Source: Cellulomonas fulva (GTDB lineage Bacteria > Actinomycetota > Actinomycetes > Actinomycetales > Cellulomonadaceae). From it: a stretch of DNA of 64,000 nt. This document shows positions 1-64,000 of the stretch, in pieces. The stretch spans positions 2,976,001 to 3,040,000 of the forward strand of contig NZ_JAHBOH010000001.1 of the NCBI RefSeq assembly GCF_018531375.1, read 5' to 3'. A model generated the notes under the pieces. That model did no database searches and was not told where the DNA came from. It saw only the letters and a list, made by a program, of their open reading frames with translations. Positions within the stretch are counted from its first letter, which is position 1. Every line of letters begins with the position of its first letter. A program made the position numbers and the translations under genes.

Positions 1-743
1 TGCAGCCGGGTGACTCCCCCGCACCGACCGTCACCGACACCAGCCAGGGCGTCCTGCCCGTCGTGCTGTACGTCGACTACCGCGACCCGCTGGCCGCGAC
101 GTTCTGGTCGACGAACGCCGAGCAGGTCCAGGACTGGGTCACCGCGGGCACCGCGACGCTCGAGATCCACCCGATCGCGGTCGACGACGGGACCGACGTC
201 CCGCAGACGGCGATCCCGACGCCCTCGTCGACGCCCTCCTCCGCCTCGTCGTCGGTCTCGTCGTCAGCCTCGTCGTCAGCCTCGTCGTCGGCGCAGCCCG
301 GAACGGACGCGACCGCGGAGGGGGCCACGCTCAGGACGACGGGCGACTACTCGGCGCGGGCCGCGAACGCGCTGGCGTGCGTCGCGGCGAGCGAGCCGGA
401 CCAGGCGCTCGCCGTGCACACCGCGCTCGAGGGCGCGGTCGCGACGCTCGACGCCGACGGGCTGTCCGACGACGAGCTGGTCGACCTGGTCACGGGCGCG
501 GGCGCGACCGACGAGGCCGTCGCCTCGTGCGTGACCGGGCACGACCACGTGGACTGGGCGGCCGCCGCGACCGCGCGTGCGGCGGACTCCGTGCCCTTCC
601 CGGAGGTCGGCGGCGTCACGAGCAGCCCCGTCGTGCTGGTCGACGGGTCGCCGTACACCGGTGACCTGGCCGACCCGGAGGCGTTCGCGTCGTTCTTCAG
701 CGAGACGTTCACGCAGCTCGCGGACGACGGCACCACGCCCTGA
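1..743 (+). CDS. DsbA-like thioredoxin-fold protein, 5' end outside window
   Basis: The reading frame is open to the left edge, so the N-terminus is missing. The visible part starts a thioredoxin/DsbA-like fold (VVLYVDYRDPLAATFW) and ends with the matching cis-proline region (TSSPVVLVDG) followed by a terminal helix. Where DsbA has its CPxC active site, this protein reads DPLA, and the only two cysteines lie in the helical insertion (NALACVAA, AVASCVTG). It may therefore have lost disulfide exchange. A Ser/Ala-rich stretch at bases 226-293 (repeats of SSAS/SSVS) interrupts the fold after the first strand-helix unit. Related actinobacterial proteins are usually membrane-anchored and extracytoplasmic, but the anchor would lie outside the window. 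The fold assignment is from motif order only, and the function is unknown. Confidence 0.7.
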   Translation, partial: QPGDSPAPTVTDTSQGVLPVVLYVDYRDPLAATFWSTNAEQVQDWVTAGTATLEIHPIAVDDGTDVPQTAIPTPSSTPSSASSSVSSSASSSASSSAQPGTDATAEGATLRTTGDYSARAANALACVAASEPDQALAVHTALEGAVATLDADGLSDDELVDLVTGAGATDEAVASCVTGHDHVDWAAAATARAADSVPFPEVGGVTSSPVVLVDGSPYTGDLADPEAFASFFSETFTQLADDGTTP

Positions 744-757
744 CGTCGGGCGCTGCC

Positions 758-808
758 GGTGCCAGGCGCTGCTGGTGCCAGGCGCTGCTGGTGCCGCGCG
801 GCGCTGCT
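758..808. repeat. Short tandem repeat, 16-nt unit
   Basis: Two identical 16-nt copies (GGTGCCAGGCGCTGCT) and a third, longer degenerate copy fill most of the 90 bases between two convergent genes. I see no strong hairpin terminator here. Confidence 0.7.
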
Positions 809-833
809 GACCTCGGGACGCGGGGACGCCCGG

Positions 834-2084
834 TCACGCCAAGGTGGCAGCGTCCTCGGCCTCGTCGGGCTCGTCGACGCCCTCGTCGTCCTTGTGGGGC
901 CCGCCGTCTGCCGCCGACGGGTCGGCGGCGTCGTCGACGTCCATGGGCGGGTCGAGCGTGCGCAGCCGCGAGAACACGGCCCACGCGACGGACACGAGCG
1001 GGACCGCGACGACCGCGCCGAGGATGCCGGCCGTCAGCGTCCCCGCGGTCACCGCGAGCGCGACCACCACCGGGTGCAGCGCCACCTGCTTGCCCATCAC
1101 CAGCGGCTGCAGGATGTGGCCCTCGAACTGGCCGATGAGCGCGATCCCGATCCCGACGATGACGGCGGACCAGAAGCCGTTCGCCGCGAGCGCGACGACC
1201 ATCGCCACGACCATGGCCGCGGGCGCGCCGACGAGCGGGATGAACGCGCCGATGAAGACGAGGACGGCGAGCGGCGCGGCCAGCGGGACGCCGATGACGA
1301 GCAGCAGGATCGCGGCGAGCATGCCGTCGGTCACCGCGATGATCACGGTGCCACGCGTGTAGCCGGAGAACGTGTACCAGCCGGCGCTGCCGGCCTCGAT
1401 CCAGCCGGAGCGGAAACGGCTGGGCAGCTGGTTGAGGAACCAGGTCCACATGTCCTGGCCCCGGGCCAGGAAGAACACCGTGCAGAAGATCGCCAGCGCG
1501 AGCGCGGTGAAGATCTCGACGACCGACCCGGCACGCGCGGCGGCCTGCGCCGCGAGGTCGCTCGCGTGGTCCTGGACCCACTGCTGGGCGTCGCCGATCC
1601 ACCCCGCGATCTGCTCGGAGGTGATCGTGAACGGCAGCTTGCCGCTCTCCAGGAAGTCGGTGATCTGGGTCAGGCCCTCGCTGAACTGCTTCGAGAGGTC
1701 CTCCCACTCGTTCACCACCGAGTAGCCGACGTACGTCAGCAGACCCGCGAAGAACAGGAAGCCCGCGAGGATCGCGAGACCCGTCGCCAGGAACCGCGGC
1801 ATGACCCGCGCGAACAGCTCGACGAGCGGGCGCAGGACGGCCGTGAAGACCATGGCGAGGAAGACCGCGATGAACAACAGCTCCACCTGCGCGGTCGCGT
1901 AGAACACGAGCCCGACCGCCGCGACGACGACGATCAGCCGCCAGGACACCCCCGCGAGCCCGCGCAGCCAACGCGGCGCGTCGTGCTCGATGCCGTATCC
2001 GGAGGGGTTGCGGCGTGTTCCCGCGACCCGCCGCCCGGGCGGCGGCAGGTACTGCGGCGCACCCCGTTCGCCGACCTCCGCCAT
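834..2084 (-). CDS. AI-2E family transporter (membrane permease)
   Basis: A protein of 416 residues, the usual size for the AI-2E/PerM family of multi-pass permeases. Several strongly hydrophobic segments are visible (for example LIVVVAAVGLVFYATAQ, LATGLAILAGFLFFAGLL), along with the family-typical central region with FCTVFFLARGQDMW and the later GYTRGTVIIAVTDG and PLVGAPAAMV stretches. The C-terminal 40 residues are acidic and cytoplasmic-looking. I chose the ATG at 2084 because a GAGGAGG ribosome site sits 6 bases upstream; an upstream in-frame ATG at 2108 lacks one. Substrates of actinobacterial members are mostly undefined, so autoinducer-2 export should not be assumed. Confidence 0.88.
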   Translation of the reverse strand: MAEVGERGAPQYLPPPGRRVAGTRRNPSGYGIEHDAPRWLRGLAGVSWRLIVVVAAVGLVFYATAQVELLFIAVFLAMVFTAVLRPLVELFARVMPRFLATGLAILAGFLFFAGLLTYVGYSVVNEWEDLSKQFSEGLTQITDFLESGKLPFTITSEQIAGWIGDAQQWVQDHASDLAAQAAARAGSVVEIFTALALAIFCTVFFLARGQDMWTWFLNQLPSRFRSGWIEAGSAGWYTFSGYTRGTVIIAVTDGMLAAILLLVIGVPLAAPLAVLVFIGAFIPLVGAPAAMVVAMVVALAANGFWSAVIVGIGIALIGQFEGHILQPLVMGKQVALHPVVVALAVTAGTLTAGILGAVVAVPLVSVAWAVFSRLRTLDPPMDVDDAADPSAADGGPHKDDEGVDEPDEAEDAATLA

Positions 2085-2178
2085 GCGCGCTCCTCCTCGG
2101 TGGTGCACCCCCTGCGCGGGGTCCAGAGTGCCGAGTCTGCCCCGCGGAGCCGATGCGTGCCCGGCCGACTCACCGTGC

Positions 2179-2184
2179 TATCTT
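2179..2184 (+). promoter_or_regulatory. Candidate -10 element for tRNA-Leu
   Basis: TATCTT fits the actinobacterial TAnnnT -10 pattern and stands out in this GC-rich stretch, about 45 bases before the tRNA. No good -35 is visible at 16-18 bases upstream, so this is only a candidate. Confidence 0.3.
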
Positions 2185-2229
2185 TTCTGCCGCACCGCGG
2201 GGCGCCTACGGGTTCCTCCTGGTCCACCT

Positions 2230-2312
2230 GTCCGGGTGGCGGAATGGCAGACGCGCTAGCTTGAGGTGCTAGTGCCCGAAAGGGCGTGGGGGTTCAAGTC
2301 CCCCTCCGGACA
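2230..2312 (+). tRNA. tRNA-Leu (anticodon GAG)
   Basis: A complete cloverleaf. The 7-bp acceptor pairs GTCCGGG with TCCGGAC (one G-T), the anticodon stem is CTAGC/GCTAG with loop TTGAGGT giving anticodon GAG, and the long variable arm GCCC-GAAA-GGGC marks a class II (Leu/Ser/Tyr) tRNA. The T arm is GGGGG-TTCAAGT-CCCCC. The discriminator is A and the CCA tail is not encoded. It reads CUC/CUU, and CUC is a major leucine codon in this genome. Confidence 0.96.
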
Positions 2313-2326
2313 CTCGTTGAGACAGC

Positions 2327-2371
2327 GACGACGAAGGCCCCCGATCCCGCCGATCGGGGGCCTTCGTCGTC
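2327..2371. terminator. 20-bp perfect hairpin after tRNA-Leu
   Basis: Arms 2327-2346 and 2352-2371 are perfectly complementary with a 5-nt loop (CCGCC). There is no T-run, as is common for actinobacterial terminators. It separates the tRNA from the converging pdxH-like gene and could serve both strands. Confidence 0.85.
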
Positions 2372-2401
2372 CGGTCGTCGCGCTGCGGCGGCGGACTCGG
2401 C

Positions 2402-3079
2402 TCAGGGCTGGCGGCGCTCGACGCGCCAGGCCGAGGGCTCCCCGAGGTCGCCCGGCGCGACGCGCACGTAGACCAGACGGTCGTGCAGCCGGTCGCGGCG
2501 GCCTGCCCAGAGCTCGACCTCGTCGCACGTGACGCGCCAGCCGCCCCACGCGTCGGGCACCGGCACGTCGTCGGGCGAACCGGTGTCGGGGAAGCGTGCC
2601 GCCGCGGCCGCGTACGCCGCGACGAGCGCGGCGCGGTCCGCGACCGGCTGGGACTGGTGGGACGCCCACGCCGAGACGCGCGAGCCCCACGGGCGTCCGA
2701 CGAAGTACGCCGTCACCTCGTCGCGCGGCAGCGGGACCGCCGTGCCGCGGAACCGGATCGCGCGGTGCATGGCGGGCCACGTGAGCGCCGCGGCGAGCCG
2801 TCCGGTCCGGGCGATCGCCGTGCTCTTCGCCGACCGCAGGTCGGTGACGAAGCCCGGTCCGCGTTCGTCGAGGAAGCGCAGGAGGACCGTGCGGACGTCG
2901 GGCGCCCCGGCGGCGTCGACGGTGGCGACGGACATCGCGGTCGGCTCCGGCACGTCGCCCGCCGCGGCCTGGCGCGCCCGCGCCGCGGCCACCCAGTCGC
3001 GCACGATCGTCAACGGCGCGGCCGGCAGCTCGCGCTCGTCGAGCCCCTCGCCGGCGTACTCCCAGTGCTCCACGTCCAC
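2402..3079 (-). CDS. pdxH: Pyridoxamine 5'-phosphate oxidase
   Basis: A protein of 225 residues that oxidises pyridoxamine- or pyridoxine-phosphate to pyridoxal 5'-phosphate using FMN, the last step of B6 salvage. The typical order is visible: N-terminal WVAAARARQ and EPTAMSVATVDAAGAPDVRTVLLR, FVTDLRSAKSTAIA for FMN phosphate contact, RAIRFRGTAVPLP, WGSRVSAWASHQSQPV, and the C-terminal WAGRRDRLHDRLVY substrate/FMN region. The length matches the family. GTG at 3079 is chosen because similarity begins there; a second GTG lies two codons later and the ribosome site is weak. It faces away from the DUF222/HNH gene and converges on tRNA-Leu. Confidence 0.9.
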   Translation of the reverse strand: MDVEHWEYAGEGLDERELPAAPLTIVRDWVAAARARQAAAGDVPEPTAMSVATVDAAGAPDVRTVLLRFLDERGPGFVTDLRSAKSTAIARTGRLAAALTWPAMHRAIRFRGTAVPLPRDEVTAYFVGRPWGSRVSAWASHQSQPVADRAALVAAYAAAAARFPDTGSPDDVPVPDAWGGWRVTCDEVELWAGRRDRLHDRLVYVRVAPGDLGEPSAWRVERRQP

Positions 3080-3314
3080 GCCCGCAGCGTAGGCGCACAG
3101 GGTCGCCGAGCACGCGCGGGATCGTCGGAGATCGCCGGTGACCGCGCCGGAGCGCCGACGGTCTCGCGGCTCCGCCGGCGCTCGGTGGCGGACGCCCGCG
3201 CGGACGAGCTGGCGCGCAGCCTCGCCTGACGGGGCGCGAAGGCCGCCCGCCGTCCGGCGGTCCCGTGCGCGGCGACGGCCGTGCGCGACTGTCCCCGCCC
3301 GTGTCAGTGGCCGA

Positions 3315-3330
3315 TGCAACACTTGTTCGA
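3315..3330. promoter_or_regulatory. SOS (LexA)-like box before DUF222/HNH gene
   Basis: TGCAAC-ACTT-GTTCGA resembles the actinobacterial LexA site TCGAAC-N4-GTTCGA: the right half is perfect and the left half matches 4 of 6. It abuts the ribosome binding site AAGGAGG (3331-3337) of the downstream GTG start, a position suited to repression. From established knowledge, members of the 13E12 (DUF222) family in Mycobacterium tuberculosis carry LexA boxes. Confidence 0.5.
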
Positions 3331-3344
3331 AAGGAGGGTGGACC

Positions 3345-5027
3345 GTGACGACGACAGCGATCGCAGAGCCGGACGTGGACGCCGACGACGCGACTCGAGC
3401 CCGGGTCCGGACCGGGGTCGGGCCTGGCGTCGGGCCGAGCGCCTGGCCAGGAGTGGTGCTGCCGACGCTCGCGGTCCCCGGTGCCGGTCGGGCGGCACCG
3501 GTGGAGGCGTCGTGGCCCGTCCGACGCTTCCCGCTGGACGATCCCGAGCCGACCGACCTGGTCGTCCGGCTCGCGACCGGGTCGCGCGGGCCGGTCGTCG
3601 CGGACGCACGCGAGATCGAGCTGGTCGACCTCGTGGTGGGCTGGCAGCAGCTCATCGGGCTGGCTGTCGCCGAGCAGGCGCGCGTCGTCCGCGAGCTCGA
3701 CGCCCGACGCACCGCACGGCCGGGCGCGCTGGTCGCCGAGCTCGCCGCTGCGCTGTCGTTCACCTCGACGTCCGCGCACGTGCTGGTCTCACGCGCCCGG
3801 GAGCTCGGCGAGCTGCCGGGCGTGGACCGCGCGCTGCGCGGCGGAGCCATGGACGCGCGCCAGGTGGACGTCCTCCTCGACGAGCTCGCGCTCCTCACGG
3901 CCGGCGCGCCGAGGGGCTCCGACGACGACGCCGACGGCGCGGACGACGCGGACGGCGCGGACGACGCGGACGGCGGACTGGACGTGGCCGCGCGGGAAGC
4001 GGCGCGGCAGCGCGTCGCCGAGTCGGTGGCGCGCGATGCCGACGGGCTGACGACGACTCAGCTGCGACGTCTGGCGCGGCGCGGCGTCATCGCGGCCGAT
4101 CCTGCGGCGACCCGCGCGCGCACCCGTCGGTCGGTGGCGGACCGCAAGGTCACCGTCGAACCGGCCCCCGACGGCATGGCCTGGATCACCGCCTTCCTCC
4201 CCGCGGCCGACGCCATGGTGGTGCGCACCGTCCTGGACGCCGCGACGGACGTCCGGGACGCCCTGGACCGGCGCACGCGCGACCAGCGCCGCGCAGACCT
4301 GTTCGCGAACGTGTTCGCCGCGATCGCGGAGTCCGGGGAGCTGCCGTGCGGCGGAGCGCTGCCTCGACGCCGCGGTGCCCGCCCCCACGTGCAGGTCACG
4401 GTCGCGGCCACGACGCTGCTCGGTCTGGACGAGAACCCCGGCGAGCTGGCCGGCTACGGCCCCGTCCCCGCGGAGGTCGCTCGGCACATCGCGGCCGACG
4501 CCACCTGGCGCCGTCTGCTGACCGACCCGGCGACCGGCGCGCTCGTGGAACGCGGCGTCGACACGTACCGGCCCGGCGCGGTCCTCGCGGGACACGTGGT
4601 CGCCCGCGACGTGACGTGCACCTTCCCCGGCTGCGTACGGCCGGCTCAGAGCGCCGAGCTCGACCACATCGTCCCCTACCGCCCCGCCCGCAGTCGGCCG
4701 ACAACGCCAGGCAGGACCGCCGTCGCCGACCCGGGCGCGGGCGCAGCCTCAGGTACGGACGAACCCGCAGGCACAGGCACAGGCGCGCGTGAGCACGTTC
4801 AGCGCCAGACCAGCGCCGAGAACCTCCACGCCGCGTGCAAGGGACATCACGATCTCAAGACCGACGGGCACTGGAAGGTCGAGCGCACCCGGGGCGGCGG
4901 CGTGACGTGGACGAGCAGCGCTGGCATCACCTATGCGCACCATCCCGAGCCGGTCCTCGTCGACGCACGCGCATGGCTTCACTCGCCCCCTGAGCCGCCA
5001 CCCGACCTCGGCCCGCCGCCCTTCTGA
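3345..5027 (+). CDS. DUF222 / HNH endonuclease family protein (13E12-repeat type)
   Basis: A protein of 560 residues with an N-terminal DUF222 domain (about residues 60-380; LVVGWQQLIGLAVAEQARVVREL is typical) and a C-terminal HNH nuclease module. The latter shows CTFPGC, ELDHIVPY (about residues 436-444), SAENLHAACKGHHDLKTDGHW and the trailing GGVTWTSSAGITY. These proteins are abundant in actinobacteria, often in many copies, and their role is not settled. A Gly/Ala/Asp repeat (DADGADDADG, bases 3918-3976) interrupts the DUF222 domain, and a Pro/Thr/Gly-rich insertion splits the HNH region. The start is GTG with AAGGAGG 7 bases upstream. The adjacent SOS-like box suggests damage-inducible expression. 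Confidence 0.88.
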   Translation: MTTTAIAEPDVDADDATRARVRTGVGPGVGPSAWPGVVLPTLAVPGAGRAAPVEASWPVRRFPLDDPEPTDLVVRLATGSRGPVVADAREIELVDLVVGWQQLIGLAVAEQARVVRELDARRTARPGALVAELAAALSFTSTSAHVLVSRARELGELPGVDRALRGGAMDARQVDVLLDELALLTAGAPRGSDDDADGADDADGADDADGGLDVAAREAARQRVAESVARDADGLTTTQLRRLARRGVIAADPAATRARTRRSVADRKVTVEPAPDGMAWITAFLPAADAMVVRTVLDAATDVRDALDRRTRDQRRADLFANVFAAIAESGELPCGGALPRRRGARPHVQVTVAATTLLGLDENPGELAGYGPVPAEVARHIAADATWRRLLTDPATGALVERGVDTYRPGAVLAGHVVARDVTCTFPGCVRPAQSAELDHIVPYRPARSRPTTPGRTAVADPGAGAASGTDEPAGTGTGAREHVQRQTSAENLHAACKGHHDLKTDGHWKVERTRGGGVTWTSSAGITYAHHPEPVLVDARAWLHSPPEPPPDLGPPPF

Positions 5028-5048
5028 CGGAGGCGGCCGCACGCCCCG

Positions 5049-5162
5049 CGAACAAGGCCGCGTCCCACGACACAGCCGCGCCCTACGAACACAGCCGTGT
5101 CCCACGAAGCAGCCGCGCCCCCCACGAACACTGCCGCGTCCCACGAACACTGCCGAGCGCCA
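5049..5162. repeat. Six tandem copies of an 18-20 nt unit
   Basis: Six consecutive units resembling CGAACACNGCCGCGTCCCA (lengths 19, 18, 19, 20, 19, 19) fill the gap between the converging DUF222/HNH and HAD genes. There are no spacers, so it is not CRISPR. It encodes nothing obvious and contains no strong hairpin. Confidence 0.85.
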
Positions 5163-5190
5163 GGGGCCGGCGCGCAGCCTGGTCAGCTGG

Positions 5191-5880
5191 TCAGCTGGTC
5201 GGCCGGGCGACCAGGGGGCTTGCGTCGAGATCGGCGAGGAGCGCCGCGACGTCGTCGTACACCGCGATCGCGCCTGCGCCGGTGAGCTCGTCGTCGCCGA
5301 TGCCGCCGCTGCGCACCGCGACGCAGGGCACCCCCGCGCGCCCGGCTGCCTCGACGTCCCAGACCGTGTCGCCCACGAACACGGCCTCATCCGGTGCGGC
5401 GTCGGCGGCCTCGAGCGCCACCTGCACGAGGTCGGGCTCCGGCTTCGCGGACTCGACGTCCCCGCCTCCGGTGACGTCGTGCAGCTCCTCCTCCACGTCG
5501 AGCACGGCGCGCAGCCGCTCGAGCTCGTCGGGCGCCGCTGACGTGGCGAGCACCGGCCTCGCTCCGCGGTCCGCGAGCGCGCGGACCAGCTCGCGGGCGC
5601 CGTCGAAGGCGCGCAGCCGGTCGGTGTCCTCCGCGTAGTACGAGGAGTGCGCGTCGACGACCGCCTCGCGAACCCGGTCGGCGTCGTCGCCGGCGAGCTT
5701 GTCGACGAGCTGCGTCGACCCCATGCCGATCGCCCGGTGCACCCGCCAGGCGTCCACCGCCATGCCGACATCGGCGAACGCGCGCACCCACGCGTCCACG
5801 TGCAGGTAGTTCGAGTCGACGAGCGTCCCGTCGACGTCGAGCAGGACGACGGGCTGGGTACGCGGCTGTGGGGTGACCAT
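5191..5880 (-). CDS. HAD-superfamily hydrolase (phosphoglycolate-phosphatase-like)
   Basis: A protein of 229 residues with the four HAD motifs. The nucleophile motif is LLDVDGTLVDS (Asp15, Asp17), motif II is VLATSAA, a Lys lies in AKPEPD, and motif IV is FVGDTVWDVEAA. A helical cap follows the first motif (SNYLHVDAWVRAFADVGMAV), as in subfamily I phosphatases of the Gph/PGMB type. It probably dephosphorylates a small metabolite, but the substrate cannot be read from sequence. It is transcribed away from jetA, with 110 bases between the starts. ATG at 5880 is the first in-frame start that keeps the motif spacing normal. Confidence 0.88.
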   Translation of the reverse strand: MVTPQPRTQPVVLLDVDGTLVDSNYLHVDAWVRAFADVGMAVDAWRVHRAIGMGSTQLVDKLAGDDADRVREAVVDAHSSYYAEDTDRLRAFDGARELVRALADRGARPVLATSAAPDELERLRAVLDVEEELHDVTGGGDVESAKPEPDLVQVALEAADAAPDEAVFVGDTVWDVEAAGRAGVPCVAVRSGGIGDDELTGAGAIAVYDDVAALLADLDASPLVARPTS

Positions 5881-5990
5881 CCCTCAGTGTGTGCCGCGCA
5901 CGCGGTCCCCGCGACGTGCGGCCACCCCGGCCCTCCCCGGGCGTGGCGCCGGTGCGGACGACGAGCGTCGTGCACCTAAGGTGTCCCGCG

Positions 5991-7460
5991 ATGATCACGC
6001 GTGCCGAGGGGGCGTACCTGGGGGCTGTCCGGGCGTTCCAGAACCCCATGCTCGACCTGCTGCACAAGCGGCACGCGCCGCTCGTCGTCGCGCTGCTGTC
6101 GGTGACCTTCACCGCGGAGCGACCCACGGTGCCCGTGGCGGACGCCCACACCGAGATCGGCGACGCCCTGGACCAGCTGCGCGCGGCGGGCTACGACGAC
6201 GGGCTGCCGGTCGGGACGGCGCGGGACCTGTGCCGGCAGTGGGCGGACGCCGGCTGGCTGGTCCGCCAGGTGCTCGACGACGACGTGGAGACCTACCGCC
6301 TGTCCGCGCACGCGGTCGGCGCGCTCGAGGTCGCAGGACGGGCGGGCGGTGCGCGGGCGCGCGTCTCGCAGTCGCGGGTGCGCACGCTGCTCGACGCGGT
6401 CGAGCGCCTCGCCCAGGACGCCGACCCGGACGTCCTGGTGCGCATGGCGCGGCTCGACGCGGAGATCCGCCGCCTGCAGGCGGAGCTCGAGCGGGTGCAG
6501 CGCACCGGCACGGTCGAGGAGGTCGACGACGAGCAGCTGCTCGAAGAGGCCGAGAACGTCCTGCACCTGGTGCGCGAGCTCCCGGCGGACTTCGCGCGCG
6601 TGGCCGAGTCGATCCGCGCGATGCAGCGCGACGTCGTCACCGCCCTGCGGCAGGACGAGCGCCCGACGGGCGACGTGCTGCGCGAGTACCTGGAGCGCGG
6701 CGAGCACGTCATGGAGTCGACCGTCGAGGGGCGCGCGTTCTCCGGGGCGCTGCGGCTGATCGGCGACCCGCAGCGGATCGACGAGCTCGCGCACCAGCTC
6801 GACGTGGTGCTGCGGCACCGGTTCACGCGGCGGCTCCCGGAGCAGCAGCGCGCCGAGCTGGCCGAGATCGTACGGCGCATCGAGCACGGCCTCGCGCAGG
6901 TGTTCGCCGCGCAGCGTGAGGCGTCGTACGTCATCACCGCGCAGGTCCGCAACCACGACCCGCTGCGCGACCGGCAGGTGGACGCGCTGCTCCGCGACGT
7001 CATGACGGGGCTGCAGGACTGGATGCCGGGCTCGCGGCGGTTCCAGCCGGTCGCGCCGCTGCGCCGGCTGCCCGTGGCCGACGTGGACCACCTGCGCCAG
7101 ACCGCGGGCGACCTGCGTCCGCCCGAGCCGCCCGCCGCGCTCGTCGTCTGGACCGACGACGAGCACGACGTCTCCCCCGACGACGCGCGCGCCTGGGGCG
7201 GGCCGCACTACGCCGAGCTCACGGCTCACCTGCGGACGCTGGGGCCCGACGAGGTCGCGGTCGCGGTCGCGTTCGACGCGGCGCCCGACGAGCTGCGTCG
7301 CCCGGTCGACCTGCTCGGCCTGCTGGAGATCGCGCACCTGCGCGGCATGACGGAGACCGACGAGCTCGCGTTCGTCGACGCGCTGCGGCCCGACGGCACC
7401 CGTCGTCGCCTCGCGTTCGGCGGCGTCACCACCCGCACGAAGGACGAGACCCATGACTGA
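5991..7460 (+). CDS. jetA: JetA / MksF-like kleisin (DUF3375)
   Basis: A protein of 489 residues matching the DUF3375 (JetA) pattern: an N-terminal winged-helix region ([20 protein letters not shown]), [31 protein letters not shown], a long helical middle ([52 protein letters not shown]) and a C-terminal regulatory part. In Wadjet/MksBEFG systems JetA is the kleisin bridging the heads of the SMC protein JetC. I start at ATG 5991, where similarity begins and an AAGGTG lies 7 bases upstream; longer readings run into unrelated sequence. It overlaps jetB by 8 bases (ATGACTGA), implying coupled translation. Confidence 0.88.
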
Positions 7461-8223
7461 CCCGACGTCCGCGCCGGTCGCTGCGCCCGACGAGCACGCC
7501 GCGGGGTTCATCGCGCCCGTCGCGATGGAGGACGACCCGGCCGAGCTGTTCGCCGGCGACTCCGGCACCCTCGACGCCGACGTGCGGCGCGTGCTGGTCC
7601 GCCTGCTGCAGCGGCGCTTCCTCCTCGCGGACAGGAACCGCGCGCAGTGGCGGACCCTCCTGGAGAACCAGCAGGTCATCGAGTCGCGGCTGCACGACCT
7701 GTTCGTCCACCTCGTCGTCGACCACGACCGCGGCCTGGCCTACAAGCGGCAGGTGCGCTCCGCCGAGCTCGACGTCCCCGTGCTGCTGCGCGACGACGCG
7801 TACTCGCGCGCCGAGACGCTCGTGCTGGTGCACCTGCGCTCGGTGTTCCAGCGCGAGCGCGGCTCGGGCGAGACGTCGGTGCGCGTCGACGTCGAGGAGA
7901 TCGAGCAGACCGCGCTCACGTACTTCGATCCCGACGACACGAACGTGGCGACGCACCAGCGGGAGATCCGCGCCGCGGTGCAGCGGCTCGCCAAGGACGG
8001 GCTGATCGACGAGGAGTCCGAGGGCCGGTACCGCGTCACCCCCCTGGTCGAGGTGGTGCTGAGCAACGAGCGGCTGGTCGAGCTGCAGCGCTGGCTGCGG
8101 ACCCCCGACGAGCAGACGCCCGACGAGGTGGCGCCCGACGAGGTGGCGCCCGACGAGGTGGCGCCCGACGAGCAGACGCCCGACGAGATGGCGCACGACG
8201 AGATGGTGGAGGCCGACCGGTGA
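7453..8223 (+). CDS. jetB: JetB / MksE-like subunit (DUF4194)
   Basis: A protein of 256 residues of the DUF4194 family, the MukE/MksE-like winged-helix partner of the JetA kleisin. Typical stretches are [46 protein letters not shown], followed by [10 protein letters not shown] and [35 protein letters not shown]. The C-terminus carries seven perfect-length pentapeptide repeats of the form [T/A]-P/H-D-E-[Q/V/M], which are not part of the domain as I know it. The gene is sandwiched between jetA (8-base overlap) and jetC (4-base GTGA overlap), so all three products are probably made in fixed proportion. Confidence 0.88.
8101..8205 (+). repeat. 7 x 15-nt in-frame repeat at the end of jetB
   Basis: Seven head-to-tail 15-nt units encode the pentapeptides [30 protein letters not shown] and AHDEM. 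The near identity of the DNA, not only the protein, suggests recent expansion by slippage or recombination. Confidence 0.92.
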
Positions 8224-11200
8224 CGATGATCGACTCGCTCTTCGGCCTGATCCCGGCGGCCTCGACCGGGCAGCAGTGGGTCGCCCGCGACCTGCAGCTG
8301 GTGAACTGGGGCGGGTACGACGGGCACCACCTGATCCGCCTCGCGTCGACCGCGACCTTGCTGTCCGGCGGCTCGGGATCGGGCAAGTCCACGCTGATGG
8401 ACGCCTACATCGCGCTCCTCATGCCGCACACCACGCCGTTCAACGGCGCCTCGAACGGCGGCGTCGTCGGGCGGCCCCGCGGCAAGGACCAGCGCAACAT
8501 CCTGTCCTACGCGCGCGGCAAGCTCGACGAGTCCCGCACCGAGGACGGCACACGCCAGACGGTGCTGCGCGGGGACGGCCGCGACACGTGGTCGGCGATC
8601 GCGATGACGTGGGTGGACCAGTCCGGCACGCAGCTCACCGCGGTGCGCGCCTGGTACGTGCCGGCCACCGCGCGCGTGCTCGAGGACGTGGTCGCGGTCC
8701 GCGCGACCGCCGACGGCCCGTTCGACCTGCGCGACCTCGAGCCTGCGGCGGCGCAGCGGTTCGGCCGCGCGGCAGTGGCCGCCACGGGTCTGACCTGCTT
8801 CGACACCGACCGTGAGCTGACGGCGCGCCTGCACTCGACCCTCGGCATCGGTGCGGCGGGCGACGGCAACAAGGCGGTCGCGCTGCTCGGGCGCATCCAG
8901 GCGGGCCAGCAGATCACCACGGTCGACGCCCTCTACAAGGCGATGGTGCTCGAGGAGCCGGACACGTTCGCGACGGCCGAGGCCGTGGTGGAGCAGTTCG
9001 ACAAGCTCAGCGGCACGCGCGAGCAGATGATCACGGCGCGTCAGCAGGTCAAGGCGCTCGAGCCGATCCGGCAGCACCGGGCGGACATCGAGGCCGCCGG
9101 TGAGCGCCTGCGGGTGATGGAGCAGATCGGCGGGTTCGACGAGCCCGCGTCGCCCGCGGCCCTGTGGAAGCACGGCCGCCGGCTCGACCTGCTGCGGGCC
9201 GCCGAGCAGGACCTGCAGCGGCGCCACCAGCAGGCCCGCGGCCTGGTGACCGAGACCCAGGCACGCGTGACCGCCGCGCGCGTCGAGCTCGACGGCGTCA
9301 AGGAGACCCTGTGGTCCTCCGGCGGGGACCGGCTCGCCACCGCCCAGCGCGAGCGCAAGGCCCTGGACGCCCGCCTCGACGACGTGCGGCGCGCGCGGGC
9401 GCGGCTCGACGAGGTGCTCGCCGCCCTGCCCGGCGAGCAGGTCGCGTCGCAGGCCGACCTCGTCGCCCTCGTCGGACGTGCGCACGCGGCCCTGCAGGAC
9501 ACCGACGCGAAGGCCACCGCGCGCGCCGCGCTCTTCGACGCGATGCAGGAGAAGAAGGAGGCGGCGGCGGACCTGACCGACCTGCGGGCGGAGCGCGCCG
9601 CGGTCGCACGGCGGCAGGACAACATCCCCGGCCCGTTGCACGCCGCGCGCGCCGCGCTGGCCCAGGCGGCCGGGCTCACCCCGGAGGACCTGCCCTTCGT
9701 CGCCGAGCTCGTCGAGGTCCGCACCGAGCACGAGCCGTGGCGCGGCGCGTTCAACCTGGCGCTGGGCGGGTTCGCGACGCTGATGCTCATCGACGTCGCC
9801 CACCTGCGGGCGTTCCGGGCCGCGATCGACGCGGTGCCGACTGCGCGCCGGATCCAGTTCGAGGGCGTGCCGACCGGGCTCACGGACGACGTGGGGCTCG
9901 ACGCGCGGACGCTGCCCGGCCGGCTGGACTACCGCTCCGGGCCGTTCACCGGCTGGGTGCGTGCCGAGCTCGCCCGCCGGTTCGCATACGTGTGCGTGGA
10001 CACGCCCGGGGAGCTCGCGCAGCACGCCAAGGCGCTGACCCGCGGGGGCCAGGTCTCGGAGGGCGCCCGCGGCGCGCACGGTGGTCAGAGCGGCGCCAAC
10101 GTCCTGGGCTTCACGAACGACCGTCGCCTGGCCGACCTGGACCGGCAGCTCGACCGCGCCGAGGAACGGCTGCGCTCCGCCGAGCGCCAGGTCACGGAAG
10201 CCGAGCGCGACCTGGACCGCCAGGACACGCGGCGGCGCGCGTTCGAGGCCGTCGTCGACCTCACCTGGGAGCAGGTCGACGTCGCGACCATCGAGGACGC
10301 GCAGGCACGGTGGGACCAGGTCGTCACCGACGTGACCTCGGGCAACCCGGAGGTCACGCGCCTGCAGCGGCGCGCCGACGAGCTCGACACGACGATCCAC
10401 GTGCTCACCGAGCAGCTCGGCCGGGCCAAGGGCAGCGTCGACGCGCTGGCCGAGGCGTGGTCGACGGTCACCGACGACGTCGACGCCGCGCAGCGGGCGC
10501 TCGACGAGGCACGGGCAGACGCGCAGGAGGACGCGCAGGACGATGCGCAGGAGGACGCGCACGCGGACCGCACGCTCGTCGGACCCGAGCAGCGCGCCTA
10601 CCTCGAGCAGCTCCTGGGCGCGGGCGGCGACGCGACCGACGGGCAGCCCGCGGACGCCGCCGGGGCGCTGCGGGCGCTCGACGACGTGCTCGCGCGCGCG
10701 GGCGAGCTGCTCCGCGCGGACCGCCAGGCCGCCCAGCAGACCATCGGCGCGGCACGGGACGCGCTGCGGCGGACGTTCGAGACGTTCGTCGAGCGCTGGC
10801 CGGACCCGAACCTGGGCACCGACCCCGAGGCGTCGTTCGGCGACTTCGAGCGCATCCTCGTCGAGCTCGAGACGAGCGGGCTGCACGAGCTCGAGGACGA
10901 GTGGCGGCGCAGCCTGCTGCGCCTGTCCGGCAACGACCTCACGGATCTGCACAGCGCCCTGGTGCGCTCCGTGCGCGAGATCAAGGAGCGCATCCGGCCC
11001 GTCAACGACATCCTCGCCGACCTGCCCTTCGCCGACGACCACCACCGCCTGCGGATCGACGCTCGCGACACCCAGTCGGCGGTCGTCGCCCGGTTCCGCA
11101 AAGAGCTCCGCGACCTGCGCGAGCTGCTGGCCACCGAGGCGACCGACGCCGAGCGGGAGCGCCGCTACCTGCGCATGGCGAAGGTGATCGACCGGATCCG

Positions 11201-11642
11201 GCGGACCGCTCCGGACCACGCCGACCTGGTCGACGTGCGCCGGCACGTGCGCCTGTCGGCGGAGAAGATCGACCTCGACGGCCACCACGTCGCGCTGTAC
11301 GACCACATCGGCGAGAAGTCCGGCGGCGAGTCGCAGGAGCTCGTCGCGTTCATCGTCGGCGCCGCCCTGCGCTACCAGCTCGGCGACGCCGGCGCCGAGC
11401 GCCCCCGGTACGCCCCGGTGTTCTTGGACGAGGCCCTCATCAAGGCCGACGCGCGGTTCACCGGCCGGGCCGTCGGCGCCTGGCGCGGACTCGGCTTCCA
11501 GCTCGTCATCGGTGCGCCGAACGACAAGTTCAGCGCGCTCGAGCCGCACGTGGACCTCAAGTACGTCGTCCTCAAGGACGCCACGGGCCGTTCCCGCACC
11601 AAGCCGATCGCGGGCGTCTCCGCGGAGCCGCCGACAGCGTGA
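8220..11642 (+). CDS. jetC: JetC / MksB-like SMC ATPase
   Basis: A protein of 1140 residues with SMC architecture. The Walker A is GGSGSGKST (residues 50-58). Long coiled coils flank a hinge-like centre (about 440-640). The C-terminal head carries the signature KSGGESQE (about 1033) and Walker [10 protein letters not shown] (about 1067) with the catalytic Glu. This matches JetC, the MukB/MksB-like motor of Wadjet, which extrudes DNA loops. An acidic repeat ([15 protein letters not shown], bases 10519-10563) sits in the second coiled coil. Start is GTG 8220, overlapping the jetB stop; ATG 8226 is an alternative. Downstream, a Toprim nuclease gene (jetD/mksG) would be expected, but a luciferase-like oxidoreductase begins after only 28 bases. 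Confidence 0.9.
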
Positions 11643-11670
11643 TCCCCGCGGCCGACCTACGGTGGGTCGT

Positions 11671-12447
11671 ATGACCTTTCCTGTGCGCATCGGTGTCCAG
11701 CTCCAGCCCCAGCACGCCGACTACGGCCAGATCCGCGACGCGGTGCGCCGCGCCGAGGACCTGGGCGTCGACGTGATCTTCAACTGGGACCACTTCTTCC
11801 CGCTCAGCGGCGACCCCGACGGCAAGCACTTCGAGTGCTGGACCATGCTCGGCGCGTGGGCCGAGCAGACCGAGCGGGTCCAGATCGGCGCGCTCGTCAC
11901 CTGCAACTCCTACCGGAACCCGGAGCTGCTCGCGGACATGGCGCGGACGGTCGACCACATCAGCGGCGGGCGGCTGCTCCTCGGCATCGGTGCCGGCTGG
12001 TTCGAGAAGGACTACGACGAGTTCGGGTACGAGTTCGGCACCGCGGGTGGGCGCATCGCGGACCTCGCCGCGGCGCTCCCCCGCATCAAGGCCCGGTGGG
12101 CGCGGTCCAACCCGCTGCCGACGCGGGACATCCCGGTGCTGATCGGCGGCGGGGGTGAGCGCAAGACCCTGCGCGTCGTCGCCGAGCACGCCGACGTCTG
12201 GCACACGTTCGGCGACGCCGAGACCCTGGCGCGCAAGAGCGGGATCCTCGACGAGCACGGCGCGGCCGTGGGCCGGGACACGGCGAGCCTCGTCGAGCGC
12301 TCCGTCGGCGTCTCGGCGCCGCCGAGCGAGCAGTCGCCCGCCCTCCTCGAGGCCGGGGCGACGCTGTTCACCGTCGGCGTCTCCGGGCCGGACTACGACC
12401 TCTCGCTCGTCGAGCAGTGGGTGGCCTGGCGCGACGCCCGCGGCTGA
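11671..12447 (+). CDS. LLM-class flavin (probably F420)-dependent oxidoreductase
   Basis: A protein of 258 residues with the luciferase-like monooxygenase TIM barrel: RIGVQLQPQHADYGQIRDAVRRAEDLGVDVIFNWDHFFP, LGAWAEQTERVQIGALVTCNSYRNPELLADMARTVDHISGGRLLLGIGAGW and PVLIGGGGERKTLRVVAEHADVW are diagnostic. It is somewhat shorter than typical members (about 280-340 residues) because the C-terminal part is compact. The close sequence style of F420-dependent actinobacterial members suggests F420 as cofactor, but FMN cannot be excluded. The substrate is unknown. It follows jetC by 28 bases on the same strand and may be read through from that operon, although nothing links it functionally. Confidence 0.85.
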   Translation: MTFPVRIGVQLQPQHADYGQIRDAVRRAEDLGVDVIFNWDHFFPLSGDPDGKHFECWTMLGAWAEQTERVQIGALVTCNSYRNPELLADMARTVDHISGGRLLLGIGAGWFEKDYDEFGYEFGTAGGRIADLAAALPRIKARWARSNPLPTRDIPVLIGGGGERKTLRVVAEHADVWHTFGDAETLARKSGILDEHGAAVGRDTASLVERSVGVSAPPSEQSPALLEAGATLFTVGVSGPDYDLSLVEQWVAWRDARG

Positions 12448-12499
12448 CCGGTCGCCTGGCGCGAGTCGGAGGGCCTGACGGGTCCCCGGCGGCTGGCCG

Positions 12500-13117
12500 T
12501 CAGTCGGTCGAGGCGCCGGGGACCTTGTCGGCGACATCGTCGTAGGACTGCGCCACGGGCGCGGCACCCACCGCGTACCGCAGGCGGACGACGCCCGTCG
12601 GGTACGTCTCCGAGCCCAGCAGTCGCAGGTGGGCTGCGGCATCGCCGCATTGCAGCAGACGGTCGCCCCCGCCGACCAGCACGGGGTGCACCAGCAGGCG
12701 GAGCTCGTCGAGCAGGCCGGCGGCGATGAGCTGCCTCACGACCGAGATCGAGCCCGGCACCAGGACCTTGCCGAGCACGGGGTCCGCCTGGAGCGCGGCC
12801 GCGGCCGTGAGAAGGTCCGGCGCCGCCTCGGCGTTGCGCCAGCCGAGGTCCTGGGTCCCGCGCGTCGCCACGACCTTGCGGGTGTCCCCGAGCGTCGTGG
12901 CAAACCCGGCGTCCTCACCGCCCGCCGCCTCGCGCCCGGGCCACGCGCCGGCGAACGAGTCGTAGGTGACGCGCCCGAGGAGCAGCACGTCGACGTCCTC
13001 GTAGTCCTCGCCGACCGCCGCGCCCATGTGCTCGTCGAAGTACGGGAAGTGCCACGCGGGGTCGACCTCGGCGACCCCGTCGAGCGAGATGAACAGCGTC
13101 GAGACGATCGTGGCCAT
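12500..13117 (-). CDS. Dihydrofolate reductase family protein (RibD C-terminal-like)
   Basis: A protein of 205 residues of the RibD_C/DHFR-like fold. Visible features are the N-terminal TLFISLDGVAEVDPAWHFPYFDEHM, the LLLGRVTYDSFAGAWPG motif, a nucleotide-binding TRKVVATRGTQDLGW, and the late KVLVPGSISVVRQLIAAGLLDELRLLVHPVLVGGGDRLL. Such proteins bind NADPH and reduce small substrates; they are common in actinobacteria with no assigned role and are not the folate-pathway enzyme. The start ATG 13117 has GGGGAG 6 bases upstream, in preference to the longer reading from 13168. It converges with the preceding LLM gene. Confidence 0.85.
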   Translation of the reverse strand: MATIVSTLFISLDGVAEVDPAWHFPYFDEHMGAAVGEDYEDVDVLLLGRVTYDSFAGAWPGREAAGGEDAGFATTLGDTRKVVATRGTQDLGWRNAEAAPDLLTAAAALQADPVLGKVLVPGSISVVRQLIAAGLLDELRLLVHPVLVGGGDRLLQCGDAAAHLRLLGSETYPTGVVRLRYAVGAAPVAQSYDDVADKVPGASTD

Positions 13118-13248
13118 CGTGGCTCCCCGGGTCGGTGCGGCGGCGGGCTCGTGCACGCTGAGGCGCACCGACGACGCTACCGGCCCCGACCGACACGGGT
13201 CCGGGCCAGCGCCTTGACCGACGCGGAGCCGGTCCGACGAGCGGCCGG

Positions 13249-15492
13249 TCAGGCGACCTCGTCCTCGGCCGCGGGAGCGATGTAGAAGTTGTCCCGGAAG
13301 AGCCCGGTCGGGTCGTAGCGCCGCTTGAGCTCGCGCAGGCGCGCCAGGTGGGCCGGCGGGAACGCGCGGGCCACCACGTCCGCACCCTCGTCGGACTCAA
13401 AGCTCAGGTACATGCCCTCGAGGTGCGGCTCGAGGCGGCGCCACCAGGTGTCGAGGCCCGACGCGCGGGTGCCCATCGCCGCGATGTTGAACGCGGCGTC
13501 CCGCCACGCGTACGCCGTCGCGTCCGTCGGCACGTCGGACACGGCCCCGCCGACCGCGCGGATCTGGAAGAAGTGCGCGGCCCCGGCGTCGAGCAGCGCG
13601 GTCGCCTCCGCCGCGAGCTCGGGCGTCAGGTGCCGGACCATGCCGGAGTGCGAGTGCGGCTCACCCTGCCCACGCTGCGGCCCCTCCTGGTGGAACGCCC
13701 CCATGATCTCGTCGTACCGCGCGAGCGCGACGGACTGGTCGAGCAGCGGCGCGACCGCCGCCACCGGGCCGAGCCGCTCGATGATCGTCTCGGGGTCGTC
13801 GGAGTCGACGACGAGCATGGCCTGGGCGTAGCGGGGCTGGCCCGGCCGCGTCGCGCCGAGGACCAGCTGGCCCGTGACGGACCGGTGCGAGGACTCGATC
13901 GCGGTCCCCCAGCGCACCAGCAGGTCGGTCAGGTCGCCGGCGTCGAGCACCAGCTGCGCGAAGCCGACCTGGCCGACGGGCGCGGCCTCGATCTCGACCG
14001 AGACCACGACACCGAAGTTGGCCCCCGCGCCGCGCATGCCCCAGAACAGGTCGACGTTCTCGTCGTCCGAGGCGCGCACCAGCGACCCGTCGGCGAGCAC
14101 GACGTCCATCGAGCGCACGCGGTCGATGGTCAGCCCGTGCTCGCGCGCGAACCAGCCGACGCCGCCGGCCGTCACGAGGCCCCCGACACCCACGCCGCCG
14201 TAGTCGCCGCTCGTGATCGCCAGGCCGTGCGGTGCGAGGCCGCGCGCGACGTCGATCCAGCGTGCGCCCGGACCCAGGCGCACGCGGCCGGTCGCCTCGT
14301 CGAGCACCGTCACCTCGTTCAGCGCGCTCACGTCGACGACGAGCCCGCCGTGGTTGACCGAGCGGCCCGAGATCCCGTGGCCCGCGCTGAGGAGCCCGAG
14401 CGGGAGGTCGCGGTGCCGGTCGGCGAACGCGATCGAATCGCGCACCTGGTCCACGGTCTGCGGCCGCAGCGCGAGCCCGGGCGCGCCTCCGCGCAGGTAC
14501 GACGAGGTGTAGCGGGCGTAGCCGCGGTCGCCGGGCTCGACCGCGTTCTCGACCAGCGACGCGGGCAGCTCGTCGTAGGCGATCCCCGGCAGCCGCTGCG
14601 CGAGCGCGACGGCGTTGCGGACACGGCCGGCGGGCGCGGTCCCGCGCGCCGAGCGCTCCCGGGCGACACGCTCCCGGACGTCCGGCATCACGTCGCCGGC
14701 GAACCGCTCGAGCACGCGCGGGTCGTCCGCCGCGACGATGAACACGCTCACGCCGTCCTCGAGCGCGAGCTCGGCGATCTCGTCCGCCCCGAGCGGCCCG
14801 ATGTTGAGCAGCCGGGTGACCTCGCGCGGGTCGCGGCCGGCCGCCTGCGCAGCCTCGTCGATCGTCGCGTTGCCGCGCTGGAGGTCACCGGGCTGCAGGT
14901 AGCTCTGCGAGGGCAGCCAGCCGTCCGCCGAGCGTCCGATGAGGCGCAGCATCCGCGGCTTGAGCGCGCCCAGCCAGATCGGGATGTCGTGCGCGGGAGC
15001 GGGACCGCGCTTGGCGCCCGTGACGTGGTGGTGCTCGCCGCCGGCGCGCAGCGGGCCGCGCGCGTCGGCGTCCCAGATCCCCCGGATCACCTCGAGCGCC
15101 TCGCTGAGCGCGTCCACCCCCTGGCCCGGCGTGAGGCGGCCGCCACCCATGGCCTCGATGGCGTCCCAGAACGCGCCCGCGCCGAGGCCGAGGTTGACCC
15201 GGCCGCCCGAGAGCAGGTCGAGGCTCGCCGCCGAGCGCGCCAGGACCGCGGGCTGGCGCAGCGGCAGGTTCAGCACGTTGCCCGCGAGGCCGATCCGCTC
15301 CGTGCGGGCGGCCACCCAGGTCAGGAGCGTCCACGTGTCGTGGAACGACGGCTGATACGGGTGGTCCTGGAACGTGACCAGGTCGAAGCCGAGCTCCTCG
15401 CTGAGCTGGGCGAGCTTGACCGGCCGCTCGGGCGGCGCGTTGACGGGCGTGACGAACGTGCCGAAGCGCAGGGGGTGACCGTAGTCGGGCAT
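13249..15492 (-). CDS. Fusion of LLM oxidoreductase with FAD-binding BBE-type oxidoreductase
   Basis: One uninterrupted 747-residue frame joins two enzymes. Residues about 1-300 are a luciferase-like flavin oxidoreductase (GTFVTPVNAPPE, DLVTFQDHPYQPSF, LLSGGRVNLGLGAGAFWD, IPIWLGALKPRMLRLIGRSADGWLP). Residues about 320-747 are a vanillyl-alcohol-oxidase-type FAD domain (LSAGHGISGRSVNHGGLVVDVSALN, with a His where covalent FAD is often attached; GVGVGGLVTAGGVGWFAREHGL) ending in a BBE motif (RRYDPTGLFRDNFYI). No stop or frame change lies at the junction, so the fusion is real in this sequence. It could pass electrons or product between two flavin sites. It faces the HxlR regulator across 65 bases holding GTAAG/CTTAC repeats. 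The substrate is unknown. Confidence 0.87.
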   Translation of the reverse strand: MPDYGHPLRFGTFVTPVNAPPERPVKLAQLSEELGFDLVTFQDHPYQPSFHDTWTLLTWVAARTERIGLAGNVLNLPLRQPAVLARSAASLDLLSGGRVNLGLGAGAFWDAIEAMGGGRLTPGQGVDALSEALEVIRGIWDADARGPLRAGGEHHHVTGAKRGPAPAHDIPIWLGALKPRMLRLIGRSADGWLPSQSYLQPGDLQRGNATIDEAAQAAGRDPREVTRLLNIGPLGADEIAELALEDGVSVFIVAADDPRVLERFAGDVMPDVRERVARERSARGTAPAGRVRNAVALAQRLPGIAYDELPASLVENAVEPGDRGYARYTSSYLRGGAPGLALRPQTVDQVRDSIAFADRHRDLPLGLLSAGHGISGRSVNHGGLVVDVSALNEVTVLDEATGRVRLGPGARWIDVARGLAPHGLAITSGDYGGVGVGGLVTAGGVGWFAREHGLTIDRVRSMDVVLADGSLVRASDDENVDLFWGMRGAGANFGVVVSVEIEAAPVGQVGFAQLVLDAGDLTDLLVRWGTAIESSHRSVTGQLVLGATRPGQPRYAQAMLVVDSDDPETIIERLGPVAAVAPLLDQSVALARYDEIMGAFHQEGPQRGQGEPHSHSGMVRHLTPELAAEATALLDAGAAHFFQIRAVGGAVSDVPTDATAYAWRDAAFNIAAMGTRASGLDTWWRRLEPHLEGMYLSFESDEGADVVARAFPPAHLARLRELKRRYDPTGLFRDNFYIAPAAEDEVA

Positions 15493-15535
15493 GCCGTCAG
15501 CATCCGCGCCGCGGGCGCGTCGACGCAACCGGTCA

Positions 15536-15560
15536 GTAAGGCACTTACGATGGGTAAGTG
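15536..15560. promoter_or_regulatory. HxlR-type operator, three alternating half-sites
   Basis: GTAAG (15536-15540), CTTAC (15544-15548) and GTAAG (15554-15558) form two overlapping inverted repeats. The second extends to CACTTAC-N5-GTAAGTG (15542-15560). The site covers the GTG start of the HxlR gene and lies 44 bases before the divergent fusion gene, so one protein could control both. Confidence 0.6.
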
Positions 15561-15941
15561 AGTACGACGAGCCTGCCCTCCCAGCCCACCGCCCCCGCGA
15601 CGCACACGGTCGAGCCCTGGCACCTCATCGACGACGACGAGTGCCGCCGCGCCTCGCGCGTGCTCGAGCTCGTCGGGCGCCGCTGGAGCAGCAGCATCCT
15701 GTTCGCGATCGCCCGCGGGGCCCGCCGGTTCGGCCAGGTGCTCGCCTCGGTCGCCGGGCTGTCCGACCGCATGCTCGCGGTGCGGCTCAAGGAGCTCGAG
15801 CGTGCGGAGCTCGTCGTACGGCTCGTCGAGCCCACCACGCCGGTGAGCGTGCGGTACGAGCTCACGCCTCGCGGCCGCGAGCTCGTCGAGGCGATGCAGC
15901 CCCTGGTCCGGTACGGCCAGCGGTGGGCCACCGGCCGCTGA
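15558..15941 (+). CDS. HxlR-family transcriptional regulator
   Basis: A protein of 127 residues with the winged-helix HxlR domain: [82 protein letters not shown]. This is the classical W-(S/T)-ILF, F-x-x-(L/I)-x-(G)-(I/L)-(S)-x-(R/K)-(M/V)-L and R-YELT-x-G pattern. Known relatives respond to reactive electrophiles, quinones or formaldehyde and regulate an adjacent oxidoreductase. The genetic layout here, divergent to a flavoenzyme fusion with a palindromic site over the start codon, fits that model. The GTG start at 15558 lies inside the proposed operator, predicting autorepression. Confidence 0.9.
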   Translation: MSTTSLPSQPTAPATHTVEPWHLIDDDECRRASRVLELVGRRWSSSILFAIARGARRFGQVLASVAGLSDRMLAVRLKELERAELVVRLVEPTTPVSVRYELTPRGRELVEAMQPLVRYGQRWATGR

Positions 15942-15981
15942 CCAGCCACTGAACAGCCACTGACCAGCCGCTGGACCGCCG
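15938..15981. repeat. Four tandem 11-nt units
   Basis: Units CTGACCAGCCA, CTGAACAGCCA, CTGACCAGCCG and CTGGACCGCCG run from the stop codon of the HxlR gene into the following gap. Nothing else is visible in this 96-base gap except the ribosome site of the next gene. Confidence 0.75.
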
Positions 15982-16037
15982 CTCGCCCAGGGCGTTCGCC
16001 GCGCGGCCCCACCGGTCAACCGGTAGGAAGGTGCGTC

Positions 16038-17069
16038 ATGACCTTGGTCGGACTGCACCACTCGCACGAGCAGGTCCACCCCGGCACGCTGCTCGCCATC
16101 GCCCAGCAGGCGCAGGACGCGGGCTTCGACGCCGCCATGTGCTCGGACCACTGGGCGCCCTGGAGCGCGACGCAGGGCCACTCGGGCTTCGCCTGGTCCT
16201 GGCTCGGCGCCGCCATGGCGACGACGACCCTGCCGTTCGGGGTGGTCAACGCCCCGGGGCAGCGGTACCACCCGGCGGTGATCGCGCAGGCTGCCGCGAC
16301 GCTGGCCGCGATGTTCCCCGGCCGGTTCTGGGTCGCGCTCGGCTCGGGCGAGAACATGAACGAGCACATCACCGGCGACGGCTGGCCCGCCAAGCACGTC
16401 CGCGACGCCCGCCTGCGCGAGTGCGTCGAGGTGATCCGCGCGCTGCTCGCCGGCGAGGAGGTCACGCACGACGGGCTCGTCACGGTCGACCGCGCACGCC
16501 TGTGGACGCTGCCGGACGAGCCGCCGCTGCTCGTCGGACCCGCCGTCACCCCCGCGACCGCGCGCTCGCACGCCGCGTGGGCGGACGGGCTGGTCACGGT
16601 GAACCAGGACCCGGCCGTCCTGCGGGAGGTCGTCGACGCCTACCGCGACGCGGGCGGGCGCGGCTCGGTCGCGCTGCAGGTGCACGTCTCCTGGGCGCAC
16701 GACGAGGCGACCGCGCTGGGCCTCGCGCGCGAGCAGTGGGCCAGCGGGGTGTTCGGGCCGCCCGTCGCGTGGGACCTCGACACGCCCGAGGCCTTCGACA
16801 CGCTCACCAAGCACGTGTCCGACGACGCGATCCGCGGCTCCGTCCTCGTCGAGCACGATCCTGCCCGGCTCCTCGACCGGCTCGCGGCGCTCGTCGGGAT
16901 CGGCTTCGACGCCGTCTACCTCCACCAGGTCGCGACCGACACGCGGCCGGACGACGAGAAGCACGACGCGGCGGCGGCGACCGCGACCCCGCCGTCCGTC
17001 GGCCTGGAGGCGTTCGTCGAGATGGCGGGCGCCCACCTGGTCCCGCAGTTGCGGGAGGTGGGGGCGTGA
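16038..17069 (+). CDS. LLM-class flavin oxidoreductase, non-F420 type, paired with GH13
   Basis: A protein of 343 residues with a luciferase-like TIM barrel: LVGLHHSHEQVHPGTLLAIAQQAQDAGFDAAMCSDHWAPWS, PFGVVNAPGQRYHPAVIAQAAATLAAMFPGRFWVALGSGENMNEHITGDGWP, LLVGPAVTPATARSHAAWADGLVTV. The GSGENMNEH region and overall layout resemble the group I know as TIGR03885, thought to use FMN rather than F420 and recurrently found beside trehalose-synthase-like amylases. That pairing is seen here: the stop codon overlaps the GTG of the GH13 gene (GTGA), implying translational coupling. AGGAAGG lies before the ATG. The substrate is unknown. Confidence 0.85.
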   Translation: MTLVGLHHSHEQVHPGTLLAIAQQAQDAGFDAAMCSDHWAPWSATQGHSGFAWSWLGAAMATTTLPFGVVNAPGQRYHPAVIAQAAATLAAMFPGRFWVALGSGENMNEHITGDGWPAKHVRDARLRECVEVIRALLAGEEVTHDGLVTVDRARLWTLPDEPPLLVGPAVTPATARSHAAWADGLVTVNQDPAVLREVVDAYRDAGGRGSVALQVHVSWAHDEATALGLAREQWASGVFGPPVAWDLDTPEAFDTLTKHVSDDAIRGSVLVEHDPARLLDRLAALVGIGFDAVYLHQVATDTRPDDEKHDAAAATATPPSVGLEAFVEMAGAHLVPQLREVGA

Positions 17070-18772
17070 GGATCCGCGACACGGGCGACCTGTGGTGGAA
17101 GAACGCCGTCGTGTACTGCCTCGACATCGAGACGTACCAGGACTGGAACGACGACGGGATCGGCGACCTACCGGGCCTGCTGCAGCGCATCGACCACCTG
17201 GCCGATCTCGGCGTGACGTGCCTGTGGCTCATGCCGTTCTACCCGACCGTCGACCGCGACGACGGCTACGACATCACCGACTTCTTCGGGGTCGACCCGC
17301 GCCTCGGCGACGCGGGCGACCTCGTCGCGCTGGTGCGCACCGCCCGCGACCGCGGGATCCGGGTCATCGTCGACCTCGTCGTGAACCACACCAGCGACCG
17401 GCACCCGTGGTTCCGGTCCGCGCGCTCGTCCGTCGACTCCCCGTTCCGGGACTACTACGTGTGGAGCCCGACGAAGCCGCCCGACGACCCGTCCGCCGTC
17501 GTCTTCCCCGACCAGGAGACGAGCATCTGGACCCGCGACGACAAGACCGGCGAGTACTACCGGCACCGGTTCTACAAGCACCAGCCGGACCTGAACACCG
17601 CCAACCCTGCGGTGCGCGACCAGATCGTCAAGGTCGTCGGCTACTGGGCCGAGGTCGGCGTGTCGGGCTTCCGCGTCGACGCCGTGCCGTTCTTCCTCGC
17701 GGACACGGCCAAGACCGAGGGCGACGACGTCGACCACCCGCACGACTTCCTCAAGTCGCTGCGGTCCTTCCTCACCCGGCGCACGGGCGACGCCATCCTC
17801 ATGGGCGAGGTCAACCTCCCGTACGACCAGCAGCGCCAGTTCTTCGGCGACGACGACGCCGACGGCACGTCGGACGGTGACGAGCTGACCATGCAGCTCG
17901 ACTTCGTGCTGATGCAGCAGCTCTACCTGTCGCTCGCACGGCAGGACGCCGGCCCCCTGGCCACGACCCTCGCCTCGCGCCCGACCATCCCCCGCGACGC
18001 GCAGTGGGCCACGTTCGTGCGCAACCACGACGAGCTCACCCTCGACAAGCTGTCCGACGACGAGCGCGCCGAGGTGTTCGCGGCCTTCGGACCCGACCCC
18101 GACATGCAGCTCTACGGCCGTGGGCTGCGTCGGCGGCTGCCCACGATGCTCGACGGCGACCCGCGCCGCATCCGGATGGTCTACTCGCTGCTGTTCTCGC
18201 TCCCGGGCACGCCCGTGCTGTTCTACGGCGAGGAGATCGGCATGGGCGAGAACCTCGCCGCCGAGGGTCGCCTGGCGGTGCGCACACCGATGCAGTGGAC
18301 CTCCGGCCAGCACGGCGGCTTCTCCCGTGCGCGTCGGTCGCGCCTCGCCGGCCCCGTGGTCGAGGGCCCCTTCGGACCGGCTCACGTCAACGTCGCCGAC
18401 CAGCGTCGCTCGCCCGACTCGCTGCTGACCTTCGTGCAGACGCTCGTGCGTCGCTACCGCGAGTCGCCCGAGCTGGGTTGGGCCGAGGACGTCGAGATCC
18501 TGTCCCAGCCGCACGCGGCGGTCCTCGCGCACCGCTCGACCTGGGACGACGCCTCGACCGTCGCGCTGCACAACCTGTCCCCCGACGCGCTCGTCGTCCC
18601 GCTGAGCCTGCCCGACTGCCTGCCGTCCGACGACGGCGCCGTCACGCTGGTCGACCTGCTCGCGGACGACGCCTGCGAGATCGGGCCGGACGGTTCGGCC
18701 GAGCTCGAGCTCCCCGGCTACGGCTACCGCTGGCTCCGCATCCGCCGTCCCGGCTCCCGCCGCCTCCTGTGA
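17066..18772 (+). CDS. GH13 alpha-amylase family protein, trehalose-synthase-like
   Basis: A protein of 568 residues. The N-terminus WWKNAVVYCLDIETYQDWNDDGIGDLPGLLQRIDHLADLGVTCLWLMPFYP is typical of the trehalose synthase branch of GH13. The catalytic set is complete: nucleophile Asp205 in GFRVDAVP, acid/base Glu248 in MGEVN, and the transition-state Asp322 in RNHDEL. The VVNHTSDRHPWF region is also present. Length is near that of TreS, and the end has a short beta domain (VALHNLSPDALVVPLSLPD). It may interconvert maltose and trehalose or act on another short alpha-glucan. The tight coupling to the LLM oxidoreductase argues that this branch is not plain TreS. Intracellular: no signal peptide. 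Confidence 0.87.
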   Translation: MRIRDTGDLWWKNAVVYCLDIETYQDWNDDGIGDLPGLLQRIDHLADLGVTCLWLMPFYPTVDRDDGYDITDFFGVDPRLGDAGDLVALVRTARDRGIRVIVDLVVNHTSDRHPWFRSARSSVDSPFRDYYVWSPTKPPDDPSAVVFPDQETSIWTRDDKTGEYYRHRFYKHQPDLNTANPAVRDQIVKVVGYWAEVGVSGFRVDAVPFFLADTAKTEGDDVDHPHDFLKSLRSFLTRRTGDAILMGEVNLPYDQQRQFFGDDDADGTSDGDELTMQLDFVLMQQLYLSLARQDAGPLATTLASRPTIPRDAQWATFVRNHDELTLDKLSDDERAEVFAAFGPDPDMQLYGRGLRRRLPTMLDGDPRRIRMVYSLLFSLPGTPVLFYGEEIGMGENLAAEGRLAVRTPMQWTSGQHGGFSRARRSRLAGPVVEGPFGPAHVNVADQRRSPDSLLTFVQTLVRRYRESPELGWAEDVEILSQPHAAVLAHRSTWDDASTVALHNLSPDALVVPLSLPDCLPSDDGAVTLVDLLADDACEIGPDGSAELELPGYGYRWLRIRRPGSRRLL

Positions 18773-18778
18773 GACGAC

Positions 18779-18825
18779 GGTCGCCCTGGCGCGCCTCGGG
18801 CGGCCCGCCCGACCGCACGGCGACC
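18779..18825. terminator. Nested hairpin between convergent genes
   Basis: The inner stem TCGGGCG/CGCCCGA (18796-18802 with 18806-18812) lies within outer arms GGTCGCC/GGCGACC (18779-18785 with 18819-18825). It sits right after the GH13 stop and before the end of the ligase gene, so it may terminate both. Confidence 0.6.
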
Positions 18826-18881
18826 CAGCCCGGGGTGCCGAGGCGGCGTCGAACGCGCCCTGCCGCGCCGCACCGGCTCGG

Positions 18882-20423
18882 TCACGACCCGAGTGACAAC
18901 GCGCGGACGGTGTCGATCGTGTCGGCCTCGGCGGCCGTCTTGTCGTCGCGGTAGCGCAGCACGCGCGCGAAGCGCAACGCGACCCCGCCGGGGTAGCGGG
19001 TCGAGCGCTGCAGACCGTCGAACGCGATCTCGACCACCTGCTCGGGCCGGAGGGTCACCGTCCACCCGTCGTCGGCGACCTCGAGCTCGCGGAACCGCTC
19101 GGTCTGCCACGCCAGCATCGCGTCGGTCATGCCCTTGAACGTCTTGCCGAGCATGACGAAGCCGTCGCCGTCGCGGGCACCCAGGTGGATGTTCGAGAGA
19201 AGTCCGCTGCGACGGCCCGAGCCGCGCTCGACCGCGAGGACGACGAGGTCGAGCGTGTGGCGCGGCTTGACCTTGACCCATGCGGCACCGCGGCGGCCTG
19301 CCTCGTACGGCGACGCGGCCGCCTTGACGACGACGCCCTCGTGGCCCGCCGCCAGGACGCGACGAGCGTGTTGCGCCGCGACCTCCGGGTCGGCCGTGAC
19401 GACGCGGTCGATCGCCGCCGCCGGGTGATCCACGAGCACGCGGTCGAGCGCGGCGAGACGATCCGTCAGTGGCGCGTCCAGAAGGTCTCGGCCGTCGACG
19501 TGCAGGCAGTCGAAGAAGAACGGCCGCAGGCGGGACTGGGCCGCGACCTGCACGTCGGCGGTGGCCGCGCGTGACGCGGTGTCCTGGAACGGGACGGCCC
19601 GGCCCGCGTCGTCCACCACGAGCGCCTCGCCGTCCAGGACCAGTTGCCGGGCGGGCAGCGCGCGCACGAGCTCGACGATCTCGGGGACGCGCGCCGTGAT
19701 GTCGTCGAGGCTGCGGGTGAACACGCGCACCTCCTCGTCGGCGCGGTGGACCTGGATCCGGATCCCGTCGAGCTTCGCGTCGACGACGGCCGGCCCAGTC
19801 CCCGTCGTCGTGAGCGCCGTCGCGACGTCCGGCGCCGACTGCGCCAGCATCGGCCGCACCGCACGCCCCACGGTCAGCGCGAACTCACCGAGTGCCGCGA
19901 GCGCCGCGGCCGGGCCGGGCGCGGCCAGCGCTGCCTCGGCGACGGGCTCGGTGGCGCCCGCGAGCATCGCTGCCCGCCGGACCGCCTCCGGCGGCACGCC
20001 GGCCGCCTCCGCGACGGCGTCGAGCAGCAGCGCGTCGAGCGATCCCTGCCGCAGCTCGCCCCCGACGAGCCGGCGCAGGAAGTCCTGCTCGTCGGCGGTC
20101 GCCGCGCCGAACAGTCGCTGCACCGCCGCCGCTCGCGCCGTCCCCGACCCCGCACCGGCCAGGCCGGACATGGCCTCGAACGCCGCGTCGACCTCCTGCA
20201 CGCCGAGCGTCGGCTCCGCCGCGGCCGGCGGCAGCGTCTGCAGCGACCGCCAGCCGAGTCCCGTCCGGCGCTGACGCAGCTGCCCACCGAGGTAGCGGGA
20301 GACGATCGGCACGTCCTGCGGCTCGGTCCGCCGCAGCAGCTCGACCAGGAGCGCACGCTTGGCCAGGCGCGAGCGGGTCGCGGACACGGCGGACGACGTG
20401 GCGGCGACCTCGGCGAGCAGCAT
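18882..20423 (-). CDS. ATP-dependent DNA ligase (LigB-type)
   Basis: A protein of 513 residues. The N-terminal DNA-binding domain (MLLAEVAATSSAVSATRSRLAKRALLVELLRR) is followed by the nucleotidyltransferase domain with motif I KLDGIR (Lys217 is the AMP-accepting residue), motif III RPFFFDCLHVDG, motif IV HEGVVVKAAASPYEAGRRG, motif V WVKVKPRHTLDLVVLAVERGSGRR, and an OB-fold end. This is the layout of mycobacterial LigB, a non-essential repair ligase additional to NAD-dependent LigA. The ATG at 20423 is preceded by GGGAGG. It is not in an operon, and it diverges from the SRPBCC gene across 270 bases that hold a large palindrome. Confidence 0.92.
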   Translation of the reverse strand: MLLAEVAATSSAVSATRSRLAKRALLVELLRRTEPQDVPIVSRYLGGQLRQRRTGLGWRSLQTLPPAAAEPTLGVQEVDAAFEAMSGLAGAGSGTARAAAVQRLFGAATADEQDFLRRLVGGELRQGSLDALLLDAVAEAAGVPPEAVRRAAMLAGATEPVAEAALAAPGPAAALAALGEFALTVGRAVRPMLAQSAPDVATALTTTGTGPAVVDAKLDGIRIQVHRADEEVRVFTRSLDDITARVPEIVELVRALPARQLVLDGEALVVDDAGRAVPFQDTASRAATADVQVAAQSRLRPFFFDCLHVDGRDLLDAPLTDRLAALDRVLVDHPAAAIDRVVTADPEVAAQHARRVLAAGHEGVVVKAAASPYEAGRRGAAWVKVKPRHTLDLVVLAVERGSGRRSGLLSNIHLGARDGDGFVMLGKTFKGMTDAMLAWQTERFRELEVADDGWTVTLRPEQVVEIAFDGLQRSTRYPGGVALRFARVLRYRDDKTAAEADTIDTVRALSLGS

Positions 20424-20535
20424 GCGGGCATCCTCCCGCCGCCCACCGACACCCACCAGGCGAACACGACCCACCGCGAGTCCCGAGCGCCGACCCGCCC
20501 GCCAGGCGCGCCCGTCCAGTCCCCGCCCCGGCGGC

Positions 20536-20604
20536 TCGAGGTCGTCAGCCGTGCGCGAGAGCGCGCGCCGGGCGCGCGCTCTCGGACGGGGCTGACGACC
20601 TCGA
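20536..20604. repeat. 69-nt nested palindrome in a divergent intergenic region
   Basis: The outer arms 20536-20550 and 20590-20604 are complementary over 15 bp. Inside them a second palindrome pairs 20556-20569 with 20571-20584 over 14 bp of alternating GC. The structure lies between two divergently transcribed genes, where a terminator would not be expected. It could be a cruciform, a regulator-binding platform, a small RNA, or a mobile palindromic unit. Confidence 0.8.
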
Positions 20605-20693
20605 CGCCCGGTCGCGGCACGGGGGCAGGGGTGGCGGGTGGGTGGGACGTTCGTCGGTCGACGCCCCGCGCCGTGCTGGGGTGCACTGGGGGG

Positions 20694-21311
20694 ATGTGGA
20701 CTCCGTCGCGCCGACAGTCGGGTCTCCTGCTGCTCGCCGGGGCGGTGGCGCTGCTGCCGGTCGCCCGGACGTGGGGGCTCCAGTGGGGAGCCAGCGAGGA
20801 CGAGCTCGACGCCTCGCTCGCGGGCGACGACGTCGTGCGCACGCCGGGGCTCGTCGCGACGCGTGCGATCACCGTGGACGCGCCCGCGGACCAGGTCTGG
20901 GCCTGGCTGGTCCAGCTCGGGCAGGGACGCGGCGGCTTCTACTCCTACGACTGGCTCGAGAACCTCGTCGGGCTGAGGATCCACTCGGCCGACCGCGTCG
21001 AGGACCGCTGGCAGGACCTCGCCGAGGGCGACGAGATCCACCTGGCTCCGGCCGCGGCGCTCGTCGTGACCGTGCTCGACCCGCCGCGGGCGATGGTGCT
21101 CACCGCGCCCGACGCGTCGTTCACCTGGGCTTTCACCCTGCACCCGGGCCGCGACCGGGCGACTCGGCTCGTCGTGCGCGAACGGTACGCGCGGCCGCGC
21201 TGGTGGGCGGTGCCGCTCAACGAGGCGGTCGGCGCCGTGAGCACGGTGATGTCACGACGGATGCTGCTCGGCATCCGTGACCGCGCCGAGGCAGCCGCGC
21301 TCCGACCCTGA
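20694..21311 (+). CDS. SRPBCC-fold (polyketide cyclase-like) protein with N-terminal membrane segment
   Basis: A protein of 205 residues. Residues about 8-26 (SGLLLLAGAVALLPVARTW) form a membrane anchor or uncleaved signal. The remainder matches the START/SRPBCC helix-grip fold: ATRAITVDAPADQVWAWLVQLGQGRGGFYSYDWLENLVG, RWQDLAEGDEIHL, VLDPPRAMVLTA and a final helix. The QxGxGRGGFYSYDWLENL pattern is characteristic of a conserved actinobacterial subgroup without assigned function. A lipid or small hydrophobic ligand is likely. Start ATG 20694 is preceded by a run of six G. The 124-base gap after it contains imperfect CCCGCCTGCCCGGCCC repeats. Confidence 0.8.
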   Translation: MWTPSRRQSGLLLLAGAVALLPVARTWGLQWGASEDELDASLAGDDVVRTPGLVATRAITVDAPADQVWAWLVQLGQGRGGFYSYDWLENLVGLRIHSADRVEDRWQDLAEGDEIHLAPAAALVVTVLDPPRAMVLTAPDASFTWAFTLHPGRDRATRLVVRERYARPRWWAVPLNEAVGAVSTVMSRRMLLGIRDRAEAAALRP

Positions 21312-21435
21312 GCAGGACGCCGCACCCGGCCGGCCCCGCCCGCCTGCCCGGCCCACCCCACCCGCCTGCCCGGCCCGGCCCACCCGCCTACCCACGCGGA
21401 CGGCGCGTGTCAGTGGTCTGTGGCTGACTGAGGAC

Positions 21436-21993
21436 ATGACAACTCTCCAGGGACGGGACGCCACGGCGCTCCTCGTCATCGACATGCAGAACGGCGTCGC
21501 GAGCGGCCTGCACCAGCGGGACCAGGTGGTCGCGACCATCGACGGGCTCGTCACGCGCGCCCGGGCGCAGGGCACGCCCGTCGTGTGGGTCCGCCACCAG
21601 TCCGACGAGCTGCCGGAGGGCAGCGAGACGTGGCAGATCATCCCGGACCTCGTGCCGGCCGCCGACGAAGCCGTGGTGGACAAGCGCTACGGCGACTCGT
21701 TCGAGGACACGACGCTCGAGGACACGCTCGCCGCGAGGCGCGTCGGGCGGCTCGTCGTCACCGGGGCGCAGACCGACGCGTGCGTCCGCTCGACGATCCA
21801 CGGCGGATTCGCCCGGGGCTACGACGTGACGCTGGTGTCCGACGCGCACAGCACCGAGGACCTCACGCAGTGGGGTGCGCCGGCGCCGGAGCTCGTGGTC
21901 TCGCACACGAACCTGTACTGGCAGTTCCAGGGCGGGCCGGGTCGGACCGCCGCGGTGGAGACGGCCGAGGAGGTCGACCTGACGGCGCACTGA
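21436..21993 (+). CDS. Cysteine hydrolase, isochorismatase family
   Basis: A protein of 185 residues with the catalytic triad of the isochorismatase/nicotinamidase superfamily: Asp16 in ALLVIDMQNG, Lys83 in VVDKRYGDSF, and Cys116 in TGAQTDACVRSTI. The preceding cis-peptide stretch (GAQTD) and PVVWVRHQSDELPEGSETWQIIPDL are typical. Substrates range over amides such as nicotinamide, N-carbamoyl compounds and isochorismate; none can be inferred here. ATG 21436 is 124 bases after the SRPBCC gene. It converges on dnaE2 with 10 bases between the stop codons. Confidence 0.9.
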   Translation: MTTLQGRDATALLVIDMQNGVASGLHQRDQVVATIDGLVTRARAQGTPVVWVRHQSDELPEGSETWQIIPDLVPAADEAVVDKRYGDSFEDTTLEDTLAARRVGRLVVTGAQTDACVRSTIHGGFARGYDVTLVSDAHSTEDLTQWGAPAPELVVSHTNLYWQFQGGPGRTAAVETAEEVDLTAH

Positions 21994-22003
21994 CCGGGCG
22001 CCG

Positions 22004-25000
22004 TCACTGGAAGTCGCGCGAGCTGGAGCGCACGCGCAGGGACAGCGGTGACAGGTGCTCGGCGACGATGTTGGTCGCGCCGTCCTGACGTTCCAGCAGG
22101 CCGCGCACGACGAGCGCCTTGCTGGTCCGTGCAGTGCGCCGGAACCGCTGCCAGAGCCCGGCCGAGCACACCACGTTGAGCAGCCCGGTCTCGTCCTCGA
22201 GCGACAGGAACGTGACGCCGCCGGCGGTGCCCGGGCGCTGCCGGTGCGTCACGACCCCGGCGACCGCGACCCGTCGGCCGGTCTCGTGCCGGTAGGCGGC
22301 CTCGACCCGCAGCACTCCCGCCGCGTCGAGCCCGTCGCGGACGAACTGGGTGGGGTAGGAGTCCACCGACACGCCCGTGGCCCACACGTCCGCGGTGGCC
22401 GTCTCGAGGTCGCTGAGCCCGGGCAGGGTGGGGGCCTCGACCCCGACGCTCACGCCCGGCAGCGTCTGCGGACCCTCCTGCGCCAGGGCCCCCGCGGCCC
22501 ACAAGGCCTCACGGCGCGTGACGCCGAGGCCGTCCAGCGCACCGGCCGTGGCCAGGGCCTCGAGCTGTGCGGTCGTGAGCTGGACCCGGCGCACCAGGTC
22601 GCGCTGGTCGACGAACGGACCGTGCGCGGCACGCTCGTCGACGACCTTCTGCGCGAGCTCCTCCCCGATCCCCCGGACGGCGACGAGCCCGAGCCGCACC
22701 GCGAGCGAACGAGCGGCACAGGGGTGCCGGCCGTCGGAGCCCCGCGCCGCGCCCGTGCGCGTCCCCGGCGCGGGAGTGGGTCCCGTCCCGCTCGGCTGCG
22801 GGACCAGGCGTGGCTCTCCACCGGCCGGTTCCGGGGCCACCCGCTCGACGCCGGCCTGCGCGAGCGAGTGCTGCACATCGGGGCGCAGCACCTCGATGCC
22901 GTGGCGGCGGGCGTCCGCGGCCAGGCTCTGCGGCGAGTAGAAGCCCATCGGCTGCGCCGCGAGCAGGCCCGCGTAGAACGCGGCCGGGTAATGCACCTTG
23001 AGCCAGGCGCTCGCGTAGACCAGGAACGCGAACGAGTACGCGTGCGACTCGGGGAACCCGAAGTCGGCGAACGCCTTGAGCTTGTCGAAGATCTGCTCGC
23101 CGACCTCGGGGGTGATGCCGTGCCGGGCCATCCCGGCCATGAGTCGCTCCTTGATCGCGAGCATGCGCTCGGTCGACCGCTTGGAGCCCATGGCCCGCCG
23201 CAGCTGGTCCGCCTCCGCCGGCGTGAAGTCGGCGACGTCGATGGCCATCTGCATGAGTTGCTCCTGGAACAGCGGCACGCCGAGCGTCTTGCTCAGGGAG
23301 CGCTCGAGCAGCGGGTGCAGGTAGGTCACCTTCTGCCGCCCGCGGGCACGCTCGATGTACGGGTGCACCGAGTTGCCCTGGATCGGCCCCGGGCGGATCA
23401 GCGCGACCTCGATGACGATGTCGTAGAAGCACCGCGGCTGCAGGCGCGGCAGCGTCCCCATCTGGGCACGCGACTCCACCTGGAAGACCCCCACCGTGTC
23501 CGCGGCGCTCAGCAGGTCGTACACCAGCGGGTCGTCCTGCGGCAGCGCGTGCAGGTCGAGCTCGGGTCCACCGAGCTCCCGGACCGAGGTGAACGCGATC
23601 CGCAGCGCGGTCAGCATCCCCAGGCCCAGCAGGTCGAACTTCACCAGTCCCGCGTCGGCGCAGTCCTCCTTGTCCCACTGCAGCACCGTGCGGCCCGGCA
23701 TCCGTGCCCACTCCACCGGGCAGACCTCGATCACCGGGCGGTCGCACATCACCATGCCGCCCGAGTGGATGCCCAGGTGCCGCGGCAGCCGCAGGAACCG
23801 CTCGGCCAGGTCGATGACCTGCTCGGGGATCTCGCCCTCGTCGTCCGCCGAGGGCGGCAGGTGCACCGGCACGACGTCGTGACCGTCGGCGGTAGCCAGC
23901 CCCGGCACCTCGGCGCCCCGCGGTGCGCGTGCGGGAGCCGGTGCCGGGCGCGCCGACGCACCCGCCGTGCCCGACCCCCAGAGCGCCGCCCGCGCCTGCA
24001 GCCGCTCGTGGCGGCCCGTCACCACGGGTGGCCACGCACCCGTGTGCCCTGCGTGCGGCCGGGACGTGCGGACCGGTCCCGACAAACCGCTGCCTGCACC
24101 GTCGCTGCCCGAGCCGGTTCCTGAGCCGCCGCTGCCGGGGGCACCGCGTGGGGCGCCATCCGAACCTCCCGTACCAGTCGCCCGCGCCGACGAGCTGTCC
24201 GGCGACCCGTCGTCGACGGGTGCGGCGCGCAGGCTGCCCCAGCGCTCGATCGACTTGGCCCACGCATCCTGCTGCCCCGCGTCGTAGCCGAGCGCCCGCG
24301 CGGCGTCGCGCACCGCCGACCGCGGACGGTAGGAGATCACGTTCGCCACCTGCGCGGCGTGCTCCCGGCCGTGCTGGCCGTAGACGTACTGGATGACCTC
24401 CTCCCGGCGCGCGGACTCGATGTCCACGTCGATGTCGGGCGGCCCGTCCCGCTCCGGGGCCAGGAACCTCTCGAACAGCAGACCGTGGTGCACCGGGTCG
24501 ACCGCGGTGACGCGCAGCGCGTAGCAGACCGCCGAGTTGGCGGCCGAGCCGCGCCCCTGCGCCAGGATCCCGTTGCGCCGGCAGAACGCGACCAGGTCGT
24601 AGACCACCAGGAAGTAGCCGGGGAACCCGAGCTCCTCGATGACCCGCAGCTCGTGCTCGAGCTGCGCGTACGCGCCCTCGACGCGTGCGGTCTCCGGCGG
24701 GCCGTACAGCTCGAGCGCGCCGCGACGGACCAGCTCGCGCAGCCACGAGGCCTCGGTGTGACCCGGTGGCACCGGGTAGGGCGGCAGCGACGGCGCGACG
24801 AGCGACAGGTCGAACGCGCACTCGGCGGCCAGGTCGGCGGCGGTGGCGACCGCGTGCGGGTACCGCCGGTGCAGCCGGAGCATCTCGCTCGCCGAGCGCA
24901 GGTGCGCCCCCGGACCGGCCGGGAGCCAGCCGTCCAGGTCGTCCAACGACGAGCGGGCGCGCACGGCCGCGAGCGCCGCCGCGAGGTCGGCGTCGCGCGG

Positions 25001-25744
25001 GGTGGCCTGGTGCGCGGCGGTGGTCGCGACCAGCGGCAGCCCGGTGTCCTGTGCGAGCACGGCGAGCGCGTCCGCACGCTCGTCGTCGTACGCGTCCCCC
25101 GCCGCCGTGACCTCGACGGCGACGTTGTCCTTCCCGAACAGCGCGACGAGGCGGTCGAGCTCGCGCGCCGCCGCGGCGAGCCCACCGGGCGCGACCGGGA
25201 CCACGCCGGACGGGTCCCCGCCGGCGAGCGCCCGGCGCACCGCGCCCTTCCGGCAGCCCGTGAGCACCAGCCACTGCCCGGCCGCGGCCTGGGCGAGCTC
25301 CTCCAGGTGGTACTCCGCGGCGCCCTTGCGCCCGGTGCGCAGGTGCCCCTCGGCGATCGCCCGGGAGAGCGCCCGGTAGCCGTCGGGGCCGCGCGCGAGC
25401 ACCAGGAGGTGCGCCGCGCGCGGGTCGGGCACGCCCGTGGGCTCGTCGAGCACCGGCGGTCCGGGTGCCGGTGCCGGCTCGCGCCCGTGACGACGCGCGT
25501 CCGGGGCCGGCAGGTGCAGCTCCGCGCCGAACACGGTGCCGACCCCGACCCGGCGCGCTGCCTCGGCGAACCGCACCACCCCGTACAGCCCGTCGTGGTC
25601 AGTCAGCGCCAGCGCGCTCAGCCCCAGGCGCGCCGCCTCCGCCGCGAGCTCCTCGGGCTGGCTGGCACCGTCGAGGAAGCTGAACGCCGAGTGGGCGTGC
25701 AGCTCGGCATAGCGCGCGCCCACCCTCGTCGAGGGGTCAGTCAT
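22004..25744 (-). CDS. dnaE2: Error-prone DNA polymerase III alpha (DnaE2)
   Basis: A protein of 1246 residues. The N-terminal PHP domain starts YAELHAHSAFSFLDGASQP. The palm shows GRGSAANSAVCYALRVT and the catalytic PDIDVDIE (about residue 435). Finger and hairpin regions (HLGIHSGGMVM, FLVYASAWLKVHYPAAFYAGLL) and an OB domain (VAGVVTHRQRPGTAGGVTFLSLEDETG) follow. It is the translesion polymerase of the mutasome, acting with ImuA' and ImuB after DNA damage. Two low-complexity Gly/Ser/Pro insertions, about residues 502-621 and 970-1015, make it longer than usual for DnaE2 (around 1050-1100). The start overlaps the imuB stop by 8 bases (ATGACTGA), and it is the last gene of the operon. Confidence 0.95.
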   Translation of the reverse strand: MTDPSTRVGARYAELHAHSAFSFLDGASQPEELAAEAARLGLSALALTDHDGLYGVVRFAEAARRVGVGTVFGAELHLPAPDARRHGREPAPAPGPPVLDEPTGVPDPRAAHLLVLARGPDGYRALSRAIAEGHLRTGRKGAAEYHLEELAQAAAGQWLVLTGCRKGAVRRALAGGDPSGVVPVAPGGLAAAARELDRLVALFGKDNVAVEVTAAGDAYDDERADALAVLAQDTGLPLVATTAAHQATPRDADLAAALAAVRARSSLDDLDGWLPAGPGAHLRSASEMLRLHRRYPHAVATAADLAAECAFDLSLVAPSLPPYPVPPGHTEASWLRELVRRGALELYGPPETARVEGAYAQLEHELRVIEELGFPGYFLVVYDLVAFCRRNGILAQGRGSAANSAVCYALRVTAVDPVHHGLLFERFLAPERDGPPDIDVDIESARREEVIQYVYGQHGREHAAQVANVISYRPRSAVRDAARALGYDAGQQDAWAKSIERWGSLRAAPVDDGSPDSSSARATGTGGSDGAPRGAPGSGGSGTGSGSDGAGSGLSGPVRTSRPHAGHTGAWPPVVTGRHERLQARAALWGSGTAGASARPAPAPARAPRGAEVPGLATADGHDVVPVHLPPSADDEGEIPEQVIDLAERFLRLPRHLGIHSGGMVMCDRPVIEVCPVEWARMPGRTVLQWDKEDCADAGLVKFDLLGLGMLTALRIAFTSVRELGGPELDLHALPQDDPLVYDLLSAADTVGVFQVESRAQMGTLPRLQPRCFYDIVIEVALIRPGPIQGNSVHPYIERARGRQKVTYLHPLLERSLSKTLGVPLFQEQLMQMAIDVADFTPAEADQLRRAMGSKRSTERMLAIKERLMAGMARHGITPEVGEQIFDKLKAFADFGFPESHAYSFAFLVYASAWLKVHYPAAFYAGLLAAQPMGFYSPQSLAADARRHGIEVLRPDVQHSLAQAGVERVAPEPAGGEPRLVPQPSGTGPTPAPGTRTGAARGSDGRHPCAARSLAVRLGLVAVRGIGEELAQKVVDERAAHGPFVDQRDLVRRVQLTTAQLEALATAGALDGLGVTRREALWAAGALAQEGPQTLPGVSVGVEAPTLPGLSDLETATADVWATGVSVDSYPTQFVRDGLDAAGVLRVEAAYRHETGRRVAVAGVVTHRQRPGTAGGVTFLSLEDETGLLNVVCSAGLWQRFRRTARTSKALVVRGLLERQDGATNIVAEHLSPLSLRVRSSSRDFQ

Positions 25745-27518
25745 AGCGCGCCTCGCAGGTCCATGCGGTCGCGGCGGGATGCTGCGCGCCCGAGGGCGGA
25801 GCGGCCACGAGGAGCGCCGCGGGCTCGTCGTCGAACGTCACCTGGACGTGCCCGCGCAGCTCCTGGCCCCCCGGGGTGCCCGCTCCCCACCACCGGCCGG
25901 TGAGCAGCCACGGGCCGGCCCACCCCGCGACCCGCGTCCGGCGCCCCTGCCCCCAGGACACCCACGCCGGTGCGGCGCTGAGGCCGGCCCGGGCATCGAG
26001 GGCCACCGCGACCCCGGTGCCGTCCAGCACCTGCACGGGCTCCGGCTCGGGCAGCACGGTCGCCGGCGCGGGGTGCGGCAGCCGGCCCGGCCACGGTCGG
26101 TCGACGGGGCGCGGCGACCCACCCTGCTCTCCCCCGCCCTGCTCCCCCCACGGCCGCAGGAGCACCTGCTCGCGCACGTCCCGCCCGCCCTGCAGCGCCA
26201 CCGCGAGCAGCCCGGACCCGCCGACGATGCCCTGCACGCGGTCCAGCGCCCGGTGCGCCCGCAGGTCGCCGCCGGACGGGCCGCCCCAGAGCCGGCCCTG
26301 CTCCGCTCCCGCAGGCGCGACGTCGAGCGCCGTGACCGCGAGCCGGACCAGCGTGACCGGCCGGTCGTCCTCGTCGGGCGGGAGCTCGAGGTGGTCGTCG
26401 AGGACCGGGTCCGACGAGCCGGCGGAGCCCATGCCCCGCGACGAGCCGTCCGGCGCTCGGCCCGACGACGCCGCACGGCGACCGGTGCGCGAGTCCAGCC
26501 GCCGCGCCCGGGCCGTGGTCACGGCCGTGGCGGTGAGCCAGCCCTCGAGCTGCCAGCGGATCCGGTCGGTGATGCGGGCGGGCGACAGGCCGCCCCACCC
26601 GCCCAGGTCGGTCCGCCACGCGCGGACCAGGTCCACCCCCTCGTCGGTGCGTGCCGCGATCTCGAGACGCCCGCACGTCAGCCCGTGCTCCACGAGCATG
26701 GCGTGCAGGTCCTCGGCCAGCCGGCGTCCGGCGAACGTCGCGGTGTCGACGCGGTCGACCGGCGGATCGAGCTCGGCGCTCACCTCGAGGTCGGCTTCCG
26801 GGCGACGACGAGCGGGCGGGCGCTCGTCCTCGCCGCGTGCCAGCAGGTGCGCCCAGCCGCCCAGCCGGCCGAACCGCGCGTGCACGTCCGTCGCGGGCAG
26901 AGCGGCCAGCTGCCCCAGCACGCGCAGCCCCAGCCGGTGCAGCAGGCTGACCAGCTCGTCGACCTGGCGCGCGGTCTCGTCGGTCACCGCGGCGAAGGAC
27001 AGCTCGGTCATCGGGCGTCCCGCGAGGAACGCCGCGGAGCCGCCCGGCGGCACGGGGGCACCCGTGCGTGCGGCGACCACCGCGGCCAGCAGCCCGTCCG
27101 CCGTCCCGACCGCGCACTCGTGACCCGTCCCCAGCGCCACGGCCTCGACCAGGCGCTCCGCCAGCGCGTCCTCCGACCCGTGGTAGCGGCTCGCTCCGCC
27201 CGCGGGCAGCAGGAGCAGCCCGGGCCGGACCACCTCGAGGCCGGCCACCACCGTCTCGGCGGCGACCGCGACGGGCTCGAACGCCCGGGCGTCGCGGGCG
27301 TCGTCCCCCGGCAGCAGCACGAGCTCCGGGCAGCAGCCCTGCGCCTGGCGTCGGCGCATGCCGCGGCGCACGCCCTCGAGCCGCGCGAGCGCGTTGACGG
27401 CCGCCACGTGCTGCCCGACGAGCACCGCCGCGGGCAGGTGCGCGGGGACCTCGAGCGCCGCGGCAGCGGCGACCACGGGCCAGTCCGGGACCCACAGGAC
27501 GGTGGTGCGCGTGCTCAT
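25737..27518 (-). CDS. imuB: ImuB, Y-family polymerase-like mutasome subunit
   Basis: A protein of 593 residues related to Y-family polymerases (LWVPDWPVVAAA, LARLEGVRRGMRRRQAQGCCPEL, LLPAGGASRYHG). As in other ImuB proteins the acidic catalytic residues of true Y polymerases are not evident, so it acts as an adaptor. A clamp-binding motif EQGRLWG is seen at about residues 405-411, matching the beta-clamp motif known in ImuB. The C-terminal third is Pro/Gly-rich and would bind ImuA' and DnaE2. The start ATG 27518 overlaps imuA' by 4 bases and its stop overlaps dnaE2 by 8, so the three are translated together. Confidence 0.92.
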   Translation of the reverse strand: MSTRTTVLWVPDWPVVAAAAALEVPAHLPAAVLVGQHVAAVNALARLEGVRRGMRRRQAQGCCPELVLLPGDDARDARAFEPVAVAAETVVAGLEVVRPGLLLLPAGGASRYHGSEDALAERLVEAVALGTGHECAVGTADGLLAAVVAARTGAPVPPGGSAAFLAGRPMTELSFAAVTDETARQVDELVSLLHRLGLRVLGQLAALPATDVHARFGRLGGWAHLLARGEDERPPARRRPEADLEVSAELDPPVDRVDTATFAGRRLAEDLHAMLVEHGLTCGRLEIAARTDEGVDLVRAWRTDLGGWGGLSPARITDRIRWQLEGWLTATAVTTARARRLDSRTGRRAASSGRAPDGSSRGMGSAGSSDPVLDDHLELPPDEDDRPVTLVRLAVTALDVAPAGAEQGRLWGGPSGGDLRAHRALDRVQGIVGGSGLLAVALQGGRDVREQVLLRPWGEQGGGEQGGSPRPVDRPWPGRLPHPAPATVLPEPEPVQVLDGTGVAVALDARAGLSAAPAWVSWGQGRRTRVAGWAGPWLLTGRWWGAGTPGGQELRGHVQVTFDDEPAALLVAAPPSGAQHPAATAWTCEARYD

Positions 27519-28555
27519 CCGACGAGCCGGAGGTCGGGCTGGTCGGCAGGGCGGCCAGGACGCTGGTCGAGGTGACCAGGATGCCGGTCAGCCGCTGCGG
27601 TGCCCGTGCTCGACGCCGTGGGCACCACCCCGGCCGTACCGGACCCCGCTGCCGCCAGCGGCAGCGTGAGCTCCACCGACCTCGGGACCGCGGCGCCGCT
27701 GCGACCCGTCCGCGCGACCCGCACCCGCTGCGCGCGCAGCCGCCCCTCGCCGTCCCCGAGACCGGCCCAGCCGCCGTGCCCCCACGCCTGCTCGACGGCG
27801 AGGACCACACCGGCACCCGGCCACGGCACCGACGCCAGGAGCACCGAACCCCGCTCCCGGGCCCGGGCGGACAGCCGGCGCCGGTCCGCGTCGGTCAGCC
27901 GGACCTCGGGTCCGACGAGGACGACGTCCATCCCGTCGAGCAGCGCCCCGAGCACGACCGCGGCGTCCGCACCGGGCCGGGGAACCACCGCCAGCCGCTC
28001 GAGCACGACGCCCGCCTCGGCCGCCGCGAGCAGCCCCAGCGACGGCTGCCCGACCACCGCGGCCCAGGCGCCCGCCGAGCTCGCCGCCGCCAGGAGCGCG
28101 AGCGTGAGTGACGTGGACCCGACGACGGCCGTGGTGGCACCGCGACGCAGGCCGTCCGGCAGCAGCTCGCCGAGCTGCGGCGGCACGGGCAGGGGCGGGC
28201 GCTCGGTGGTGAGCAGCGACGTCGTCAGCGAGGTCGTCAGCGAGGTGGTCGGCGCGCTGGTCAGGGAGGTGGACGGCGCGCTGGTGAAGGTGGTGGACGG
28301 CGAGGTCGGCGGCGACGTGGTCAGCAGCACAGCGGCAAGCCCAGCAGGACCGACGGTCACGGCGGGTCGCTCGGCGGCACGGGCGCGCTGCTCGGGCGGC
28401 CCCGACGTCCTCGTCGTCCCCTCGAGCGTGCCGACAGGATCACCGGTGCGCTCGGTCATGCGGACGCTGCGGGCGCCGGTGCGCCGCTCGGCGTGCGCGA
28501 GCGCGAGCCGGGCGCGCGCGACCCGCTCCTCGCGCGTCAGCACGTCGACCGTCAT
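27515..28555 (-). CDS. imuA': ImuA', RecA-like mutasome subunit
   Basis: A protein of 346 residues placed first in the operon before imuB and dnaE2. The core (LGELLPDGLRRGATTAVVGSTSLTLALLAAASSAGAWAAVVG ... LLDGMDVVLVGPEVRLTDADRRRLSARARERGSVLL) is RecA/ImuA-like, but the P-loop is degenerate (no GKT/S). An insertion of about 40 residues rich in Thr/Ser (repeats of TSAPTTSL/TTSLTTSL, bases 28203-28320) separates an N-terminal helix from the core. In mycobacteria ImuA' is required for damage-induced mutagenesis and binds ImuB. ATG 28555 is used; the untranslated leader back to the LexA box is about 85 bases. Confidence 0.9.
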   Translation of the reverse strand: MTVDVLTREERVARARLALAHAERRTGARSVRMTERTGDPVGTLEGTTRTSGPPEQRARAAERPAVTVGPAGLAAVLLTTSPPTSPSTTFTSAPSTSLTSAPTTSLTTSLTTSLLTTERPPLPVPPQLGELLPDGLRRGATTAVVGSTSLTLALLAAASSAGAWAAVVGQPSLGLLAAAEAGVVLERLAVVPRPGADAAVVLGALLDGMDVVLVGPEVRLTDADRRRLSARARERGSVLLASVPWPGAGVVLAVEQAWGHGGWAGLGDGEGRLRAQRVRVARTGRSGAAVPRSVELTLPLAAAGSGTAGVVPTASSTGTAAADRHPGHLDQRPGRPADQPDLRLVG

Positions 28556-28640
28556 GACTGCCCCTATGGACGACTCGGCCCCGCGGGCCACCTGCACAGA
28601 CGTCGCTGACCTGCAAGGATGCAAGCCAGAACCGCCCTGT

Positions 28641-28656
28641 TCGAACGTCTGTTCGA
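28641..28656. promoter_or_regulatory. LexA (SOS) box of the imuA'-imuB-dnaE2 operon
   Basis: TCGAAC-GTCT-GTTCGA is a perfect match to the actinobacterial LexA consensus TCGAAC-N4-GTTCGA. It lies 5 bases downstream of the -10 hexamer on the minus strand, across the probable transcription start, so bound LexA would block initiation. Confidence 0.92.
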
Positions 28657-28661
28657 CACCT

Positions 28662-28692
28662 CTAGTACACGCTCCCCGCGTCCGGGTGTCAA
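28662..28692 (-). promoter_or_regulatory. Promoter of the imuA'-imuB-dnaE2 operon
   Basis: Reading the minus strand, a perfect -35 TTGACA occupies 28692-28687. The -10 is either TGTACT at 17-base spacing or TACTAG (28667-28662) at 19. The LexA box follows immediately. Confidence 0.75.
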
Positions 28693-28823
28693 CCCGCGCA
28701 GGTGCGACCACGCGGCACCTCGGTGACCATGGCAGGTGCCACCGACAGCGGCGGCACGCACGCTCACCCGTCCTGCTCACACCGACTGATCGCCCGTACC
28801 CGTCCGACGCACCGGAGGACCCC

Positions 28824-29363
28824 GTGGTCTCGCTCACCCGTCCCGTCGCACCCGACCCCTACAGCCTGCTCCCGGCGGTCCCGTCGTTCGAGGTCACCAG
28901 CACCGACTGGACCCACGGCGAGCCCGTGCCCGTCGTGCACACCAACACCGAGGCCGGCCGGAACGTCTCGCCGCAGGTCTCCTGGTCCGGCTTCCCGCCG
29001 GAGACCGCCGGCTTCGCCGTGAGCGTCTTCGACCCCGACGCACCCGGGGTCGCCGGCTGGTTCCACTGGACCGTCCTGGGCCTGGGCGCGGACGTCACGT
29101 CGCTCACCACCGGCGCCGGCGCACCCGACGGGTCCGGCCTGCCGGCGGGCGCGTCCCAGCTCCGCAACGACGACGGCGAGACCGGCTACATCGGCTGCGC
29201 TCCCCCGCCCGGCGACCAGGTCCACCGCTACTTCCTGGTGGTGCACGCGCTGGACACCGCCGACCTCGGCCTGACCCCCGCCTCCCCGCCCGGGGCGACG
29301 AGCGCCGCCCTCGTCTTCCACACCCTCGCCCGCGGCATCCTGGTCGGCACCTTCCAGCGCTGA
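28824..29363 (+). CDS. YbhB/YbcL family (PEBP, Raf-kinase-inhibitor-like) protein
   Basis: A protein of 179 residues of the phosphatidylethanolamine-binding fold. Diagnostic stretches are GRNVSPQVSWSGFPPETAGFAVSVFDPDAPGVAGWFHWTVLGL (the DPDAP...WxHW ligand pocket) and a later YIGCAPPPGDQVHRYFLVVHALD (GxCPPxG-HRY motif), ending FHTLARGILVGTFQR. Bacterial members are cytosolic and of unclear role. The GTG at 28824 has GGAGG 5 bases before it. It is divergent from imuA' and ends in a strong terminator, so it is probably monocistronic. Confidence 0.9.
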   Translation: MVSLTRPVAPDPYSLLPAVPSFEVTSTDWTHGEPVPVVHTNTEAGRNVSPQVSWSGFPPETAGFAVSVFDPDAPGVAGWFHWTVLGLGADVTSLTTGAGAPDGSGLPAGASQLRNDDGETGYIGCAPPPGDQVHRYFLVVHALDTADLGLTPASPPGATSAALVFHTLARGILVGTFQR

Positions 29364-29393
29364 CCCGCCCTCCGACTTCCCTGACTCCCCCGA

Positions 29394-29449
29394 CGACCAC
29401 GTCATCTCTCCGGCTCCGGAGCCGGAGAGCCGGAGAGATGACGTGGTCG
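29394..29449. terminator. 23-bp perfect hairpin terminator
   Basis: Arms 29394-29416 and 29427-29449 are perfectly complementary with a 10-base loop. It lies 30 bases after the YbhB-like stop and 45 bases before the YbaK start, and there is no T-run. Confidence 0.85.
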
Positions 29450-29493
29450 CGGTGGTGGAAGGGCGCCGTGGGGCCGGTCGGTAGGGTGCCGGG

Positions 29494-30060
29494 ATGATCT
29501 TGGGGACGCTGACCTGGGAGCCCGCGCTCGCGCACCTCGACCTGGTGGCACCGAGCACCGCACGCGCGCTGACCGCGTGGGCGGAGCACGACGAGCCGGT
29601 CGCGACGAGCGTGCTCGTCGCGAGCATCGACCCGGACCTGGCCGACACCGCCGCGCTCACGGAGGCGTACGCGCTGCCGCCGTCGGCGTCGGCGAACTGC
29701 GTCCTGGTCGCGGGCCGCCGGGACGGTGCCGAGCGGGTGGCCGCCGCGGTGGTCCGGGCGACGACGCGCGCCGACGTCAACAACACCGTCAAGCGCCTGC
29801 TGGACGTGCGCAAGGCCTCGTTCCTCCCGATGGACCGTGCGACGGCCGAGTCCGGCATGGAGTACGGCGGCATCACGCCCGTCGGGCTGCCGGAGGGCTA
29901 CCGCGTCCTGGTGGACGCACGCGTCACGGTGCCCGACGAGGCCGGCGACCTGGTCGTCATCGGCAGCGGGCTGCGTCGCTCGAAGATCGCCCTGCCGGGT
30001 GCGCTGCTGGCCCGCCTGCCCGGCGCCGAGGTGGTCGACGGCCTCGCGACCGGTGCTTGA
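29494..30060 (+). CDS. YbaK/EbsC-type Cys-tRNA(Pro)-deacylase-like protein
   Basis: A protein of 188 residues with the YbaK/ProX editing domain: SANCVLVAGRRDGAERVAAAVVRATTRADVNNTVKRLLDVRKASFLPMDRATAESGMEYGGITPVGLPEGYRVLVDARV, then LVVIGSGLRRSKIALPGALLARLPGAEVVDGLA. The K(R)LLDVRKASF and MEYGGITPVGLP motifs define this family, which hydrolyses mischarged aminoacyl-tRNAs. The exact tRNA and amino acid are not evident. A single gene between two hairpin-rich gaps. Confidence 0.88.
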   Translation: MILGTLTWEPALAHLDLVAPSTARALTAWAEHDEPVATSVLVASIDPDLADTAALTEAYALPPSASANCVLVAGRRDGAERVAAAVVRATTRADVNNTVKRLLDVRKASFLPMDRATAESGMEYGGITPVGLPEGYRVLVDARVTVPDEAGDLVVIGSGLRRSKIALPGALLARLPGAEVVDGLATGA

Positions 30061-30211
30061 CCTGATCCCGACCGACACGGACCGTGCGATGGGGCATCCA
30101 TGACGGACGCTTGACGTGCGGCCGGGACCGGTGCGGAACCGGCTCCGCCCACCGCCCGAATCGGGACGGACGTCCCGTCATCCGGCACCCGTCCCCGCCG
30201 ACGATCAGGGC

Positions 30212-30346
30212 ATGGACACGCTCCTCGCCACCCCGGACACCGACGTCCGCCCGCTCGACCGCGCCGACGCCCCGTGCGACCTCGTCACCACGTTCCTCGC
30301 CGCCAGCCGCGCCCTCGACGACGACCTGCCGCAGTTCTGGGACTAA
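30212..30346 (+). CDS. Possible small protein, 44 residues
   Basis: ATG at 30212 opens a frame of 44 codons in which every codon after ATG ends in G or C, the strong coding signature of this genome, and which stops at TAA. The peptide is acidic with no membrane segment (begins MDTLLATPDTDV and ends LDDDLPQFWD). I do not recognise a family. The ribosome site is weak (CAGGG). The only competing content in the roughly 350-base gap between YbaK and TrmH genes is a short repeat, so this ORF explains the spacing. Confidence 0.45.
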   Translation: MDTLLATPDTDVRPLDRADAPCDLVTTFLAASRALDDDLPQFWD

Positions 30347-30355
30347 CGCCGACCA

Positions 30356-30391
30356 GCCGCCGGCACATGCCGCCGGCACACGCCGCCGGCC
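30356..30391. repeat. Three tandem 13-nt units
   Basis: GCCGCCGGCACAT, GCCGCCGGCACAC and a partial GCCGCCGGCC follow the small ORF and precede the end of the TrmH gene. The units can fold on themselves (GCCGGC), so a weak terminator role is possible. Confidence 0.65.
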
Positions 30392-30408
30392 TGGCGCGGA
30401 CGCGCCCG

Positions 30409-31260
30409 TCAGGCCCGCGTCGCCCAGAACGCGACCGCCGCGGCGGCGGCGACGTTGAGCGAGTCGACCCCGCCCGCCATCGGGATGCGCACGACGAGGT
30501 CGCACGCCGCCACCGTCGTCGCCTTGAGGCCGTGGCCCTCGGCGCCGAGGACCAGCGCGAGGCGCTCGGGCGGGTCCGCCACGAGCTCGTCGAGCGTGAT
30601 CGCCTCGTCGGACAGCGCGAGCGCCGCGGTCACGAAGCCCGCCCCGCGCAGCGCCTCGACCCCACCGGGCCACGGGTCGACGCGCGTCCACGGCACCTGG
30701 AAGACGGTGCCCATCGACACGCGCACCGACCGACGGTAGAGCGGGTCCGCGCACCTCGGCGTGACGAGCACGGCGTCGACGCCGAGCGCCGCGGCGGACC
30801 GGAACGCCGCTCCCACGTTGGTGTGGTCCACGACGTCCTCGAGCACCGCGACGCGGCGCGCGCCGGCCAGGACGTCGGCGAGCGCGGGCAGCGCCGGGCG
30901 GTGCATCGCGGCGAGCGCGCCCCGGTGCACGTGGAACCCCGTGATCGCCTCGAGCACCGGCTCGTCGGCGACGTAGACCGGGACCGCGGGCTCGTCGGAC
31001 GCGGTCTCGTCGGGCCAGACCTCCGCGACCATCCGCTCGAGGTCCGGCACCCAGCGCGGCGCGAGCAGCACCGACCGCGGCCGGTGGCCGGCGCGGAGCG
31101 CCCGGCCCAGCACCGTCGAGCTCTCCGCGATGTAGAGGCCCTTCTCGGGCTCGTGGCGCGAGCGGAGCGCGACGTCGGTCAGCGACACGTAGTCGGCGAG
31201 CCGCTCGTCGGACGGGTCCGTGACGTTCTGCAGGTCGAGGCGCGGCACGCGGGCCATCAT
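30409..31260 (-). CDS. TrmH/SpoU family RNA 2'-O-methyltransferase
   Basis: A protein of 283 residues with an N-terminal substrate-binding domain (SRHEPEKGLYIAESSTVLGRALRAGHRPRSVLL) and a SPOUT catalytic domain with a trefoil knot. The three motifs are NVGAAFRSAAALGVDAVLV, LALVLGAEGHGLKATTVAACDLVVRIPM and GGVDSLNVAAAAAVAFW. It methylates a ribose in rRNA or tRNA with SAM; the target nucleotide cannot be assigned. ATG at 31260 overlaps the xylanase stop (ATGA), and a second ATG follows at once. The coupling to a glycoside hydrolase gene is unexpected and probably reflects shared transcription only. Confidence 0.92.
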   Translation of the reverse strand: MMARVPRLDLQNVTDPSDERLADYVSLTDVALRSRHEPEKGLYIAESSTVLGRALRAGHRPRSVLLAPRWVPDLERMVAEVWPDETASDEPAVPVYVADEPVLEAITGFHVHRGALAAMHRPALPALADVLAGARRVAVLEDVVDHTNVGAAFRSAAALGVDAVLVTPRCADPLYRRSVRVSMGTVFQVPWTRVDPWPGGVEALRGAGFVTAALALSDEAITLDELVADPPERLALVLGAEGHGLKATTVAACDLVVRIPMAGGVDSLNVAAAAAVAFWATRA

Positions 31261-32552
31261 CCCAGGCCGACGGACCCCGCCCGGACGAGCTCGCCGGACA
31301 GCCGCGCGGTCGCCGCGGCACCGCCGACGACGAACGGCGCGACCTGGTCCCCGGCCCGCACCTCGTAGTCGCCGCGCCAGCCGGACACGACCACGCGGCC
31401 GGACCCGTCCGTGCGCAGCGTCGTCGGCGCGTACCACCAGGCGCCTCGGACCAGGTCGCGCATGGCGTGGTACGCGGGCTTCGGCGTGCCGTCGGCGCGC
31501 ACCAGGCCCGCGGGCGCACCCAGCCAGGCGCCCTCGTCGGCCAGGCCCCAGTACGTCATCGAGCGCACGGCCGGGTGCTCGGCCAGGAGCGTGCAGTGGC
31601 GCGCGAGCTCCTCGGCCTGGCGCGCCTCGCCCTCCGGTGTCGACGGCCACGACGCGACGCGGTAGTCGTTGAGGTCGACGATCTCGCGCGGCATGAGCTC
31701 GCCGGACACGAGCGTGGTCTCGGTGAAGTGCAGCGGCAGGCCGAACCGGGAGAACCGCTCGAGCACGCGGTGGGTCTTCTCCTCACCCCACCAGCCCTGG
31801 TGCATGTGGCTCTGCAGGCCCAGCCCGTCCACCTGGATGCCGGCCTCGAGCACCGCCTCGACGAGGCACTCGTACGCCGTGGACATGTCGAAGTCGTTCA
31901 GCAGCAGCGTCGCGCGCGGGTTCGCGGCGCGCGCCGTCTCGAACGCGAGCCGGATGACGTGCAGCCGGCCCTTCTCCCACGCGAGGCGGCTGATCGCGTT
32001 CTCCTCGGCGGTGAAGACCGGCATGATCACGACCTCGTTGATCGCGTCCCACGTGTCCACCAGGCCGGCGAGGTCCCCCACCTCACGCGTGATCCGCGCC
32101 CGCTGCAGCCGCTCGACCTCGTCGGTCGGCCGGTCCAGAAGCCACCGCGGCGCCAGGGTGTGCCACATGAGCGGGTGCCCCTTGACGCGTACCCCGCGCT
32201 CGTCGAACCACCGCGCCGCGGCGCGCAGCCGCGCGGTGTCCGGCCGGCCGGGCTCGGGCTCGAACCCGCGCCAGTAGAACGGCAGCGTCGCGGTGTCGAA
32301 GAGGTCCAGCCACAGCTCGGCCAGGTCGGCGGCCTGCTCCGCCGGAGCGCCGCCGAAGGTCGAGTCCGGCCCGCCGCCGGCCTCGCCGTTCGCCAGGGCG
32401 ACGAAGTCGAACCCCGTGCAGCCGAACGCGAGATCGTGCCGACGCTGCGCGACGGTCACGTCGGCGTCGACGAGCGGCCGGCCGTCGGTGCCCAGGACCG
32501 TCACCACCGTCTCGGCCGTGCGGTGGGCGGGGGCGGGCGCGACGGGTGGCAT
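31257..32552 (-). CDS. GH10 endo-beta-xylanase-like glycoside hydrolase, cytoplasmic
   Basis: A protein of 431 residues with a GH10 TIM barrel: LPFYWRGFEPEPGRPDTARLRAAARWFDERGVRVKGHPLMWHTLAPRWL, acid/base Glu173 in DTWDAINEV, LLLNDFDM, GLGLQSHMHQGWW, nucleophile Glu278 in PLHFTET, and MTYWGLADEGAWLG near the end. A short N-terminal beta domain (VVTVLGTDGRPLVDADVTV) precedes it and a similar one follows. There is no signal peptide, so it probably acts on imported xylo-oligosaccharides. ATG 32552 is preferred over 32579 because GAGGAG lies 6 bases upstream. A palindromic operator lies just upstream. Confidence 0.9.
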   Translation of the reverse strand: MPPVAPAPAHRTAETVVTVLGTDGRPLVDADVTVAQRRHDLAFGCTGFDFVALANGEAGGGPDSTFGGAPAEQAADLAELWLDLFDTATLPFYWRGFEPEPGRPDTARLRAAARWFDERGVRVKGHPLMWHTLAPRWLLDRPTDEVERLQRARITREVGDLAGLVDTWDAINEVVIMPVFTAEENAISRLAWEKGRLHVIRLAFETARAANPRATLLLNDFDMSTAYECLVEAVLEAGIQVDGLGLQSHMHQGWWGEEKTHRVLERFSRFGLPLHFTETTLVSGELMPREIVDLNDYRVASWPSTPEGEARQAEELARHCTLLAEHPAVRSMTYWGLADEGAWLGAPAGLVRADGTPKPAYHAMRDLVRGAWWYAPTTLRTDGSGRVVVSGWRGDYEVRAGDQVAPFVVGGAAATARLSGELVRAGSVGLG

Positions 32553-32570
32553 GCGGCTCCTCGTTTTCGG

Positions 32571-32590
32571 TCGGTGCACCGATACGTTAA
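32571..32590. promoter_or_regulatory. Palindromic operator candidate before the GH10 gene
   Basis: TCGGTGCACCGA (32571-32582) is a perfect 12-bp palindrome 19 bases before the start codon. It is followed on the plus strand by TACGTTAA, giving a composite in the style of LacI-family sites, which commonly control sugar-utilisation genes. No regulator gene is adjacent. Confidence 0.45.
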
Positions 32591-32655
32591 CCGACCCGCT
32601 GCCCCGACCGACGCGCTGCCTCGACCGACGCGCTGGTCAACCGACGCGCTGGTCG
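32590..32655. repeat. Four tandem 16-17 nt units
   Basis: Units ACCGACCCGCTGCCCCG, ACCGACGCGCTGCCTCG, ACCGACGCGCTGGTCA and ACCGACGCGCTGGTCG run head to tail, filling the gap between the MFS stop and the GH10 promoter region. No hairpin is visible within the unit. Confidence 0.85.
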
Positions 32656-32656
32656 A

Positions 32657-34048
32657 TCACGCTGCTCGACCAGCCCGGAGGGCGCGTCCTCCCGCGAGCG
32701 CCGCGAGCCCGCCCAGGACCGCCGCGACGGGCACGACGAGGAAGGCCGTGTGCATGCCGAGCGAGTCCGCGAGCGCCCCGAGCAGGAACGGCGCGACGCC
32801 GATGGCGAGGCCGCCCGCGAGCGTCGCCCGCGACTGCGCGACGTCCTGGGCCTCCGGCGCGGTGGCCAGGAGCAACGAGATCGACAGGGGGTACTGGGCC
32901 CCGTACCCGATCCCGGCGACGACGAGCCCCACGACCGCGACCGCCGGGTCGGTCGCGGTCCACAGGACGGCCCAGCCGACGACCGCGACCGCGAACGACG
33001 CGGCGAGGAGCAGCTCCGGCCGCACGCGCAGGGAAAGCGGGCCGACGACGAACCGGATGCCCGACATGCCGATCAGGAGGCCGGCGGTGGTGGCCGTCGC
33101 GATACCCGCGCCGGCGCCGGTCTGCTCCCGCACCAGGTCGGTGGACCAGTAGGTCGTGGCGTTCTCGAGCGCGAGTGCCGCGACCACGGCGACCAGGAAG
33201 CACCAGCCGGGCAGCGTCGTGCGGTGGCGGGCGGTCCGCGCGTCGGGCTCGTCGTGCGGCGCCGGGTCGACGACCGCGACCGCGAGCGCCTCGATCGACC
33301 CGACCACGGGCTCGACGACGGGCTCGACGACCGGCTCGACAGCAGACAGCCGGTCGTCGGGCTCGTCGGCGGGCAGCGCCGCGGGGCGGGGGCCGACCAC
33401 GGGACCGGCGTCGTCCACGGGACCGGAGTCGCCTGTGGGACCCGGGGCGTCCGCGGGACCCGAGGCCTCCGCGGGCGCGCCGGTGGGCGGGGACATCGCC
33501 CCGCCGACCGGGCTGCGCGCCGTCAGCCACGCGGTCAGCACGACGAGCACGATCGTCACGGCCACCGCGGGGCGCCACCCCCAGCCGACCGCCACGCACG
33601 CGCCCACGGCGAGCGGCCCGACGAGCCCGACGCTCGACCCGACGCCGTTCGCCTCGGTCACGGCCGCGGACGCGGCGGGTCCGTGGTGCAGCGCGAGCCC
33701 GGGCTGGGCGCTGCTGATCGCAATGTTGCCGCCGAACGCGAGCACCAGCATGGCCGTCAGGCTCACGACGAGCGTCGGCGCCAGCACGAGCGCGGCGGTG
33801 CCGACCGCCACGAGGGCCAACGCGACGAGCAGAGCGGGTCGGCGGCCGCGGGCGGCGACGAGCCGCGGCGTGACACCGCTCGCCGCGACGGCGCCCGCCG
33901 CCATCGCCGTCCCGTGCAGGCCGGCCTGCGCCGAGGAGATCCCGAGCTCCTCGGCGAGCAGGGGGACGCTCGGGTTGAAGCTGTAGAGGAACCAGCCCCA
34001 GACCACGAAGCACCCGTAGAAGGTCCAGGTCAGCCGGTCGCGCCGCAC
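32657..34048 (-). CDS. MFS transporter
   Basis: A protein of 463 residues with two sets of six membrane segments (first YGCFVVWGWFLYSFNPSVPLL; last FLVVPVAAVLGGLAALAGG). They are split by an unusually long cytoplasmic loop of about 100 residues rich in Pro/Gly/Glu, with VEPVVEPVVEPVVG repeats. The first half carries ARGRRPALLVALAL, the conserved loop 2-3 motif region. The family pattern (ISSAQAGLHGTAMAAGAVAAS, ITEAN-like VTEANGVGSSVGLVGPL) suggests a drug/metabolite exporter or sugar permease, undetermined. GTG 34048 is chosen because similarity starts there. It precedes the GH10 gene on the same strand, but a tandem repeat and a separate promoter region lie between. Confidence 0.87.
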   Translation of the reverse strand: MRRDRLTWTFYGCFVVWGWFLYSFNPSVPLLAEELGISSAQAGLHGTAMAAGAVAASGVTPRLVAARGRRPALLVALALVAVGTAALVLAPTLVVSLTAMLVLAFGGNIAISSAQPGLALHHGPAASAAVTEANGVGSSVGLVGPLAVGACVAVGWGWRPAVAVTIVLVVLTAWLTARSPVGGAMSPPTGAPAEASGPADAPGPTGDSGPVDDAGPVVGPRPAALPADEPDDRLSAVEPVVEPVVEPVVGSIEALAVAVVDPAPHDEPDARTARHRTTLPGWCFLVAVVAALALENATTYWSTDLVREQTGAGAGIATATTAGLLIGMSGIRFVVGPLSLRVRPELLLAASFAVAVVGWAVLWTATDPAVAVVGLVVAGIGYGAQYPLSISLLLATAPEAQDVAQSRATLAGGLAIGVAPFLLGALADSLGMHTAFLVVPVAAVLGGLAALAGGRALRAGRAA

Positions 34049-34176
34049 CCGGCGAGGATACGTGCCGCCGGACGCCGGCCGGACCGTCCGAGGTCCCGGA
34101 CGGCGCCGGCCCGGACGACCGCCCGGACAGCGGTCCGGACGCCGACCACCGCGCCGACGCCGGCGTCGGCCGGGCG

Positions 34177-37080
34177 TCAGCCGGGCCGCGCCGCGCGGAG
34201 CGTGGCGACCAGCGCCCCGAGCTCCTCGGCGTACTGCGGGGTGCGCGGGTAGCCGCTGTGCGACGCCACGGTCAGGAGGTACGCCTCGGGGTCGACCTCG
34301 GTGGCCGGCGTGTCGATGACGCCCCCGCGGTACCCGTCGACCGGGAAACCGATGAAGTCCGTGCGCCGCCACAGGCTCCGCCACCGGGTGCTCGTCGTGG
34401 TGCTCGCCGTGGTGCTCGCCGTGGTGCTCGTCGTGGTCCGGTCTCCGGCCGCACCGTCCGCCGGTCCGGTCAACGACTCCACGAGCGTGGTCCCGAGCCG
34501 GTCGGGCGCGGCGGGGACCGCCCGGTCCCAGGGGTCGACCGCCCACAGGCGCGGCCCGCGGATTGGCCTCGTGCCGAGGGCGACCGGACCGAGCAGCTCG
34601 GGGAAGAAGCGTCCGAAGTACGAGCGCAGCTGCGTGCCGTAGGTCAGCAGCGCGACGCGGTGGTCGTGCGGGCCCGTGGTGCCGTCCCACCGCGCCAGCA
34701 GCGCCGCGACGGCCACCGCGCCGCCCAGGCTGTGCGCGGACAGCACGACGCGGCGCCGCTCGCGCTGCGCGGGGCCGCCGGGCAGCGGGGTGCCGTAGTC
34801 ACCGAGCCACGCGTCGACGCGCGCCCGCAGCTCGGGGACCACGCGCTCGGCGTAGCAGGGCGGGGCGAACGGGTGGGCCGCGCGCGGCAGGAAGCACATG
34901 AGGTCCCACAGCAGCCCCCAGGGCCGGGCGAGCGACCGCTTGGAGCCGGCGAGCACCACGCTGACGACGACGAGCCCGAGCACCGTGACCACCGCGCGGT
35001 CCGCCCACTGCACGCCGATCCGCCACACCTCCCCGGCCGGTCCGCCGAACGTCTGCCGGGGGTCGGGCAGCACCAGGGCGGCGACGAGCGCGCCGAACGA
35101 GAGGGCCGCGAGCAGCCCGACGACGGGCTCCGCCCGGTGCGCGACGGCGGCGTGCCGGCGTCCGCGCTGGACCGCCGCCTCCTGCGCGTCCCGCGGCGCG
35201 GGCGGCGGCGGGTCACCGGGCAGCACCGGCGGCGTGCGACGCCGGGTCGCCGCCATCCGCGCCAGGAGCACCAGGACCGCGGCGCCCAGCAGCAGCAGCA
35301 CCGCGACGCTCGCGACCGCGAACTGCAGGTACCCGGCCGGCGTCGCGAGCTCGGCCGCCTGCGGCACGTGGACGGTCACCGCGTCGCGCAACGGGTCCGC
35401 CGCGCTCGCCTCGTCGAGCACGTCGGTCACGGCCGCGGGCGTCCGGACGTTCTCGGCCGCGCCGGGCGCCTCGAGCCAGGCCACGGCGCCGAGCACCGCG
35501 GCCGCGCTCAGCACCATCGCCGTGCCGCCCGCGAGGCACAGCAGCACGGCCGGGCCGCGGCCGCCCCACCCCTCACGCCGCCGGCCGTCGCGCGTGCGGC
35601 TCGCGACGGCGACCAGCACGACGAGCGCGGCGAGCGCCGCACCCGCCACCGCGCGAGCGGCCACGGCCGCGTCCGCCCAGACCACCGCGACCAGGGCGGC
35701 CGCCAGCGTCGTCACGACCAGCGGCGCCCAGAGCCGGGCGGCCACCCGGGCGCGGACACCGACCGCGACGACCGCGAGCAGCACCATGACCGCGACCAGG
35801 ATGCGCGGCAGCGCCACCAGGCCGAGGAACGGCTCCGGACCGACCGCGCCGAGCGGGCGGTCCCCGGACCGCGCGACCGCGACGAGGGCGCAGACGAGCA
35901 CGACGAGGGACCCGACGAGCAGCGCGACGTCCGGTCCGCGCGTGGCGTGCGCGTCCGGGAGGACGCCCGGCGCGCCGTGTGGCAGCGGGTCGACGCGCAG
36001 CCGCGCGACGCGCCACGCCGCGAGGAGCAGCAGGACCGTGCTCGCCCCGACGAGCAGGGCCCACCCGCCCTTGCCGCTCCCCCACGTACCCGGGTCGAGG
36101 CAGCCCCGGTCCGCGAAGCCCGTGGCTCGCGCGCACGCCGGGACGTCACGGTAGAGGAAGTGCCACGCCAGGAGGCCGGCGAGCAGCGCGTACGCCGCGG
36201 CGAGGTGCTGGCACCACTGCGCGGCCGACCGCCGGGCGTGCGTCCAGAAGCCGGGCCGCGCCAGCGCCGGCCAGACGTCGGTCCCGCGGGCGGCGGCGTC
36301 GGCGAGACCGCGCGCCTTGGCGGCCGACATCCGCCGCTCGTACCGCAGCCGTCCGGTCGAGCCGACGGCCGCGAGCACCAGCACCGCTACGGCCACCACG
36401 GCCGCGAGCGCCGCGGTCCGTCCCCCGACCCCCCAGCGCGCGGCCGCGTCCGCCCAGCCGGGCAGCGCCGAGCACGTCAGGACGTAGTCGACCGTGCCGC
36501 CTCCGGGCAGGGGGACCTGCTCCCGCGGCCCGTAGCACTGCGTGCCGACCACGCCGAGCAGCACGGTGGCCACGGACGCGACCCACAGCAGCGTCAGGGT
36601 GAGCCCGAACAGGCGCACCAGCCCGCCCGCCGCGGACGACCGGCGGCCCGCGGGCTCGTCGGCGTCCCGCGCCCAGTAGGCGACGTTGACCAGGCCGAAC
36701 GGGATGATCAGCACCCACAGCGCGCGGACCAGGCCGGCGATCGTCCCGCTCACCCGGCCGAGACCGGGCACCGTCGAGAAGCGGGCCATCGCACCCCAGG
36801 AGTACGCCTCCCGACGCACTCCCGCCGGGGCTGACCGGCAGTCCCCCGGTGGTCGGGCCGCGGCCGCGGCGGCGGGCGTCGGGGCCCAGAAGCTGCCCAG
36901 GTCGTCGCCGTCCACCTGCTCCACCTCACCCGGGAGGAGGTCGAGCATCTGCGCCGGCGGGGTGTTGGCGACGCCGTGCACGCGCAGCTCGAGGACGTCG
37001 GGACCGAGCGTCTCCCCGGCGCGCTCGTCGTCATGGGTACGGCACGCGGGACCCCCGCGCCGGCCACGGATCGCTCGCAC
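34177..37080 (-). CDS. Large membrane protein with C-terminal lipase-like alpha/beta-hydrolase domain
   Basis: A protein of about 967 residues that I cannot name. The N-terminal region contains LELRVHGVANTPPAQMLDLLPGEVEQV, a start typical of a conserved actinobacterial group. At least eight hydrophobic segments span the middle (for example LVRALWVLIIPFGLVNVAYW, AALAAVVAVAVLVLAAVG, ILVAVMVLLAVVAVGVRA). A cytosolic-looking end has VVLSAHSLGGAVAVAALL, a GxSxG-like nucleophile elbow (about residue 780), and YGTQLRSYFGRFFPELLG. A Thr/Ser repeat encoded by 15-nt units (34385-34440) precedes the last 60 residues. The start is uncertain: GTG 37080 is used, GTG 36981 is also in frame, and the nearby ATG at 37034 is out of frame. 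It follows the LPMO beyond a strong terminator. Confidence 0.7.
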   Translation of the reverse strand: MRAIRGRRGGPACRTHDDERAGETLGPDVLELRVHGVANTPPAQMLDLLPGEVEQVDGDDLGSFWAPTPAAAAAARPPGDCRSAPAGVRREAYSWGAMARFSTVPGLGRVSGTIAGLVRALWVLIIPFGLVNVAYWARDADEPAGRRSSAAGGLVRLFGLTLTLLWVASVATVLLGVVGTQCYGPREQVPLPGGGTVDYVLTCSALPGWADAAARWGVGGRTAALAAVVAVAVLVLAAVGSTGRLRYERRMSAAKARGLADAAARGTDVWPALARPGFWTHARRSAAQWCQHLAAAYALLAGLLAWHFLYRDVPACARATGFADRGCLDPGTWGSGKGGWALLVGASTVLLLLAAWRVARLRVDPLPHGAPGVLPDAHATRGPDVALLVGSLVVLVCALVAVARSGDRPLGAVGPEPFLGLVALPRILVAVMVLLAVVAVGVRARVAARLWAPLVVTTLAAALVAVVWADAAVAARAVAGAALAALVVLVAVASRTRDGRRREGWGGRGPAVLLCLAGGTAMVLSAAAVLGAVAWLEAPGAAENVRTPAAVTDVLDEASAADPLRDAVTVHVPQAAELATPAGYLQFAVASVAVLLLLGAAVLVLLARMAATRRRTPPVLPGDPPPPAPRDAQEAAVQRGRRHAAVAHRAEPVVGLLAALSFGALVAALVLPDPRQTFGGPAGEVWRIGVQWADRAVVTVLGLVVVSVVLAGSKRSLARPWGLLWDLMCFLPRAAHPFAPPCYAERVVPELRARVDAWLGDYGTPLPGGPAQRERRRVVLSAHSLGGAVAVAALLARWDGTTGPHDHRVALLTYGTQLRSYFGRFFPELLGPVALGTRPIRGPRLWAVDPWDRAVPAAPDRLGTTLVESLTGPADGAAGDRTTTSTTASTTASTTTSTRWRSLWRRTDFIGFPVDGYRGGVIDTPATEVDPEAYLLTVASHSGYPRTPQYAEELGALVATLRAARPG

Positions 37081-37245
37081 CGCACACCCCCGTCGTGCGT
37101 CCGCCGGCCCCGTCGACCGCCGTCGGGGCGAACCTATCGACGCCGCACCCCCGTGCGCCATCTCCCGGTGGCGCCGGCACCCTCGCCGTCCGAGCGGCAC
37201 CGCGGCCCGGCTCGCTCCCGCGGTCCGGCACCGCGGCGGGGCGCA

Positions 37246-37281
37246 CGACGAGCGGGAGCACGCTGGTGCTCCCGCTCGTCG
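37246..37281. terminator. 16-bp perfect hairpin after the LPMO gene
   Basis: Arms 37246-37261 and 37266-37281 pair perfectly around a GCTG loop, 42 bases past the LPMO stop on the minus strand. It isolates the LPMO gene from the membrane protein gene. Confidence 0.85.
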
Positions 37282-37322
37282 TCGCGGCCGACGGGCCGCG
37301 CGCAGACCCGTCCGGCGCGGCG

Positions 37323-38441
37323 TCAGGCCGCGCTGCAGGTCGCCGTCAACGCCCCTGGGGAACCGGTGCCGATGAAGCCGGCCGTCGCGGTCGCGCCGGC
37401 CGCGAGCGAGCCGTTCCACGCCGCCGAGCTGATGGTGCTCGTCCCGGACAACGTGCCGTTCCACGCCTGGCTGATCGACGCTCCCGCGACCTGCACCTTC
37501 CAGCCCGTGAGCGGCGCGGAGCCGGCCTTCACGGCGACGTCGGCGATGAACCCGCCCGGCCACGTGCTGTTGACCTTGACCGTCGCCGTGCAGGCACCGG
37601 GCGGGCCTGTCGTCGGCTCCTGCGTCGGCTCGGTCGTCGGCTCCGTCGTCGGCTCGGTCGTCGGCTCCTGCGTCGGCTCGATGGTCGGCTCGATGGTCGG
37701 CTCGGTCGTCGGCTCCGTCGTCGGCTCCGTCGTCGGCTCGGTGCCGTCGCCGCCGATGTTCACGTCGGAGCACAGGTAGTAGGACTGGTCGGAGTGGCTC
37801 GCCTTCCACAGCGTGAAGACCACGGCGCGGCCGCTGCGCCCGGGCAGGTCGACGTCCGTCTCGTACAGACCCGTCGTCGGGTAGCTGCCGGTCGTCTTCA
37901 CCAGGTCGAGGTCGTCCCAGCCGAGGGCCTCGGTGGTCGGGTCGAAGCCGGGCTTGCTGACGTAGACGCGCAGGAAGTCGGCGCCGTGCTTCGCCCCGTC
38001 CGTGAGCGTGAGCGTGAAGCTGTTCGGCACGTCGGTCATGGTCCACGCGCCCGGGGTGTCGAGCGACCGGTACCGGCCGTTCTCGGTGAGCCCCCCGCTG
38101 CAGAGCTGCCCGTTCGGGACCACCTCCTCGTAGCGTCCGCCCACCCCGTCGCGCAGCAGCCCGTTCCAGTTCCACATCGCGTTGGGGTTGTCCTGGAACG
38201 CCTGCCAGCACATCGGGTCGAGCGTGGCCATCTCCGGGTTGAGGTGGTCGTCGCCCCAGCGCTCCCAGCAGCCGTAGGAGCGGGTCTCGGGGTAGGTCAC
38301 CGTCCCGTGCGCGCTGGCCCCGGGCGCGACGAGCGTCGCGGCGCCGAGGACGGTCGCGGCGGCCAGCGGGAGCGCGACGGCCGCGCGGCGCAGGCGCCCT
38401 CGCACGCCGCGCTGCTCGTCCGGTCGGTCGGAAGGTCGCAT
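37323..38441 (-). CDS. Secreted AA10 lytic polysaccharide monooxygenase with CBM2
   Basis: A protein of 372 residues. The signal peptide (residues 1-44, ending GASA) exposes His45, which with His152 in DGAKHGADFLRVYVSK forms the copper histidine brace. The AA10 domain runs to about residue 230 and includes SYYLCSDVNIGG near its end. A linker of TEPT/IEPT/QEPT repeats (12-nt units, bases 37613-37745) leads to a C-terminal CBM2 (ACTATVKVNSTWPGGFIADVAVKAG, GWKVQVAGASISQAWNGTLSG, AWNGSLAAGATATAGFIG). It oxidatively cleaves crystalline cellulose or chitin outside the cell; the CBM2 favours cellulose. AGGAGG lies 5 bases before the ATG, and a hairpin terminator follows. Confidence 0.95.
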   Translation of the reverse strand: MRPSDRPDEQRGVRGRLRRAAVALPLAAATVLGAATLVAPGASAHGTVTYPETRSYGCWERWGDDHLNPEMATLDPMCWQAFQDNPNAMWNWNGLLRDGVGGRYEEVVPNGQLCSGGLTENGRYRSLDTPGAWTMTDVPNSFTLTLTDGAKHGADFLRVYVSKPGFDPTTEALGWDDLDLVKTTGSYPTTGLYETDVDLPGRSGRAVVFTLWKASHSDQSYYLCSDVNIGGDGTEPTTEPTTEPTTEPTIEPTIEPTQEPTTEPTTEPTTEPTQEPTTGPPGACTATVKVNSTWPGGFIADVAVKAGSAPLTGWKVQVAGASISQAWNGTLSGTSTISSAAWNGSLAAGATATAGFIGTGSPGALTATCSAA

Positions 38442-38503
38442 GGTTCCTCCTGGAGTCGAGCGCCTGCGCACCTGCCCCGCCACGCTGCGGGACGTGCAGA
38501 CGC

Positions 38504-38576
38504 GGTCCGACCACCGTCGGAGCCGATCGGGTTGCGGGACAACCCCCGAAACGGTTCAGGGCACGGTGGTCGGACC
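38504..38576. repeat. 14-bp inverted repeat pair, 45 bases apart
   Basis: GGTCCGACCACCGT (38504-38517) and its exact complement (38563-38576) flank 45 bases in the gap between the ABC exporter operon and the LPMO gene. This may be the base of a long terminator stem-loop for the exporter operon, or two distal sites for a regulator of the LPMO. Confidence 0.6.
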
Positions 38577-38597
38577 TGCGGCCGGGAGCGACCAGGC

Positions 38598-40574
38598 TCA
38601 GACGTCCTCGGTGGCCGCCGCCGCGAACTGGCTCTGGTACAGGCGCGCGTACGCGCCGTCCGCGGCGAGCAGCTCGTCGTGCGTCCCCTGCTCCACGATG
38701 GAGCCGTGCTCCATCACCAGGATGGAGCTGGCGTCGCGGATGGTGGACAGGCGGTGCGCGATGACGAAGGACGTGCGCCCGACGCGCAGGGCGTTCATCG
38801 CCTTCTGCACCAGCAGCTCCGTGCGGGTGTCCACCGAGGAGGTGGCCTCGTCGAGGATGAGGATGGTCGGGTCCGCGAGGAACGCGCGAGCGATCGTCAG
38901 CAGCTGCTTCTCGCCCGCGGAGACCCCCGAGCCCTCGTCGTCGATGACGGTCGCGTAGCCGTCCGGGAGGGTGCGGACGAACCGGTCGACGTACGTCGCC
39001 TCCGCCGCCGCGACCACCTGCTCGTGCGTGGCCCCGTCGACGCCGTAGGCGATGTTCTCCTCGATCGTGCCGCCGATCAGCCAGGTGTCCTGCAGCACCA
39101 TGCCCATGCGGCTGCGCAGGTCGTCCCGCGTGAGCCGGCGTACGTCGACGCCGTCGAGCGTGATGCGCCCGCCGTCGACCTCGTAGAACCGCATGAGCAG
39201 GTTGACCAGCGTCGTCTTGCCCGCGCCCGTGGGCCCGACGATCGCGATCGTCTCCCCCGGGTGCGCGGTCAGCGACAGGTCCTCGATCAGCGGCTCGTCG
39301 GGCGCGTAGGAGAACGCGACGTGCTCGAACGCGACCCGGCCGCGCACCGGCAGCGCCAGCCGCTCGGCGGGCTGCGGGTCCGGCTCCTGCTCCGGTGCGT
39401 CGAGCAGCTCGAAGACCCGCTCGACGGACGCGACACCCGACTGCAGCAGGTTCGCCATGCTGGCGATCTGCGTGATCGGCTGGGTGAACTGGCGGCTGTA
39501 CTGGATGAACGCCTGCACGTCACCGAGGCTCATGGTGCCCGACGCCACGCGCAGACCGCCGACCACCGCGACGATGACGTAGTTGAGGTTCGACAGGAAG
39601 CCCAGCGACGGCTGGATGGTGCCGGAGATGAACTGCGCCCGGTAGCTCGCGTCGTAGAGCTGCTCGTTGCGCTCGTCGAACACCTGCTGGGCCTGCGCCT
39701 GGCGGCCGAAGACCGTCACGAGCGTGTGCCCGGTGAACATCTCCTCGATGTGGGCGTTCAGGCTCCCCGTGTGCGCCCACTGGTCGATGAACCGCGGCTT
39801 GGACCGCTTGGCGATCAGCGCGGCGACGAGCATCGACAGCGGCACCGTGACGAGCGCGACGAACGCGAGCAGCGGCGAGATCCAGAACATCATCGCGAGG
39901 ACGCCGACCACGGTCAGCACCGAGGTGATGACCTGGCTGAGCGTCTGCTGCAGCGTCTGGGCCACGTTGTCGATGTCGTTCGTCACGCGGGACAGCAGCT
40001 CGCCGCGCGCCTGCTTGTCGAGGTAGCTCAGCGGCACCCGGTGCAGCTTGGCCTCGACGTCGGCGCGCAGCCGCAGCACCGAGCGCTGCACCACCCCTGC
40101 CGTCATCCGGCCCTGTGCCCACCCGAACAGGAACGAGCCCACGTACACCAGCACGACGACGAGCAGGATCTGGCCCAGCCGGTCGAAGTCGACCCCCGCC
40201 CCGGGGACCACGTCCATGCCCGAGAGCATGTCCGCCCACTGGTCCTGGCCGTCCGCGCGCAGGGCGGCCTCGGCCTGCTCCTGGGTCGTGACGCCCGGGA
40301 TCTGGCCGACCACCTTGCCGACGATGCCCTCGAACAGCACGTTCGTGGCGTTGCCCAGCAGCTTCGGGCCGACGACCGCCAGCACCACGGACGCGACGCC
40401 GAGCACGACGATCACGATCATCCGGACCCGCTCGGGCCGCAGCTCGCGGAGGAACCGGGCCCCGGAGGCCCGGAAGTTCGACGACTTCTCCCCCGGCATG
40501 CCCATGGAGCCCATCGGGCCGCCGTGGGGCCGGCCGGCCGGCGGCCGAGCCGGTGCGGTGCGCTCGGCGCTCAT
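38598..40574 (-). CDS. ABC exporter subunit B (membrane + ATPase, catalytic site complete)
   Basis: A protein of 658 residues with a type IV exporter membrane domain of six segments (about residues 50-390; an extended periplasmic-type insertion follows the first segment) and a C-terminal ATPase. Walker A is GPTGAGKTT, Walker B is LILDEATSSVD with the catalytic Glu, and the H-loop is IAHRLSTI. The signature reads VSAGEKQLL instead of LSGGQ. The N-terminus is Met/Gly/Pro-rich (PHGGPMGSMGMPGEKSS). Together with subunit A it makes an asymmetric heterodimeric multidrug-type exporter. The start overlaps the subunit A stop (ATGA). Confidence 0.93.
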   Translation of the reverse strand: MSAERTAPARPPAGRPHGGPMGSMGMPGEKSSNFRASGARFLRELRPERVRMIVIVVLGVASVVLAVVGPKLLGNATNVLFEGIVGKVVGQIPGVTTQEQAEAALRADGQDQWADMLSGMDVVPGAGVDFDRLGQILLVVVLVYVGSFLFGWAQGRMTAGVVQRSVLRLRADVEAKLHRVPLSYLDKQARGELLSRVTNDIDNVAQTLQQTLSQVITSVLTVVGVLAMMFWISPLLAFVALVTVPLSMLVAALIAKRSKPRFIDQWAHTGSLNAHIEEMFTGHTLVTVFGRQAQAQQVFDERNEQLYDASYRAQFISGTIQPSLGFLSNLNYVIVAVVGGLRVASGTMSLGDVQAFIQYSRQFTQPITQIASMANLLQSGVASVERVFELLDAPEQEPDPQPAERLALPVRGRVAFEHVAFSYAPDEPLIEDLSLTAHPGETIAIVGPTGAGKTTLVNLLMRFYEVDGGRITLDGVDVRRLTRDDLRSRMGMVLQDTWLIGGTIEENIAYGVDGATHEQVVAAAEATYVDRFVRTLPDGYATVIDDEGSGVSAGEKQLLTIARAFLADPTILILDEATSSVDTRTELLVQKAMNALRVGRTSFVIAHRLSTIRDASSILVMEHGSIVEQGTHDELLAADGAYARLYQSQFAAAATEDV

Positions 40575-42313
40575 GCGGCCTCCTCCTCGCTGATCTGCGA
40601 GTAGACGATCTCCTGGTACGTCTCGTTGGTCGCGAGCAGCTCGGCGTGCGTGCCGCGCCCGACCACCTGCCCGTCCTCGAGCACCACGATCACGTCGGCG
40701 TGCCGGATGGTGGCCACCCGCTGGGCGACGACGAGCACAGCCGCGTCGCGCGTCTCGGGCACGAGCGCCGCGCGCAGCGCCGCGTCGGTGGCGTAGTCGA
40801 GCGCCGAGAACGAGTCGTCGAACAGGTAGATCCGTGGTCGTCGGACCAGCGCCCGGGCGATCGCGAGGCGTTGGCGCTGCCCGCCCGAGACGTTGGTGCC
40901 GCCCTGGGCGATCGGCGCGTCCAGCCCGCCGGGCATCTTCTCGACGAAGGAGCGCGCCTGGGCGATCTCGAGCGCCCGCCACAGCTCCTCCTCGGGGGCG
41001 CCGGGCATCCCGTACTCCAGGTTCGAGCGCACCGTCCCCGCGAACAGGTACGGCTTCTGGGGCACCAGGCCGATCTGCGCGCCGAGCTCGAGGGGGTCGA
41101 TGTCGCGCACGTCCACGCCGCCGATCAGCACCGCGCCGTCGGTGACGTCGTACAGCCGCGGCACCAGGTCCACGAGCGTGGTCTTGCCGGAGCCGGTCGA
41201 GCCGATGATCGCCGTGGTCCGCCCCGGCTCGGCGACCAGGTCGACGTGCTGGAGCACCGGCTTCTCCGCACCCGGGTACCGGAACTCGACGTCCCGCAGC
41301 TCGAGGTGACCCCGAGCGGCGGCGTCCTCCGGGAGCGGCACCGGCGCGACCGGCGGGAGCACGCTCGTCGGGGTGTCGACCACCTCGCCGATGCGCCCGG
41401 CCGCGACGATCGCGCGTGGGAACAGCACGAACATCATCGTGCTCATCATCACGGCCATGAGGATGTAGGCGATGTAGGACAGGAACGCCGTGAGCTGGCC
41501 GATCTGCATCGCACCGGAGTCGACGCGGTGCCCGCCGAACCAGATGACGCCTGTGCTGGTCAGGTTGAGCACCAGCATGACCGCGGGGAACATCAGCGCC
41601 ATCAGCTGTCCGGTGCGCAGCGAGGTGAGGAACAGCGCCTGGTTCGCCTCGTCGAACCGCCGGGTCTCCTGCTGCTCGCGGACGAAGGCGCGCACCACGC
41701 GGATGCCGGTGATCTGCTCGCGCATCACGCGGTTGATCGCGTCGATCCGCGTCTGCATGACGCGGAAGTACGGGATCATCCGGGACACGACCAGCCCGAT
41801 CACGATCGCGAGCGCCGGGACGGCGACCAGGAGGATGAGCGAGAGGCCGGGGTCCTCCTGCAGCGCCATCACGACGCCGCCGACGAGCATGATCGGGGCC
41901 ATGATCACGAACGTGAACGTCATGAGCACGACCATCTGGACCTGCTGGACGTCGTTCGTCGTGCGCGTGATCAGCGTCGGCGCCCCGAACTGACCCATCT
42001 CCCGCGCCGAGAAGCCCTGCACCGTGCGGAACAGGCGGGCCCGCACGTCCCGGCCGAACCCCATGGCCGCCTTGGCGCCGAACCAGACCGCGGCGACCGC
42101 GCAGACGACCTGCAGCAGGCTGATCGAGAGCATGACGCCGCCCAGGCGCAGGATCTCGTCGGTGTCGCCCTGCACCACGCCGTCGTCGATGATCCGGGCG
42201 TTCAGGCTCGGCAGGTAGAGCGTCGCGAGCGTCTGCACCAGCTGGAGCACCACGACCGCCGTCACGGCGGCGGCGTAGGGCCGCAGGTGCTCCTTCAGGA
42301 GTCGGACGAGCAT
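40571..42313 (-). CDS. ABC exporter subunit A (membrane + ATPase, degenerate site)
   Basis: A protein of 580 residues, first ABC gene of the pair. Six membrane segments are followed by an ATPase with Walker A GSTGSGKTT and a canonical signature NVSGGQRQRLAIARAL. The Walker B ends in Asp (IYLFDDSFSALD) and the H-loop has Gln (VVAQRVATI). Those two substitutions mark the non-hydrolysing site of heterodimeric exporters such as TM287/288; subunit B supplies the intact one. The cargo is not evident; drug or lipid export is likely. The start codon shares one base with the stop of the upstream TetR gene (TGATG), so regulator and exporter are one operon. Confidence 0.93.
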   Translation of the reverse strand: MLVRLLKEHLRPYAAAVTAVVVLQLVQTLATLYLPSLNARIIDDGVVQGDTDEILRLGGVMLSISLLQVVCAVAAVWFGAKAAMGFGRDVRARLFRTVQGFSAREMGQFGAPTLITRTTNDVQQVQMVVLMTFTFVIMAPIMLVGGVVMALQEDPGLSLILLVAVPALAIVIGLVVSRMIPYFRVMQTRIDAINRVMREQITGIRVVRAFVREQQETRRFDEANQALFLTSLRTGQLMALMFPAVMLVLNLTSTGVIWFGGHRVDSGAMQIGQLTAFLSYIAYILMAVMMSTMMFVLFPRAIVAAGRIGEVVDTPTSVLPPVAPVPLPEDAAARGHLELRDVEFRYPGAEKPVLQHVDLVAEPGRTTAIIGSTGSGKTTLVDLVPRLYDVTDGAVLIGGVDVRDIDPLELGAQIGLVPQKPYLFAGTVRSNLEYGMPGAPEEELWRALEIAQARSFVEKMPGGLDAPIAQGGTNVSGGQRQRLAIARALVRRPRIYLFDDSFSALDYATDAALRAALVPETRDAAVLVVAQRVATIRHADVIVVLEDGQVVGRGTHAELLATNETYQEIVYSQISEEEAA

Positions 42314-42984
42314 CAGTGGTCCCCCTCGGGCCGGCCGGACGGAGCAGCGGGGGCGAGCGCCCCGTGCAGGAAGTGAGCGACGACGACGTCGAGCGGCGGC
42401 ACCACGGGCTCGACGCCCCGGCGCCGCGCGTCGATCAGCGACATGGCGAGCCCGCCGACCGTGAGCGACAGGAGGTCCACGACCACCTCGACAGGGTGCG
42501 CGAACCGGTCGGCGTCCGGGGCCAGGAGCTCCGCGATCGCGTCCCGTACGGCACGCTGCCCACGTTCCTGCCGATCCAGGTGCTCGCGCAACCCCATATG
42601 CGCGTCGCGGCCGGCCGGCTCCCCCGCCGCGCGCGCGACCTCGTGCAGGATGCCCATCCACTGCATGACGTGCCCCATGCGGTCGAGCCCGATGTCGAGG
42701 ACGGCGCGCACGCGCTCCTCGAGCGGCGTGCCGACGCCGACCGCGGCGAGGATCGGCACGTCGGCGGCGGGGTCCACCGCGGCGAGCACCGTGGCGCGCA
42801 CGAGCGCGTTCTTGTCCTCGAAGACGCGGAACAGCGTGCCCTCGGCGACTCCGGCTGCCTGCGCGAGCTCCCTCGTCGTGACGCCCGCGCCGCGCTCGAG
42901 CACCACGCCGCGCACGGCCCGGAGGATCGCGGCCCGGCGCTCCTCGGGCGGCAGCGGGGCGGCCCTGCGGGAACGGTCGACCAT
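42313..42984 (-). CDS. TetR-family transcriptional repressor
   Basis: A protein of 223 residues. The N-terminal helix-turn-helix is ILRAVRGVVLERGAGVTTRELAQAAGVAEGTLFRVFEDKNALVRATVLAAV, the standard TetR pattern. The ligand domain is helical with LSLTVGGLAMSLIDARR near the end. It is the first gene of the exporter operon and presumably represses it until the exported compound binds. ATG 42984 is chosen because a longer reading from GTG 43014 would start inside the operator palindrome. No strong ribosome site is seen, which suggests a short leader. Confidence 0.92.
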   Translation of the reverse strand: MVDRSRRAAPLPPEERRAAILRAVRGVVLERGAGVTTRELAQAAGVAEGTLFRVFEDKNALVRATVLAAVDPAADVPILAAVGVGTPLEERVRAVLDIGLDRMGHVMQWMGILHEVARAAGEPAGRDAHMGLREHLDRQERGQRAVRDAIAELLAPDADRFAHPVEVVVDLLSLTVGGLAMSLIDARRRGVEPVVPPLDVVVAHFLHGALAPAAPSGRPEGDH

Positions 42985-43000
42985 GATCGGCACACTAAAT

Positions 43001-43016
43001 GAGTGAGCACTCACTC
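43001..43016. promoter_or_regulatory. TetR operator candidate
   Basis: GAGTGA-GCAC-TCACTC, 16 bases before the TetR start codon, is a palindrome of the TGAGTGA type common for TetR repressors. The shifted pairing AGTGAG-CA-CTCACT is also perfect. Confidence 0.75.
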
Positions 43017-43074
43017 CGCAAGATCCGCCGGGGCGGACCCGCGGAGCTCCCCCGACCGAACGTCCCCCGACGCG

Positions 43075-43112
43075 CGAGGGCCCCGGCCGCGTCGCCGCGG
43101 TCGGGGCCCTCG
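43075..43112. terminator. 17-bp hairpin terminator after the band-7 gene
   Basis: Arms 43075-43091 and 43096-43112 pair with one mismatch around a TCGC loop, 17 bases past the band-7 stop. It shields the TetR promoter region from the upstream operon. Confidence 0.82.
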
Positions 43113-43128
43113 AGCCGGACGCGGTGCG

Positions 43129-44322
43129 TCAGGCGAGCGTGCCGCCCTGCTCGGGCTCGTGGCCCGAGGGTGCGGGCGGAGGCGGCACGTCGGCCCCGCG
43201 CGGCGGGACCGCGGCACCGCCGGGCCGCTGCCCCAGCTCGGCTGCCGGGTCGAACGGACGACCCGACAGGTTGCCGGCCGAGGTCGCGTCGGCCGTCGCC
43301 GCCGCCGACTCGCGCTTCGCCTCGGCGAGCGCCTCGGCCGGGTCGGTCAGCGCGACGGGCGGCAGGTCGTCGCCCGCGAGCGGCGACGTGCCGGCCGGGC
43401 GGCCGCTCCCCGAGTCCTCGGGCCCACCGAACCCACCGAACCCCTTGGTCATCTGGCCCAGGGCGCCGGTGAGCTCGGACGGCAGGAACCACATCTTGTT
43501 CGACGGGTACGCCGCGATCTTCGGCAGGGTCTGGAGGTACTGGTACGCGAGCAGCTTGGGGTCCGCGTCCCCGCGGTGCACCGCGTCGAACACCTGCAGG
43601 ATCGCGCGCGCCTCGCCCTCGGCCCGCAGGATCGCGGACTGGGCCTCGCCCTCGGCCCGCAGGATCGCCGACTGCTTCTCGCCCTCGGCGGTCAGGATCG
43701 CCGACTGCTTGACGCCCTCGGCGGTCAGGATCGCCGCGCGACGGTCCCGCTCGGCACGCATCTGCTGCTCCATCGAGCCCTGCACCGAGGCGGGCGGGTC
43801 GATCGCCTTGAGCTCGACGCGGTTGACGCGGATCCCCCACTTGCCGGTGGCCTCGTCGAGGACGCCGCGCAGCTGGCCGTTGATCTGGTCACGGCTGGTC
43901 AGCGTCTGCTCGAGGTCCATCGACCCGATGACGTTACGGAGCGTGGTGACGGTGAGCTGCTCGATGCCGGTGATGTAGTTCGCGATCTCGTACACCGCCG
44001 ACTTGGGGTCCGTCACCTGGAAGTAGATGACGGTGTCGATGCTCACGACGAGGTTGTCCGACGTGATCACGGGCTGCGGCGGGAAGGAGACGACCTGCTC
44101 GCGCAGGTCGACGCCCGCGCGCACGCGGTCGACGAACGGGATGAGCAGGTGCAGGCCGGCGTCGAGGGTGCGCGAGTAGCGGCCGAGCCGCTCCACGATG
44201 ATCGCGACGGTCTGCGGGACGATCCGTACCGCGCGGAACAGCGCGATGACGACGAACAGGAGGACGAGCGCCAGGACGACGATCAGGGCGATCTGTCCGA
44301 CGTTCGTGGTGTCCTCGGTCAT
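43129..44322 (-). CDS. SPFH/band-7 (stomatin/prohibitin-like) membrane protein
   Basis: A protein of 397 residues. An N-terminal membrane segment (IALIVVLALVLLFVVIALF) is followed by the SPFH domain (VRIVPQTVAIIVERLGRYSRTLDAGLHLLIPFVDRV, VDLREQVVSFPPQPVITSDNLVVSIDTVIYFQVTDPKSAVYEI) and a coiled coil with four near-identical repeats of SAIL(T/R)AEGE(K/A)Q. The tail is Pro/Gly/Ala-rich. Such proteins oligomerise into cages on the membrane and organise proteases or lipids; the partner is usually an NfeD protein, which is the gene immediately upstream here. ATG 44322 follows GGAGGT (5 bases away). Confidence 0.92.
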   Translation of the reverse strand: MTEDTTNVGQIALIVVLALVLLFVVIALFRAVRIVPQTVAIIVERLGRYSRTLDAGLHLLIPFVDRVRAGVDLREQVVSFPPQPVITSDNLVVSIDTVIYFQVTDPKSAVYEIANYITGIEQLTVTTLRNVIGSMDLEQTLTSRDQINGQLRGVLDEATGKWGIRVNRVELKAIDPPASVQGSMEQQMRAERDRRAAILTAEGVKQSAILTAEGEKQSAILRAEGEAQSAILRAEGEARAILQVFDAVHRGDADPKLLAYQYLQTLPKIAAYPSNKMWFLPSELTGALGQMTKGFGGFGGPEDSGSGRPAGTSPLAGDDLPPVALTDPAEALAEAKRESAAATADATSAGNLSGRPFDPAAELGQRPGGAAVPPRGADVPPPPAPSGHEPEQGGTLA

Positions 44323-44381
44323 GTGACCTCCAAGGGTCCGGGACGGGCTCGGTCAGGCTCGACGACGGTCCGCGCGGACGG

Positions 44382-44813
44382 TCACGAGAGCTTCGGGACG
44401 ACGACGGCCGTGGCGCCGTCGATGCGGTCGACGGTCACCTCGGTGCCCGGCGGCAGGGCGTCGCCCGCGGCCGTGCGAGCGCTCCACACCTCGCCGCCGA
44501 GCTTCACGCGACCGTTGTCCACCGTGACGGTGGAGACGACCACGGCACCGCGGCCGACGAGCGCCGCGGAGTTGGTCTCCACGAGCGGCTCGCGCACCCG
44601 CAGCCGGCGCAAGAGCCAGGGCCGCAGCGTCGCCAGCAGGATCACCGCGGTCACCGCGGCGACCAGGAACTGCGCCCACACCGGCGCGCCCAGCCCGTAC
44701 GCCGCCGCGCCCGCGAGGGCGCCGCCGGCGAGCATGATCAGGACCAGGTCGAGCGAGAGCATCTCCAGGATGCCCAGCACCAGCGCTGCGCCGACCCACC
44801 AGAGCCAACCCAT
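44382..44813 (-). CDS. NfeD family membrane protein
   Basis: A protein of 143 residues, the short NfeD form without the ClpP-like domain. Three or four membrane segments (WLWWVGAALVLGILEMLSLDLVLIMLAGGALAGAAAYGLG, AQFLVAAVTAVILLATL) lead to a C-terminal OB fold (ALVGRGAVVVSTVTVDNGRVKLGGEVWSARTAAGDALPPGTEVTVDRIDGATAVV). It acts with the SPFH protein encoded 59 bases downstream. An AGGAGGGG ribosome site precedes ATG 44813. Confidence 0.92.
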   Translation of the reverse strand: MGWLWWVGAALVLGILEMLSLDLVLIMLAGGALAGAAAYGLGAPVWAQFLVAAVTAVILLATLRPWLLRRLRVREPLVETNSAALVGRGAVVVSTVTVDNGRVKLGGEVWSARTAAGDALPPGTEVTVDRIDGATAVVVPKLS

Positions 44814-44921
44814 GTCGGCACCCCTCCTCGTGTCACGAAGCTGGTACCGATCCTATGCCTGTCCTTGACGTTCTCGTGGGCCGTCGTCCACAGGCCGCCG
44901 GGCCGAGCTCCCCCGACCGGG

Positions 44922-45716
44922 TCAGGCGGTGGCCGGGACCGCCCGCGCCGCCCAGCGGCCGGCGTGCCGGTCGAGCGCCAGAGGCAGGCCGAACGCGCCG
45001 GAGAGCTGCTCGGCGGTGAGCACCTCCTCCAGGGGCCCGGCGGCGTGCACCCGCCCGTCGCGCAGCAGCAGCAGGTGCGTGAAGCCCGGCGGGATCTCCT
45101 CGACGTGGTGCGTCACGAGCACCAGGACGGGCGAGCGCGGGTCGCCCGCGAGCTCGGCCAGGGCCTGCACCAGCTCCTCGCGCCCCCCGAGGTCCAGCCC
45201 GGCCGCCGGCTCGTCCAGCAGCAGCAGCTCGGGGTCGGACATCAGCGCCCGCGCGATCTGCACGCGCTTGCGCTCGCCCTCGCTCAGCGTGCCGAAGTAC
45301 CGCTCGGCGAGGTGCGCCACGCCGAACGCCCGCAGCAGGTCGGTCGCGCGCGCCTCGTCGAGCTCCTCGTACGACTCCCGCCACCGCCCCGTCACGCCGT
45401 AGGCGGCGGTGAGCACGACGTCGTGGACGGTCTCGCCCGACGGGATGCGGTCCGCGAGCGCGGCGCTCGACAGCCCGATCCGGGGGCGCAGCTCGAACAC
45501 GTCGACGCGGCCGAGCCGGCTGCCCAGCAGGTCGGCCGTCCCGCTCGTCGGGTGCATGCCGCCCGAGGCGACCTGCAGGAGCGTGGTCTTGCCGGCGCCG
45601 TTGCGGCCCAGCACCACCCACCGCTCGCCCTCCCCGATCCGCCACGTCACCTGGTCGAGGATGGTCGTCGTCCCCCGGCGGATCGTCACGGCCTGCAGGT
45701 CGAGCACGTCGGTCAT
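44922..45716 (-). CDS. ABC transporter ATP-binding protein (stand-alone, ModF/YcbN-like)
   Basis: A protein of 264 residues with a complete ATPase: Walker A LGRNGAGKTT, signature LSEGERKRVQIARAL, Walker B LLLLDEPAAGLDL, H-loop VTHHVEEI. The stretch HVEEIPPGFTHLLLLRDGRV is typical of a group of cytosolic ABC ATPases that appear without a permease gene, as here. The role is unknown, and a transport function should not be assumed. ATG 45716. Its gene stands between nfeD and a divergent hypothetical gene. Confidence 0.88.
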   Translation of the reverse strand: MTDVLDLQAVTIRRGTTTILDQVTWRIGEGERWVVLGRNGAGKTTLLQVASGGMHPTSGTADLLGSRLGRVDVFELRPRIGLSSAALADRIPSGETVHDVVLTAAYGVTGRWRESYEELDEARATDLLRAFGVAHLAERYFGTLSEGERKRVQIARALMSDPELLLLDEPAAGLDLGGREELVQALAELAGDPRSPVLVLVTHHVEEIPPGFTHLLLLRDGRVHAAGPLEEVLTAEQLSGAFGLPLALDRHAGRWAARAVPATA

Positions 45717-45836
45717 GGGCACGACCCTAACCGGCCGTCGCAGCGGGACGGGCCCGCACCGCCGTGACGCGACGCACGGCGCCCGGCACGTCGGCTCCGC
45801 ACCCGTGGGCAGGACGCCCCGACGTACGGTGGGCGG

Positions 45837-46649
45837 ATGGCCGAACCCCTGGACCTGACCCGGTCGACCGTCCTCGCGCTGTGGCTCGCCACGGGCGACA
45901 CCGGTCCGGCCGCGGTGCGCGCCGTGCAGGCGGACGACGAGCCGCACGGCGTCACCGACGCGGGCGACGACCCGCTCGGCTCGACCGCCGCGCTGTCCGA
46001 CGCGCTCGCCGGCTGGTCGGCGCCCGACCTCGACGTCGTCGCGCTGCTCCCCGCGCCCGGCGACGTCGTGGGCGTGCCGGCGGACGTCTCCGCCGACGCG
46101 CTCGCCGCGGGTGAGGTGGTGCTGCTGCGCACGGGGTCGCGGTTCCTCGCCGCGGTCCCGGAGGTCACGTCCTTCGGCAGCGACCTGGAGCCCGGGCACC
46201 TCGTCACGTGGCGGGTGCACGAGGTCCCCGACTGGCGGGTGGGCGTGCAGTCGCTCGGCTCGCTGGAGGACGCCGACCGGGCGCTGCGCCAGGGTCTCGT
46301 GCAGGTCACCGACGCGCTGGTGCGTCTGGACGTCGCGCACTGGGACGACGAGCACGCGGCGCGGGTCATCGCGCTGCGCGACGCCGCGCTGCCGACGTGG
46401 CGCCTGCCCGACCGCCTCGACGGCCGCCGCGCGCGCGTGCTCGCGAGCGCGGCCCGCCTGCTGGCGATCGTCGACGTCGCGACGCTCGACCACGGCGGCG
46501 CGCTCACCGTCTGGCAGGCCGACCAGCGCACCGCCGCGCTGCACGACGTCGACCGCCTCGCGCGGCGCGCGCTCGCCGCCGCGACGCTGGCCGGGCCGGT
46601 CCGGGGACCGCTCGACGGGCCGCGCGATCAGCCCAGCACGCGGCGGTAG
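45837..46649 (+). CDS. Conserved actinobacterial protein of unknown function
   Basis: A protein of 270 residues with no membrane segment or signal that I recognise. It contains GSRFLAAVPEVTSFGSDLEPGHLVTWRVHEVPDW and a helical C-terminus (ALRDAALPTWRLPDRLDGRRARVLASAARLLAIVDVA). The codon use is fully typical for this genome, and an ATG at 45837 starts it. Its last 22 bases overlap the end of glgA on the other strand, so the two tails constrain each other. Related proteins occur as uncharacterised neighbours in other actinobacteria as far as I recall. Confidence 0.75.
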   Translation: MAEPLDLTRSTVLALWLATGDTGPAAVRAVQADDEPHGVTDAGDDPLGSTAALSDALAGWSAPDLDVVALLPAPGDVVGVPADVSADALAAGEVVLLRTGSRFLAAVPEVTSFGSDLEPGHLVTWRVHEVPDWRVGVQSLGSLEDADRALRQGLVQVTDALVRLDVAHWDDEHAARVIALRDAALPTWRLPDRLDGRRARVLASAARLLAIVDVATLDHGGALTVWQADQRTAALHDVDRLARRALAAATLAGPVRGPLDGPRDQPSTRR

Positions 46650-47863
46650 ACCTCGACCGTCTGCTCGGCGACCGCGTCCCAGGAGAAGTGCTCCTCGACC
46701 CGCCGCCGGGCCGCCGCACCCCACGCGGCCGCACGCGCCTCGTCGGACACCGCGTCCGTCAGCGCCGCCGCCAGGTCGGCGACGAACCGCTCGGGGTCGC
46801 GCGGCGTGCCCGTGCCGTCCTGCACCTGGTCGATCGGCACCAGCCAGCCCGTGACGCCGTCGTCGACGACCTCCGGGATCCCGCCGGTCGCCGTCCCGAC
46901 GACGGGCAGCCCGACCGCCATGGCCTCGAGGTTGACGATGCCGAGCGGCTCGTACACCGACGGGCAGACGAACACGGTCGAGGCCGCGAGCACCGCCACC
47001 AGGTCCGGCCGGGGCAGCATCTGCTCGATCCAGACCACACCCGAGCGGCGCTCGCGCAGGTCGGCCACGAGCCCGGCGACCTCCGCCGCGATCTCGGGGG
47101 TGTCGGGCGCCCCCGCGCACAGCACGAGCTGCACGTCCGCCGGGAGCCGCTCCGCGGCGCGCAGCAGGTACGGCAGGCCCTTCTGGCGCGTGATCCGTCC
47201 GACGAAGACGACCGCGGGACGCGTGGGGTCGATCCCGAGCTCACGGACCGTGGCCTCGGCGGCGGCCGCGTCCGCGGGGCTCGTCGGACGACGCCAGCCC
47301 TCGAGGTCGATGCCGTTGTGCACGACGTGGACGCGTGCCGGGTCCACCGCGGGGTAGCTGCGCAGGATGTCGTCGCGCATGCCGCCCGAGACCGCGATCA
47401 CCCCCGCCGCGGCCTCGTACGCCGTCCTCTCGACCCAGCTCGAGACGGCGTAGCCGCCGCCGAGCTGCTCGGCCTTCCAGGGGCGCAGCGGCTCCAGGCT
47501 GTGCGCGGTCAGGACGTGCGGGACCCCGTGCAGGAGGCTCGCGACGTGACCGGCCAGGTTGGCGTACCAGGTGTGCGAGTGGACGAGGTCGCTGCGCGCG
47601 CCGTCGGGTCCGACCTCGCCGACGCCGCCGACGATCTCGAGGTCGACGCCGAGGGTCTGCAGCGCGGCGTTGGTGCCGGCGAGCCCGGCGGGCACGTCGT
47701 AGCCGCGGACGCCGGCCGACGCCGGCTCGTCGCGGGGGCCCTCGAAGCAGTGCACCCGGACGTCGATCGTGCGCCGGAGCACCGCGGCCAGCTCCGCGAC
47801 GTGCACCCCGGCCCCGCCGTAGACGTGCGGCGGGTACTCGCGCGTGAGCAGGTCCACTCGCAC
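46628..47863 (-). CDS. glgA: Glycogen synthase, actinobacterial GT4 type
   Basis: A protein of 411 residues, a two-domain GT-B glycosyltransferase of the corynebacterial/mycobacterial GlgA group rather than the longer GT5 enzyme. It begins [30 protein letters not shown]. The second domain has [41 protein letters not shown] and the donor-site motif [34 protein letters not shown]. In mycobacteria this group (GlgM) makes maltose-1-phosphate from ADP-glucose, so the activity here may be either. GTG 47863 has AGGAGG 7 bases before it. It is divergent from glgC across 160 bases. Confidence 0.93.
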
Positions 47864-48023
47864 GGCGTTGCCTCCTGGGTGCTGCGGCGACCCGGCGCGG
47901 GGATGCCGGGCTGCGCTGGTCGGACGGACGCGCGGACCGGTGCCCGGCCCGCTGCGCGACACGCTAGCGCGTCGCCCGGGCCATGCCTCGCCGACGACCG
48001 CGCGGGGGCCTAGGGTCGGGGGC

Positions 48024-49265
48024 ATGGCAACACCGCGCGTCCTGGCCATCGTCCTCGCAGGTGGCGAGGGCAAGCGACTCATGCCGCTCACGGCGCACCG
48101 GGCCAAGCCCGCCGTGCCCTTCGGCGGCATCTACCGGTTGGTCGACTTCGCGCTGTCGAACGTCATCAACTCGCACTACCTGCACGTGATCGTGCTGACG
48201 CAGTACAAGTCGCACAGCCTGGACCGGCACGTCTCGAAGACGTGGCGCATGTCGGCCCTGCTCGGCAACTACGTGGCCGCCGTCCCCGCGCAGCAGCGCG
48301 TCGGCAAGCACTGGTACCTGGGCTCCGCGGACGCGATCTACCAGTGCCTGAACATCATCGACGACGAGCGCCCCGACATCGTCGTCGTGGTCGGCGCCGA
48401 CCACGTCTACCGCATGGACTTCTCCCAGATGGTCGACGCCCACATCGAGTCGGGCGCCGAGCTGACCGTCGCAGGGATCCGCCAGCCCATCGGCGAGGCG
48501 GACCAGTTCGGCGTCATCGAGACCGACCCGAAGGACCCGACCCGCATCGCCGCGTTCCGCGAGAAGCCGTCGGACCCCGTGGGGCTGCCGGACTCCCCGG
48601 GCGAGGTGCTCGCGTCCATGGGCAACTACGTGATGAACGCGGACGCGCTCATCCGCGCGGTCACCGAGGACGCGCAGAACGTCAACAGCCGGCACGACAT
48701 GGGCGGCGACATCGTCCCCGCGTTCGTCGAGCGCGGCACGGCCGGCGTCTACGACTTCATCCGCAACGACATCCCCGGCTCGACCCCCCGCGACCGGGAC
48801 TACTGGCGGGACGTCGGGACGATCGACGCGTTCTACGAGGCGAACATCGACCTCATCGCGGTCGAGCCGGTCTTCAACCTCTACAACGACGACTGGCCGC
48901 TGCACACCGGGTACACCGGCCTGCCGCCGGCCAAGTTCGTCCACGCGGGCGCCGGTCGCCTGGGCCACGCGGCGGACTCGATCGTGTCGCCGGGCGTCGT
49001 CGTCTCGGGTGCCACCGTCTCCGGCTCCGTCCTGTCCCCCGGGATCCGCCTGCACTCGTGGGCGCAGGTGACCGACTCCGTCCTCATGGACGGCGTGCAG
49101 GTCAGCAGGTACGCGCAGGTGCACCGCGCCATCCTCGACAAGAACGTGATCGTGCCCGAGCGCGCGCGGATCGGCCTGGACCACGAGCACGACCGGGCGC
49201 GCGGCTTCACCGTCACGGACTCCGGCATCACCGTGGTGCCCAAGGGCTCGATCATCACCGACTGA
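48024..49265 (+). CDS. glgC: Glucose-1-phosphate adenylyltransferase
   Basis: A protein of 413 residues that makes ADP-glucose, the glucosyl donor for glycogen. The nucleotidyltransferase signature is [44 protein letters not shown]. Further family motifs are [52 protein letters not shown] and [20 protein letters not shown]-terminal left-handed beta helix ([37 protein letters not shown]) follows. It is divergent from glgA, so a shared control region is plausible, though I see no clear operator. Confidence 0.96.
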
Positions 49266-49342
49266 CGGTCTCGACCGATCGACCATCCGCCACCGACCGG
49301 GCAGCGCGGACGGCCGGGCTCCGGTCCCACTACCCTCCTGCC

Positions 49343-49990
49343 GTGACCCGCACCCCCGCCGCCGGCCTGCTCGTGATGGACGTCGACTCCACGCTCATCA
49401 CGGGCGAGGTGATCGAGATGCTCGCGGACCACGCGGGGTCCCGCGCGCTGGTCACCGAGATCACCGAGCGTGCCATGCGCGGCGAGCTCGACTTCGCGGC
49501 GTCGCTCCACGAGCGCGTCGCGACGCTCGCCGGGCTGCCGACGAGCGTGCTCGACGAGGTCCTGGCGGCCATCGAGCTCTCCCCCGGCGCGCGCGAGCTC
49601 GTCGCCGCGGTCCAGGAGCGCGGCTGGGCCGTCGGCCTGGTCTCGGGTGGCTTCGTGGAGCTCGTCGGGCCGCTCGCCGCGTCGCTGGGGATCACGCTGT
49701 TCCGCGCCAACGCGCTCGAGGTGGCGGACGGGCGGCTCACCGGCCGCGTCACGGGTCCCGTCGTGGACCGCGCGGCCAAGGCCGTCGCGCTGCGGGACTA
49801 CGCCGGCGCCGTGGGCGTCGACGTCGCGCGGGCGGTCGCGATCGGGGACGGCGCCAACGACCTCGACATGCTGACCGCCGCAGGGTTCGGCATCGCGTTC
49901 AACGCCAAGCCCGTGGTCGCCGCGCAGGCGGACGCCGTGCTCGGCTCGCGGCTCGACGAGGCGCTCGCGCTGCCCCCGTTCGCGGCCTGA
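49343..49990 (+). CDS. serB: Phosphoserine phosphatase
   Basis: A protein of 215 residues, catalysing the last step of serine synthesis. HAD motifs are LLVMDVDSTLITGEVIEMLADHAG (Asp13 nucleophile, Asp15), ITERAMRGELDFAASLHERVATLAGL (cap region, typical of SerB), VGLVSGGFVELV, and AIGDGANDLDMLTAAGFGIAFNAKP. It lacks the ACT domains found in longer actinobacterial forms. Start GTG 49343. It is 77 bases after glgC on the same strand and converges on sixA with 10 bases between stops. Confidence 0.94.
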   Translation: MTRTPAAGLLVMDVDSTLITGEVIEMLADHAGSRALVTEITERAMRGELDFAASLHERVATLAGLPTSVLDEVLAAIELSPGARELVAAVQERGWAVGLVSGGFVELVGPLAASLGITLFRANALEVADGRLTGRVTGPVVDRAAKAVALRDYAGAVGVDVARAVAIGDGANDLDMLTAAGFGIAFNAKPVVAAQADAVLGSRLDEALALPPFAA

Positions 49991-50000
49991 CGCGCCCCGG

Positions 50001-50510
50001 TCAGTCCGGTGTGACCAGCCGCAGCAGCCGACCCGTGCGCGGCGCGACCCCGGCCCACGGCCCGTCGAGCTCGAGCCACGACCACGAGGCCGTGGGCACT
50101 CCGACCTGCACGCGCGCGACGGCGCCCTCGTCGGAGCCGGGGCCGGCGATGGTGGCGGCGGCGTGGGACATGGTGGGCTCGTGCCCGACGACGACGAGCG
50201 TGCCCACCTCGTCGGGCGCGGTCGCCAGGAGCGCGATCAGCGAGCGCACCCCGGCCTCGTAGACGTCGTCGAGGTAGCGCACCGGCGGCTCGAGGCCTGC
50301 CGCCTGGCGCACCAGGTCCCACGTCTGGCGGGTGCGGACGCTCGACGAGCACCACACGAGGTCGGGCGTGACCCCCTCCGCGGCGAGCGCCGCGCCCACG
50401 CGCCCGCACTGCCGGCGGCCGGCGAGCGCGAGCGGGCGGTCGTGGTCGGGCATGCCGTCGGGGTGCTCGGCCTTGGCGTGCCGCAGCAGGACCAGACGTC
50501 GGGTCGTCAC
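50001..50510 (-). CDS. SixA-like histidine phosphatase
   Basis: A protein of 169 residues of the histidine phosphatase superfamily. The catalytic RHG motif is present as RHAK (His11) in RRLVLLRHAKAEHPDGMPDHDRPLALAGRRQ; a second Arg lies in WCSSSVRTRQTW, and a second His in VVVGHEPTMSHAAATIA. SixA acts on phosphohistidine of phosphotransfer proteins in E. coli; in actinobacteria the substrate is usually unknown. GTG 50510. It follows the small hypothetical gene by 52 bases on the same strand. Confidence 0.9.
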   Translation of the reverse strand: MTTRRLVLLRHAKAEHPDGMPDHDRPLALAGRRQCGRVGAALAAEGVTPDLVWCSSSVRTRQTWDLVRQAAGLEPPVRYLDDVYEAGVRSLIALLATAPDEVGTLVVVGHEPTMSHAAATIAGPGSDEGAVARVQVGVPTASWSWLELDGPWAGVAPRTGRLLRLVTPD

Positions 50511-50562
50511 GCGCCCAGCGTGCCATCTGACCCGCGGCGGCACCAACGTCCCGCGGGCAGCG

Positions 50563-51009
50563 TCAGCGCGCGTGCGCGCCCGGCGCCCAGTGGAGCGAGC
50601 TCACGATGCCGGTCCGGCCGAGCGCGTCGACGTCGTCGGGGGTCAGGAGCAGCACCTCGGCGCCGGCACCGACCATCGGCGCGGACGCGAGCGGGTGGGC
50701 CGGCGCCGCGCGGCGACCACGCTCCCCACCTCCGGTCGCCGGGCTCGTCGCGACCGCCCCGGCGGTCTGCACGGACGCCTGCGCGAGCCGCTCGTACCGG
50801 TCGCCCACGCGCTCGTCGCCCGCGGGCGGTGCCAGGACGCCCGCGGCGGTGAGCGCCGCGTGCGCGTCGGCGAGGTAGCTCTCCCGGACCCACTGCGCCC
50901 ACACGGGCAGCGCGTCGAAGCGCAGCCCGGTGTGCGCCGAGCGGCGCTCGAACAGCGCACGCGCGGCCCGCTCCACGAGCTCCGCCGCGTCCTGCGGCCG
51001 CACGTCCAT
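50563..51009 (-). CDS. Conserved hypothetical protein
   Basis: A protein of 148 residues without a recognised domain. The N-terminal half (AAELVERAARALFERRSAHTGLRFDALPVWAQWVRESYLADAHAALTAAGVLAPP) is helical and resembles short actinobacterial proteins that read ExxA..L....G..FD.LP...R..Y...A...L. The second half is Gly/Ala-rich with TPDDVDALGRTGIVSSL. ATG 51009 is chosen for codon use and a nearby AGGGGGAG. It lies downstream of fabI on the same strand (117-base gap), with no sign of functional connection. Confidence 0.7.
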   Translation of the reverse strand: MDVRPQDAAELVERAARALFERRSAHTGLRFDALPVWAQWVRESYLADAHAALTAAGVLAPPAGDERVGDRYERLAQASVQTAGAVATSPATGGGERGRRAAPAHPLASAPMVGAGAEVLLLTPDDVDALGRTGIVSSLHWAPGAHAR

Positions 51010-51126
51010 GGCACTCCCCCTGGTCGATCCTGCGCGGACGTCCTGCCCATCGGCAGGGCGCCCGCGCATGTGACCGGTTCGAGGAGCCCTCACGCCCGTG
51101 CCCGGGCGGTGACGGTCAGGCGCGGG

Positions 51127-51897
51127 TCACTGCCCCATCGCGTGCACGCCGCCGTCGACGTGCACGATCTCGCCGGTGGTCGCCGGGAACCAGTCGGAGA
51201 GCAGGGCCGCGACCGCGCGCGCGGTGGGCTCGGGGTCGGTGACGTCCCAGCCCAGCGGGGCGCGCGTGCTCCAGTTCGCCTCCATCGCCTCGAAGCCCGG
51301 GATGGACTTGGCGGCGGTGGTGCGGATCGGGCCGGCGGAGACCAGGTTCACGCGCACGCCCGACGAGCCGAGGTCGCGCGCCAGGTAGCGCGACGTCGAC
51401 TCGAACGCGGCCTTGGCCACGCCCATCCAGTCGTAGACCGGCCACGCGAACTTGGCGTCGAACGTCAGGCCGACGATCGACCCGCCCCCGGTGAGCAGCG
51501 GCTGGGCCGCGACCGCGAGGGACTTGAGCGAGTACGCCGAGACCTCGAGCGCCGTGGCGACGTCGGCCCACTCCCCCGCCAGGAAGTTGCCGCCCATGAC
51601 GGACTGCGGCGCGAAGCCGATGGAGTGCACCACCCCGTCGAGGTGGTCGAGACCGGCCTCGCGGACGCGGCCCGCGAGCGCCGCGAGGTCGTCGGCGTCG
51701 GTCACGTCGAGCTGGACGACCGGTGCCTCGACCGGCAGCCGCCGCGCGATCACCTGGGTCAGGCGGAACTGGCGCCCGAACGAGGTGAGCACCACCTCGG
51801 CGCCCTCCTCCTGCGCGAGGCGGGCGACGTGGAACGCGATCGAGCCGTCCGTCAGGACGCCGGTGATCAGGAGCTTCTTGCCGGTGAGCAGGCCCAT
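51127..51897 (-). CDS. fabI: Enoyl-[acyl-carrier-protein] reductase (NADH), InhA-like
   Basis: A protein of 256 residues of the short-chain dehydrogenase fold that reduces trans-2-enoyl-ACP in fatty acid elongation. NADH binding is seen in LLTGKKLLITGVLTDGSIAFHVARLAQEEGAEVVLTSFGR. The catalytic Tyr and Lys are spaced Y-x6-K (YDWMGVAK, about residues 156-163), which separates FabI/InhA from ordinary SDRs. SAGPIRTTAAKSIPGF and the C-terminal TGEIVHVDGGVHAMG complete it. It is 37 bases downstream of fabG, the same order as mabA-inhA in mycobacteria. It would be the target of isoniazid/triclosan-type inhibitors by family knowledge. Confidence 0.95.
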   Translation of the reverse strand: MGLLTGKKLLITGVLTDGSIAFHVARLAQEEGAEVVLTSFGRQFRLTQVIARRLPVEAPVVQLDVTDADDLAALAGRVREAGLDHLDGVVHSIGFAPQSVMGGNFLAGEWADVATALEVSAYSLKSLAVAAQPLLTGGGSIVGLTFDAKFAWPVYDWMGVAKAAFESTSRYLARDLGSSGVRVNLVSAGPIRTTAAKSIPGFEAMEANWSTRAPLGWDVTDPEPTARAVAALLSDWFPATTGEIVHVDGGVHAMGQ

Positions 51898-51934
51898 GGC
51901 CGGTCTCTCTTCCTGGAGTGCTGGTGAGGGGAGG

Positions 51935-52696
51935 TCAGTGGCCCATGCCGAGGCCGCCGTCGACCGGCAGCACCGCGCCGGAGACGTAGCCCGCGGCGGG
52001 CGACGCGAGGAACTCGACCGCCGCCGCGACCTCGTCGGGCTGCGCGAACCGGCCCGCGGGGATGGCGGCCTTGTAGGAGGTCTGCGTCGCCTCGGGCAGC
52101 GCGCGCGTCATGTCGGTGTCGATGAAGCCGGGCGCGACCACGTTGGCGGTGATGCCCCGGCCGCCGAGCTCGCGCGTGATCGAGCGGGCCATGCCGACCA
52201 GCGCGGCCTTCGACGCCGCGTAGTTGACCTGGCCCGGACCGCCGTAGAGGCCGACCACGGACGAGATCAGCACGATCCGGCCCCGGCGCATCCGGATCAT
52301 GCCCTTGCTCGCGCGCCGCACGCAGCGGAACGCGCCCTTGAGGTTGACGTCCAGGACCTCGTCGAACTCCTCGTCGGACATCCGCATGAGGAGCTGGTCT
52401 CGCGTCACGCCGGCGTTCGCGACGAGCACCTCGACCGGGCCGAGCTCGGCCTCGACCGCCGTGAACGCCGCGTCGACCGACGCCGTGTCGCGCACGTCGG
52501 CGACGAACCCGTGCACGCCGTCCGGGAGGTCGCCGGAGCGGTAGATCGTCGCGACCCGGTCGCCCGCGGCGACGAAGCGCTCGGCGATCGCCCGGCCGAT
52601 GCCGCGGTTCGCCCCGGTCACCAGGACGACGCGGGGCTCGGGAGCCGCCGGGCCGGTCGTCGCGTCGGCGGTCGTCTTGTCGGAAGTCTCAGGCAC
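51935..52696 (-). CDS. fabG: 3-oxoacyl-[acyl-carrier-protein] reductase, MabA-like
   Basis: A protein of 253 residues, NADPH-dependent SDR reducing 3-oxoacyl-ACP. The coenzyme motif is VVLVTGANRGIGRAIAERFVAAGDRVATIYRSG. NAGVTRDQLLMRMSDEEFDEVLDVNLKGAF, the Ser of ISSVVG, the catalytic YAASK, APGFIDTDMTRALPEATQ and GAVLPVDGGLGMGH follow. It has a 20-residue disordered N-terminal extension (ETSDKTTADATTGPAAPEP). The GTG at 52696 has no obvious ribosome site and could be leaderless. It is divergent from the DUF3099 gene across 201 bases. Confidence 0.95.
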   Translation of the reverse strand: MPETSDKTTADATTGPAAPEPRVVLVTGANRGIGRAIAERFVAAGDRVATIYRSGDLPDGVHGFVADVRDTASVDAAFTAVEAELGPVEVLVANAGVTRDQLLMRMSDEEFDEVLDVNLKGAFRCVRRASKGMIRMRRGRIVLISSVVGLYGGPGQVNYAASKAALVGMARSITRELGGRGITANVVAPGFIDTDMTRALPEATQTSYKAAIPAGRFAQPDEVAAAVEFLASPAAGYVSGAVLPVDGGLGMGH

Positions 52697-52897
52697 GGGA
52701 CACGACGCTAGCCGAGGCGACGTGCTCGTCGGGGCACCGGCGCGGCACAGGTTGCGGCCGGACGGTTGTGGGACGCGCACAAGTGGCCGGCCGGCGGCGT
52801 GACGTCCGCCACGCGCGGGGCGTCGCCGTGCGCGCGACCCCGCGCGCGACGCCGTCCCGGGCACCCCGGCACCGACGATCGGACTTACGATCGAACG

Positions 52898-53218
52898 GTG
52901 AGCACACGCCGCGAGCCCGAGGTGCACCGCATCACCGCGGCGCCCGAGCCCCTCGCCGTCGACGTGGCGCGGCGCCAGCAGCGGTACCTGATCCAGATGG
53001 GGATCCGTGTGGTCTGCTTCCTGGTGGCCGTCGTGACGTGGTCGCACGCGCCGCTGTGGCTGTCGCTGGTGCTCATCGTGGCCGCCGTCGTGCTGCCGTA
53101 CGTCGCCGTCATCTTCGCGAACGCCGGCCGGGAGCGCCGCGACGAGCCCGAGCCGTTCGTCGACCCGCGGATGATCGGCGGCGGGCCCCGGCACGACGAG
53201 CTGGGCGGTGGCCGGTGA
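52898..53218 (+). CDS. DUF3099 family membrane protein
   Basis: A protein of 106 residues. The family signature begins VHRITAAPEPLAVDVARRQQRYLIQMGIRVVCFLVAVV. Two membrane segments (about residues 34-52 and 55-72) are joined by a short WSHAPLW turn, and the tail FVDPRMIGGGPRHDEL is cytoplasmic. The role is unknown; in many actinobacteria the gene sits near fabG and the SURF1 gene, as here. GTG 52898. Its stop overlaps the next start (GTGA). Confidence 0.88.
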   Translation: MSTRREPEVHRITAAPEPLAVDVARRQQRYLIQMGIRVVCFLVAVVTWSHAPLWLSLVLIVAAVVLPYVAVIFANAGRERRDEPEPFVDPRMIGGGPRHDELGGGR

Positions 53219-53454
53219 GCCTGTTCGCGCCGGACCCGGTCGACGAGGCCGTCTGCTCGGCGCGCGGCTGCCGCGCCGACGCCGCGTGGGCGCTCCTGTG
53301 GAACAACCCGAAGCTGCACACGGCCGAGCGGCGCAAGGTGTGGCTCGCGTGCGACGACCACCGCGAGCACCTCACCCAGTTCCTCGACGTGCGCGGCTTC
53401 CTGCGCGACACCGTGCCCGTCGACGAGCTCGACGCCGGCGCCACGGCACCGTGA
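53215..53454 (+). CDS. Small Cys/His protein next to SURF1
   Basis: A protein of 79 residues that I recognise only as a conserved actinobacterial neighbour of SURF1. It has a possible metal site (CSARGC then LACDDH, that is C-x4-C ... C-x2-H) and a strongly patterned middle, WALLWNNPKLHTAERRKVWLACDDHREHLTQFLDVRGFLRDTVPV. There is no membrane segment. Start GTG 53215 overlaps the DUF3099 stop by 4 bases. A role in copper or haem delivery to cytochrome oxidase is only an inference from the neighbour. Confidence 0.8.
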   Translation: MSLFAPDPVDEAVCSARGCRADAAWALLWNNPKLHTAERRKVWLACDDHREHLTQFLDVRGFLRDTVPVDELDAGATAP

Positions 53455-53497
53455 CCGACCCCGTGCACCGCCCGACGAGCCCGCCCGCGAGCACCGC

Positions 53498-54394
53498 ATG
53501 ACGCTCACCCCCGCGCGGCGGCGTGCCGTCGGGCTCGTGCTGGTCGGCGTCGTCGTCGCGACCGTGTGCGTGTTCCTCGGTCGTTGGCAGTGGCACCGGC
53601 ACGAGTGGCGCGACGCCCAGATCGCGATCGCGGAGTCCAACTACGACGCCGATCCCGTGCCGCTCGACCAGGTGGTCGACGGCCCCGCGGACGCGCTCCC
53701 CGACGACGAGCAGTGGCGCCCCGTCACGGTCACCGGGCACTACCTCGACGCGACGGTGCTGCTGCGCAACCGGCCGGTCGACGGCAACCCGGCGTACCAC
53801 GTCGTCGTCCCGTTCGTCGTGGCCGGCACCCAGGACGTCCTGGTGGTCGACCGCGGCTGGGTCCCCACCGGCGAGGACGCGAGCGAGAGCGTCGAGGTCC
53901 CCGCGGCACCCGCCGGCCAGATCACGCTCGTCGTGCGGCTGCGGACGGCCGAGAACCCCTCGAGCCGCGCGCCCGGCGACGGCTGGGTGCACGCCCTCGC
54001 GCCCGGCCAGGTCCTCACCGCGGCCGACGCCGCGGTCCCCGGTGCGCTGTACACCGGCCTGTACGGCCAGCGGGTGTCCGAGGACCCGGCACCCGCGCAG
54101 GTCCCGGGCGCGCTCCCGCCGCCCGACCTCGACCCGGGATCGCACCTGTCCTACGCGTTCCAGTGGTGGGTGTTCTCGCTCGGCGCGCTCCTGGGCTTCT
54201 GCTGGCTCGCCCGCCGCGAGGTCGTCGAGGAGCGCGACGGACCCCTCGTCCTGCCGCACGCCGCGCCCCGGCCCGACGAGCCGGCGGACACGCCCGTCTC
54301 CCCCGCCCCACGGCGCCGGCGCAAGGAGGGCCGCGCGGAGGCCGAGGAGGACGCGCTCATCGAGGCCCAGCTCGGCACGCCGCCCGACCGCTAG
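53498..54394 (+). CDS. SURF1 family cytochrome oxidase biogenesis protein
   Basis: A protein of 298 residues. Two membrane helices bracket a periplasmic domain: residues 11-28 (GLVLVGVVVATVCVFLGRWQWHRHEWR) and about 219-238 (YAFQWWVFSLGALLGFCWLARRE). Internal hallmarks are WRPVTVTGHYLDATVLLRNRPVDGNPAYHVVVPFVVAG and VLVVDRGWVPTG, with YAFQWW before the second helix. SURF1 helps assemble the haem-copper oxidase, probably by handling haem a. A long charged cytoplasmic tail (RRRRKEGRAEAEEDALIEAQL) follows. ATG 53498 is 43 bases after the small Cys/His gene, in the same operon. Confidence 0.93.
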   Translation: MTLTPARRRAVGLVLVGVVVATVCVFLGRWQWHRHEWRDAQIAIAESNYDADPVPLDQVVDGPADALPDDEQWRPVTVTGHYLDATVLLRNRPVDGNPAYHVVVPFVVAGTQDVLVVDRGWVPTGEDASESVEVPAAPAGQITLVVRLRTAENPSSRAPGDGWVHALAPGQVLTAADAAVPGALYTGLYGQRVSEDPAPAQVPGALPPPDLDPGSHLSYAFQWWVFSLGALLGFCWLARREVVEERDGPLVLPHAAPRPDEPADTPVSPAPRRRRKEGRAEAEEDALIEAQLGTPPDR

Positions 54395-54404
54395 CCGCGC
54401 CCGC

Positions 54405-56003
54405 TCAGGCGAGCGTGATGAGGTCCAGGTAGTCCGCGTTCCAGAGGTCCTCGTCGCCGTCCGGCAGGAGCAGCACGCGCTCGGGGTCGAGCGCCGCGAC
54501 GGCGCCCTCGTCGTGGCTCACCAGGACGACGGCGCCCTGGTAGCCGCGCAGCGCCGCCAGGATCTCCTCGCGGCTGGCCGGGTCCAGGTTGTTCGTCGGC
54601 TCGTCGAGCAGCAGCACGTTCGCGGCGGACACGACGAGGGCGGCGAGCGCGAGGCGCGTCTTCTCGCCACCGGAGAGCACGCGCGCCGGCTTGTCCGCGT
54701 CGTCGCCCGAGAAGAGGAACGAGCCGAGCACCGAGCGCACCTGCGTGTCGGTGAGGTCCGGCGCGGCCGAGCGCAGGTTCTCGACGACCGTGCGGTCCAG
54801 GTCGAGCGTCTCGTGCTCCTGCGCGTAGTAGCCGAGCTTGAGGCCGTGCCCGGCGTGCACCTCGCCCGTGTCGGGCTTCTCGAGGCCGGACAGCAGCCGC
54901 AGCAGCGTCGTCTTGCCCGCGCCGTTGAGCCCCAGCACGACGACCTTCGAGCCCCGGTCGATCGCCAGGTCGACCCCGGTGAAGACCTCCTGCGAGCCAT
55001 AGGACTTCGACAGGTCGGACGCCGTGATGGGCGTGCGCCCGCACGGCGCCGGGTCCGGGAACCGCAGGCGCGCGACCTTGTCGCTGACCCGGGCCTCCTC
55101 GAGCCCCGACAGCATCTTCTCGGCACGCCGCGCCATGTTCTGCGCCGCGACGGCCTTGGTCGCCTTCGCGCGCATCTTGTCCGCCTGCGCCAGGAGCGCC
55201 GAGGCCTTCTTCTCGGCGTTGGCCCGCTCGCGGCGCCGGCGCTTCTCGTCCGTCTCGCGCTGCAGCAGGTACGCGTCCCAACCCAGGTTGTACTGGTCCA
55301 GCGCCGCGCGGTTGGCGTCCAGGTGGAAGACCTTGTTCACCGTGGCGCGCAGCAGCTCGACGTCGTGGGAGATGACCACGAACCCGCCCGAGTACGAGCG
55401 CAGGTAGTCGCGCAGCCAGGCGATCGAGTCCGCGTCGAGGTGGTTCGTCGGCTCGTCCAGCAGCAGGGTGTCCACGCCCGAGAACAGGATCCGCGCGAGC
55501 TCGACCCGGCGGCGCTGGCCACCCGAGAGCGTGCCGAGCTCCTGGCCCAGCACGCGGTCGTCGAGGCCCAGGTTCGCGGTGATGCGGTGCGCCTCGGACT
55601 CCGCCGCGTAGCCGCCTGCGGCCGTGAAGCGCGCCTCCAGCCGGGAGTAGCGCGCCATCGCCTTCTCGCGCTCCGCGTCGTCCGTGCTCGCCATCAGCAC
55701 CTCGGTGGCGCGCATCGCGCGGACGATCTCGTCGAGCCCACGGGCCGAGAGCACCCGGTCCAGCGCGAGCACCGTCAGGTCCCCCGACGCGGGGTCCTGC
55801 GGCAGGTAGCCCACCTCGCCCGAGCGGCTGATCGTGCCGCTGGTCGGCTGGGTCTGGCCCGAGAGCGTCTTGGTCAGCGTCGTCTTGCCGGCGCCGTTGC
55901 GGCCGACGAGCCCGATCCGGTCGCCGGCGGCGATGCGGAACGAGGTCTCGGCGAGGAGCTCGCGGGCGCCGATGCGCAGGCCGACGCCTTGGGCAGTGAT
56001 CAC
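54405..56003 (-). CDS. ABC-F family ATPase (ribosome-associated type)
   Basis: A protein of 532 residues with two ATPase domains and no membrane part. Domain 1 has GRNGAGKTT, LSGGQRRRVELARIL and LLLDEPTNHLD. A charged linker (about residues 230-310, RETDEKRRRRERANAEKKASALLAQADKMRAKATKAV) corresponds to the P-site interaction region. Domain 2 has GLNGAGKTT, LSGGEKTRLALAALV and LLLDEPTNNLD. ABC-F proteins bind the ribosomal E site and tune translation or protect against antibiotics; which one this is cannot be told. GTG 56003 has GGAGG about 10 bases upstream, and a 7-bp hairpin stands just before that. Confidence 0.92.
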   Translation of the reverse strand: MITAQGVGLRIGARELLAETSFRIAAGDRIGLVGRNGAGKTTLTKTLSGQTQPTSGTISRSGEVGYLPQDPASGDLTVLALDRVLSARGLDEIVRAMRATEVLMASTDDAEREKAMARYSRLEARFTAAGGYAAESEAHRITANLGLDDRVLGQELGTLSGGQRRRVELARILFSGVDTLLLDEPTNHLDADSIAWLRDYLRSYSGGFVVISHDVELLRATVNKVFHLDANRAALDQYNLGWDAYLLQRETDEKRRRRERANAEKKASALLAQADKMRAKATKAVAAQNMARRAEKMLSGLEEARVSDKVARLRFPDPAPCGRTPITASDLSKSYGSQEVFTGVDLAIDRGSKVVVLGLNGAGKTTLLRLLSGLEKPDTGEVHAGHGLKLGYYAQEHETLDLDRTVVENLRSAAPDLTDTQVRSVLGSFLFSGDDADKPARVLSGGEKTRLALAALVVSAANVLLLDEPTNNLDPASREEILAALRGYQGAVVLVSHDEGAVAALDPERVLLLPDGDEDLWNADYLDLITLA

Positions 56004-56027
56004 GTGGTGGTTTCCTCCGAGAAGCCG

Positions 56028-56048
56028 GCGCCCGTCTTGGGCGGGCGC
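56028..56048 (-). promoter_or_regulatory. Leader hairpin before the ABC-F gene
   Basis: GCGCCCG (7 bp) pairs with CGGGCGC around a 7-base loop, ending about 10 bases before the GGAGG ribosome site of the ABC-F gene. Several antibiotic-inducible ABC-F genes are controlled by leader attenuation, so this is a candidate, though no leader peptide was identified. Confidence 0.35.
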
Positions 56049-56186
56049 ACAGGCGCCGTCAATCCTAACGACCGCTAGCGTCACTACCTGCCGACGTCGT
56101 CCGGCAGCGCTCTCCCGCCGGCTCCTCCCGCACGACGAGCGCGCGCACGACGAGCAACCGAGCACACGACCCGAGGGAGAACACCC

Positions 56187-56903
56187 GTGGCCGACGCACG
56201 CGAGCACGACACCCTGACCCAGCCGCCGGCCGCCGACGCCCCGTCGTCGGACCGCACCTTGAACGACGGCACCTCCTCGGACGGCACCTCCTCGGCCACG
56301 ACGACGCACGGGCGGCCGCTTCCCCCGCCCGCGGAGCGGGCCCACCCGGTCGCGACCGACCTGGCGCTCGTGAGCGTGTTCGCCGCGTTCATCGCGGCCA
56401 GCGCGCTGGTCCCCGGCATCCCGACGGGGGTCGGGGTGCCGATCACGCTGCAGACGTTCGCGGTGGTCCTCGCGGGGCTGGTGCTGGGCTGGCGGCGCGG
56501 CGGCCTGGCGGCGCTGCTCTACCTCGCCGTCGGCCTCGCGGGCGTGCCGGTGTTCGCCAACGGCTCGGGCGGGCTCGGTGTCCTGGCCGGCGCGAGCGCG
56601 GGCTACCTCGTGGCGTTCCCGCTCGGCGCGGCGCTCGCCGGGCTCCTCGCCAACGGCGCCCGCCACGCGACCGGCGGCGCCCGCTACCTGGTGCTCGTCG
56701 CGAGCGGACTGACCGCGAGCGCGCTGACCATCCACCCGCTGGGCATCGCAGGGATCGCGCTCAACGCGAACCTCTCGGCGCAGGAGGCGTTCGCCGCGGG
56801 CGCGGTGTACTTCCCGGGCGACACGGTCAAGAACCTGCTCGCGGCCGCGGTCGCGCTCGCGGTCTTCGCGCACTACCCCGACCTGCTGCGCCGGCGCCGC
56901 TGA
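56187..56903 (+). CDS. bioY: BioY, biotin-specific S component of an ECF transporter
   Basis: A protein of 238 residues. After a 55-residue hydrophilic extension rich in Thr/Ser/Asp come six membrane segments with the BioY hallmarks: VSVFAAFIAASALVPGIPTGVGVPITLQTFAVVLAGLVLGWRRGGLAALLYLAVGLAGVPVFANGSGGLGVLAGASAGYLVAFPLGA. The PITLQTF and GLxGxPVFA motifs form the biotin site. A ribosome site GAGGGAGA precedes GTG 56187. It shares one base with bioM (TGATG) and forms a bioY-bioM-bioN transport operon. I found no recognisable BirA/BioQ operator in the 183 bases before it. Confidence 0.95.
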   Translation: MADAREHDTLTQPPAADAPSSDRTLNDGTSSDGTSSATTTHGRPLPPPAERAHPVATDLALVSVFAAFIAASALVPGIPTGVGVPITLQTFAVVLAGLVLGWRRGGLAALLYLAVGLAGVPVFANGSGGLGVLAGASAGYLVAFPLGAALAGLLANGARHATGGARYLVLVASGLTASALTIHPLGIAGIALNANLSAQEAFAAGAVYFPGDTVKNLLAAAVALAVFAHYPDLLRRRR

Positions 56904-57622
56904 TGATCGAGCTGCGCGACGCGCTCGTCACGGCCTGGACGCCCGATCCCGCGGGCGGCCCGGACACCGTGACGCGCCTGCTCGGGCCGGTCTCGTCGAC
57001 CCTCACCGAGCGCCGCGTCGCGGTCGTCGGCGCCAACGGCTCCGGCAAGTCGACGCTCGCGCGGCTGCTCAACGGCCTGGTCCTGCCGGCGGCCGGGTCC
57101 GTGCACGTCGACGGCCTCGACACGCGCAGGGACGGCCCGGCCGTGCGCCGCCGGGTCGGCTTCGTCTTCACCGACCCGGACGCGCAGCTCGTCATGCCGA
57201 CCCCCGTCGAGGACGTCGCGCTCTCGCTGCGGCGCACGGTTCCCGACGCCGACGAGCGCGAGCGCCGGGCCCGCGCCGCGCTCGCGCGCGTCGGCCTGGC
57301 CGACCGGGCCGACCTGCCCGTGCACGCGCTGTCCGGCGGCCAGCGTCAGCTCCTCGCGCTCACCTCGGTGCTCGCGTCGGCTCCCGAGGTCCTGGTCTGC
57401 GACGAGCCGACGACGCTGCTCGACCTGCGCTGGCGCACCGTCGTCGACGACCTGCTCGCCGCCCTGTCGCAGCAGGTCGTCGTCGTGACGCACGACCTCG
57501 ACGTCGCGCTGCGGGCGGACCGCGTGCTCGTCGTCGACGACGGCCGCGTGGTGCACGACGGCGACCCCCACGAGGCGGTCGCCGCCTACCGCGCGCTCAT
57601 GACGACGGGCGCGCGCGGGTGA
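56903..57622 (+). CDS. bioM: BioM, ATPase of the biotin ECF transporter
   Basis: A protein of 239 residues, the A component energising BioY. Walker A GANGSGKST, Q-loop FVFTDPDAQLVMPTPVEDVALS (the DPD.Q typical of ECF ATPases), signature LSGGQRQLLALTSVL, Walker B LVCDEPTTLLDL, H-loop VVTHDLDVA. The start overlaps the bioY stop by one base and its stop overlaps bioN by four (GTGA), so the three subunits are translated in step. Confidence 0.94.
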   Translation: MIELRDALVTAWTPDPAGGPDTVTRLLGPVSSTLTERRVAVVGANGSGKSTLARLLNGLVLPAAGSVHVDGLDTRRDGPAVRRRVGFVFTDPDAQLVMPTPVEDVALSLRRTVPDADERERRARAALARVGLADRADLPVHALSGGQRQLLALTSVLASAPEVLVCDEPTTLLDLRWRTVVDDLLAALSQQVVVVTHDLDVALRADRVLVVDDGRVVHDGDPHEAVAAYRALMTTGARG

Positions 57623-58326
57623 CCGGCGGCGAGCGCGCCGAACCCCACCCGGCACCCGTCGGACGCCCGCTGCGTGCCGCCTGGACCGGGCCGCTGGGAC
57701 TGCACCAGCCGGGCACGTCGGTGCTGCACCGCGCGCCCACGGCGGCCAAGCTCGTCAGCCTCGCGCTGGCCGGCCTGGCGGTCGTCGTCCTGCGCGGGCC
57801 GGCGAGCTCGCTCCTGGTGCTCGCGCTCGCGGTGGTCGCGCACGCCGTCGCCCGGCTCGCCTGGCACCGCACGCGCCGCGGTCTCGCCGGCACCGCGGTC
57901 GTCGCGCTCGTCGTCGGCGGGTACCAGACCTGGGCGCGCGGCTGGGAGGTCGGCGTCGAGACCGCCGCCGGGCTGCTCGCGCTCGTGCTGCTCGCCACCG
58001 TCGTCACCGCGACCACCCGCGCCGACGAGCTCCTCGCGACGCTCGAGCGTGCCGCCCGGCCGCTGCGCCACGTCGGCATCGCGCCCGAGACCGTGGCCCT
58101 CGCGGTGAGCCTCCTGCTGCGCTCCGTCCCGGTCCTGGTGCACGCCACCCTCGCGTCGCGCGACGCCGCTCGGGCCCGCGGCCTCGAGCGGTCGCCGCGC
58201 GCGGTCGTCGTGCCCGCCGCCGTGCGGATGGTCGGGCACGCCCGGGCCACGGGAGAGGCGCTGGCGGCGCGGGGACTGGGCGAGGGCGGCACCGGTCGCC
58301 GCGCCGAGACGGCCGCGCTGGACTAG
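57619..58326 (+). CDS. bioN: BioN, transmembrane T component of the biotin ECF transporter
   Basis: A protein of 235 residues. It begins WTGPLGLHQPGTSVLHRAPTAAKLVSLALAGLAVVVL, the usual ECF T-component opening, with about five membrane segments. Coupling helices carry the conserved Ala-Arg-Gly motif, ASRDAARARGLERS, which contacts BioM. It lies at the end of the operon; the metallopeptidase gene starts 10 bases later and may be co-transcribed. Confidence 0.93.
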   Translation: MTGGERAEPHPAPVGRPLRAAWTGPLGLHQPGTSVLHRAPTAAKLVSLALAGLAVVVLRGPASSLLVLALAVVAHAVARLAWHRTRRGLAGTAVVALVVGGYQTWARGWEVGVETAAGLLALVLLATVVTATTRADELLATLERAARPLRHVGIAPETVALAVSLLLRSVPVLVHATLASRDAARARGLERSPRAVVVPAAVRMVGHARATGEALAARGLGEGGTGRRAETAALD

Positions 58327-58336
58327 CGTCCCTCGC

Positions 58337-59212
58337 GTGACGTTCCAGGAGGGTGGCAGCTACGGCGGCGGACGTGTGCGCACGCGGCGCGGCGGCGGTC
58401 GCGGTGTCGCCATCGGTGGCGGCGTCGGTGGCCTGGGGCTGCTGATCGTCCTGGCGGTCGCGCTGCTGGGCGGCGGCGACGTCTCCTCGTTCCTCGGTGA
58501 CGGCGGCGGCGGTGCCGGCCAGCAGGAGGGCACGGTCGGCGAGTGCACCGCCGATCAGGCCAACAGCGACCGCGAGTGCCGGCTCTCGGCGACGATCGAC
58601 TCGCTCGACACCTACTGGTCGACCACGCTGAGCGACGCGCGCAGCGACATCCCCGAGGTCGTGAGCTTCGAGTCCGCCACCAGCACGCAGTGCGGCCAGG
58701 CCAGCGCCGCGACCGGCCCCTTCTACTGCCCGCCGGACCAGACGATCTACCTCGACCTGGGCTTCTTCGACCAGCTGAGCAGCCAGTTCGGCGCGGAGGG
58801 CGGACCGCTCGCGGAGATGTACGTGGTGGCCCACGAGTACGGGCACCACGTCCAGCACGCCACCGGGGTGTTCGACGAGGCCGACCGGTCCGGCACCGGC
58901 GCCGACTCCGACTCGGTCCGCGTCGAGCTGCAGGCCGACTGCTACGCCGGGCTGTGGGTGGGCCACGCCGCGACGACGAAGGACCCCGACACGGGCGTCG
59001 CCTACCTCGAGCCGCCGTCGAAGGCCGAGCTGGCCCAGGCGCTCGACGCGGCCGCGGCCGTCGGCGACGACCACATCCAGGCGCAGTCCGGCGGCGTCGA
59101 CTCCGACTCGTGGACGCACGGCTCGAGCGCGCAGCGCCAGAAGTGGTTCACCGTCGGCTACGAGCAGGGCAACCTCGCGGCGTGCGACACGTTCGCCGCG
59201 GACGACCTCTGA
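58337..59212 (+). CDS. Neutral zinc metallopeptidase (YpfJ type)
   Basis: A protein of 291 residues. One N-terminal membrane segment (GVGGLGLLIVLAVALLGGG, residues about 27-48) follows a basic Gly/Arg-rich start (the family begins MTFxEGxxxxxGRVRxRRGG). A Gly linker leads to the peptidase domain with HEYGHHVQ (zinc site, about residue 164) and later VELQADCYAGLW (third ligand Glu/Asp region). Paired cysteines (CTADQANSDREC, QCGQ...FYCPP) fit an extracytoplasmic location. The substrate is unknown. GTG 58337 is 10 bases after bioN. Confidence 0.92.
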   Translation: MTFQEGGSYGGGRVRTRRGGGRGVAIGGGVGGLGLLIVLAVALLGGGDVSSFLGDGGGGAGQQEGTVGECTADQANSDRECRLSATIDSLDTYWSTTLSDARSDIPEVVSFESATSTQCGQASAATGPFYCPPDQTIYLDLGFFDQLSSQFGAEGGPLAEMYVVAHEYGHHVQHATGVFDEADRSGTGADSDSVRVELQADCYAGLWVGHAATTKDPDTGVAYLEPPSKAELAQALDAAAAVGDDHIQAQSGGVDSDSWTHGSSAQRQKWFTVGYEQGNLAACDTFAADDL

Positions 59213-59226
59213 GGCAGACTGACCGG

Positions 59227-60183
59227 ATGCCGACCTCCGAGGACGACGCCCGCGTGGGCGTGTACATCGACTTCGACAACATCGTCATCTCGCGCTACGA
59301 CCAGGTGCACGGCGACGGCGCGTGGCGGCGGGACAACGCCCGCGACGCCCGACCGGACGTGACCGCCCGCCTCGAGGCGGCCCGCGTCGACGTGAGCGCG
59401 CTCCTCGACTTCGCCTCGTCGTTCGGCACCCTGGCCGTCACGCGCGCGTACGCCGACTGGTCCGTGCCCGCGAACGCGGCCTACCGCCGCCAGCTCGTCG
59501 AGCGCGCGATCGACCTCACCCAGCTCTTCCCCGCCTCGGGGACCAAGAACGGTGCGGACATCCGCCTCGCGGTCGACGTGCTCGAAGACCTCTTCCGGCT
59601 CGCCGACGTGAGCCACGTCGTCATCGTGGCGGGCGACTCCGACTACATCGCGCTCGCGCAGCGCTGCAAGCGGCTCGGCCGCGTCGTGGTCGGCATCGGC
59701 GTGCCGGGCGGCACCAGCCGGGCGCTCATCTCCGCGTGCGACGAGTTCGAATACTACGACGAGGTCGCCCAGCCCGACGACGACGACCTCGACGACGCCG
59801 AGGCGCCGGCGGACGCGCAGCGCCCGGAGAAGTCGGCAGCGGGTCAGCCCAGCGAGCAGCCCGCCGCCGCGCCGAGGCGGGACGAGCCGGTCACCGCTCC
59901 CGACGCCCCGGCCGCCGCGACCGGACAGCCGATCGGCGGACCGGGCGCGACCCGGCTGCTGGTCAAGGCGCTCGGCCTCGTCGGGAAGGACGCCGACGGC
60001 TGGAGCCAGGCGTCCGCGGTCAAGCAGCAGATGAAGCGGCTCAACCCGCAGTACAACGAGGCGGCGCTCGGGTTCGCGACGTTCACCGACTTCGTGAGGT
60101 CCCGCAACAGCCAGGTCGAGCTCCGCGAGGACGGTCAGAGCCGGTCGCTGCGCCTCCGCACGGCCAAGCCCAAGCGAGGCTGA
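59227..60183 (+). CDS. NYN-domain protein with C-terminal OST-HTH/LOTUS-like domain
   Basis: A protein of 318 residues. The NYN (PIN-like) nuclease domain covers about residues 8-180: VGVYIDFDNIVISRYD holds the first acidic pair, NGADIRLAVDVLEDLF the second, and SHVVIVAGDSDYIALAQRCKRLGRVVVGIG the third cluster, so the metal site is complete. An acidic then Pro/Ala-rich linker (about 185-240) joins a winged-helix region (ATRLLVKALGLVGKDADGWSQASAVKQQMKRLNPQYNEAALGFATFTDFVRSRNSQVEL) resembling the OST-HTH/LOTUS domain. Such pairs are thought to cleave RNA. Substrate and partners are unknown. ATG 59227 is 14 bases after the metallopeptidase. Confidence 0.88.
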   Translation: MPTSEDDARVGVYIDFDNIVISRYDQVHGDGAWRRDNARDARPDVTARLEAARVDVSALLDFASSFGTLAVTRAYADWSVPANAAYRRQLVERAIDLTQLFPASGTKNGADIRLAVDVLEDLFRLADVSHVVIVAGDSDYIALAQRCKRLGRVVVGIGVPGGTSRALISACDEFEYYDEVAQPDDDDLDDAEAPADAQRPEKSAAGQPSEQPAAAPRRDEPVTAPDAPAAATGQPIGGPGATRLLVKALGLVGKDADGWSQASAVKQQMKRLNPQYNEAALGFATFTDFVRSRNSQVELREDGQSRSLRLRTAKPKRG

Positions 60184-60231
60184 CGGTCACCCCCGACGTA
60201 CCAGCGAACTCCCAGGCACTAGCATCTGCCC

Positions 60232-60651
60232 GTGGACGACGACCGCCGCGAGGCGCTAGCCCAGCTCGCGATCACCGTGCTGGTCCCGGCTGTGCTGATC
60301 TGGGCCGCCTGGCGGCTGCCAGACGACGGGCTCCTCGGCGTTCTTGGATATGTCCTCGCATGCATCGGCATCCTGACCGTGTTCGCCGTGCCGTTCACGG
60401 TCTGGAAGGTCCTCTCGCCAGCTTCCGCCGCCCGATGGGAGGCGAACCCGAAGAGTCAGCCCGTGCCGCTCGCCGTGCCTGTCACCTTCTGGGCCATGAC
60501 AGGGGCCTGCGTGTGGGGGCTCACGCTCGTCGCACCCGACGGTGACACCGTCGTCATTGCCGTGCTGTGGTGCATTGCCGCCGCCACGGCGGCCTTCGCG
60601 GCGGCGTTCTCGCATCTGCACCTGCGGGACAGGCGCCACCGGACGAGTTGA
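60232..60651 (+). CDS. Small membrane protein of less typical codon use
   Basis: A protein of 139 residues with four hydrophobic segments (ITVLVPAVLIWAAWRL, VLGYVLACIGILTVFAVPF, VPVTFWAMTGACVWGLTLV, VIAVLWCIAAATAAFAAAF) and short charged ends. I do not recognise a family. Codons such as CTT, GGA, TAT, GCA, ATT and GCT are clearly more frequent than in neighbours, hinting at recent acquisition or weak constraint. GTG 60232 is used with no clear ribosome site. It converges on the SUF operon across a hairpin terminator. Confidence 0.7.
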   Translation: MDDDRREALAQLAITVLVPAVLIWAAWRLPDDGLLGVLGYVLACIGILTVFAVPFTVWKVLSPASAARWEANPKSQPVPLAVPVTFWAMTGACVWGLTLVAPDGDTVVIAVLWCIAAATAAFAAAFSHLHLRDRRHRTS

Positions 60652-60690
60652 GGCGGGTCGCCGAGTTCGGGGACTGCCACGCGCGCCTTG

Positions 60691-60719
60691 GCGGCGCCCG
60701 GCCTCGGGCCGAGCGCCGC
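60691..60719. terminator. Hairpin ending the SUF operon
   Basis: Outer arms GCGGCGC/GCGCCGC (60691-60697 with 60713-60719) and inner arms CGGCC/GGCCG (60699-60703 with 60707-60711) around a TCG loop, separated by one mismatch. It lies 10 bases past the sufT stop. Confidence 0.7.
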
Positions 60720-60728
60720 GGCCTCCTG

Positions 60729-61078
60729 TCAGATGTTGAAGCCGAGGGCGCGCATCTGCTCGCGGCCGTCCGACGTGATCTTCTCGGGGCCCCACGGCGG
60801 CATCCAGACCCAGTTGATCCGGAAGCCGTCGACGATCCCGTCGAGCGCCTGCGCGGACTGGTCCTCGATGACGTCCGTCAGCGGGCAGGCCGCGGACGTG
60901 AGCGTCATGTCGATCACGGCCGTGTTCTGCTCGAGCGCGATCCCGTAGACGAGGCCGAGGTCGACGACGTTGATCCCGAGCTCGGGGTCGATGACGTCGC
61001 GCATGGCCTCCTCGACGTCGGCGACGGTCGACGGGGACATCGACGGCGTCCCGGCCGAGGGTGGTGTGGTGGGCGTGG

Positions 61079-61082
<4 letters not shown>
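60729..61082 (-). CDS. sufT: SufT-type iron-sulfur assembly factor (DUF59)
   Basis: A protein of 117 residues, last gene of the SUF operon. The MIP18/DUF59 domain is clear: VEEAMRDVIDPELGINVVDLGLVYGIALEQNTAVIDMTLTSAACPLTDVIEDQSAQAL, with the conserved DPE and the Cys of ACPL, then VNWVWMPPWGPEKI-like (INWVWMPPWGPEKI). It assists maturation of iron-sulfur proteins. The N-terminal 18 residues are Thr/Pro-rich. ATG 61082 overlaps the sufU stop (ATGA). Confidence 0.93.
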
Positions 61083-63700
<2,618 letters not shown>

Positions 63701-63720
63701 GCGGTTCTCCTCGAGGTGCT

Positions 63721-64000
63721 TCAGAGCGGGGCGTCGACGTCGACGAGCACACGCTCGCCGTCGACGGTCACGGGGTAGACGGGGACGGGGGTGACGGCGG
63801 GCGGGCCGAGCGGCTTGCCGGAGCGCAGGTCGAACCGCGAGCCGTGCAGCCAGCACTCGATCGTGCAGTCCTCCACCTCGCCGTCGGACAGCGAGACGGC
63901 GCCGTGCGAGCACACGTCGCTGATGGCGTGCAGCTCGCCGGCCTCGTCGCGCACCATCGCGACCTCGACCGGGCCCGCCTCGCCCTCGAGCTCGACGCGC
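63721..64000 (-). CDS. Rieske-type ferredoxin of the SUF operon, 5' end outside window
   Basis: The visible 93 residues carry the Rieske ligands in CSHGAVSLSDGEVEDCTIECWLHGSRFDLRSGKPL (C-x-H and C-x2-H), followed by PAVTPVPVYPVTVDGERVLVDVD. This is the small non-haem-oxygenase-ferredoxin type that actinobacterial SUF operons place between sufD and sufC. It could supply electrons for cluster assembly. The frame stays open to the right edge, with an internal Met at 63957 that is not the true start. Confidence 0.92.
   Translation of the reverse strand, partial: RVELEGEAGPVEVAMVRDEAGELHAISDVCSHGAVSLSDGEVEDCTIECWLHGSRFDLRSGKPLGPPAVTPVPVYPVTVDGERVLVDVDAPL

Follow-up and report, generated by a model that had tools for sequence, protein, structure and literature searches.

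The jetABC operon of Cellulomonas fulva is, on the evidence of its predicted proteins, an intact SMC operon of the Wadjet type I/MksBEF type, and loss of the nuclease gene jetD from its 3′ side is well supported by comparison with related species. The operon would encode a Wadjet type I/MksBEF complex without the nuclease, and this complex most likely acts as a second condensin beside Smc-ScpAB, a reading to which we give a probability of about 0.6. In Wadjet and MksBEFG systems, the fourth subunit, JetD or MksG, is a Toprim nuclease and performs the cleavage. Nuclease-less MksBEF complexes are known from Pseudomonas, and that of P. aeruginosa is a chromosome-organising condensin. The host is a soil bacterium with a genome of 3.74 Mb in 3 contigs, rated 100% complete; the whole stretch of DNA analysed, hereafter the window, comprises 64,000 nucleotides (C1:2976001-3040000).

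An earlier note on this DNA described three overlapping genes, jetA, jetB, and jetC, and both their positions and their families were confirmed by profile matches (Table 1). JetA (DUF3375), JetB (DUF4194), and JetC (SMC ATPase) are thus encoded in one operon, as expected of Wadjet type I. The jetC frame starts with GTG at 8220, which gives a 4-base overlap with jetB; an alternative ATG lies at 8226. The jetB product also scores above the cut-off of the MksE family PF21980 (30.7 versus 27 bits), and JetC stays below the level of the MukB family (NCBIfam MukB, 21.5 bits versus a cut-off of 699). Solved structures related to JetA (8q72 and 8dk1) and to JetC (8dk2 and 8as8) are those of Wadjet proteins. 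The stretches GGSGSGKS, KSGGE, and VFLDEA, which we take to be the Walker A, signature, and Walker B motifs, can all be read in JetC, in agreement with the earlier description of its ATP site as intact.

Table 1. Features of the jetABC locus, in window coordinates
Feature	Coordinates	Strand	Evidence
Promoter-like block CACCTAAGGTGTCCCGCG, immediately 5′ of the jetA ATG	5973..5990	+	Putative leaderless-type -10 element
jetA/mksF, kleisin subunit, 489 aa	5991..7460	+	PF11855, 399.9 bits, 2.1e-119; PADLOC JetA1, 696.9 bits
jetB/mksE, KITE subunit, 256 aa	7453..8223	+	PF13835, 146.8 bits, 6.3e-43; PADLOC JetB1, 366 bits
jetC/mksB, SMC ATPase subunit, 1140 aa	8220..11642	+	PADLOC JetC1, 1643.8 bits; AAA_29 and SbcC_Walker_B
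Gap, probable former site of jetD, 28 bases	11643..11670	+	jetD at the orthologous site in L189 (G511) and L193 (G517); no remnant seen
Luciferase-like oxidoreductase, synteny anchor outside the system	11671..12447	+	PF00296; ATG at 11671

The block before jetA contains a recurrent pattern, CTA[CA]G[CG]TG, which was picked by eye after inspection of the same jetA upstream sequences. It occurs no more than 22 bases 5′ of the start in 22 of 29 jetA genes of the genus and in 9 of 82 from other genera, and upstream of none of 776 other plus-strand genes in the first locus set. Gene calls in the loci come from a codon model built for this analysis.

In its JetA, JetB, and JetC families, gene order, gene overlaps, and ATPase motifs, the operon resembles Wadjet type I (JetABCD) and MksBEFG, for example that of Corynebacterium glutamicum, and the closest PADLOC models are JetA1, JetB1, and JetC1. 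In contrast to those systems, no JetD or MksG was found here in the locus or the genome. The Toprim nuclease (DUF3322/DUF2220) that belongs to a Wadjet type I operon is missing from this one, and the absence of JetD from the window, reported earlier, was upheld when a 400-position JetD profile was run against all stop-to-stop frames of at least 40 codons and gave no match at E 1. The complete genome was then covered, as the earlier note had proposed. No match was obtained at E 0.001 with PF09983, with PF11795, or with a profile (A2) of 13 JetD proteins, 8 of which come from the window's JetC clade; as a control, both Pfam families detect C. glutamicum among 14 control genomes. With the genome-wide searches for JetD/MksG empty, the locus has the composition of MksBEF, i.e., homologues of MksB, MksE, and MksF without MksG.

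Another nuclease had also been considered as a partner. No linked replacement was found among the neighbouring genes to which Pfam was applied; these have metabolic or housekeeping functions and vary between lineages. That a different, unlinked nuclease cuts in trans is very unlikely. Retention of an N-terminal JetB motif, roughly F[IV].PV.MEDD...LF.GD.GTL, in loci without jetD would fit such a partner, as the available part of a review reports that JetD contacts an IFDR motif at the JetB N terminus (PMC10586767); the equivalence of the two motifs is an assumption, and the alignment to solved JetB chains begins after the N terminus and so excludes the retained motif. Against a nuclease in trans stand the lack of a candidate among the tested neighbours, the variation of these neighbours by lineage, and the absence of any OLD-type Toprim match in the genome. 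A genome search with AAA_15 gave 9 matches and was uninformative.

The comparison of jetABC neighbourhoods among relatives, also suggested earlier, revealed jetD loss at the orthologous site. The JetC nearest to the window's by score, 83% identical, is that of C. gelida (G511), where the gene order is jetA-jetB-jetC-jetD-luciferase-like gene, followed by more of the families that also lie 3′ of jetC in the window. The same jetABCD-luciferase-like order is present in G517. In the window, G518, and G140, the luciferase-like gene follows jetC directly, with no jetD between; the distance of 28 bases noted before for the window is exact. The window's luciferase-like gene is 89% identical to that after jetD in G511, 84% to that after jetD in G517, and 93% to that after jetC in G518. 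The junction in G140 looks as if a deletion had fused jetC to the last bases of jetD: over 14 identical bases, the end of jetC with its stop codon and the sequence after it match the 3′ terminus of jetD and what comes after it in G517. Two observations named in advance as contrary, a jetD elsewhere in this genome and a consistently unlinked jetD in relatives, were sought and neither was seen.

Intermediate states of the gene exist as well. In C. phragmiteti (G519), jetD carries an in-frame stop at residue 23; the next start codon is at residue 104 and the remainder of the frame is open, so that the gene could still yield a shortened protein. G542 and G524 retain no more than C-terminal pieces of jetD, behind an open jetC. 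Such remnants surfaced in the fuller genus survey, none having been detected behind jetC at E 0.01 in the first family locus set. At other fixed sites in the family, jetD is likewise present or absent, for instance in L100, where the site is flanked by leuS and a carbohydrate phosphorylase gene.

The JetD-less state is the common one in the genus and in the window's clade. Among 81 genomes of the genus, 51 contain a full-length in-clade JetC (at least 63% identity) and one more a fragment. A linked jetD is open in three of the 51 (G020, G511, and G517) and a remnant in three (the early-stop gene and the two fragments described above), and 45 have neither; 4 of these 45 have JetD or a JetD fragment elsewhere. 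In a family sample of 150 genomes, JetC was found in 107 (E 1e-30) and JetD_C in 23 (E 0.001). One hundred JetC loci were fetched from this sample, fragmentary JetC matches being mostly left out (that of G080 was taken in). The window's JetC clade accounts for 75 loci, the window included; jetD adjoins jetC in 8 and not in 67, with L091 counted among the latter although the absence is unsure there because the sequence ends ∼1.3 kb after jetC. Cross-tabulation by hand placed 58 of the 67 JetD-less loci in genomes without a PF09983 match and 9 in genomes with JetD elsewhere. Together with the three empty profile searches of the host genome, these counts leave the earlier option of a nuclease encoded elsewhere unsupported as far as JetD is concerned.

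The survey was extended to two further sets. Among 348 genomes sampled across the phylum, 22 contain a full JetA (E < 1e-70), 12 of them with a strong JetD_C match and 10 with none, a warning against taking matches to JetA, JetB, or JetC by themselves as evidence of plasmid defence. In the nine JetD_C-negative genomes other than the window's, the jetA, jetB, and jetC frames are open and JetD was unmatched in the fetched stretch. Four of 31 loci from named genomes (L209, L224, L228, and L239) show JetD as a long linked match; the early-stop jetD is in L210 and a fragment in L233, and the remaining 25 have none, 3 of them (L213, L215, and L235) with <1.3 kb of sequence after jetC. Plasmid-borne relatives of JetC amounted to 5 distant records with 30%–46% identity.

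The history of jetD was followed with trees. For 28 complete operons, the JetC and JetD trees contain the same main groups, with a path-distance correlation of 0.92, several within-group forks being unresolved and L045 (G120) and L047 (G135) left out; for the 11 in-clade operons only, the correlation is 0.52 (permutation p 0.02). Because the two trees agree, jetD appears to be old in this clade. In G135, JetD accompanies only a fragment of jetC. On a JetC tree of 96 rows, from which L124 (a partial gene model) was left out, the distribution of jetD needs 35 losses if no regain is allowed and 15 changes of either kind by plain parsimony, and the jetD label is not more clustered than in shuffled data (150 of 500 shuffles as low). 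An ancestral jetD that was deleted repeatedly would be the simplest account, and jetD may have been regained by recombination among relatives.

Taken further, such recombination leads to a different reading, in which the population keeps jetABC as a platform and strains lose jetD and reacquire it from one another, depending on how useful plasmids are at the time, so that defence is switched on and off. The scatter of jetD rows among the tips, where branches with good support require at least 14 changes of label, the presence and absence of jetD at the same locus in related species, and the lack of divergence of JetABC between the two states all speak for this reading. However, the agreement of the JetD and JetC trees favours loss over repeated regain from elsewhere, exchange among close relatives being unaffected by this argument, and groups of 6 and 16 loci are entirely without linked jetD. 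We regard the switching module as quite unlikely, and return to a motor that is kept after the cutter has gone.

The motor subunits are maintained. For 14 pairs without linked jetD (2 of them from other JetC lineages), dN/dS was 0.06–0.32 for JetC, 0.07–0.24 for JetA, and 0.02–0.50 for JetB, and these ratios show purifying selection on jetABC in pairs that lack a linked jetD. Three ATPase motif patterns were matched by 78 of 80 JetD-less JetC rows, the exceptions being the partial model L124 and L150. Of the JetD-bearing rows, which often come from distant lineages, 14 of 21 match all three, a proportion that shows the patterns to be crude. At least two neighbour families were shared with another locus by 72/80 loci without jetD versus 5/21 with jetD (Fisher 6e-9), and by 58/80 versus 4/21 when only other genera were counted; uneven sampling and the shortness of some contigs bias this comparison.

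The same data bear on whether the operon is a decaying remnant, a motor made useless by the loss of jetD and on its way out, which is the least probable of the readings weighed here. No JetC match at E 1e-100 was found in 20 of 72 good genus genomes (at least 90% complete and at most 5% contaminated), so jetABC is dispensable, and only JetA fragments are present in two genomes of another family (G436 and G496); both observations are what decay would leave. Yet dN/dS lies well below 1 in the 14 pairs, which had already weakened this reading, the ATPase patterns persist in nearly all JetD-less rows, and open jetABC without linked jetD fills whole groups of 6 (g25) and 16 loci (g21, g24, and g11). 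Retention of an intact motor across apparently repeated loss of jetD suggests that the motor serves some purpose by itself.

Signs of adaptation to a new role were not seen, because JetABC columns are not distinct beyond chance and the N-terminal JetB motif is retained. The genus genomes without a JetC match likewise count against a new role. Among 71 in-clade rows, JetD-specific columns numbered 1, 1, and 8 in JetA, JetB, and JetC, compared with random means of 2.6, 1.6, and 6.1 (L124 and L125-L127 left out). The absence of any relaxed JetD-specific column set in JetABC would also be expected if the complex still acted against plasmids without cleaving them: by extruding and compacting small circles, it would reduce their copy number or keep them silent, as Smc5/6 is proposed to do with circular viral DNA. 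Retention of the promoter-like block before jetA is in keeping with such an activity; the available part of the review mentioned above gives the Smc5/6 model for viral circles and regards JetABC as the part that senses small circles (PMC10586767). In C. glutamicum, in contrast, deletion of mksG had the same effect on plasmids as deletion of mksB or mksF in the results available from that study (PMC10123090); with the three deletions alike, MksBEF lacking MksG exerted no plasmid control of its own in that species. A non-cleaving anti-plasmid complex is an unlikely explanation.

The preferred reading, a second condensin, is favoured because the best-documented nuclease-less relative known is the MksBEF of P. 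aeruginosa. After the proposed repeated deletion of jetD and retention of jetABC, JetABC would still load on DNA and extrude loops using ATP, and would be unable to cut once extrusion of a small circle is complete. Beside Smc-ScpAB, it would contribute to DNA folding or segregation, the role that MksBEF has in P. aeruginosa. Loss of the cutter would lift the bar to small plasmids and remove the risk of self-cleavage. Of the three options raised in the earlier note, a loop-extruding complex without cleavage thus fits best, and it draws support from the loss of jetD at the orthologous site. The parallel with P. aeruginosa extends to a three-subunit, MukBEF-like complex without a nuclease, and may extend to Smc-ScpAB, which is present in the P. 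aeruginosa genome and of which ScpA was detected here (G000 C1:2785395-2786060). The differences are that the present operon belongs to another phylum and is known from sequence alone, and that its loss of the nuclease can be traced between related species at one locus. The MksBEFG of C. glutamicum, in which the nuclease is present, does not fold the chromosome according to the accessible part of one study (PMC7083940), which calls for caution with the condensin reading.

More generally, and tentatively, JetD in Actinobacteria could be an optional, easily lost subunit, with the main selected job of JetABC independent of it; we hold this broader proposal to be somewhat short of an even chance. 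If true, many "Wadjet" loci would encode condensins to which a plasmid-cutting subunit is added only in some cases, and the change from defence system to condensin would have been repeated, recently enough to be visible among related species within a single genus. Cellulomonas species in which jetD is present, damaged, or absent would form a natural comparison set for the change from a defence system to a chromosome-folding machine. An actinobacterial JetA, JetB, and JetC set without JetD has already been published as "Wadjet" in Paenarthrobacter lasiusi S21; unlike the present operon, it stands beside a complete type I system, and the missing JetD draws no comment there, as far as the accessible part of that report goes (PMC11719660, Table 6). 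Repeated jetD loss from actinobacterial operons that keep jetABC was not described in any paper found, key subscription papers lying outside the search.

Other lineages and settings of jetABC were encountered in the course of the survey. The jetABC operon directly follows leuS, in the same orientation, in several genera of the family (∼12 bases away in L100; also in L104). A carbohydrate phosphorylase gene often comes next, and a joint leuS-jetABC transcript is possible. The leuS family occurs in 36 of 75 in-clade loci, 2 of these with jetD. A second JetD-less JetABC lineage (L136-L139) has a JetC ∼28% identical to that of the window; the operon of L136 is near topA (DNA topoisomerase I), and the same gene family is found near the operon in L138 and L139. 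A third (L147-L149 and L151-L154), at ∼30% identity, lies mostly in a shared block with a gene of the F420 ligase family, and a class I tRNA synthetase gene is present in four of its loci. Seven JetABC loci without linked jetD (L159, L161-L164, L167, and L170) come from another family of the class (f8), and the genomes of L167 and L170 carry JetD elsewhere. A C-terminal JetD fragment in L199 (G504), at 6699-7229, is most like the JetD of another Wadjet lineage and lies in a 14-kb stretch with no JetC match. In the window itself, a 747-aa protein at 13249-15492 on the minus strand combines a luciferase-like monooxygenase with an FAD-binding domain (PF00296 and PF01565). dnaE (DNA polymerase III alpha) is encoded on the same strand at 22007-25711, ∼10 kb from jetC, as two tblastn pieces in one frame; the first locus set includes 11 gene calls of the dnaE family close to jetABC.
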